Below are positions 1 through 33,198 of a stretch of 33,198 bases of DNA, one piece after another. Each line of letters opens with the position of its first letter. Within the stretch, counting starts at the first letter, position 1. Source of the DNA: Acidobacteriota bacterium (GTDB lineage: Bacteria > Acidobacteriota > UBA6911); the NCBI GenBank assembly GCA_003225335.1, contig QHZE01000459.1:1-33198 (forward strand), in the 5' to 3' direction. The position numbers were made by a program, and so were the translations under genes. The notes under the pieces were generated by a model, which was given only the letters and a program-made list of their open reading frames with translations, had not been told where the DNA came from and made no database searches.

Positions 1-1
1 T

Positions 2-1417
2 GTACTGCGGGAAGGAAAGGAAAATCCCTATCGCATGATCGGAACTCTAAGCGACATAACAGATCGAAAACTGACGGAGGAGCAGATCATGCACGATGCC
101 TTTCACGACGCGCTGACGGGTCTGCCGAACCGGACCCTGTTCATGGACCGTTTGAGGGTTTCAATGAACCAGGCGAGACGCCGCAAGGGTTATTCATTTG
201 CCGTCCTTTTCCTGGACCTTGATCACTTCAAGATCGTCAACGACACCCAGGGGCACAGGATCGGGGATCAACTGCTGGCGGCAGTCGCGGGCAGGATAAG
301 GACATGCCAGCGCCCCGGCGACACGGTGGCGCGCCTTGGGGGAGATGAGTTCGCGATCCTTCTCCACGACGTTGAAGGCGGCGCGCTCGCAATACGCGTG
401 GCCGAACGGATACAGGAAGAACTAAAGTTGCCTTTCAATCTGCAGACGGCCGACATAGTGACTACCGCGAGCATTGGAATCGCGCTGAGCGCGAGCGGGT
501 ATGACGAACCGGAGGACGTCCTGCACGACGCAGACAGTGCGATGTATCTTGCTAAAACCAACGGCAGGTCGCGTCATGAGTTTTTTGACAGGGGCTTGCG
601 GGTTCCCGCAAGGGCACTCGTGCGGGCGGAGGCCGATCTTCGTCAAGCAGTGGAGCGTCAGGAGTTTTTGATTCATTACCAGCCCATTGTGTCGCTGGCC
701 AGCGGCAGAATTACCGGCACGGAGGCGCTTCTTCGCTGGCAGCATCCCTGCCGCGGACTGGTTCCCCCGAAGGAGTTCCTCCCGCTCGCCGTAAGAACCG
801 GATTGATCGCACCTATCGAGGAATGGGTGCTGCGGACGGCCTGCGCCCAGAACAAAGCCTGGCAGGAAGCAGTCTCGCCTTCCCTTCATGTGGGCGTCAA
901 TCTCTCTGCCAGCCATTTGAAGGACAAACGCCTGCCGGGGCTCGTCGAAAGAGTATTGCTGGAGACGGGCATGGCCGCTGCAACCCTCGGGTTAGAAATC
1001 CCGGAATTTGTGGCCAGGAAAAACCTCGATCTGGCCGTGCGCACTCTAAATGAATTGAGCGCCCTGGGCACACAAATACTGCTTGACGATTTCGGGGCGG
1101 CCGATTCTTCCTTGGCTTCGCTGAAACGCTTCCCAGTCAAGACCCTAAAGCTTGATCGGTCCCTTGTGGCAGGCGTTGCGACGGATTCCGCGGATGCCGC
1201 CATAACTGCCGCGATTATAGCCATGGCGCATACCCTGAACATGAGAGTGATCGCGGAGGGCATGGAAACCCAAGATCAGCTGGCGTTTCTCCGTTCACGG
1301 CAGTGCGATGCGATACAAGGCAACATGTTCAGCCAGCCCTTGCCGGCCGAGGGAATGACGAAGCTTCTGCAAAAAGCACATTTGTCTGGGGCGTCAGCGT
1401 CTTCGATGAACGAGTAA
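2..1417 (+). CDS. PAS-GGDEF-EAL protein, 5' end outside window
   Basis: C-di-GMP turnover protein. The frame is open to the left edge, and the codons before the first ATG (35) read as the end of a PAS/PAC domain (GTLSDITDRK just after it), so the true start lies upstream. Numbering from that ATG, the GGDEF domain spans about 20-185. It has an intact GGDEF signature at 102-106 and an RxxD (RPGD) inhibitory-site motif exactly five residues before it. The EAL domain spans about 200-445, with EAL at 230-232, VNLSA, LDDFG, the Lys of LKLD, and AEGMET all present. Both diguanylate cyclase and phosphodiesterase activities therefore look possible; which one dominates cannot be read from sequence. No other gene of this pathway is next to it. 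The family call is secure; the sensory input is unknown because the N-terminus is missing. Confidence 0.95.
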   Translation, partial: VLREGKENPYRMIGTLSDITDRKLTEEQIMHDAFHDALTGLPNRTLFMDRLRVSMNQARRRKGYSFAVLFLDLDHFKIVNDTQGHRIGDQLLAAVAGRIRTCQRPGDTVARLGGDEFAILLHDVEGGALAIRVAERIQEELKLPFNLQTADIVTTASIGIALSASGYDEPEDVLHDADSAMYLAKTNGRSRHEFFDRGLRVPARALVRAEADLRQAVERQEFLIHYQPIVSLASGRITGTEALLRWQHPCRGLVPPKEFLPLAVRTGLIAPIEEWVLRTACAQNKAWQEAVSPSLHVGVNLSASHLKDKRLPGLVERVLLETGMAAATLGLEIPEFVARKNLDLAVRTLNELSALGTQILLDDFGAADSSLASLKRFPVKTLKLDRSLVAGVATDSADAAITAAIIAMAHTLNMRVIAEGMETQDQLAFLRSRQCDAIQGNMFSQPLPAEGMTKLLQKAHLSGASASSMNE

Positions 1418-1541
1418 GGGTTTGTGAAGGAATTCCTGCGCGCTTTGGCGCGACCGCCGGGCGGCCAGACCCGTCGAAGACACTACGCGCCAGATCACCG
1501 CCGGGTTCCACATTGAGAGACGCCGCGACGCAGGCGATGCC

Positions 1542-1720
1542 GGTGCCATCGTCGAGGAGCAGCAACAAAGCGGATGCCCGCCCACTGCCCTTCCCTCCGG
1601 GTTGCGGGCGCAGGCCAGACCGCCGTTGTTGCTCGCTCATCACACGCCGCGCCAGGTATCGCCCGTCGCTGGCGCCTCGCCAGCCCCGCTTTGCGCGACA
1701 GCAAAGCCCGAACTTATTTC
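1542..1720 (+). repeat. ~180 bp dispersed repeat, copy 1 (inverted relative to 2962-3142)
   Basis: This stretch begins at the word catcgtcgaggagc, passes through gatgcccgcccac and gttgctcgctc, and ends near aacttatttc. Its reverse complement is recognisable, with many mismatches, at 2962-3142. The two copies face each other across the LuxR-type regulator gene. The copies are diverged, so the pair is old or the family is variable. The 1418-1541 stretch before it holds no gene I can support. Confidence 0.6.
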
Positions 1721-1736
1721 TCTACTGCACAAAATG

Positions 1737-1953
1737 AAACCACAGATGAACACAGATAAACACAAGCAGCAAAGCCGCAACCAAAAAAATCTCACCACGA
1801 AGACACGAAGACGCGAAGAAAATCCTTTGCGATTTCGTGGTGAACAGGATGCGTGCGCTCCCAGGAGGACGCACAAAAGCCCTTTCCAGGTTGCGAAGAA
1901 TTTTCAGTATAGAGTAGTACAGGTCCGTGTTCGTCTGTGTTCATCGGTGGTTT
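1737..1953. repeat. Word-type inverted repeat (aacacagat and cacgaag families)
   Basis: Two 27-base arms, 1737-1763 and 1927-1953, are complementary at about 24 positions and are built from the words cacagatgaacacagat. Between them sits a second small inverted repeat of another word family: CACCACGAA at 1793-1801 and TTCGTGGTG at 1834-1842, with cgaagacacgaagacgcg between. No coding sequence is supported here. It lies just downstream of the LuxR-type gene on the minus strand and might act as a terminator, although it lacks a clear U-tract. Confidence 0.6.
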
Positions 1954-1990
1954 CGTTCATGCTTTTGCGTGCGGTGCGGTGGTATGTGTT

Positions 1991-2656
1991 TCAACTTAGT
2001 AGTTTAGGCATTCTTTCGGCATGGACGTAACTGGCGATCTGCAGCCGGGTGTCCAATGCAAGTTTCTCCAGGATATTATGCACATGGCTCTTCACCGTGT
2101 AGGTGGCGATGTTGAGCCGCTGGGCGATCTCCTTATTACTCATTCCTTGCACAATAAGTTCGATGACCTCGCACTCGCGCCGGGTCAGCTTCACAGACTC
2201 GATCCTGCTGGTTTTGCCGCCTATCACCGCGTGGCTGACTATCTCGGAAAAGAGCGATCTGGTCAGGGTCGGGGGGAGAACATCCGCGCCTTTGGCCACA
2301 GATCGTATCGTTCTCAAGCAATCCTGAAACGTTGCGTCTTCAACGAGGAAGCCGGAAACACCCGCTTTCACGTAGTGAGCCATGTCTGCCTTCCCCGGGA
2401 CGAGGTCCATAAGGATCACTTTGACTCGCGGAAACTCCCCCTTGACTGATTCCACCAGGCGCAAACTGTTTTCGCTTCGCAAGGCTATGTCCACAAGGAT
2501 CACATGAGGTTTGAACTGGCGCACCGCGACCGAAATGTTCTCGCTGCGGCCCAACGCCGCAACCACTTTGATATCGGGCTGGTCACCGATCATGCTCACA
2601 AGACCCTCGCGCAAAAGGCGATTCTCTTCGATGATCAGTAATCTGATCTTTTTCAT
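1991..2656 (-). CDS. LuxR/NarL-type response regulator with atypical receiver
   Basis: A 221-residue cytoplasmic transcription regulator. The receiver domain spans about 4-120 with the acidic pair E10-E11 and a phospho-acceptor candidate D56 (ILVDIAL). The LuxR/GerE helix-turn-helix spans about 155-215 (LTRRECEVIELIVQG, SNKEIAQRLNIATYTVKSHV), which is a full DNA-binding signature. Two usually invariant receiver residues are replaced: the switch Thr/Ser position reads MD (83-84), and the Lys of the GYLLKD motif is E106. Phosphorylation may therefore work differently or not at all. The ATG start is preceded by a weak AGGTG. No kinase gene adjoins it. It stands alone on the minus strand between two inverted copies of a ~180 bp repeat. 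Family assignment is secure; its target genes are unknown. Confidence 0.92.
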   Translation of the reverse strand: MKKIRLLIIEENRLLREGLVSMIGDQPDIKVVAALGRSENISVAVRQFKPHVILVDIALRSENSLRLVESVKGEFPRVKVILMDLVPGKADMAHYVKAGVSGFLVEDATFQDCLRTIRSVAKGADVLPPTLTRSLFSEIVSHAVIGGKTSRIESVKLTRRECEVIELIVQGMSNKEIAQRLNIATYTVKSHVHNILEKLALDTRLQIASYVHAERMPKLLS

Positions 2657-2961
2657 GCACGCACCTGCGGCCCGGATGCCCTAAGCCCGATCTGTCCGGT
2701 TCGATGCGGCTTCGGCCAGCCTTGCTGCTTCAGAGTTTTTTGGGGAGATGGAAAGCGAAATTATACCACGGGATGCTGATGCACAAGAAGACTCGGTCTC
2801 TTCTCACTCTTCTCAAAGCCATCGCGCGCCCGACGAGCGGGGAGCCAAGCTCGAGAAGAATTCAAGCACTCTCAGGGAGAAAAACTGGCACGAATTCCAC
2901 GGTGCAGCGCAGCCGCACCAATAAAACCTTCGCGTCCCTTCGCGCACTTAGGGCCCGTCAG
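2657..2961. other. Intergenic stretch without a supported gene
   Basis: No open frame here has family features. The segment AAGCTCGAGAAGAATTCAAG (2849-2868) recurs in a similar form at 24740-24760 (gagctcaagacgaattcaag), both times just before word-type repeats. Around 2888-2950 are fragments of the cacgaattcca and cttcgcgtcccttcgcgc words. Confidence 0.4.
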
Positions 2962-3142
2962 GAAATAAGGTGTACATTTTGCTGCTGGCCCCCAGGCCCG
3001 CTGGCAAGGCGCGAGCGACGAGCATACCCGCTGCGGTATGTAAGGAGCGAGCAACACAGCCAGCGGGCCTGCGGGCCGCAGCCCGGAGGGGCGCGGCGGC
3101 GGGCGGGCATCTGCGGCGTTGCCGCTCCTCGACGATGCCACC
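2962..3142 (-). repeat. ~180 bp dispersed repeat, copy 2
   Basis: Reverse-complement relative of 1542-1720. The edge containing gctcctcgacgatgccac overlaps the first codons of the gene starting at 3119, and the other edge is near the aaataagg at 2964-2970. The centre is very GC-rich (ggggcgcggcggcgggcggg). The overlap suggests the repeat replaced the original 5' end of the downstream gene. Confidence 0.6.
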
Positions 3143-3655
3143 ACACAGTTCCCGTCCGATTTCGACGCTTCAAAGGATCTTGCTCGAGCGGATTGGAAGC
3201 CCGTTTTCCTGGACACGCACCAGAATGAAACCCTGATCGCTTTGAGCGATATGATCCTGCCCAAAACGGATACGCCCGGCGCGAAGGAGGCGCTGGTCAA
3301 TCGCTTCATCGATCGGCTGCTTGCGGCCGAGACCCGCGAAACCCAGCAGAGATTCCTCGCCAGCCTGGCTTACATCGACGGCGAGTGCATGGCTCGCTAT
3401 CGCGCCGCGTTTGTTTATCTCCCGGCTGAAAGCCAGACAGAATTCCTGAAGCTCATCGCGTATCCGCACAGCCTGGTCACCTGGGGCGAGAAGTTGGCCG
3501 AGTTCGAAGGGCCCGCGCACTTCGAGAATCTGAAGAGTTGGATCAGCCGCGCCTACTACAACTCGGAAATCGGAATGAAGGAGCTAGGTTGGAGCGGCAA
3601 CGTTTTCCACGACGACCTGGAGGGATGTCCTCATCCCCCCGAGACGCACAAATGA
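3119..3655 (+). CDS. Gluconate 2-dehydrogenase subunit 3-like protein, N-terminus apparently replaced
   Basis: Small partner subunit of membrane or periplasmic GMC dehydrogenases, expected to help export or stabilise the FAD subunit encoded next (start 3739). The core about 25-178 is typical: HQNETLIALSDMILPKTDTPGAKEALVNRFIDRLL, read here as its HQNETLIALSDMILP and TDTPGAKEALVNRFIDRL parts. Family members normally begin with a twin-arginine or hydrophobic signal. Here no signal is visible: the frame opens after a stop at 3041 within a GC-rich repeat, no ATG precedes the core, and the best start is the TTG at 3119 inside the repeat. The first ~10 residues (MPLLDDAT) come from repeat sequence. 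The gene may be functional through an internal start, non-exported, or decaying. Its stop codon overlaps the next inverted repeat. Confidence 0.75.
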   Translation: MPLLDDATTQFPSDFDASKDLARADWKPVFLDTHQNETLIALSDMILPKTDTPGAKEALVNRFIDRLLAAETRETQQRFLASLAYIDGECMARYRAAFVYLPAESQTEFLKLIAYPHSLVTWGEKLAEFEGPAHFENLKSWISRAYYNSEIGMKELGWSGNVFHDDLEGCPHPPETHK

Positions 3656-3724
3656 TTGACGATTTACGATTGACGATTGGTGAATTGACAGGGTCGGTTA
3701 CTCGTCAATCGTAAATCGTCAATC
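3654..3724. repeat. Perfect 23-bp inverted repeat of the gattgacg word family
   Basis: Arms 3654-3676 and 3702-3724 are exact reverse complements (core GATTGACGATTTACGATTG) separated by 25 bases. The left arm begins inside the TGA stop codon of the upstream gene (3653-3655). The right arm ends 14 bases before the GTG of the GMC gene. A second copy of the family is at 30842-30914. Confidence 0.85.
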
Positions 3725-3738
3725 GAGAGAGGTGGGAC

Positions 3739-5421
3739 GTGAGCCAGGAAGCATTGAGCCAGAAATATGACGCGATCGTGGTTGGCTCGGGAGCCACGGG
3801 CGGCTGGGCCGCAAAGAGGCTCGCCGAGGCCGGCATGAAGGTCGCGCTGCTGGAAGCGGGCCGGAACATTTCTCCGGAAGAATTTACGGAGCACATGCCG
3901 GCGTACAAACTGGAGTACCGCAATCTCTCTCCGGAGATTGTGCGAACGCGGCCTATCCAGAAGATGTGTTATGCCTGCATGGAATACAACTACGACTGGT
4001 TTGTCGATGACCTGCAAAACCCGTACAGCTCACCGCCGGATAAACCTTTTACGTGGCAGCGTCTGAGAATTGTGGGCGGGCGCACGCTGGTATGGGGGCG
4101 CCAGAGTTACCGGCTCAGCGATCTCGATTTCAAAGCCGCCAGCCTCGACGGTTATGGCGCGGACTGGCCATTTTCCTACAAGGACATTGCTCCTTATTAT
4201 GACCTGGTGGAAGGGTACGTGGGAATCAGCGGCATGACCGAAGGAAATGAGGCCCTTCCCGACGGGCAGTTTCTCCCCCCCATGAAAATGACTTGCGGGG
4301 AGGTACTGCTGCGCGAAAGAGTGAAGGCGAAATTCGGGCGAACCGTCACCATAGGCCGGACCGCAATCCTGACAAAAAACCACAACGGCCGGGCTGCCTG
4401 TCATTACTGCGGTCCGTGCGAGCGCGGCTGCTCCACGTTTTCCTATTTCAGCAGCCCTTTCACCACGGTGGCCGACGCGCTCAAGACGGGCAACTGCACT
4501 CTGATCACCAACGCGGTCGTCAGCCAGGTGGACATGGACAGCAAGGAGAATCGCGCGCGTGGAGTCACGTACATCGACCGGCTCACGCGCAAGACCTACC
4601 AGGCATCGGGCCGCACTGTAATCCTGTGCGCCCAGGCGCTGGAATCGACGCGCATCCTGTTCAATTCCAAGACGCGGGAGTATCCCGCCGGGCTCGCAAA
4701 TTCCAGCGGCCTGCTCGGCCGCTTCCTGATGGACCACGCCGTCGGGGCAGGCGCGTCAGCGGAGCTGCCGGACATGGAATTCAAGAAGTCAGCCAGCGAT
4801 CCGAACCGTCCCAACGGAATCTACGTCATCCGATTCCGAAATCTGAAAGCAGGACCCCGTCACCCTCGCTTCATTCGCGGGTACGGTTTCCAGGGGGGAG
4901 CCGCGCCCAACTATGCCTTCGGCGCCGAGGGCTTTGGAGCTTCGTATAAAAACGCCGTCAAGAAAGGGGTCTACGGGATTCACCTGGGTGGTTTCGGCGA
5001 GTCCCTCGCCCGCCTGGACAATTATTGCGAAATCGACCCGGCGCTCAAGGATGCCTGGGGGATACCGGCGCTGCGCATCAGCATGACACACGGAAGCAAT
5101 GAAGCGGCCATGATGGAAGATGCCGCTGTCACGGCGGCCGAAATGCTGGAGGCCGCCGGCGCCAGGAATATCACACTCAATGCAAAACTTGCGATGCCCG
5201 GGATGGCTATTCACGAATTGGGCACGGCGCGTATGGGAGATGATCCAAAAAAATCCGTTCTCAACGCTTACAACCAGGCGCACGACGTCAAGAACCTGTT
5301 TGTCTTCGACGGCGCCTGCTTTGTCTCGAGCGGCTGCCAGAATCCGACCTTGACCATGATGGCCATCACGGTACGCGCCTGCGACCACCTGGTCGAGCGC
5401 TTCAAGAAGAACGAAGTCTGA
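3739..5421 (+). CDS. GMC family FAD-dependent oxidoreductase (gluconate/sugar dehydrogenase type)
   Basis: A 560-residue flavoprotein that oxidises an alcohol or sugar hydroxyl. The Rossmann motif VVGSGATGGWAAKRL is at about 13-27 and binds FAD ADP. A cysteine cluster C221-x2-C224-x2-C227-x3-C231 sits mid-protein; comparable Cys clusters in bacterial FAD-glucose and fructose dehydrogenases bind an Fe-S cluster, so that role is plausible here. The C-terminal GMC domain carries the candidate catalytic pair H492 (IHELGTARMG) and N535 (QNPTLT). The GTG start at 3739 follows a good ribosome site (gagaggtggga). The subunit-3 gene lies immediately upstream, the usual pairing, but no cytochrome c subunit gene is present, so the electron acceptor is unknown. 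No signal peptide is visible; export would depend on the partner, whose own signal appears lost. Substrate not assignable. Confidence 0.93.
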   Translation: MSQEALSQKYDAIVVGSGATGGWAAKRLAEAGMKVALLEAGRNISPEEFTEHMPAYKLEYRNLSPEIVRTRPIQKMCYACMEYNYDWFVDDLQNPYSSPPDKPFTWQRLRIVGGRTLVWGRQSYRLSDLDFKAASLDGYGADWPFSYKDIAPYYDLVEGYVGISGMTEGNEALPDGQFLPPMKMTCGEVLLRERVKAKFGRTVTIGRTAILTKNHNGRAACHYCGPCERGCSTFSYFSSPFTTVADALKTGNCTLITNAVVSQVDMDSKENRARGVTYIDRLTRKTYQASGRTVILCAQALESTRILFNSKTREYPAGLANSSGLLGRFLMDHAVGAGASAELPDMEFKKSASDPNRPNGIYVIRFRNLKAGPRHPRFIRGYGFQGGAAPNYAFGAEGFGASYKNAVKKGVYGIHLGGFGESLARLDNYCEIDPALKDAWGIPALRISMTHGSNEAAMMEDAAVTAAEMLEAAGARNITLNAKLAMPGMAIHELGTARMGDDPKKSVLNAYNQAHDVKNLFVFDGACFVSSGCQNPTLTMMAITVRACDHLVERFKKNEV

Positions 5422-5429
5422 GAGAAAAC

Positions 5430-5481
5430 GAAACCGCCGATGGACACAGGTCGGCGTCTATCGGTGTTCACAGGCGGTTTC
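5430..5481. repeat. Word-type inverted repeat after the GMC gene
   Basis: GAAACCGCC (5430-5438) and GGCGGTTTC (5473-5481) are exact complements enclosing gatggacacagg and tcggtgttcac words. It belongs to the same style as 1737-1953. It sits 9 bases after the GMC stop, where a terminator could be expected, but no U-tract follows. Confidence 0.6.
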
Positions 5482-5496
5482 CTCCAACTGCCGTGA

Positions 5497-5664
5497 GACG
5501 AACAGGTCTGGCCAACCGTCAAAAAGCTGATCGAAGAGAATCGCCGCAGCGTTGGCATCGACGTTTGGCCAATTCGTTATTCGAACATCAAAGCATACTT
5601 GGAGAGCTGGCGCGGCAAACAGGAACAGCGGCAGAGTCTGATCGGCATTAATCGGCCAGTGTAA
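5497..5664 (+). pseudogene. Orphan 55-codon C-terminal-like remnant
   Basis: Open plus-strand frame with no start codon of its own, bounded upstream by TGA (5494-5496) and ended by TAA (5662-5664). It reads DEQVWPTVKKLIEENRR, then GIDVWPIRYSNIKAYLESW and a polar tail. This looks like a genuine protein end (amphipathic helices, balanced composition) that lost its upstream part. I do not recognise the family. Its end overlaps the last bases of the opposing toxin-antitoxin gene by 17 bases. Confidence 0.4.
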
Positions 5665-6244
5665 GCTCCTTCTCAACGAGCTCTTTGTGAGTCTGCGCGA
5701 ATTTGGCCTTTGCCTCAATGCCAAGTCGTCCAGCATAGCGAAGCAGCTTATCCACGCTTTTGTTGGCGATCTTTCCGTTGAGGAGTTCGCTCACACGCGG
5801 CTGAGGCTCTCCGAGGATTACTTGCAGTTGCTTTTGGGAATACTTTTTGGCGTATTTCAGGATTGCCTGGTACAGTTCGGCTTTGAACTCCTCCGCCAAA
5901 CGCGCCTTCACCGCTTTGAGCCGCCGCTTCGCTGTCTCGAACTCCCTTCTGGGCATCTCCCGGCTCTTTTTCTCGAAGCAGTGAAGAACGTAGATCACGT
6001 CATTTATCCGCGACAGGTAAACGACGCGATACCAGGCTCTCTCATCTTGGTCTCGCAGTTCAAAAACGCCCGTGCCAATCGAAGGCAACGGTCTGCAATC
6101 ACTCGGTCTCTCGCCTTGTTGCAGCTGCCAAAGCTGGAATCCCAAGTTCTGCCTGACGCCGTCCGGGAAGGCCTGAAGAACCTCCCTGGAGTCGCCCTCC
6201 CAAACCACGGCCGCGTATTTGGGCCTTTCGGTTTGCTCGCTCAC
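5648..6244 (-). CDS. Fused HigB-like toxin / HigA-like antitoxin
   Basis: One 198-residue polypeptide joins two modules normally encoded by separate genes. Residues about 10-112 (KYAAVVWEGDS, LGFQLWQLQQGERP, GVFELRDQDERAWYRVVYL, YVLHCFEKKS) match the RelE/HigB Gp49-like toxin family, an mRNA-cleaving fold. Residues about 120-183 (ELYQAILKYAKKYSQKQLQ, GEPQPRVSELLNGK) match the XRE-type HigA antitoxin with its DNA-binding helix-turn-helix at about 135-159. There is no stop or frameshift between them. I chose GTG at 6244; a TTG at 6265 in the same frame is possible, and neither has a clear ribosome site. A palindrome at 6276-6295 is a candidate autoregulatory operator. An internal GGAGGAG at 5889-5895 might permit separate antitoxin synthesis. 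Confidence 0.85.
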   Translation of the reverse strand: MSEQTERPKYAAVVWEGDSREVLQAFPDGVRQNLGFQLWQLQQGERPSDCRPLPSIGTGVFELRDQDERAWYRVVYLSRINDVIYVLHCFEKKSREMPRREFETAKRRLKAVKARLAEEFKAELYQAILKYAKKYSQKQLQVILGEPQPRVSELLNGKIANKSVDKLLRYAGRLGIEAKAKFAQTHKELVEKELTLAD

Positions 6245-6275
6245 GAGTGCGAATATAGCAGGCAAGCCGTATCAA

Positions 6276-6295
6276 ATATACAATTAAACGTATAT
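6276..6295. promoter_or_regulatory. Candidate operator palindrome of the toxin-antitoxin gene
   Basis: ATATAC (6276-6281) and GTATAT (6290-6295) are exact 6-bp inverted arms with an 8-base AT-rich spacer, in an otherwise GC-rich region, 31 bases upstream of the chosen GTG. HigA-type antitoxins bind such palindromes over their own promoter. Binding here is inferred. Confidence 0.5.
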
Positions 6296-6413
6296 CTCTG
6301 TCCAGGGAGAATCGGGGGTGAGCCTGCTTGCGGAGAAACGACGCTTGGGCGCTCAAGGCTCGTAATGCCATTCGATTGCTGCGCTGTGATCGGAGAAGGA
6401 AAGGATCGCGAGT

Positions 6414-7016
6414 TTAGTTTTTCAAGACGTCATGGAGGTGGCGGCGGAATTCGGCGATCACGTGCACCACGGGCCGATCGGCAAAGACGGGCTCTGGAAA
6501 CGCGCTTTCCCACCGCATTCCCCTCGCGTAAACGGCTACAACGTCCCACACCGGGCCGTCATCAGAGGAAAGTTGGGCAAGAGGGCTCCGAGAATCGCCC
6601 CGTGCGGCTGCCTTTATCTCCTGCGAAACCCGCAGCCGCCTGTCCCAGAATTGAGCTGCTCTGGCGTCGTGAAGGCGGTACAGCACTCCAGTGGTGGGAG
6701 CGGACCAATCTGTCAGTAGAACAGGCTCCCATATGACAAAAACGCGGAGTGGCTGATCGGGGATTTCCTTCAGGACTGTCTGAACTGCAGAGGCCCCCTG
6801 CAGGCAAACCGATCACGTGGGTGAGAGGAGGACCAGGACTCGCACTGCGCCCGCCGCCTCGTTGAACTGCCGTTGGAATTCCGGGAGGGTTTCAGAATTG
6901 ATGGATAACAGCGAGGGCTGTCCTGCGGGCGTATGACGGGGCCGGAAAGCGAGGTAACCGGCCAGAAGGAAGACGACGAGAAGAATTGCTGCCAGGACAG
7001 CAAAGAACCTTTTCAT
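6414..7016 (-). CDS. Membrane-anchored thioredoxin-like selenoprotein (UxxC), Sec at in-frame TGA
   Basis: A 200-residue protein if the TGA at 6815-6813 is read as selenocysteine (residue 68). The N-terminal segment about 3-24 (FFAVLAAILLVVFLLAGYLAF) is a single membrane anchor or uncleaved signal. The extracytoplasmic part contains RVLVLLSPT, a beta strand leading straight into the motif U68-S-V-C71. This is the position of the CxxC redox site in thioredoxin folds. Reading continues without any further stop for 132 codons (VFVIWEPVLLTDWSAPT, AAQFWD, DDGPVWDVVAVYARG) to the TAG/TAA-type end at 6414. A hairpin follows the TGA at bacterial-SECIS distance. The ATG overlaps the stop of the upstream MerT-like gene by four bases (ATGA), implying translational coupling. 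An ordinary gene caller would split this into two unrelated ORFs. Substrate is unknown; a redox role linked to the metal transporter is inferred. Confidence 0.85.
6785..6815 (-). promoter_or_regulatory. Candidate bacterial SECIS hairpin with its UGA
   Basis: On the minus strand, TGA (6815-6813) is followed after nine bases by CTGCAG (6803-6798), a G-rich loop GGGGCCT (6797-6791) and CTGCAG (6790-6785). The six-pair stem can be extended inward by G-U and G-C pairs to eight. The apical G-rich loop begins 16 bases after the UGA. In the well-known E. coli fdhF SECIS the apical loop lies about 19 bases after UGA, also on a TGCA-type stem. SelB binding is inferred. Confidence 0.7.
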
Positions 7017-7345
7017 TTTGGCGCCTGCGCGAACCAATCCGCGAGCAAGCCTGCGATGTTTTGCGGGAACAGAAACAGGAGCAGCAGCAGCCCGGTTGCG
7101 GTCCAGAGAAGGAAGACGGCCATGCGATTCCTCTTTACCGGACAATTGGACGCTCCGTAAGCTTGCCAGAATCCCACGCCCAGGAGAAGAACCGACAGTC
7201 CCATAAGATAGGGCCGGGCAGAGCTCAGAAACGCCGCGGCCCCGGCAAACCCGGCAGCCGCGAAAACAGTTCCCACCGGAAGGCAACAGCTAACCGCTGA
7301 AACAAAACTCACGATCGCCGCAAGTGGAGCAAATCCGCGTTTCAA
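7013..7345 (-). CDS. MerT-like membrane transporter
   Basis: A 110-residue inner-membrane protein with three hydrophobic segments (about 5-35, 46-63, 76-93). The first carries the vicinal pair C20-C21 (SAVSCCLPVG), the hallmark of mercuric-ion transporter MerT, followed by the ARPYLMGLSVLLLGVGF block typical of that family. MerT usually has a second Cys pair in the cytoplasmic loop; here only C68 (ASNCPVK) is present. The TTG at 7345 is preferred because GAGGG lies seven bases before it and the MerT homology begins there; the open frame itself runs further upstream through repeat-like sequence. The stop overlaps the selenoprotein ATG. No merR, merP or merA is nearby, so transport of Hg specifically is not established; another soft metal or a thiol-reactive compound is possible. 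Confidence 0.8.
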   Translation of the reverse strand: MKRGFAPLAAIVSFVSAVSCCLPVGTVFAAAGFAGAAAFLSSARPYLMGLSVLLLGVGFWQAYGASNCPVKRNRMAVFLLWTATGLLLLLFLFPQNIAGLLADWFAQAPK

Positions 7346-7676
7346 AGATCTACCCTCAGAAGACGTTAAGAAATCCCATCCGACCGTAGTCTGAAAACCT
7401 TGCCGCGAATTCCACGCAGTTCCCCCAGGCCAGCTTGTTTCGCAATGCGAGACGCCCAGATGGGACACGCGTTTTCACAGATTCTACGGAAAAACACGGA
7501 TCTGCATTCCCCGTGAGAATCCGTGATATCCGAGTGAATCCGTGTGCCATAAGGGCTTCTTTAGGAGAGACGGGGCGCTTTAGGGGCGACCCTATGTGGT
7601 CGCCCGCCCGGCCAATAATGGCGCGGCCCTGCCACGCGGGTCCGCTCCCACGTCACGTCAATTTCTTCACAGCTTC
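7346..7676. repeat. Intergenic stretch with acggaaaaacacgg words and a GC palindrome
   Basis: About 7473-7546 carries partly complementary words (cacagattctacgg, aaaacacggatctgc, gaatccgtgatatcc, gaatccgtgtg), another word-type inverted repeat. At 7582-7606 is the palindromic element ggggcgaccctatgtggtcg, which recurs in the same orientation at 9264-9289. No gene is supported in this gap. Confidence 0.5.
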
Positions 7677-8969
7677 TCAGGAAATATCGCCCCGGAAAGT
7701 TTCCGAAGCGAAGTAAGTCGATACAACCGTAATCAATGCCATCCCGGACATGTATGCCGCAACCGCGAATGTGCCGAACGACGCCAACAGCGCCGTTGCA
7801 ATCAATGGAGCAAACCCGCCGGAGAAGACCGAAGTGAGCTGGTAGCTGAGCGATGCCCCGGTATACCGAACGCCGGTGCCAAACAGCTCGGACAGGTACG
7901 CCGCCTGCGGACCGTACATGGCGTCATGGCCGATGTTCACAGCGAGCACGATGGCCAGCCAGATCAGAAACGGAGTGCGGGTGTCCAGGAGCCGGAAAAA
8001 GGGGAACGCGAAGAGGAACGTGAAAACCGCGCCCGTCAGATAGACGGGGCGCCTGCCGACTCGATCCGAAAGCGCGCCGAAAGCCGGAGTCGTGAACAGG
8101 CCGATAACGGACGCGATCATCACGCCCGTCAGCATCGTACTTCGGGGCAGCTTCAACTGGCTTTCGCCATAGCTCAGGACGAAGACGGTGAAGATATAGA
8201 ATGTCCCGTTCTCCGCAAGGCGGATCCCCATGCCGAGCAGGGCGTTCCTGCGATGATGGCGCACGACATCGAGTAGGGGAACACGGCGCTCGCTCCCGGC
8301 CCCCTTCAGCCGCGTAAATGCCGGCGTTTCCAGGATGCGCAGCCTGACGAAAAGCCCGACACCAATCAAAATGAAGCTCAACAGGAAGGGCACGCGCCAG
8401 CCCCATGCGAGAAACTCTGCGTCCGAGAGATTCGAGGACAGCAGGGCAAAAACCATGGTGGAGAGGAGCAGCCCGGCCGGCACTCCCATCTGCGGCCAGC
8501 TTCCATGAAAGCCCCGGTTCTTACCCTGCGAGTGTTCGACGGCCATCAGCACAGCGCCTCCCCATTCTCCGCCCACGCCGATTCCCTGCGCAAAGCGGAG
8601 CACGACCAGGAAGATCGGCGCGAGAATGCCGATCCTCTCGTACGTGGGAAGCAGGCCGATGGCGAAGGTGGCGACTCCCATGATCACCAGCGAATAAATC
8701 AGCATCCCCTTGCGCCCCTTGCGATCGCCGTAATGGCCGAAAACCAGACCTCCCACCGGACGCGCTATGAATCCCACGGCGAAAGTTCCGAAGGCCGAGA
8801 GTCTTCCCGTCAACGCGTCCACGTTCGGAAAGAACAGCTTGTTGAACACGAGCGCCGCCGCGGTTCCGTACAGGAAGAAGTCATACCACTCGACCGTGGT
8901 TCCGATAAAGCTCGCCAATATCACAGCTCGAATGGAAGTCGCTTTCTTGGGATCATCTTTTGCCCGCAC
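7677..8969 (-). CDS. MFS transporter, MHS (ShiA/ProP/KgtP-like) type
   Basis: A 430-residue, 12-helix inner-membrane proton symporter. The N-half has the opening ASFIGTTVEWYDFFLYGTAA and the loop 2-3 motif GHYGDRKGRKGML; the C-half repeats it as GALSDRVGRRPVYL. RFAQGIGVGGEWGGA in helix 5 is also characteristic of the metabolite:H+ symporter subfamily, which carries shikimate, dicarboxylates, proline/betaine and similar solutes. Substrate is not assignable. I placed the start at GTG 8969, which has AGAGG at a good distance; an in-frame ATG further upstream (9017) would add 16 unconvincing polar residues (SRNRQRRYV). It stands alone; direct copies of a palindromic element lie on either side (7582-7606, 9264-9289). 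Confidence 0.9.
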   Translation of the reverse strand: MRAKDDPKKATSIRAVILASFIGTTVEWYDFFLYGTAAALVFNKLFFPNVDALTGRLSAFGTFAVGFIARPVGGLVFGHYGDRKGRKGMLIYSLVIMGVATFAIGLLPTYERIGILAPIFLVVLRFAQGIGVGGEWGGAVLMAVEHSQGKNRGFHGSWPQMGVPAGLLLSTMVFALLSSNLSDAEFLAWGWRVPFLLSFILIGVGLFVRLRILETPAFTRLKGAGSERRVPLLDVVRHHRRNALLGMGIRLAENGTFYIFTVFVLSYGESQLKLPRSTMLTGVMIASVIGLFTTPAFGALSDRVGRRPVYLTGAVFTFLFAFPFFRLLDTRTPFLIWLAIVLAVNIGHDAMYGPQAAYLSELFGTGVRYTGASLSYQLTSVFSGGFAPLIATALLASFGTFAVAAYMSGMALITVVSTYFASETFRGDIS

Positions 8970-9033
8970 GTATCGCCTCTGTCGATTCCGAGAGTAGAGT
9001 ATCATGAGCATCGGCATTCGGCGGCTCTGACAG

Positions 9034-9177
9034 CATGACAGGATTTATCGGACAGGATAACAGGATCTACTGGATTTTTTCGGACAGGATGACAAGGTTA
9101 CTCGACCCTGCAAAGCTCCCGAGATCTGTCCATCCTGTCAATCCTGTTATCCTGTCTAGCTGCTAATCCTGCCACAA
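9034..9177. repeat. Word-type inverted repeat of the caggat family
   Basis: GACAGGATAACAGGAT at 9051-9066 and its exact complement at 9141-9156 are surrounded by further gacaggat/atcctgtc words (9036-9043, 9081-9089, 9120-9140, 9162-9172). The arms are 74 bases apart. The gap 8970-9401 contains no gene. Confidence 0.75.
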
Positions 9178-9263
9178 ATCCCGGGTTTGATCCGCGAGAT
9201 CAGCGCTCATCGGCGTCCTAATTCAACAGTCAACTACTGTGCGCAAAAACCGGCATCAGCGTT

Positions 9264-9289
9264 GGGGCGATCCTATGTGGTCGCCCGTT
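9264..9289 (+). repeat. GC palindrome, second copy of ggggcgaYcctatgtggtcg
   Basis: Same orientation and nearly the same sequence as 7582-7606 (one C/T difference). Its arms ggcga and tcgcc can pair. The two copies flank the MHS transporter gene as direct repeats about 1.7 kb apart. Confidence 0.6.
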
Positions 9290-9401
9290 CCCGAGCGCCA
9301 CGCAGGGCCGCCCGTACGAGATTCTCAATTCACTTTGGGAGTTCAGGCCATGCTGCTATATTCCGGTTGCTCCGTCGCATTCCACTCGCAGGAGGTTAAC
9401 G

Positions 9402-12400
9402 ATGCAAATTTTGAAACGGTACCTGGTTGCGATCGCAGCCTTGTTTCTGTTTGTTTCGCCGATTCAGGCGCAGTACACCACCGCCAGCTTCGGTGGTACC
9501 GTCGTCGATTCGAGCAACGCCGTCCTGCCGGACGCGCGCGTGACCGTGCGCAATGTGGATACCGGGTTCGCCCAATCCGCGGCGACGGATGCGGCGGGCG
9601 CGTTTCTTTTCTCCAGGCTTCCCGTGGGCAACTATGAGTTGCGCGTGGAACGCCCGGGATTTTCGACTTACGTGCAAACGGGCATCACTCTGGCCGTGAA
9701 CCAGGCAGTCAACCAGACCGTGACCATGCAGCTCGGGCAAGTGGCCGAGCAGGTCACGGTGCAAGCCGATGCCGAGCTGGTGGTAACGCGCACCGGTACC
9801 GTGAGCCAGCTCATCGATCAGAAGCGCGTGGTGGAGCTGCCGTTGAATGGCCGCATGGCTCAGACGCTGGTCTTTCTGTCCGCCGGCAGCGTGGACCTTG
9901 GGCGTAACGGCTGCAGGATCTGCGGTCATGGCGGAGTCTATCCGGGAGAGCAGACCGCGGGCGTCAATGGCGCGGGCATGGCTCAGGTAAATTACCAGCT
10001 GGATGGCGCCGGCCATAACGACACCTATCTGAACGTGAACGTGCCGTTCCCGAACCCCGATGCCGTGCAGGAGTTTAATCTCCAGGAAAGCAACTTCACC
10101 GCGGAATATGGCAATGCCGCGGGCGGGATCGTCAACATTGTTACCCGCTCGGGCACCAATGACCTCCACGGCAGCCTGTTTGAATTCCTGCGTAACGGGA
10201 AGCTGAACGCGCGCAACTTCTTCGCGCCCGTCCACGATACGCTCAAACGGAACCAGTTCGGCGGCAGTGTCGGCGGGCCGATCGTCAGAGACAAGCTGTT
10301 CTATTTCGGGACCTATCAGGGCACGCGCGTCCGCAGCGAGGCCGCCGGGCGAGTAACCTTCGTCCCCACGGCCGCCGAGCGCGCCGGGGACTTCTCCTCC
10401 CTTCTTCCGAAACAAAAGCTCGTGGACCCCGTTACGCGGCAGGAGTTTCCGGGCAACCAGATTCCGCAGAGCCGCATCAGCCCGGTTTCGAACTTCTTCC
10501 TGAAGTGGATACCCTTGCCGAACCGGGCCGGACGGGAACTGAACTTCGTCGGCACCAACCAGATCGAGACCGAAAACCAGTTTATGACCAAGGTGGATTA
10601 CAATCTGAGCCGACACCAGCTCAGCGGCCGCTACTTCTTTACCGATTACGACCGTCCTGCGGTCGTTCCGGCCAACAACATCCTGGCCGCCAGCAGCGCG
10701 GGCAATGCCGTCCGCGTGCAGAACGTTTCGGTCAATCACACGTACACGTTCGGCCCGACTCTGTTGCTCACCAGCACTTTCGGGCTGAACCGGCAGCGCG
10801 GAGGCTCCCTCTCCAGCGCGCCGTTCGGCTATCCCGATGCGGGCGTCAAGATCTCTTCAGCGGCCTCCTCGGCGCTGAAAGCTCCGCCTGAGATCACGAT
10901 GAGCGTGACCGGCGGGTTCGGCATCGGCACGAATCATTTGGGCGATTTCGATCGTGGCGACTTCACGATCCGCGAAAACGTGACGAAGATCCGTGGCCCG
11001 CACGAGCTCCATTTCGGCGGCGAGGCGGTCCGCCTTTCCAACCACATCATCAACACGTTCCGCATGGACGGCAGCTTCACTTTTAACGGTCAGTTATCAG
11101 GTGATGGGATTGCCGATTTCATGCTGGGGCGAGCATCGAACTTCGTGCAGGGCGGCGGCGAGTTTAAAAATTTGAAGGGCACCCGCTGGGGCTTCTTCGC
11201 CCAGGACAATTGGCGCGTGAATCAGAGACTGACCTTGAACCTGGGTGTTCGCTGGGATCCCTACTTCCCTTACTACGATCGCGAAGGACGCGTAGTCTGC
11301 TTCGTGCCGGGCGCCAAATCTCAGCGATACCCTAATGCACCCGCCGGGATGCTGTATGGAGGCGACAATCACGATCCCGGATGCCCGCTCGGCGGATCCG
11401 ACGCCAACATCTGGAACATCGCCCCCCGCATCGGCTTTGCCTACCGGTTGACCCGGGACGGAAAAACGAGCCTGCGCGGCGGCTTCGGCTATTTCTACAC
11501 GCCGATTCAGGCAAGCTCGTTCAACCCGTTCACCAACATCGCGCCCTTCGCTCCCGGATTCTCCTTCGACGGTGTCTCATTTGAAGACCCGTTCGGAAGC
11601 GCCGGCGTGACAAACCCGTTCCCGGAGCAGTACGGTCCGCGGGTACCCGGCCCGGAAGCAACCTTTGTCACGCCCACCGAGCTGCGCGCGGTGTTCTCCA
11701 AAGATTTCCGGACACCGCTGCTCGCCGCCTGGAACCTGTCGGTGGAGCGTCAGCTTGGCTCCGACTGGGTGCTCCGTGTAGCCTACATCGGCAACAAAGC
11801 AACGTACTTTTTCGCCGCGGCTGAAAACGGCCGTGAGATTAACCCGGCGATTTACATTCCGGGGCAGTCCACTGTGGCGAACACTCAGGCCAGGCGGTTC
11901 TATCAAAATTTCAGCCGCATCGGCCTTTACGAGTCGTCGAACAACAGCAACTACAACTCCGTTCAGCTCAACGCCGAGAAGCGATTCGGGAAAGGGTTGT
12001 CGGTGCTGGCCAATTACACGTTCTCGAAGAAATTTGACGACTATGGATGGACCACGCCGGATAACCGCCGCTTCGACTATGGCCTCTCTCGCGAGGATGT
12101 TCCTCACAATCTCAAGCTCTCCAACGTCTGGCAGATCCCGCGGATGCGCGTCAACCGGGTGCTGGACAAGTTGATCGATGGGTGGATGCTCAACTCGATC
12201 GTGACCTGGCAGAGCGGCTTCCCCTTCTCCATCTCCAGCGGCCGCGACAACTCCTTCACCGGCATCAATCGCGACCGTGCCGATTTCCTCGGCGGCAATG
12301 CCGACCTCGGTTCCGACCGGCCTCACGGGGAGATGGTGGCACGATACTTCGATACCTCCAAGTTTGTGGCGAATGCGATCGGCACGTTCGGCAGTTCCGG

Positions 12401-12629
12401 GAAGAATATCCTGCGCGGACCGAGGTACTTCAACACCGACATCGGATTGCTGAAGGTCACCAATGTAACCGAGAGGATGAGCCTCCAGTTCCGCGCCGAG
12501 TTCTTCAACATCTTCAACAACGTCAACTTCAACGCGCCCAACACCAATCGATCGTCGAACCAGTTCGGACAGATCACCTCCGCGCTGGATCCGCGCATCC
12601 TCCAATTTGGTCTGAAGCTGCTGTTTTGA
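9402..12629 (+). CDS. TonB-dependent receptor, Oar-like, with CarboxypepD_reg-like domain
   Basis: A 1075-residue outer-membrane protein. Residues 1-23 (ILKRYLVAIAALFLFVSPIQA) are a classic signal peptide. Residues about 26-107 form a carboxypeptidase-regulatory-like beta-sandwich (GTVVDSSNAVLPDARVTV, GAFLFSRLPVGNYELRVERP). A plug follows at about 110-250 (VVELPLNGR, PDAVQEFNLQ, YGNAAGGIVNIVTRSGTN), then the barrel to the end, finishing FGLKLLF with the terminal aromatic residue expected for outer-membrane insertion. The plug contains an unusual CxxC (GRNGCRICGHGG). A perfect AGGAGG lies six bases before the ATG. Acidobacteria carry many such receptors, probably for oligosaccharides or other bulky ligands; the ligand is unknown. 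A strong hairpin lies 14 bases after the stop. Confidence 0.95.
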   Translation: MQILKRYLVAIAALFLFVSPIQAQYTTASFGGTVVDSSNAVLPDARVTVRNVDTGFAQSAATDAAGAFLFSRLPVGNYELRVERPGFSTYVQTGITLAVNQAVNQTVTMQLGQVAEQVTVQADAELVVTRTGTVSQLIDQKRVVELPLNGRMAQTLVFLSAGSVDLGRNGCRICGHGGVYPGEQTAGVNGAGMAQVNYQLDGAGHNDTYLNVNVPFPNPDAVQEFNLQESNFTAEYGNAAGGIVNIVTRSGTNDLHGSLFEFLRNGKLNARNFFAPVHDTLKRNQFGGSVGGPIVRDKLFYFGTYQGTRVRSEAAGRVTFVPTAAERAGDFSSLLPKQKLVDPVTRQEFPGNQIPQSRISPVSNFFLKWIPLPNRAGRELNFVGTNQIETENQFMTKVDYNLSRHQLSGRYFFTDYDRPAVVPANNILAASSAGNAVRVQNVSVNHTYTFGPTLLLTSTFGLNRQRGGSLSSAPFGYPDAGVKISSAASSALKAPPEITMSVTGGFGIGTNHLGDFDRGDFTIRENVTKIRGPHELHFGGEAVRLSNHIINTFRMDGSFTFNGQLSGDGIADFMLGRASNFVQGGGEFKNLKGTRWGFFAQDNWRVNQRLTLNLGVRWDPYFPYYDREGRVVCFVPGAKSQRYPNAPAGMLYGGDNHDPGCPLGGSDANIWNIAPRIGFAYRLTRDGKTSLRGGFGYFYTPIQASSFNPFTNIAPFAPGFSFDGVSFEDPFGSAGVTNPFPEQYGPRVPGPEATFVTPTELRAVFSKDFRTPLLAAWNLSVERQLGSDWVLRVAYIGNKATYFFAAAENGREINPAIYIPGQSTVANTQARRFYQNFSRIGLYESSNNSNYNSVQLNAEKRFGKGLSVLANYTFSKKFDDYGWTTPDNRRFDYGLSREDVPHNLKLSNVWQIPRMRVNRVLDKLIDGWMLNSIVTWQSGFPFSISSGRDNSFTGINRDRADFLGGNADLGSDRPHGEMVARYFDTSKFVANAIGTFGSSGKNILRGPRYFNTDIGLLKVTNVTERMSLQFRAEFFNIFNNVNFNAPNTNRSSNQFGQITSALDPRILQFGLKLLF

Positions 12630-12642
12630 ACGAGCCGATTTA

Positions 12643-12698
12643 GCCACAGAGCCACGGAGACACAGAGAAATATCTCTGTGTCTCCGTGTCTCTGTGGC
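12643..12698. repeat. 26-bp near-perfect hairpin of the cacagag/cacggagac word family
   Basis: Arms 12643-12668 and 12673-12698 pair at 25 of 26 positions with a loop of only four bases (AATA). It lies between convergent genes (stop at 12629 on plus, end at 12807 on minus), so it could act as a bidirectional terminator despite lacking a U-tract. A partial further arm (atctccgtggctctgtggc) is at 12766-12784. Family relatives are at 22388-22442 and 24770-24966. Confidence 0.85.
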
Positions 12699-12806
12699 CT
12701 AAGACGCTGCCCTAAAAATGAAGCTTCAAGGCAAACTGCAAGATGCGAGGTCCGAGAAAATCTTATCTCCGTGGCTCTGTGGCTGAAGGTCCGGTCGTTC
12801 GTCATT

Positions 12807-14711
12807 CTACCTTCGCGGGGGATCCGAGCTAATCTGCTGCAGGAGCCGAAGTGCCGGAGGATTATGCGGATCCATCGCGAGGACTTCTCTTAGAACGTAA
12901 ATCGCCTCCGAGCTTCTATTCATCCGGTCAAACAGCGCGGCGAGGGCGACCCGGGGGTCGGGAGAGCGAGGATCTGCATCGATGGCCTTGCGAAATTCGA
13001 TCTCAGCAGCCGCCAGGTTCCCCCGGATGATGTGGATGTTGCCCATATTCAGGCGCGCCATTGGATCCAACGGGTCAATCTCCAGGGCGCGACGGAGGAG
13101 TTTTTCCGCTTCGGAATATCTCCCCAGCCCACCCATCACCGCTCCCAGCGCCTGATACGCGTCGGGCAAATCCGGCCTCAATTTGACCGCCGCCTCGGCA
13201 CAGTTCACCGCATCGGCCGCCTCGCCCTCAACGTAATGCAGACCGCCCAACCCCAGGAGACTTGCATAACGATCCCGATCATACGGATTGAACGCCCGCG
13301 CATTCGCATCCAGAGCAGCCTGAAACTCCTCGCGCGCCGCCGGCAGATTACCTTCGTGGTAGTAAGCGACTCCGAGGTTGTTGTGCATCTGAGCGGCATC
13401 CGGAGATGCTTCGATTGTGGCTTTGTAGAGGGCCTGGTTGTCCCGCCAGACGGGGTTGCGCCGAAGCGTCAGGAATGCAAGAACCGCTAACGCCCCGCAC
13501 GCAACATAAACCGCGGGCTTCCTTGCGTGACCGCGTAGATAGCGGTCCGCCAGAGCAGGAACCAGAAGGCATAATCCGAGGGAAGGAATGTAGAGATACC
13601 TCTCCGTGAAAACATTCTGCCCCACGCTTCCGAAACTCAGTACCGGCGCGAGCGTGATGACCATCCAGCCTGCCAGAAACAGCAGTTTTTTCTCCTTCCT
13701 CAGGCAGAGGCAGACAAAGGCGGAAGTCGCGAGAAGTGTGAGAAGAGGCGGAATCCACTGCGCGGGAGCCAAATTCAAGAAAGGACGGAATACGTAATAA
13801 GCATTATGTCCGACGGGAATGATGAGTTTTTGAAGGTACCGGCCGACAAACAGGAGCGTGGTCAGGAGCCTATCCAGCTTCGTCAGCGGTATCGGAGTTT
13901 GCGTCCGAGAAAATACACCCAGGGCGTGAATGCGCAGGGCCAGATACAGGAGCAGGACAAGACCAAAGGATGCCCAGGCTTTCAACCTCGATGCCCCTGA
14001 GGCGCGTCTAGCTTCCGGCAGCGCTGCCAGGTCCAGGACCACCACCAGAAATGGGAGCGTCAATGCCATTTCCTTGAACAGAAGAGCCGCCAGAAAAGAA
14101 AGCAATGAGGCTCCCAGCCAGATCCTCGCATGATCGCCGCCGCTGCGACAGCGTACGTAGCTTGCCAGCGATACGAAAAAGAACAACCCGCAACCCAGGT
14201 CCGTTACGCCCGCTATCCAGGCAACGTTTTCGGTGTGCATGGGGTGCGCCGCAAACAGCAGGCCTCCCCACAGTGCGATCCGGGCTCGCTCAAACAGAAC
14301 CCACCCCAGCCAGTAAACCGCGAGGCTCGCGAGCGCGTGAAGACAGACGTTGATGGCGTGAAACGGCGCGGGGGAAAGCCCGCCAAGGGCATATCCGAAC
14401 ATGTACGTAACCGTGTGAAGCGGTCTGTAATAGTTCGTAAAGTAGTCAGGGCTTTTGAAAGCCCAGAAATTCTCCCCGAATGCCGGGCCGACACTCGAGA
14501 AGCTGCGGATGCGGGGATTGCGGACTAACTGCAGGTCATCGTCATAGACAAATCCGTACCGGACGGTCTGAGCGTAGCAGGCGAACGCGAGGGCCGCCAC
14601 CAGAAGCAGATGCCACCACGGAATCTTCTCCAAACTTCCGAACGTAGCGCCTGTTGCCGTCTGAGGGCCGGCGCCACGGCCGCGCGATTTTTTCCTCACC
14701 GAATGAACCAC
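12807..14711 (-). CDS. TMTC-like multi-pass membrane protein with C-terminal TPR repeats
   Basis: A 634-residue protein. Residues about 30-420 hold roughly ten membrane segments of the GT-C glycosyltransferase style: FVYDDDLQLVRNP after the first helix (the acidic pair expected near the active site), TNYYRPLHTVTYMF, FAAHPMHTENVAWIAGVTD and FKEMALTLPFL. Residues about 440-630 are TPR repeats (AAQMHNNLGVAYYHEGNLP, PDAYQALGAVMGGLGRYSEA, PMARLNMGNIHIIRGNL). This order matches TMTC/DUF1736 proteins, which in eukaryotes are O-mannosyltransferases; bacterial members are usually annotated only as TPR proteins. The GTG start at 14711 has a GGA eight bases upstream. It converges on the TonB receptor gene. 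Sugar donor and acceptor unknown. Confidence 0.85.
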   Translation of the reverse strand: MVHSVRKKSRGRGAGPQTATGATFGSLEKIPWWHLLLVAALAFACYAQTVRYGFVYDDDLQLVRNPRIRSFSSVGPAFGENFWAFKSPDYFTNYYRPLHTVTYMFGYALGGLSPAPFHAINVCLHALASLAVYWLGWVLFERARIALWGGLLFAAHPMHTENVAWIAGVTDLGCGLFFFVSLASYVRCRSGGDHARIWLGASLLSFLAALLFKEMALTLPFLVVVLDLAALPEARRASGASRLKAWASFGLVLLLYLALRIHALGVFSRTQTPIPLTKLDRLLTTLLFVGRYLQKLIIPVGHNAYYVFRPFLNLAPAQWIPPLLTLLATSAFVCLCLRKEKKLLFLAGWMVITLAPVLSFGSVGQNVFTERYLYIPSLGLCLLVPALADRYLRGHARKPAVYVACGALAVLAFLTLRRNPVWRDNQALYKATIEASPDAAQMHNNLGVAYYHEGNLPAAREEFQAALDANARAFNPYDRDRYASLLGLGGLHYVEGEAADAVNCAEAAVKLRPDLPDAYQALGAVMGGLGRYSEAEKLLRRALEIDPLDPMARLNMGNIHIIRGNLAAAEIEFRKAIDADPRSPDPRVALAALFDRMNRSSEAIYVLREVLAMDPHNPPALRLLQQISSDPPRR

Positions 14712-14721
14712 AAATTTTCCA

Positions 14722-14990
14722 TCGTGGCGTGGCCGTCCCGGCCATGACCCAGGTTAGGGCCTCACTTCCCACGGGCGGGACGCCCGTCCATGACCTGATG
14801 TAAATCGACCGATTTGTGACCTCTGTGCGCCCCGCTGCTCCTCCTGCCGCCTGGAGTTGCTCATCGGCTATTCCTCCAAGACTCGATACTTCTGTCCCTC
14901 GTGCCCCCACCAAGTGCCCTCTTGGTGGACACAAAGTTCACAAATCGGTCAAGTTTCGTATCATGGCCGCGACGGCCATGCCACGAAGCT
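14722..14990. repeat. Cluster of GC palindromes with a shared accgatttgtga tail, partly inverted
   Basis: Contains ggccgtcccggccatgacc (14730-14748), cccacgggcgggacgcccgt (14768-14787) followed by gaccgatttgtgacctctgt (14807-14826), and further on the inverted form cacaaagttcacaaatcggt (14930-14949) followed by atggccgcgacggccatg (14963-14980). The cacgggcgRgacgcccgt plus gaccgatttgtga unit recurs at 20880-20945. No gene is supported between 14712 and 15455. Confidence 0.6.
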
Positions 14991-15109
14991 ATCGTGGCAC
15001 TGGCGGTCTCGCCGGTGAATGACTGGTCTCACTCCCTATTAGCAGTACCAGTAGATGATTTGATTAACACGGCGCTGTATTTTCCCAGATGAATCCGGGA
15101 AGGACGCTG

Positions 15110-15310
15110 GGAGCTTAGCCTGCACACAAGCAGGGGCAGCCTAAGGCTGAACTCCAAACCCGACTGACTTGAAAATACACCACGGTGTGGCATGGAGTTC
15201 AGGCTTTAGCCTGCACAGAAGCAGGGGCTGCTTGAAGGCTGAGCTCCCAACCTCGGCAATTGGGTTCCGGCACAGTGCAGCCTGAAGGCTGAACTCCATA
15301 CCTGAACTCC
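15110..15310. repeat. Array of gcctgaaggctgaactcc elements
   Basis: Imperfect copies of a unit reading agcctgcacagaagcagg then gctgcYtRaaggctgaactc occur at about 15116-15163 and 15209-15252, with a partial copy at 15278-15298. The inverted word ggagttcaggctttagcctg lies at 15194-15213. The unit itself can fold (ggcttcaggc/gcctgaaggc style). It lies directly upstream of the L,D-transpeptidase gene and is non-coding. Confidence 0.6.
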
Positions 15311-15455
15311 GAACCTCTGTGTATTTCCTGACACGGCGTGTTCGGCCTGACACGCTTCTCAGACCATCGCTCTCGCGTAAACCCTTTATTTTCAGTGAGG
15401 AGCCTGTGGCCCGAGGCTTGCAATAGTCTCTCTCGGAAACAAAAGGAGACGAGCG

Positions 15456-16043
15456 ATGCAGCCACTCAGAAATCGATGGATCGGAGCAGCCATACTGGTT
15501 CTTGTGATTACCGCCGCAGGCGGCGCGCAGGCCGAGGAACGGAAAACAGCGGGCCCAACTGAGCGCCGGGTCCGAAACGCGAACCGCAGGATCATCGTGA
15601 GCATTCCTGCTCGCAAACTGACGCTGATTGAAGACGGACGGATCGTAAAGGTTTACTCGACCGCGGTCGGGGCGGAAAAGAGTCCGACCCCCACCGGAAC
15701 GTTCAGGATCATCACGAGAATCCCCAATCCGACTTACTACCGCCCGGGTGAAGTAATCCGTCCCGGCATTGCGAACCCCGTCGGTACCCGCTGGCTCGGC
15801 CTCAGCCTCAAGGGTTTCGGGATTCACGGGACGAACCGGCCGCGCTCGATTGGCCGCGCCGCGTCTCACGGCTGTATCCGGCTGCGCAATGCCGACGTGC
15901 AGGAACTGTTCGAACTGGTGCGAGTAGGGGACGTGGTGGAAATCCGCGCAGAGCGAAACGAAGATCTGGCGGAGATCTTCGAAGCGCCCGCTGAAAGCGC
16001 GCACCCGCGTCCAGGGGCCGGCTCCGCTGAGGCGCTGGACTGA
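15456..16043 (+). CDS. L,D-transpeptidase (YkuD domain)
   Basis: A 195-residue exported enzyme that forms 3-3 peptidoglycan cross-links or attaches proteins to peptidoglycan. Residues about 8-26 (WIGAAILVLVITAAGGAQA) are a signal peptide. The YkuD domain spans about 44-168: IIVSIPARKLTLIEDGRIVKVYS read in parts, TPTGTFRI, GIHGTNRP and the active-site signature SHGCIRLRNADV with H138 and nucleophile C140. The start ATG has AGGAGA eight bases upstream. The C-terminal 25 residues are disordered (acidic and proline-rich). It stands alone after a repeat array and before a small membrane-protein gene. Function call is secure; which cell-wall reaction it performs is not. Confidence 0.95.
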   Translation: MQPLRNRWIGAAILVLVITAAGGAQAEERKTAGPTERRVRNANRRIIVSIPARKLTLIEDGRIVKVYSTAVGAEKSPTPTGTFRIITRIPNPTYYRPGEVIRPGIANPVGTRWLGLSLKGFGIHGTNRPRSIGRAASHGCIRLRNADVQELFELVRVGDVVEIRAERNEDLAEIFEAPAESAHPRPGAGSAEALD

Positions 16044-16143
16044 CATGCGCCGTCAGCCGTGGCGCACCACACTCGCTCTCTTCTCAGCCGCCGATGCCAG
16101 GAGGAAGGAAAGGTAACCCCTCAGTCATGGGGTCGGGGAACAG

Positions 16144-16210
16144 GTAGCGCCGGCGTCTCGCCGGCACGCGTACGAAATTCAACGGAATGTCGGCTGGAAG
16201 CCGGCGTTAC
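16144..16210. repeat. Bipartite GCCGGC palindrome unit, copy 1
   Basis: Read on the minus strand: gtaacgccggcttccagccg, a spacer of about 26 bases, then a GCCGGCGAGACGCCGGC hairpin ending gcgctac. The same two halves in the same order with a different spacer occur on the plus strand at 24849-24935. Each half is itself a small palindrome. Confidence 0.7.
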
Positions 16211-16259
16211 GGACGGCGTCCGTAACTGACGGATCACAGCAAGCGGAAAAGGAGCTTGT

Positions 16260-16400
16260 ATGGACGGACTGACCTTAATAGCGGCGCTGGCTGTCACGGG
16301 GTTCGTTGCCCTTGTAATCAGCTGGGGTTGTATGGAAGCACTCTTGACCACACTGGGGCGGCTGACACGCACGTCGCATGACAACCGAAGGAAAAGCTAA
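16260..16400 (+). CDS. Small single-span membrane protein
   Basis: A 46-residue ORF. It is preceded by AAGGAG six bases before the ATG, one of the better ribosome sites in the window. Residues about 3-22 (LTLIAALAVTGFVALVISW) form one transmembrane helix, followed by a short GC-M-E-A segment and a basic, cytoplasm-like tail (RLTRTSHDNRRKS). It lies between the L,D-transpeptidase gene and the operon starting at 16543, with repeats on both sides. Family not recognised. Its size means that chance cannot be excluded, but the ribosome site plus the helix make it likely. Confidence 0.6.
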   Translation: MDGLTLIAALAVTGFVALVISWGCMEALLTTLGRLTRTSHDNRRKS

Positions 16401-16401
16401 G

Positions 16402-16520
16402 CAGGGGGGCAGGGGAGAAAAGCTCAGCAGAGGAGCAGGGGAGCAGAGGAGCAGGGGGGCGGAGGAGAGAAAGATTCTTCCTCTTCTGCCTCCTCCGCTC
16501 CGCCCCTCTGCCCCTCTGCA
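16402..16520. repeat. Word-type inverted repeat of the gcagaggagcagg family
   Basis: The left half (16402-16470) is purine-rich quasi-tandem gcagaggagcaggggagc words. The right half (16480-16520) is the complementary ctcctccgctccgcccctct. The arms pair imperfectly over about 25 bases. The last arm ends about 25 bases before the GTG at 16543. Confidence 0.65.
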
Positions 16521-16542
16521 TGCTGTGCTATGATGTCGGCTT

Positions 16543-17709
16543 GTGAGCGGTCGAAACCTCCTGCCGGCGATTCCGTTTTTCGTCCTCCTGCTGTTTTCGC
16601 CAAAATCACTGACACCCTCGGATCTCGCGGAAGACGCAGCGCGGGAGCTGGCGAGAAAGATCATGCAAACGCTCGCACCGCTCGAAGAAGTAGCGCTCAG
16701 GGTCCGCAACATCTCCTCGCTCTCTGCCACCCAGTCCGTCGAGGCGCGGCGCGCTCTGGAAAATGCGTTGCGCAACAATGGCGCGCGGCTGCGGGAAAAA
16801 CAAGAAGGCACGGCAAAGGTTCTGGTGACTCTTTCCGAGAACCTGGGAAATTATCTCTGGGTTGCCGAAATACAGCGTGGCGAACAGACGGAGGTCGTTA
16901 TGGTGGCGCGGCCGCGCCCCGCTCCGCCGCGCCCGGGCGCCGCAGCCGTCATGATGATCGAAAAGACGCCGCTGTTCGAGCAGGAGCGGCCGATACTTGA
17001 CGTTGCCTTGCGCGATGCCGGCCTGCTTGTGCTCGATTCCCAGGGGCTGTCGCTCTACCGCCGCGGGCAGGACGAGTGGGAAATGAAGCAATCTGTTCCC
17101 CTCGCAAGAACAGAAGCCTGGCCGCGCGACGTCCGCGGGCGGCTGCAACTTCAGGGCGAGTCCCTGAAGGTCTATCTTCCGGGCATGATGTGCACGGGAG
17201 CGCCGGCGCCGGAGCTATCGCTGCAGTGCAAGAGCGACGGGTCGGCCTGGCCGACAGAGTTCGGCGTGGTGCATGCCGCCCGGGGCAAGAATTTCTTCTC
17301 CACGGACAAGGTCGCCGCTTTCTTCACTGTGGCTGGAGTCGAGGATTCAGAGGGCCTTCTCTGGGCTTTCGCCGGCGTGGACGGGCGCGCCCATCTCTAC
17401 GACTGGTCGCTCGAACCCGCCGGGACGGTATCCGGCTGGGGGAGCGACATAGCCGGGATCAAAAGCAACTGCGGCAACGGCCGCCAGATTCTCGCCACGC
17501 GCCGCGGCGACCCGCCGGAACCCGATGCCATTCAGGCGTTCGAGATTGCCGACCGGCAACCTGTTGCCGTCAGCCTTCCGGTGGAGTTCCCCGGTCCCAT
17601 CACCGCCTTGTGGCAGGATGAGACCGAGAGCAGATCCGTCGCAGTTTCGCGCGATCTCCGAACGGGACGCTATGTCGCGTTTCATCTGTCGATTTCTTGC
17701 CGGCGTTAG
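16543..17709 (+). CDS. Unrecognised exported protein, first gene of the SBP-kinase-regulator cluster
   Basis: A 388-residue protein I cannot name. Residues about 5-19 (LLPAIPFFVLLLFSP) are a signal or anchor. Residues about 25-125 form an alpha/beta region (DAARELARKIMQTL, LRVRNISSL, AKVLVTLSENLGNYLWVAEI). The rest is beta-rich and resembles a propeller or sandwich (LLVLDSQGLSLYRR, EGLLWAFAGVDGRAHLYDW). The GTG start is chosen because the hydrophobic segment follows it; there is no ribosome site, but TATGAT at 16529-16534 is placed so that a near-leaderless transcript is possible. Its 3' end overlaps the solute-binding protein gene by 38 bases, so the two are probably co-translated. The context suggests an envelope role, perhaps with the solute-binding protein. 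Confidence 0.8.
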   Translation: MSGRNLLPAIPFFVLLLFSPKSLTPSDLAEDAARELARKIMQTLAPLEEVALRVRNISSLSATQSVEARRALENALRNNGARLREKQEGTAKVLVTLSENLGNYLWVAEIQRGEQTEVVMVARPRPAPPRPGAAAVMMIEKTPLFEQERPILDVALRDAGLLVLDSQGLSLYRRGQDEWEMKQSVPLARTEAWPRDVRGRLQLQGESLKVYLPGMMCTGAPAPELSLQCKSDGSAWPTEFGVVHAARGKNFFSTDKVAAFFTVAGVEDSEGLLWAFAGVDGRAHLYDWSLEPAGTVSGWGSDIAGIKSNCGNGRQILATRRGDPPEPDAIQAFEIADRQPVAVSLPVEFPGPITALWQDETESRSVAVSRDLRTGRYVAFHLSISCRR

Positions 17710-19069
17710 CGTCACGATGGCCGCGGGTCTTGCCGAGTCCGCGACGCGGCCGCGTTACGGCAGCACGCTGCGAGTCGAAATGCAGGCGGACGTTCGGCGG
17801 CTCGATCCGTCCGAGCGGCCCACGGATGCCGCCGAAGCCGCGGCGAAAGACAAACTGGAGACGCTTGTATTTGAACGACTCGTGCGGCTCGACGAAAACG
17901 GCCGCGCGCAGCCCGCACTGGCCCTCTCGTGGGAGCATGACGCCGCGGCGAAGCGCTGGGTCTTCCGCCTTCGCGCCGGGGTCAAGTTCCATGACGGGAC
18001 GACGTTGAGTCCGGACAAAGTCGTTGCCTCTCTGCGCCCCGGCGGCGCGTGGCTGGCTTCGGCGGGGGAAGGCGCGGTCGTGATCCAGTCCGATCTCCCC
18101 GAGCCTGATCTGCTGCCGGACCTGGCGCATCCCCGCCAATCGATCGCGTTGCGCCGTGACGACGGAACGCTGTGGGGGACCGGTGCCTTCCGGCCTGCCG
18201 GATCAGAGACGGGACGGAGGCTGGCGCTGACCGCAAACGAAGACTACTGGGGCGGGCGGCCCTTCCTGGACCGGATAACGATCGAGATGGGACGCGCCCC
18301 GCGCGACCAGATGCTGGACCTGGAGCTGGGGAAGGCGGAGTTTATCGAAATCTCCCCGGCCGACGTGCGCACCGTCGAGCAGCGCGGAATGAAGGTCTGG
18401 TCGTCCGCCGCCAGAGACACGATCGCGCTGGTTTTCGAGCGCGGGCGCCCTGCCGTCGAAGATCCCCGCGTCCGGCAGGCCATTGCATTCTCGATTGACT
18501 GCGCGGCCATCCACAACGTGCGCCTTCAGAGGCAGGGCGAGATCGCCGGCGGCCTCCTTCCGGGTTGGCTGAGCGGCTATGCCTTCCTGTTTTCGAAGGT
18601 CCATGATCCCGCTCGGGCGCGGCAGCTCATTGCGCGCATGGAGCATCCCGTGCCCGCGCTTGCGCTGAGCTACGACGCTTTGGATCCGCTCGCGCGCGAC
18701 ATTGCCGAACGCATCGCCGTAGACGCGCGCGAAGCCGGCATCACGATTCAAGTGTCAACGGCTCCCGCGCGATCGGATCTGCGCTTGGTCCGCATCCGGC
18801 CGGGTTCCCTGCAGCCGGCGGCGGCGCTGGCCGATCTCGCAGCCTTTTTTCACCTCTCCGAATCCGTGAACCTGCTCCCGAGATCCACGCACGAGGCCCT
18901 CTACCACGCGGAGCGGGCGCTTCTCGAAGACTTTCGCGTGATCCCGCTGTTTCACCTCCCGGAGCTTTACGCGCTCAGCCCAAGAGTCAAAACCTGGACA
19001 CAGCCGGGCGTCTCCAAGAGCGGCGAATGGAATCTCGAAGACGTCTGGATCGACGTGGAGAAACCATGA
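17672..19069 (+). CDS. Peptide/nickel-type (family 5) extracellular solute-binding protein
   Basis: A 465-residue periplasmic binding protein. The signal peptide is about 1-25 (FLAGVSVTMAAGLAESA). SBP_bac_5 features follow: YGSTLRVEM, LDPSER, VFERLVRLDENGRAQPALALSWE, WVFRLRAGVKFHDG, GTGAFRP, NEDYWGGRPFLDRI, DPRVRQAIAFSID. It is shorter than the usual 500-550 residues of DppA/OppA proteins. The ATG lies inside the end of the upstream gene, and the stop overlaps the kinase start (ATGA). No permease or ATPase genes are present in the cluster, so it may serve the histidine kinase as a ligand-sensing subunit rather than a transporter; that is inference. An upstream in-frame ATG at 17525 is unlikely because it would bury the signal peptide. 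Confidence 0.9.
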   Translation: MSRFICRFLAGVSVTMAAGLAESATRPRYGSTLRVEMQADVRRLDPSERPTDAAEAAAKDKLETLVFERLVRLDENGRAQPALALSWEHDAAAKRWVFRLRAGVKFHDGTTLSPDKVVASLRPGGAWLASAGEGAVVIQSDLPEPDLLPDLAHPRQSIALRRDDGTLWGTGAFRPAGSETGRRLALTANEDYWGGRPFLDRITIEMGRAPRDQMLDLELGKAEFIEISPADVRTVEQRGMKVWSSAARDTIALVFERGRPAVEDPRVRQAIAFSIDCAAIHNVRLQRQGEIAGGLLPGWLSGYAFLFSKVHDPARARQLIARMEHPVPALALSYDALDPLARDIAERIAVDAREAGITIQVSTAPARSDLRLVRIRPGSLQPAAALADLAAFFHLSESVNLLPRSTHEALYHAERALLEDFRVIPLFHLPELYALSPRVKTWTQPGVSKSGEWNLEDVWIDVEKP

Positions 19070-20829
19070 CATTTGGCGTGCGCCTGCTCGTCCTGGTTGC
19101 GTTGACGGTGACTGTCAGCGTCGCGACCGTCACATGGGTGGTCTCGACCAGGGCGCGGCGCGCCTTCGAAAGCCTCGATGACCAGCGCACCGAGGCGCTG
19201 ATATCTCAATTCCGGCGCGAGTTCGCAAGCCGGGGAGACGAGGTGGTGCGCCGGGTGGAAGGGATTGCCAGGAGCGAGGCGGCGCTGAGGATAGCCATCG
19301 AACTGAGCCGGCCGGGGCCCGACTATTCGCAGTTCGTCAACGAGGCGGCGAGCCTGGCGCAGGCCCATGGGCTTGACTTCCTTGAGCTTGTGTCCCACGA
19401 CGGCGCCATAGTTTCGTCAGCCCACTGGCCTGCGCGTTACGGCTACAAGGCGGACTGGGTGCTGGAGCAGGCAGACTGGAACGAGGCTTTCCTGAGGAGC
19501 GAGGAGCTGCCTAATGAAACGGCGCTTGCCCTCATGACGGTGCGCACCGTGAGCGCCGGAGAGAAGAAGCTGCACATTGCCGGAGGGAAGCGACTGGGCC
19601 AAGAGTTTCTGAATTCGCTCGTGCTGCCGGCGGGCATGCGCGCGTTGCTCTATCACAACAAGCAACCGGGTTTCGACGAGAAATCCTTGACCGGGGCCTC
19701 CGGACCCGTCCCTGAAGCCGGAAAGCTGGCCCCTCTGATCGAGCGCGTGCTCTCGAAAGGAGGAGAGTCAACGGAAACCGTTGACGCCCGGGAAGGCCCG
19801 GAGACCGTCCAGGCGATTCCGCTCGCGGGACGTGAAGCGAAGCTGCTCGGCGTTCTCCTTGTGGGAAGCTCCAGAAGAGAGCTGGCCTCGCTGGTCCGGC
19901 GGATCCGGACGGCCGGCATGGTTGCCGGCGGAATTGGCATTCTGCTTGGAGTCCTTCTGAGCTACTGGGTCACCGCGCGCGTAACGCGTCCCGTAGCGCT
20001 GCTCGCCCAGGGCGCGCAAAAGGTCGCAGCCGGCGACTGGAGCGCGCGGGTCGATGTGAGATCACGGGACGAAATCGGGGAGCTGGCCCGGGCCTTCAAC
20101 GGTATGACGCAGCAGCTGCTCGAGCAGCGCGACCGTCTCGTTCAGGCCGAGCGGGTCGCAGCCTGGCGCGAGCTGGCGCGACGACTGGCGCACGAGCTCA
20201 AGAACCCGCTTTTCCCGATCCAGATCACGATTGAGAACATGCAACGCGCCAGAGAGAAGGCGCCGGAGCAGTTCGATGAGGTTTTCCGCGAGAGCACGGC
20301 CACACTGCTCGAAGAGCTGGCTAATCTCAAAGCGATCGTCGGCCGGTTCAGCGACTTCGCCAAAATGCCGCCGCCGCAGTTTGAAACCGTGGATCTGAAC
20401 GAGACGCTGCGCCGGGCCGTGCGCCTCTTCGAGGCCCAACTCAACGCGCCGGGGCGCCCGCCCATCACTCCCGAAGTTCTTTGCGACGACAACGTGGGGA
20501 GCGTCCGCGCCGACCCGGAGCAGCTCCACGGCGCGTTGCGGAACTTGATGCTCAACGCGATCGACGCGATGCCCGCGGGAGGCACGCTGACTCTCCGAAC
20601 GCGCCGCCAGAACGGCGCAGTCCTTCTTGAAATCTCAGATACCGGAGAGGGCCTGACGCCCGAGGAACGCGAAAGGCTGTTCACGCCCTATTACACAACC
20701 AAGCAAAACGGGACGGGGCTGGGTCTGGCGATCGTGCAATCTGTGGTAAGCGACCACGGCGGCCGAATTTCCGTCGAGAGCGAGCGCGGGCGCGGGACGA
20801 CATTTCGCATCGAGCTCCCCACCGGCTAG
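19066..20829 (+). CDS. NtrY-like membrane sensor histidine kinase
   Basis: A 588-residue kinase. TM1 is about 5-27 (LLVLVALTVTVSVATVTWVV). A large extracytoplasmic sensor of about 255 residues follows, then TM2 at about 284-306 (AGMVAGGIGILLGVLLSYWV). HAMP is at about 307-360 (RPVALLAQGAQKVAAGDWSA). The HisKA phospho-acceptor is H376 in RRLAHELKNPLFPIQ, an NtrY-type H-box. The HATPase domain has N-box LRNLMLNAIDAM, G1 DTGEGL and G2 GTGLGLAI. The ATG overlaps the solute-binding protein stop by four bases, with GGAG six bases upstream. The NtrC-like partner follows after a 186-base gap filled with repeats. Kinase identity is secure; the signal is unknown, but coupling to a binding protein suggests a peptide or similar ligand. 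Confidence 0.95.
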   Translation: MTFGVRLLVLVALTVTVSVATVTWVVSTRARRAFESLDDQRTEALISQFRREFASRGDEVVRRVEGIARSEAALRIAIELSRPGPDYSQFVNEAASLAQAHGLDFLELVSHDGAIVSSAHWPARYGYKADWVLEQADWNEAFLRSEELPNETALALMTVRTVSAGEKKLHIAGGKRLGQEFLNSLVLPAGMRALLYHNKQPGFDEKSLTGASGPVPEAGKLAPLIERVLSKGGESTETVDAREGPETVQAIPLAGREAKLLGVLLVGSSRRELASLVRRIRTAGMVAGGIGILLGVLLSYWVTARVTRPVALLAQGAQKVAAGDWSARVDVRSRDEIGELARAFNGMTQQLLEQRDRLVQAERVAAWRELARRLAHELKNPLFPIQITIENMQRAREKAPEQFDEVFRESTATLLEELANLKAIVGRFSDFAKMPPPQFETVDLNETLRRAVRLFEAQLNAPGRPPITPEVLCDDNVGSVRADPEQLHGALRNLMLNAIDAMPAGGTLTLRTRRQNGAVLLEISDTGEGLTPEERERLFTPYYTTKQNGTGLGLAIVQSVVSDHGGRISVESERGRGTTFRIELPTG

Positions 20830-21015
20830 TGGTCAGCGGCCAGTGGCAAGTGACCGGTGGCCAGTGGTAGATTCTCAATTCCCACGGGCGAGACGCCCGT
20901 GCCACGACCTGAGGCAGGTTTGACCGATTTGTGAACTTTGCATCGACCAAGTGGAACCGTTGGACCAGCAGCCGGGGAAAAATTGCGCGAGAAGTTCTGA
21001 CCACTGACCACTGAC
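20826..21015. repeat. Repeat block between kinase and regulator genes
   Basis: Left words gtggtcagcggccagtggca and gaccggtggccagtgg (20830-20868) face ctgaccactgaccactgac (20997-21015), an imperfect word-type inverted repeat. Its right arm ends exactly at the ATG of the next gene. Inside is the cacgggcgagacgcccgtg palindrome with the gaccgatttgtgaactttg tail (20882-20942), related to 14768-14826. Confidence 0.75.
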
Positions 21016-22371
21016 ATGAGCCAGTTACTGATCGTGGATGACGATCCCAACACTCTTGCTTCGCTGGCGAGGGCCTTCCGGCTCGCCGGGCACGAAGCGA
21101 CTGTCTGCGACAGCGTGGTCCGCGCGGTCGAACTGATCGGGACCCGGCGCTTCGACATGATTCTTTCCGATGTCGTGATGCCGGGAAGGGACGGGCTCTC
21201 CCTGCTGGAAGAGTTGAAGGCGCTCGGGATCTCGGTCCCGGTGGTGATGATTTCGGGACAGGCCAACATTGAAATGGCGGTCCGCGCCACCCGGCTTGGA
21301 GCGGTGGACTTTCTGGAAAAGCCCCTGTCGACCGAGAAGCTGCTCCTCACGGTGGGAAATGTTCTCAAGTTGGCCCGGCTTGAGGGAGAGAACCAGCAGC
21401 TCCGGGAGCGAGTGGGAAAACACGAGATCGTGTGGGCGAGCGAGGCGATGCGGCGCGTCATGGCGCAGGTGGAACGGGTCGCAGAGAGCGAATCGCGGGT
21501 CTGCATCCTTGGTGAAACGGGCACGGGAAAGGAGCTGATCGCGCGGACCGTGCACGAGCGCAGCGCGCGCCGCGGCGGGCCGTTTGTCACGCTCAACTGC
21601 GCGGCCGTGCCGGCCGAGCTCATCGAATCCGAGCTCTTCGGCCACGAGAAAGGGTCCTTTACCGGAGCCGCTGCCCGCCATCTGGGGAAGTTCGAGCAGG
21701 CGCATCGGGGCACCCTGCTCCTCGACGAGATCGGCGACATGCCGCCCGTGATGCAGGCCAAGCTGCTCCGGGTCCTGGAAGAAAAGGAGATCGAGCGCGT
21801 CGGCGGAGGCCGTCCCATCGCGGTGGACGTTCGGGTCCTGGTAGCGACCCACCGGGACCTGCCGGACCTCGTCAAGCAGGGCCAGTTCCGCGAGGATCTT
21901 TTTCATCGCGTCTATGTCTTCCCGCTCGCGCTCCCTCCGCTTCGAGAACGGCCGGAGGACATTCCGGTGCTGGCGGCGCATTTCTCGCGCCGGGTCGCAG
22001 AGCAAAACCACTGGAAGCCCAAGGTCTTCACGGACGATGCCGTCGCGGCTCTGGCGAAATACTCCTGGCCCGGAAACGTGCGCGAGCTGCGCAACGTCGT
22101 CGAACGCCTGCTCCTTCTTTGCGACACGCAGGTGGACCGCGATGCGGTGGAGTCAACGCTTCCGCGTCTGCCCCGCGCCGCCGCCCGCGTACAGGGATCC
22201 CTCGCCGAGCGCGTCGAAGCCTTCGAGCGCGAGACGCTGCTGGCGGCGCTCGAGTCCCACAACTTCCACATGACCGAAACCGCCAAGGCGCTCGGCCTCG
22301 AGCGCAGCCATCTCTACAAGAAATGCCAGCAACTGGGAATCGATCTGCAGTCCGCTCGAAAAGGCGGCTAA
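21016..22371 (+). CDS. NtrC-family sigma-54-dependent response regulator
   Basis: A 451-residue activator. The receiver spans about 3-118 with D8-D9-D10, phospho-acceptor D52 (LSDVVMPG) and K102 (FLEKPLS). The AAA+ domain spans about 140-370: Walker A GETGTGKEL, GSFTGA at 213-218 (the sigma-54 contact loop, Ser in place of the common Ala), Walker B LLLDEIGDM, FREDLFHRVYVFPLALPPLRER and YSWPGNVREL. The Fis-type helix-turn-helix is at about 415-445 (TETAKALGLERSHLYKKCQ). It is the evident partner of the upstream kinase. No ribosome site precedes the ATG: the 19 bases before it are repeat words. No target sigma-54 promoter was found in the window. Confidence 0.95.
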   Translation: MSQLLIVDDDPNTLASLARAFRLAGHEATVCDSVVRAVELIGTRRFDMILSDVVMPGRDGLSLLEELKALGISVPVVMISGQANIEMAVRATRLGAVDFLEKPLSTEKLLLTVGNVLKLARLEGENQQLRERVGKHEIVWASEAMRRVMAQVERVAESESRVCILGETGTGKELIARTVHERSARRGGPFVTLNCAAVPAELIESELFGHEKGSFTGAAARHLGKFEQAHRGTLLLDEIGDMPPVMQAKLLRVLEEKEIERVGGGRPIAVDVRVLVATHRDLPDLVKQGQFREDLFHRVYVFPLALPPLRERPEDIPVLAAHFSRRVAEQNHWKPKVFTDDAVAALAKYSWPGNVRELRNVVERLLLLCDTQVDRDAVESTLPRLPRAAARVQGSLAERVEAFERETLLAALESHNFHMTETAKALGLERSHLYKKCQQLGIDLQSARKGG

Positions 22372-22387
22372 CTTTGAGCCTGTTTGG

Positions 22388-22442
22388 CCACAGAGACACG
22401 GAGACACAGAGAAAAAGCTTATCTCCGTCGCTCTGTGGCTAA
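22388..22442. repeat. Word-type inverted repeat (cacagag/cacggagac family)
   Basis: ggccacagagacacggagac on the left and atctccgtcgctctgtggct on the right pair with small bulges. It lies 17 bases after the regulator stop and before the UDP-glucose dehydrogenase gene. Related to 12643-12698. Confidence 0.75.
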
Positions 22443-22520
22443 AAGCTGCGGGGGAAATTTTGCTTTGTCCCGGGAAAAAGATGCGCCAGAATGGTAGGCT
22501 TTGCAGGAGGAAGATCTGCC

Positions 22521-23891
22521 TTGAAGATTTCTGTAGTAGGTTGTGGGTATGTGGGTCTGGTAACAGGCGGCTGCCTGGCCGAAATCGGCCATCAGGTGGT
22601 GTGCACCGACAACGACGCAGCTAAAATTGAGACGTTACAGGCGGGAAAGCTGCCCATTTATGAACCGCATCTGGACAGCATCGTCGAAAAATGCGGGCGC
22701 GCAGGGTGCCTCCGATTCAGCGCGCAGCCGGCGGAGGCCGTGCGCGAAGCCAGGGCCATCTTCATCTGCGTCGGCACGCCCCCGCTCGATACGGGAGACG
22801 CGGACCTTTCCGCCATCGACAATGTGGCGCGGCTGATTGCAACCGAATCCCGCACGCCCAAGCTTGTAGTCGAAAAGAGCACGGTCCCGGTCCACACGGG
22901 ACAGCAACTGAAACGCGCGCTTGCGGTCTATGGACGCCACCCCGGGGTTACTTTCCAGGTAGCGTCGAATCCAGAGTTTCTGCGTGAAGGAACGGCGGTC
23001 GGAGACTTCCTCCATCCCGATCGTATCGTGGTTGGAGTGGACGACCGGGAAGCGGAGAAACAGCTTCGGGAAATCTACGGCCCGATCCTGGATCAGAAAT
23101 TCAACTGCCCGGTGCACGAGCGGACGTGCCCCTCTGCCGCCGCGCCCCCTTTCGTCGTCACCACGGTCAACAGCGCCGAGCTTATCAAACACGCGTCTAA
23201 TTCGTTTCTCGCCATAAAGATCTCGTACGCCAATGCCATCGCGGACCTGTGCGAGAAGCTCGGGGCCAATGTTGAAGAAGTCACGCGGGCCATGGGCATG
23301 GACCCGCGCATCGGACCTCAATTCTTACGCGCGGGGTTGGGCTTCGGCGGCTTCTGCCTGCCCAAAGACATCCAGGCTTTTATTCGGCTGGCGGAACGGG
23401 CGGGAGCGGATTTCAGCCTGCTGAAAGAAGCCGAAAAGCTCAACAGGGGGCGGATCGATTACTTCCTCGAGAAGACGCGCCGCGCGCTGTGGGTGATCAA
23501 GGACAAACAGATCGGAATCCTCGGGCTGGCGTTCAAGGCAAACACCGACGACATCCGGTTTGCTCCCGCAATAGAAATCATCCGCCGCCTGCTCGCCGAA
23601 GGAGCGCGTATCCGGGCGTATGACCCGGAAGCCATGGAGAAAACGCGGCAGATTTTCCCGGCAGTGCAGTTCACTGAAAACCCCTACGAGGCGGCCCGTG
23701 ACGCCGATGCGCTGCTCATCGTTACGGAGTGGGAGCAATTTCGCTCGCTGGACTGGAACCGTGTCCGCGAGCTGATGGACCGGCCGCTCCTGCTGGACGG
23801 CCGCAACCTCCTGGACCCGGAGGCGATCAAGGCGGCCGGCTTTGAATATCACTCCGTGGGCCGCCCCGACACCTCCCCTCCCTTGACCTGA
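22521..23891 (+). CDS. ugd: UDP-glucose 6-dehydrogenase
   Basis: A 456-residue cytoplasmic NAD-dependent enzyme that oxidises UDP-glucose twice to UDP-glucuronate for polysaccharide synthesis. The N-terminal Rossmann domain starts ISVVGCGYVGLVTGGCLAE. EKSTVPVHTG, SNPEFLREGTAVGDFLHPDR and the central helix ELIKHASNSFLAIKISYAN are family blocks. The catalytic cysteine is C279 in GLGFGGFCLPKDI (GGSC is more usual). The C-terminal domain includes LGLAFKANTDDIRFAP and IVTEWEQFR. I prefer the TTG at 22521, where the protein begins KISVVG as in relatives and AGGAGG lies ten bases upstream; an ATG at 22491 would add ten poorly supported residues. It stands alone. Other nucleotide-sugar dehydrogenases share this fold, so substrate is probable, not certain. 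Confidence 0.92.
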   Translation: MKISVVGCGYVGLVTGGCLAEIGHQVVCTDNDAAKIETLQAGKLPIYEPHLDSIVEKCGRAGCLRFSAQPAEAVREARAIFICVGTPPLDTGDADLSAIDNVARLIATESRTPKLVVEKSTVPVHTGQQLKRALAVYGRHPGVTFQVASNPEFLREGTAVGDFLHPDRIVVGVDDREAEKQLREIYGPILDQKFNCPVHERTCPSAAAPPFVVTTVNSAELIKHASNSFLAIKISYANAIADLCEKLGANVEEVTRAMGMDPRIGPQFLRAGLGFGGFCLPKDIQAFIRLAERAGADFSLLKEAEKLNRGRIDYFLEKTRRALWVIKDKQIGILGLAFKANTDDIRFAPAIEIIRRLLAEGARIRAYDPEAMEKTRQIFPAVQFTENPYEAARDADALLIVTEWEQFRSLDWNRVRELMDRPLLLDGRNLLDPEAIKAAGFEYHSVGRPDTSPPLT

Positions 23892-23932
23892 GGCAGTATA
23901 GGCTCCTCGCGGCAAAGTCAGCAATCTGTTGA

Positions 23933-24010
23933 AAATGACCAATGATAAATGACAAATAGACCTGGGAGGGCGCCTTGCCCCCTGGATTTGTCATTTATCA
24001 TTGGTCATTT
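23933..24010. repeat. Perfect 25-bp inverted repeat of the aatgacaaat word family
   Basis: Arms 23933-23957 and 23986-24010 are exact reverse complements (core AATGACCAATGATAAATGAC) with a 28-base GC-rich loop. Further words (catttgccattggcc, gaatgacgaatcg) follow to about 24040. It lies between the convergent ends of ugd (23891) and the LOG-family gene (24046). Confidence 0.9.
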
Positions 24011-24045
24011 GCCATTGGCCATTTTACGAATGACGAATCGAAAAG

Positions 24046-24603
24046 TCAGAGAGGCGAAGAGAGCTTGCCTGCAACGTAATCGGCGGCGGCTCCGGGGGAA
24101 GACGCGACCTCGATCATCCGGTTATTCGCTTCGCCCCACGGCGAGGGGTGGCCCAGCTCGACTTCGCGCACGCGCTCGATGATCGGCTGCCAGAAGCCGC
24201 CGAGCACGACGAATGGGCGCGGCTCCATCACGCCTTTGTTCAACATTTCCCACACGACAGCCAGCTCGACTAGCGTCCCGGTGCCGCCCTTGCAGGCGAC
24301 GTAGCCGTGGCCTCGGCGCACCAACTCGAAGAGCCGAGACTCCCACGTGTCCACGCGAATTTCTTCGTCGACCCATCGGTTCGTCCGCGCCTGGAAGAAT
24401 CTCGCGGTGACGGCGAGCGTGCGCCCGCCGGCGTCCTTGGCGCCGCGCGAGGCCGACTCCATCACACCTCCGTAGCCGCCGGTGCACACGACGAAGCCCT
24501 TCGCCGCGAGCGCGTAGCCCAGCTCACGCGCCTCGGCATAGCCGGCGTCGCCCTCTTTAGGACGGCTGCTGCCAAACACAGTGACGATCTTGCTCTCGAG
24601 CAT
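24046..24603 (-). CDS. LOG-family (lysine-decarboxylase-like) protein
   Basis: A 185-residue Rossmann-like protein. Relatives hydrolyse nucleotide 5'-monophosphates at the N-glycosidic bond (the plant cytokinin-activating LOG activity), though many bacterial members remain untested. Visible blocks are VTVFGSSRP, ELGYALAAKGFVVCTGGYGGVMESASRGA, the Arg of WESR (R90) and KGGTGTLVE at 105-113. The canonical motif is PGGxGTxxE; here its first residue is Lys, while the Glu (E113) is kept. The ATG start at 24603 leaves a typical short N-terminus. It converges on ugd and has repeat-rich DNA upstream. Fold call is firm; activity is uncertain. Confidence 0.82.
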   Translation of the reverse strand: MLESKIVTVFGSSRPKEGDAGYAEARELGYALAAKGFVVCTGGYGGVMESASRGAKDAGGRTLAVTARFFQARTNRWVDEEIRVDTWESRLFELVRRGHGYVACKGGTGTLVELAVVWEMLNKGVMEPRPFVVLGGFWQPIIERVREVELGHPSPWGEANNRMIEVASSPGAAADYVAGKLSSPL

Positions 24604-24769
24604 CAGCGCTTCCTGGGAGGATCATACGGCCGCCATTATTGCCGGCCGGGCCATTTTCTCACACGCTCAACCCTGCTTCAATCAGGCTAGTCGGTGCTTG
24701 CGCCTTTTCCGACCGATCGCCCGACGTGTTGCGGAAAGCCGAGCTCAAGACGAATTCAAGCACTTCATT

Positions 24770-24966
24770 CACCACGGAGACACGGAGAACACGGAGATGC
24801 ACGAACCCTCTGTGAAGCCTCCGTGCCCTCTGTGGTCGTGAGAAAAAATGTATCGCCGGCTTCCAGCCGGCAAAGGTCGTGTTGACCCAAAAGGAGTTGT
24901 CGAGGCTCAGATGCCGGCGAGACGCCGGCGCTACGATTTTTTCTCACGACCTGTGTCTCCGTGGTG
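24770..24966. repeat. Nested composite of three repeat families
   Basis: Outer arms CACCACGGAGACAC (24770-24783) and their exact complement (24953-24966) belong to the cacggagac word family. Inside them GGTCGTGAGAAAAAAT (24834-24849) pairs exactly with 24936-24951. Innermost is the bipartite unit: GCCGGCTTCCAGCCGGC (24855-24871), a spacer, then GCCGGCGAGACGCCGGC (24913-24929). The gap 24604-25155 contains no gene. Confidence 0.8.
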
Positions 24967-25094
24967 AAACAGGACGTCTTGCCGCTCCAGGATCACTGTC
25001 TGAATCGCAGAGTCGGAGACACGGAGAAAATCGAAGTAGAAGATCGAGGACGGCCAATATCTTCCACCTCCAATTTTCGATGCGCAGACCGGTC

Positions 25095-25123
25095 TTGAAG
25101 GGCCGCAAAGTATCTGTTTACAT
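25095..25123 (+). promoter_or_regulatory. Possible sigma-70-type promoter
   Basis: TTGAAG (25095-25100), a 17-base spacer, and TTACAT (25118-25123) lie 33 bases before the start of the LLM oxidoreductase gene. The -35 box is fair and the -10 box weak. Confidence 0.3.
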
Positions 25124-25155
25124 CTAAGATGGCGTTCGAGGAAAAGGAGGCAAGA

Positions 25156-26073
25156 ATGCGAGTCGGATTTGCGTTAGGGAATATTGGACCGATCGGAACG
25201 GCGGAGAATCTCATAAAGATAGGGCAGCGAGCAGAAGCGCTGGGCTACGACACGCTGTGGTCTGTCGAGCGGCTTCTCTGGCCAGTGAACCCGCAGTCGC
25301 CTTACCCGGTGACGTCCGACGGCATGCTGCCGGAGGAATACAAGCACGTGCTCGACCCGCTGGAGACGATGACCTTCGTGGCTGCCCACACCAAAAGGAT
25401 CGCGGTGGGGTCCAGCGTGCTCGACATGCCTTACTACAACCCTGTCACGCTGGCGCGCAGGCTCACCACTCTTGACGTCCTCTCCGGCGGACGACTGCGC
25501 GTGGGACTGGGGCTGGGCTGGTCAAAGGACGAATTCGAGGCAGCCGGCGCGGAGTTCAAGGAGCGCGGCGCGCGTGCGGATGAGTTCCTCCAGGTGCTGA
25601 AGACCATCTGGACCAGCGATCCGTGCGAGTTTCAAGGAAAGTTTTTTCGACTGCCGAAATCGGTGATCCACCCCAAGCCGGTTCAGAAGCCGCATCCCCC
25701 GATTTATGTGGCGGCATTTGTCCCGGCGGCGCTGAAGCGCATTGCCAGGTTCGCCGACGGCTGGAACCCCGTGGCCGTTCCTGTGGAGGGCATGAAGCAG
25801 ATGTTCGATAGCGTCAAGCAGATGGCCCGGGCTGAGGGCCGGGACCCGGCGAAGCTCGAACTGGTGGTGCGCGCCAACGTCGAGATCACCGAAAAGCCGC
25901 TCGGCGAGCAGCGCATGATCTTCACCGGCACGCTCGAGCAAATCAAGGGGGATGTCGAAGGCTGCAAGCGCATCGGCGCACACGAAATCCACTTCGATCC
26001 GACTTTCATGCCCGGGGCCATGCAGATCGAGCGCTGGCTTGCGCTGATGGAACAGCTGCGCAAGCTGGTCTAG
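25156..26073 (+). CDS. LLM class (luciferase-like) F420-type oxidoreductase
   Basis: A 305-residue TIM-barrel oxidoreductase, expected to use F420 or FMN. Blocks typical of the TIGR03619-like group are visible: MRVGFALGNIGPIGTAENL, RAEALGYDTLWSVERLLWP, DPLETMTFVAAHTKRIAVGSS read in parts, NPVTLARRLTTLDVLSGGRLRVG read in parts, GLGWSKDEFEAAG, PVQKPHPPIYVA and FADGWNPV. The ATG at 25156 is preferred over 25129 because GGAGG lies about seven bases before it and relatives begin MRVGF. It is monocistronic. Its stop is followed immediately by a truncated transposase in the opposite direction. Substrate is unknown; presence of F420 biosynthesis cannot be judged from this window. Confidence 0.9.
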   Translation: MRVGFALGNIGPIGTAENLIKIGQRAEALGYDTLWSVERLLWPVNPQSPYPVTSDGMLPEEYKHVLDPLETMTFVAAHTKRIAVGSSVLDMPYYNPVTLARRLTTLDVLSGGRLRVGLGLGWSKDEFEAAGAEFKERGARADEFLQVLKTIWTSDPCEFQGKFFRLPKSVIHPKPVQKPHPPIYVAAFVPAALKRIARFADGWNPVAVPVEGMKQMFDSVKQMARAEGRDPAKLELVVRANVEITEKPLGEQRMIFTGTLEQIKGDVEGCKRIGAHEIHFDPTFMPGAMQIERWLALMEQLRKLV

Positions 26074-26800
26074 GTTTTCTTGCTTGCTCTCGGGCTGGTA
26101 ACGGACCCAGCACCAAGCCAGTTCAATGGCAATGTCGCGAACGTGACAGTTACCGGTGTGGCTGATTCCTTGCTCGCGCCGGCTATCGCCGCTCTGGTAG
26201 GGCGTCGGTGTCAGACCCGACAGCGATCCCACTTGCCGCCGGTTGCCAAACTTCCTCCAGCCAAAGAGCTCTCGTACCAACACCCAACTCCCATGAGTAT
26301 CAATGCCCCCCAACATCGCGAGCTGACGCACCTTGTCCAGGTCCGCACTCTCTTGCTGTTTGTCCGCGCCCTCTCGCTTTTTCATTGCGCACCGGCGTTC
26401 GCCTTCCAGAGCCTGGATCTGCTTCTTCACAAACAGCACATGCTCCCACTCCCGCTTCAAGCGGCTCTTTAAGGCCGCAGGCAGCGCCTTGCCGTTCCAC
26501 AACCGGATCGCCTCGAGTTGTGCGTCTGAAAGGTCCATACGAGACTCCAACCGGATCCCCTGGGTCGCCAGCAACCCCCGGATCCGATTCGTCGTCCGCG
26601 TCTTTTCCTTCCTCAGACTGCGCAGCTCTCGATGCAACTGCCGCCCGTCCTCCTCCTCGGGCGAAGGAACTCGCACCACGCTCCAGACCTTGTGCTCTCC
26701 GTACTCGTAGCGGATCAACATTGTCAGTAGCTTCTGCACATCCAATCCGAGCGATGTGGACCCTGCGGGGGTGACCCGCGCCGTCAACAGCGAGTCGGCT
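26074..26800 (-). pseudogene. Truncated IS110-family transposase remnant
   Basis: Minus-strand frame with the middle and C-terminal Transposase_20 part of an IS110-type enzyme: LDVQKLLTMLIRYEYGEHK, ELRSLRKEKTRTTNRIRGLL, then LAMLGGIDTHGSWVLVREL, GSLSGLTPTPYQSGDSRREQ and NCHVRDIAIELAWCWVRYQ. The N-terminal DEDD catalytic domain is absent. The residues before LDVQK do not read as the expected RRxxKTDR block in frame, and an extra base just before LDV may shift it. The C-terminus stops at RYQPES; beyond that the frame only runs antisense into the LLM gene. No terminal repeats were seen. It is inactive. Confidence 0.8.
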
Positions 26801-26841
26801 GCCTATGACGGTGCGGGCCATGTGGGGCCGAGCAGAGGCGC

Positions 26842-27264
26842 TTATGACTTCGACGCTGCGGCGAGGTCAGCATGCAAACGTATGGTATGGCCCGCTACCA
26901 CGTAAATCCGCTGTGTATAGGAAACATAACCTGGAGCGCGGATCTCAAGATTGTACGCATCCGGGCGCAGCCGTATCGACTTCATCTTCCCCGCCGTCCC
27001 GGCGTAGGCACCGTTGATGAACACCTCGGCGTCCTTGACGTTCGTGTCCAGTTTGATCTCACCGGTGTTTGACGTGTAGACCGGGTATGGTCCGTAATAC
27101 CCGTACGGCCAGTAGCGCCCGTAGTAGAACGGGCTGTACCAACCCAATGGGCTGATTGCCGGACCAACAAGGATGCCTCCCCGAAACCGTGCATGTGCGC
27201 TCGCGGGCAGCGCCATCATCAGGAACGCGCCGACTACCAATCCGGCTACTTTGAATGTTTTCAT
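26842..27264 (-). CDS. Exported PEGA-domain protein
   Basis: A 140-residue protein. The signal peptide is about 1-24 (FKVAGLVVGAFLMMALPASA). A Gly/Tyr-rich linker follows at about 35-60 (YSPFYYGRYWPYGYYGPYP). A PEGA domain at about 65-135 (GEIKLDTNVKDAEVFINGA, IRLRPDAYNLEIRAPGY) is a small surface-layer-type beta domain found in exported bacterial proteins. I chose ATG 27264 because the signal peptide begins there and GAGG/AGG lies upstream; the frame runs further upstream without support. It is transcribed divergently from the HtrA-like protease gene, with 295 bases between. Its precise role is unknown. A short ORF (27261-27317) ends in a four-base overlap with its start. Confidence 0.88.
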   Translation of the reverse strand: MKTFKVAGLVVGAFLMMALPASAHARFRGGILVGPAISPLGWYSPFYYGRYWPYGYYGPYPVYTSNTGEIKLDTNVKDAEVFINGAYAGTAGKMKSIRLRPDAYNLEIRAPGYVSYTQRIYVVAGHTIRLHADLAAASKS

Positions 27265-27559
27265 TGACCTATCCTCGACTTTCCCGGCCTCCAAATGCGG
27301 GCGGCCGTACACCACATACTGATACCCTTCTCCTGAAATTGTTTCACCACCACGCCGCCTATGCACGACGGCGAGCGCAGGTCTGACGGTGTCCGGAACA
27401 AAGCACACGGATGTTCGTATTCTCTGATGGCGCATTCAATCGGCTGCCGGGAGCCCGTCTGAGAATTGCGAAGGCCGCTCCGCAATTTTCGGACCGGCTC
27501 CCAGTCAGCTCGAGCAGAAGGGGCGGTCGAATGGAATGGGCATAATGAAGGAGAAAATC

Positions 27560-28771
27560 ATGAATAACCAGCCTGGGGCAGGACGCTTCGGATCCGCACT
27601 GCCAATCACGACGGGTCTCATATGTTTGCTTTGCATCGTGCCGGTCGGGGCAGCTCAACCGGCTCCGTCAGCCGGGGTTGACCCCTGCCAGGAATCTCTT
27701 CCAGCACTGTATCAGCGAATTTCCCCGGTGGTGGTCTTGATTCGGGCGACCTCGATCGACCCGTACGACGCTGAACACCGGATCCAGCGCGTCATGGGAT
27801 CGGGCGTGATCATCGACTCGTCCGGCCTCATTTTGACCAATTCCCACGTGGTCTTCGGGAGCGCTGCAATTGCGGTGGTCCTGGATGACGGTACCGCATT
27901 GCCGGCGTCTCCAGTGGGCGCAGACCCGATTTTCGACCTGGCGTTGATCCGGATCCCCACTCCCAAAGAGGGCACTCTCCCATCGGGACAGCTCGGTGAT
28001 TCGAATAGCGTGCGGGTCGGTGACGAAGCATACGCCATCGGGAACCCGCTCGGACTGGACCAGACAATCACACGCGGGATAGTATCGGCAGTCAATCGTG
28101 TGCTCCCGGGCGCTGCGTGGTCGCTGACGGAGCCGCTGTTGCAGACGGACGCCGCGATCAATGCCGGCAACTCCGGTGGCCCGCTGGTCGACCGTTGCGG
28201 CAACATCATTGGGATTACCACTGCGATCATTCCCGACGCGCGGGGCATCGGCTTTGCGATCCCGGCAAACCTTATCAAGGAAGTGGTGCCGAAGTTGATT
28301 GACGACGGCCGGGTGATCCGCCCCTGGTTGGGGGTCCAGGGACAATTTGTGCCTCCCGTCTTAAAAGATCTGCTCCGGATCCCGCTCACGGAGGGGTTTC
28401 TCGTTGAAGCTGTGGAGCCCGGGAGCCCGGCTGAGAAGGCCGGCTTGCGCGATGGTGAATTCGAGTTGACCGTAGCCGGAGATCCCATTCTGCTCGGAGG
28501 CGACATCATCCAGAAGGTGAACGATACGGTGTTGGACAATGTGGACAAGCTTCAGCAGGCACTTGCGTCGCTGAGGATCGGCGCGAAAGTCCGACTGACA
28601 GTATTCCGCGAAAACAAGCAGGTCCATGTGGAGGTGGGCATCGTCGAACGTCCTCTTTTGCCTTGGGATTATCGAGGCAGAGGGACTCACTCCCCCGCCG
28701 AGACGGCTCCGCAAGATCGTCAATCGTCTCTGCCGGGGCCCGCGACCGGTCTCAGGCGGCTTCTGTTCTGA
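27560..28771 (+). CDS. HtrA/DegP-like trypsin-type serine protease with one PDZ domain
   Basis: A 403-residue exported protease for envelope quality control or signalling. The signal peptide or anchor is about 10-35 (ALPITTGLICLLCIVPVGAA). The protease domain spans about 50-255 with the full triad: H96 (LTNSHVV), D126 (FDLALIRI) and S205 (INAGNSGGPLVD). GSGVIIDSSGLILTN and AYAIGNPLGLDQTITRGIVS are typical HtrA blocks. A single PDZ domain is at about 265-365 (PWLGVQGQ, VEAVEPGSPAEKAGL, GGDIIQKVNDTVLDNVDKL). A proline-rich tail follows. I chose the ATG at 27560, with AAGGAG six bases before it; two further in-frame ATGs lie at 27536 and 27545. Divergent from the PEGA gene. The proteolytic function is well supported; the substrate is unknown. 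Confidence 0.93.
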   Translation: MNNQPGAGRFGSALPITTGLICLLCIVPVGAAQPAPSAGVDPCQESLPALYQRISPVVVLIRATSIDPYDAEHRIQRVMGSGVIIDSSGLILTNSHVVFGSAAIAVVLDDGTALPASPVGADPIFDLALIRIPTPKEGTLPSGQLGDSNSVRVGDEAYAIGNPLGLDQTITRGIVSAVNRVLPGAAWSLTEPLLQTDAAINAGNSGGPLVDRCGNIIGITTAIIPDARGIGFAIPANLIKEVVPKLIDDGRVIRPWLGVQGQFVPPVLKDLLRIPLTEGFLVEAVEPGSPAEKAGLRDGEFELTVAGDPILLGGDIIQKVNDTVLDNVDKLQQALASLRIGAKVRLTVFRENKQVHVEVGIVERPLLPWDYRGRGTHSPAETAPQDRQSSLPGPATGLRRLLF

Positions 28772-29056
28772 ACATCGCTCAGGCGCCGCGGATCGTTCGT
28801 TTCCTGCTGCCCGAGGGACGAAACCTTTCAAGGTAATTCGTAGTACTACGCTCAACACAATTTTTTCCCAGCGCAGAACCAGGTCCCTGTACTGTACGCC
28901 GTGCCACCGGTGCGGTACCGGGAGCGGTAGCGACCGGGTGCCGTCGCTGCGGGCTGATAGCTGACGGATCGGCGCGGCCGGCGGCGCCGAGAAAATTCGT
29001 GGCAAGTCTTTCTGTGGTCAATTTCGTTCCCCGAAGCTGCTCCAGAAGCTGAGGCA
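28772..29056. other. Gap between convergent genes
   Basis: No gene seen. It holds a perfect 12-base palindrome, CGTAGTACTACG (28839-28850), and GC-rich sequence with small inverted words (caccggtgcggtaccgggag). Nothing reads as a classic terminator. Confidence 0.35.
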
Positions 29057-30820
29057 TTAGCGTTTCTCTTTTTGCAGCCATGCCTCAATGTTCTGCTCCA
29101 GGATGTCGAGCGGCACGGCTCCCGAACCCAGCACTGCCTCGTGAAAGGCTTTCACATCGAAACGGTCCCCGAGCCTCTGCCGGGCCCGAGCCCGCAGTTC
29201 CTTGATCTTCAATTCGCCGATTTTGTAGGCGAGCGCCTGGCCCGGCCATGCGATATAGCGGTCAATCTCGTTAACGACATCCAGCTCCTGCTTGGCGGCG
29301 TTCTCCATGAAGAAATCGATCGCTTTCTTCCTGTCCCAGCGCATCACATGCATGCCGGTATCGACAACAAGCCGGACGGCGCGCCACATCTCGTAGGTAA
29401 GCTGCCCGAACTTGGAATAAGGATCGTCGTAGAGTCCCATGTCCTCGCCCAAGGATTCGGCATACAGGCCCCATCCTTCCACAAAGGCCGTGTAGCCGCC
29501 ATACCGCCGGAATTTCGGAATCTCCCCGAGCTCCATGGCCAGTGCGATCTGCAGATGGTGGCCGGGCACCGATTCATGCAGGGAGAGCGCCATCATTTCG
29601 TACTTCGGCCGTGTCTCGGGCTTGTAGAGATTGACGAAATACGTTCCCGGCCGCGAGCCGTCCGCCGCGGGTTCATGATAATAGGCCGTGGTGGTATCGG
29701 GGGCGATGATCTCCGGAACAGGATCTACCCCATAAGGCATGCGCGGCAGAGTCCGGAAGACTTTGACCAGGTTGGGATCGATCCGTTTGGACATGGCCCG
29801 ATACGCATCCAGCAGTTCCTCCGGAGTCTTATAGTAGAAGCGCGGCTCGTTTCGTAAGAACTCGAGGAACCGGGCGAAGCTGCCTTTGAAATCCATCTGC
29901 TTGATCAAAGCATCCATGCCGGCGCGGATGCGCGCCACTTCGCGCAGGCCGATCTCGTGAATCTCCTTCGGCGTCAGGCTCGTGGTGGTGTACTTGCGCG
30001 CAAAAAAGGCGTACATGGGTTCGCCATTTGGCATCTGCCACGCCCCCACCGGTTCGGGGCACGCAGGAAGGTACTCTTTGACGAAAAACTCCTTGAGCTT
30101 GACAAACGATGGAATCACGGAGGAAGCAATCGCGTCACCGGCAGCCTTCAACAGCCGGTCGCGCTCTGGCTGCGTCACGGCCGCGGGGCGGGTGAACGGC
30201 TTGTAGAAGGGGCTCTGTTCAGGGCTGCTGACGATCTGCTTTTCGATCTGCGCCGGGACGCGCTCCATGATCACCTTGGGCAGCAGCATATGCGCGTGAA
30301 TCCCCTCCCGCATCAACGCGATGGTCTGATCCATGTACACGGAAAAGGCGCGCAACCGGCCGATCCAATCTTCGAAGTCTTTGACAGTCTGGAAACGCAG
30401 TGAATCCCCGATCTCATCGGCGGTCTGTATTCCGCCCCGCTGGTTGAGCGTCACAAGGTACCAGCGATATTTGTATTCTTCGATTTCATCCTCATAGGTC
30501 CTCCTGAAAAGGTCGTAGTTGAGGCGGTCTGACGGTGACAGCCGGCCGCGCGGAACGGCTTCCAAACGCTTCAGCACTTCCAGGTTGTGCTGCTGTCTTC
30601 CGGCAATGGCCCGCACGCTCCGGTCCGGCCACCGGTCGTTCCAGCGCCGGTCCCCGAGCTGGGAGGCGTGTGTCGGTTCCTGCTCCATCTGGTAATCCCA
30701 CTCGGCATCGAAGAGCGCGTGCAAGGCCTTTGCGGCGCTCGTCCCGCCCGGCCGGCGGGATTGTGAAAAGAGGGGATTAAAGGCCGCGATGAGGAAACAA
30801 ACGAAGCTTACAGCGCGCAT
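29057..30820 (-). CDS. DUF885 family exported protein, putative metallopeptidase
   Basis: A 587-residue protein. The signal peptide is about 1-20 (MRAVSFVCFLIAAFNPLFSQ). The rest is the helical DUF885 domain with its signature HESVPGHH at 415-422, a zinc-peptidase-like HExxxGHH motif. Other blocks are TAFVEGWGLYAESLGEDMG, DTGMHVMRW and YIAWPGQALAYKIGELKIKELR read in parts. The ATG at 30820 has GGAG eight bases upstream and gives a clean signal peptide; the frame continues 26 codons further upstream through repeat DNA. DUF885 proteins are common, often multicopy, in Acidobacteria and are probably zinc carboxypeptidase-like hydrolases; direct biochemical proof is thin. It lies between an HtrA-like and an S9 peptidase gene, so three peptidases cluster here. 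Confidence 0.92.
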   Translation of the reverse strand: MRAVSFVCFLIAAFNPLFSQSRRPGGTSAAKALHALFDAEWDYQMEQEPTHASQLGDRRWNDRWPDRSVRAIAGRQQHNLEVLKRLEAVPRGRLSPSDRLNYDLFRRTYEDEIEEYKYRWYLVTLNQRGGIQTADEIGDSLRFQTVKDFEDWIGRLRAFSVYMDQTIALMREGIHAHMLLPKVIMERVPAQIEKQIVSSPEQSPFYKPFTRPAAVTQPERDRLLKAAGDAIASSVIPSFVKLKEFFVKEYLPACPEPVGAWQMPNGEPMYAFFARKYTTTSLTPKEIHEIGLREVARIRAGMDALIKQMDFKGSFARFLEFLRNEPRFYYKTPEELLDAYRAMSKRIDPNLVKVFRTLPRMPYGVDPVPEIIAPDTTTAYYHEPAADGSRPGTYFVNLYKPETRPKYEMMALSLHESVPGHHLQIALAMELGEIPKFRRYGGYTAFVEGWGLYAESLGEDMGLYDDPYSKFGQLTYEMWRAVRLVVDTGMHVMRWDRKKAIDFFMENAAKQELDVVNEIDRYIAWPGQALAYKIGELKIKELRARARQRLGDRFDVKAFHEAVLGSGAVPLDILEQNIEAWLQKEKR

Positions 30821-30841
30821 GCGCCATCTCCCAGGAGCTAC

Positions 30842-30914
30842 GATTGGCGATTGACGAATGACGATTGACAAATCAGAGTCCTCAGCCTGAATCACCATTC
30901 GTCAATCGTCAATC
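30842..30914. repeat. Inverted repeat of the gattgacg word family, copy 2
   Basis: Arms 30842-30859 and 30897-30914 pair at 17 of 18 positions (GATTGGCGATTGACGAAT versus the complement of ATTCGTCAATCGTCAATC). Extra words cgattgac are inside. It abuts the 5' end of the DUF885 gene. Related to 3654-3724. Confidence 0.8.
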
Positions 30915-31060
30915 CAGAAATCATACACCGATTTAAACTTTTGAGCAGATGTGCTAAAGCATTCGGGTGCAAGTTAAAAGTGGGAGTCAAGCAGCGCGGC
31001 GGGAGGGGCTGTGAAAAAAGTGTATTTCGAACCAATGACATCCAAATGGCAGTGATCGTT

Positions 31061-31123
31061 TTCGTGAAATTGGTGGAATTCGTGGCCAGCAAAAAACGCC
31101 ACGAATTCCACCAATTAACACGA
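31061..31123. repeat. Perfect 19-bp hairpin of the aattcgtgg word family
   Basis: Arms 31068-31086 (AATTGGTGGAATTCGTGGC) and 31098-31116 are exact complements with an 11-base A-rich loop. Beyond a small bulge, TTCGTG (31061-31066) also pairs with CACGAA (31118-31123). It lies in the gap between the divergent DUF885 and S9 peptidase genes (30821-31237), which contains no gene. Confidence 0.85.
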
Positions 31124-31237
31124 ATTAAATTCTCCACAGTTTCTGAGAGAGTCAAAGGCCGCATGAATTGACTCGCACTTCTTCTAATTAAGCATGCTGC
31201 AAACGTTTCATAGGCAATTCGAGAATCGAGGAGGCTT

Positions 31238-33198
31238 ATGTCCAGGCTTGTTTTGCAAATCCTCATTTCGTTCTGTCTCGCTCTCGCTCCAGCTTCGTCC
31301 GTAACCGCGCAAAAGGCAAGTCAGCGGCTCGGCGCGCAGGACGTGTTCAATCTGGAATTTGCCACGGATCCCCAGATCTCTCCTGACGGCAAGCGCATCG
31401 CCTACGTCCGGCAGTTCAGCGACATCATGACCGACAAGAGGTACTCGAACCTCTGGAGCATCAACTCTGACGGCTCGGAACACCGCCCCCTGACCACGGG
31501 AAACTTCAGCGACACCTCGCCGCGCTGGTCATCCGACGGCAGCCAGATTATCTACATCTCCGACCGCGACGGATCCGCTCAGATTTATCGTCGCTGGCTC
31601 GATACTGGCCAGACCGCAAAACTCACCAACCTGACAAATCCGCCGAGCGGCATCGCGTGGTCGCCGGACGGAAAACAGATTTCGTTCACCACCCTCGTGC
31701 CGGAAGCGCCCAGAAAAATCGCGCAGATGCCGGAGCCCCCGGCGGGAGCGAAATGGGCGGATCCGGCCAGGGTAATCGACAAGCTCGTATACAGGTTCAA
31801 CGGAGCGGGATATCTGAAACCAGGTTACACCCATCTGTTCGTGGTCCCGGCCGAGGGAGGGACACCGCGGCAAATCTCCGCCGGAAATTTTCAGCACGGA
31901 GGCATCGGCTTCCGGGCAAGTGATGCCGTGTGGACGCCGGATGGGCAGTACCTGATCATGTCCGCCAACCGCCGGCCGGATTACGAACTGGAACCCCTGG
32001 ACACCGAGGTTTACGAATTTTCTGTGGCCGACGGGTCGGTAAAAGCGTTGACCAACCGCAGGGGCCCGGACAACGCACCCGTCGTTTCCCCGGGCGATGG
32101 CAGCGGTTCGCGCGTGATCTCAGGTAATCTGGACCGCGATGCCATCGCTCCGCGCTGGGCGCCGGACGGCGGCGGCATTTATTTTCTGTCGGACGACAAG
32201 GGAAACACCGGTCTCTATTTTTGTTCGCTGGATGGGAATCCGAAGCAGCTGGCCCGCAACGTGGGCTCCGGCGCCAGCGCTTACGGAGGCGGCGGGGCTT
32301 ACACGGTTGCCAGAAATGGCGCCTTCGCTGTCACATATTGCAGGCCCAACACTCCGGGAGACATTGCCGCCGGCTCTTCCAGCACGGGGATCAAGGCCCT
32401 CACGACGGTGAACGAAGACCTCCTGGGCCATAAATCCTTGGGAGAGGTTGAAGAGATCTGGTACGACTCTTCGCTTGACAAAAGAAAGATTCACGGCTGG
32501 ATCGTCAAGCCGCCCGGCTTCAATCCGTCCAAGAAATATCCTCTGATCCTCGAAATTCACGGTGGTCCGTTCGCCAACTACGGAGACCGCTTCGACTTCG
32601 AGAAGCAGATTATGGCGGCTCAGGGGTACGTGGTCCTCTACACCAACCCTCGAGGGAGCACCGGTTATGGCCAGGAGTTCGGCAACCTGATCCATCACAA
32701 ATATCCCGGCGACGACTTCTACGATCTCAATTCAGGTGTGGATGCGGTCATCGCGAAAGGCTACGTCGATACCGACAACCTGTTCGTCACAGGAGGGAGC
32801 GGCGGCGGGGTGCTCACCTGCTGGATGATAGGCCGCACGGATCGCTTTCGCGCCGCCGTTACCGTGTACCCGGTGATCAACTGGTACAGCTTCAATCTGA
32901 CCTCGGATATCGGGGCGTTCACCACGAAGTACTGGTTTCCCGGATTTCCCTGGGATTACCTGGAGCACTATGAGAAGCGGTCGCTCCTGTCCGTCGTCAA
33001 GAACGTAAAGACGCCGACGATGGTCATGACAGGAGAAGAAGACTACCGGACACCGATATCCGAATCAGAACAGTATTACCAGGCCCTCAAGATGCTGAAG
33101 GTGGACGCCGTGTTGGTCCGAGTGCCCGAGGAGCCTCACGGGATCAGCCGCAGGCCCAGCCATCATATGGCCAAGATCCTGAACATCATCGCCTGGTT
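31238..33198 (+). CDS. S9 family (prolyl oligopeptidase-type) peptidase, 3' end outside window
   Basis: At least 653 residues, cut by the window edge just before its end. Signal peptide about 1-25 (LVLQILISFCLALAPASSVTA). The N-terminal part is a TolB-like beta-propeller (DPQISPDGKRIAYVRQ, LWSINSDGS, SPRWSSDGSQIIYISDRDG, IAWSPDGKQISF). The C-terminal alpha/beta hydrolase has oxyanion block EIHGGPFANYG, nucleophile S521 (TGGSGGGVLT), D602 (GEEDYRTP) and H634 (EEPHGIS), so the triad is complete. At about 280 the text jumps from APVVSP to GDGSGSRVISG; relatives normally carry about 25-30 residues of propeller there (SPDG...AY... LYVMN), so a clean in-frame deletion is likely. ATG 31238 has GGAGG three bases upstream, rather close. 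Exported peptide degradation is the expected role. Confidence 0.92.
   Translation, partial: MSRLVLQILISFCLALAPASSVTAQKASQRLGAQDVFNLEFATDPQISPDGKRIAYVRQFSDIMTDKRYSNLWSINSDGSEHRPLTTGNFSDTSPRWSSDGSQIIYISDRDGSAQIYRRWLDTGQTAKLTNLTNPPSGIAWSPDGKQISFTTLVPEAPRKIAQMPEPPAGAKWADPARVIDKLVYRFNGAGYLKPGYTHLFVVPAEGGTPRQISAGNFQHGGIGFRASDAVWTPDGQYLIMSANRRPDYELEPLDTEVYEFSVADGSVKALTNRRGPDNAPVVSPGDGSGSRVISGNLDRDAIAPRWAPDGGGIYFLSDDKGNTGLYFCSLDGNPKQLARNVGSGASAYGGGGAYTVARNGAFAVTYCRPNTPGDIAAGSSSTGIKALTTVNEDLLGHKSLGEVEEIWYDSSLDKRKIHGWIVKPPGFNPSKKYPLILEIHGGPFANYGDRFDFEKQIMAAQGYVVLYTNPRGSTGYGQEFGNLIHHKYPGDDFYDLNSGVDAVIAKGYVDTDNLFVTGGSGGGVLTCWMIGRTDRFRAAVTVYPVINWYSFNLTSDIGAFTTKYWFPGFPWDYLEHYEKRSLLSVVKNVKTPTMVMTGEEDYRTPISESEQYYQALKMLKVDAVLVRVPEEPHGISRRPSHHMAKILNIIAW

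Follow-up and report, generated by a model that had tools for sequence, protein, structure and literature searches.

The window analysed here, the whole 33,198-nucleotide stretch of contig QHZE01000459.1 from an Acidobacteriota bacterium, carries on its minus strand (6414..7016) a gene for a protein of 200 residues whose codon 68, a UGA, is almost certainly read as selenocysteine (Sec). This sequence-based assignment is nearly certain because about 50 relatives carry the same TGA followed by an RNA hairpin, and 11 others have Cys in its place. The wider statement, in which this selenoprotein also has a thioredoxin-like fold and is paired with a gene for a MerT-like membrane protein, is very probably correct.

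The sequence-only reading had joined two apparent open reading frames into one minus-strand frame, in which TGA is followed by 132 sense codons and a Cys stands two codons beyond it. The frame was reproduced, with the start ATG at 7016, the TGA at codon 68 (6813..6815, minus strand) and a TAA stop at 6414-6416. The residues around the TGA are S-P-T-U-S-V-C, with U-S-V-C read at codons 68-71. The TGC at 6804..6806 (minus strand) encodes Cys71, the resolving Cys of the UxxC motif, which is invariant in the family.

The first relatives came from scanning about 85,000 species genomes. Thirteen were obtained (39-48% identity over the best segment), all titled Acidobacteria or its subgroups, and in all 13 a stop stands at the identical alignment column and is TGA. 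By profile search, the family is present in 46 of 396 genomes of the phylum, about 1 in 9, Cys forms included. Duplicate removal left 62 loci, the window included; a weak match (L084) was left out of the family counts, giving 61. At the column of codon 68 these have TGA in 50 and Cys in 11, the window counted, and TAA, TAG and Trp codons are absent. No homologue ends at the TGA; all run on past residue 68, where they have TGA or Cys. Judged from the alignment, the recurrence of TGA and Cys in one column is far more than chance would be expected to give. The same TGA in about 50 loci is therefore not a sequencing error.

In a maximum-likelihood tree of 60 members, eight Sec/Cys changes are needed, at least seven of them forced by well-supported branches, and the window gene falls in an all-Sec clade of 11. 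No family relatives were found in plasmid sequences by tblastn. One relative, Acidobacteriaceae bacterium KBS 96, may be cultured, since its genome is not marked as metagenome-assembled (MAG); besides the family gene it has selB (403 bits) and a tRNA-Sec (74 bits). The host genome holds a second family member (G000:C439:11182-11607; L065:4518-5195) with the motif SPTUMKC, a Tat-like leader and a SECIS hairpin of its own, placed in a different clade. Another locus (L082:3900-3941, genome G242) has two TGA codons, SPTUPKU, and is a possible UxxU double selenoprotein, with a hairpin that fits the consensus poorly. Between closely related members, dN/dS was 0.14-0.58 before the TGA and 0.11-0.35 after it in measurable pairs. 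The region downstream of the TGA thus evolves under purifying selection and not neutrally.

The hairpin proposed from the sequence, with CTGCAG arms and a G-rich loop starting 10 bases past the TGA, was found at 6785..6803 (minus strand). Its sequence is CTGCAG-GGGGCCT-CTGCAG, the first base being the 10th after the TGA. It is a bacterial SECIS-type hairpin of 8 bp with the loop GGC, or GGGGCCT with the two top pairs unformed. Across all 50 Sec genes, the alignment of the 42 nt from the TGA is free of gaps. In this alignment 86.7% of the cells of stem columns 13-20 with 24-31 are paired, compared with 68.4% after shuffling, and changes on both sides are seen at seven of the eight stem pairs. 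Covariation scores 0.575, compared with 0.242 +/- 0.021 for shuffled alignments (none of 500 shuffles reached it), and slid versions of the stem gave at most 0.186. RNAalifold, unprompted, returned seven of the same eight pairs. In the 11 Cys genes, 41% of the cells are paired and there is no excess covariation; the hairpin therefore tracks the TGA rather than the amino-acid sequence. In four Sec genes (L082, L095, L088, L102) just three to four of the eight consensus pairs form. Scanned against Rfam at gathering thresholds, the window had no match.

The machinery for Sec insertion was searched for in the host genome (7.5 Mb, 97% complete), and selA (562 bits), selB (371.9 bits), selC and selD (370 bits) are all present. 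The selC gene encodes a tRNA-Sec with the anticodon tca (75 bits, candidate C794); other, weaker selC candidates were rejected as ordinary tRNAs for Ser and Arg. The host selD (L030; G000:C354:39365-40288) is itself a selenoprotein gene, with an in-frame TGA in the motif SCAGUASKL. Across the phylum, selA is above the cut-off in 32 of the 35 genomes with the TGA form versus 249 of 396 genomes overall (Fisher p=1.6e-4). The three TGA-form genomes lacking selA are fragmented MAGs. Two of them (G104, G140) have selB over the cut-off, and in the third (G258) the C-terminal part of selB is matched below it. In a 99% complete genome of two contigs with the Cys form only (G329), neither selA nor a full selB was found. 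As the comparison shows, SelB reads the UGA of codon 68 as Sec under the direction of the hairpin beginning 10 nt further on.

A structure model of the joined 200 residues was predicted with AlphaFold2, using 60 sequences (pLDDT 96.3, pTM 0.89). It contains an N-terminal hydrophobic helix, residues 2-23 (6948..7013, minus strand), a predicted membrane anchor or signal, and a thioredoxin-like domain, residues 44-199 (6420..6887, minus strand). The UxxC had been placed after the first strand of a thioredoxin fold, and in the predicted model strand 58-64 leads to U68-x-x-C71, where helix 69-84 begins. The best PDB matches by Foldseek all have the thioredoxin fold (TlpA-type, ResA, DsbE, GPX). Their TM-scores are modest, which points to a divergent branch of the fold, and a sequence search of the PDB gave weak thioredoxin-fold matches only. 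That the protein is exported or anchored, as first read, is consistent with the predicted helix and is supported by the signal-type or Tat-type leaders of relatives. The domain anchored in the inner membrane probably faces the periplasm, because N-terminal Lys/Arg residues precede the helix and because in fusions the domain comes after the MerT-like segments.

Directly upstream lies a gene for a small MerT-like membrane protein (7013..7345, minus strand; probable TTG start at 7345 after GAGGG), with a CC pair, within SCCLP, in its first hydrophobic segment. Its stop and the selenoprotein start overlap as ATGA (7013..7016, minus strand), and the same 4-nt overlap occurs in L014, L016, L018, L019 and L020. 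The overlap probably couples the translation of the two genes. The window partner resembles the NCBIfam MerTP fusion (1.2e-7) and MerT (1.6e-6) models at scores below both cut-offs (31.5 vs 180 and 28.4 vs 130 bits), and it was not picked up in a genome-wide PF02411 search of the host. With a profile built from the window ORF, homologues were found near the family gene in 23 of 62 loci: directly upstream at near-equal spacing in 15, slightly further upstream in L101, fused in four and nearby in three. The partner is thus upstream or fused in 20 loci. The fusions are in frame, three with Sec (L022, L023, L024) and one with Cys (L090). Genuine PF02411 MerT proteins above the family cut-off are present at L081, L099, L101, L102 and L073, the one at L099 carrying an HMA domain. 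MerR regulators adjoin L012, L081, L090 and L095; none was observed next to the window gene. A MerT-like neighbour is absent from about two thirds of the examined loci, and none was seen in the clades around L065, L047 and L098. The metal link may therefore hold for a subset of the family only.

Other arrangements were seen in these neighbourhoods. L099 and L101 adjoin a MerT-HMA fusion or have HMA-like remnants immediately ahead of the thioredoxin-like domain; some loci therefore combine MerP-like with selenothioredoxin parts. At L081:2276-2983 a DF-family (seleno)protein domain (NF049942) is fused to a genuine MerT, beside MerR and a Cys form of the family, an arrangement in which the unexplained 'hypothetical protein DF' can be placed; the DF-family (seleno)protein also occurs in the L073 locus. 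In one genus a conserved ORF of about 110-120 aa lies directly downstream of the family gene (L096:3877-4239, L095:3551-3886, L104:3235-3591, L064:1040-1411); the L096 copy has no Pfam match, and MerC (L104) or MerR (L095) genes occur in such loci. A scan of downstream ORFs gave a Gp49 match, and in the window an ORF at 5648-6265 (minus strand) resembles a Gp49/HigB-type toxin joined to a helix-turn-helix antitoxin-like part.

The selenothioredoxin and the MerT-like protein most likely work as one unit, because they are translated together and are fused in relatives. A redox or thiol-metal role carried out with the MerT-like partner is the moderately favored function. Two Cys of MerP bind Hg(II), which MerP then delivers to the CC pair of MerT; MerT-MerP fusions form a named family (NF033556), and TlpA reduces a copper chaperone. 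In gene order and in fusions, the Sec-thioredoxin would fill the place of MerP beside MerT. Its Sec/Cys pair would bind a soft thiophilic metal ion, e.g. Hg(II), and hand it on to the MerT-like protein at its CC pair, or would instead keep that pair reduced; relay of metal and reduction of the CC pair both appear to fit. The naming of Hg(II) as the metal is tentative. A selenium-based soft-metal relay, with the membrane-anchored selenothioredoxin standing in for MerP and its Sec-Cys pair capturing Hg(II) or a comparable ion for delivery to the MerT-like transporter, can likewise be put forward only as a possible mechanism.

An alternative is that the protein, still a selenoprotein, is a general periplasmic thiol-disulfide reductase or peroxidase of the TlpA/ResA/GPX kind with no metal role, its MerT-like neighbour being incidental. 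The top structural matches (TlpA-type, ResA, DsbE, GPX) and the many family members lacking such a neighbour are in keeping with this. The four in-frame fusions, the ATGA overlaps and the occurrence of MerT, MerR or HMA neighbours in distant clades argue against an incidental neighbour, and the alternative is considered unlikely.

Readings that dispense with Sec fare far worse, and the three considered here fail against the Sec/Cys column, the covariation of the hairpin and the selection downstream. Reading of the TGA as Trp, or by generic readthrough, would by itself also yield a full-length protein. However, the homologues have Cys at this position and never Trp, family members have TGA at this position only, and the genome supplies the Sec machinery and the gene a SECIS-type hairpin; this reading is highly improbable. 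A nonsense mutation, or a pseudogene with a decaying downstream part, has in its favor the presence of a stop and nothing more. It is set against TGA in 50 loci, Cys in 11, and purifying selection and a covarying hairpin beyond the TGA, and its probability is negligible. The preference for Sec over a nonsense mutation, expressed from the sequence at the outset, is thus borne out by the TGA/Cys column, the hairpin, the selection and the Sec machinery. Equally negligible is a short exported peptide followed by an independently started C-terminal protein: ORF finders do give separate entries, but the TGA falls within the strand-loop-helix active site of a single domain predicted with confidence, and the Cys homologues are continuous.

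The selenoprotein and its relatives constitute a new family inside the thioredoxin-like UxxC selenoproteins, one unusual in its link to MerT-like transport. In a Pfam/NCBIfam (June 2026) scan of 60 members no model covered the UxxC domain besides weak matches (Thioredoxin, 7e-4, in two members; pdi_dom, 0.0067, in three), and the window protein itself matched no Pfam or NCBIfam family. A review of prokaryotic selenoproteins (2026) names several Trx-like UxxC families as well as mercury-linked selenoproteins (PMC13188914). The comparison covered its families with NCBIfam models, none of which matches; others are listed there by CDD number only (cd02966). The deep-Sep paper reported no new family in the single acidobacterium it examined (PMC12013277). 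The literature searched on selenoproteins with MerT, MerP or the mer operon, in which subscription journals are mostly uncovered, held nothing on this family.

Like SaoT (NF040730), GOS_C (NF045500), HUIPC (NF047660) and Sec thioredoxin, the family has a thioredoxin-like fold with UxxC between the first strand and helix, a SECIS element just after the UGA and Cys homologues. Unlike these, it is membrane-anchored or exported and tied to MerT-like proteins; no member matches the SaoT, GOS_C or HUIPC models, and the family has motifs of its own (SPTUxxC, WxP, FWD, WD). With MerP and the MerTP fusion (TIGR02052, NF033556) it shares the position of a periplasmic-side partner with a two-chalcogen x-x motif, beside or fused after MerT. 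It differs from these in having a thioredoxin-like fold and not the HMA fold with GMTCxxC, in the Sec that replaces the first Cys, and in that the window's MerT-like partner scores below the family cut-offs. HMA occurs in the family only as an extra N-terminal part of single members. The mercury-linked selenoproteins (putative mercuric transport protein, PF02411 C/SxxU; MerT/CopZ, NF045683; DF, NF049942; UxxU metal-binding, NF041115) similarly place Sec in mer-type transport loci, and their DF and MerT domains adjoin this family at L081 and L073. By their names and models, those proteins carry Sec in MerT, CopZ/HMA or DF domains, whereas here it is in a separate thioredoxin-like domain. The TlpA-Sco pair also combines a membrane-anchored TlpA-type fold with a metal-handling thiol protein, and 4txo is among the structural matches; there is no detectable sequence relation to it, and the partner here is a MerT-like transporter.

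Taking the TGA as a stop cuts a whole selenoprotein family, one not covered by any Pfam or NCBIfam model, in two at the active site. The host, a soil-type acidobacterium, encodes a thioredoxin-like selenoprotein that was previously unmodelled, and the family offers a clean series of independent Sec/Cys exchanges with a readily recognised SECIS element. The family suggests a part for selenium chemistry in metal transport of the mercury type. If the relay holds, the covalent fusions of MerT with the Sec-thioredoxin would be its clearest form, and it would be widespread in one soil phylum.
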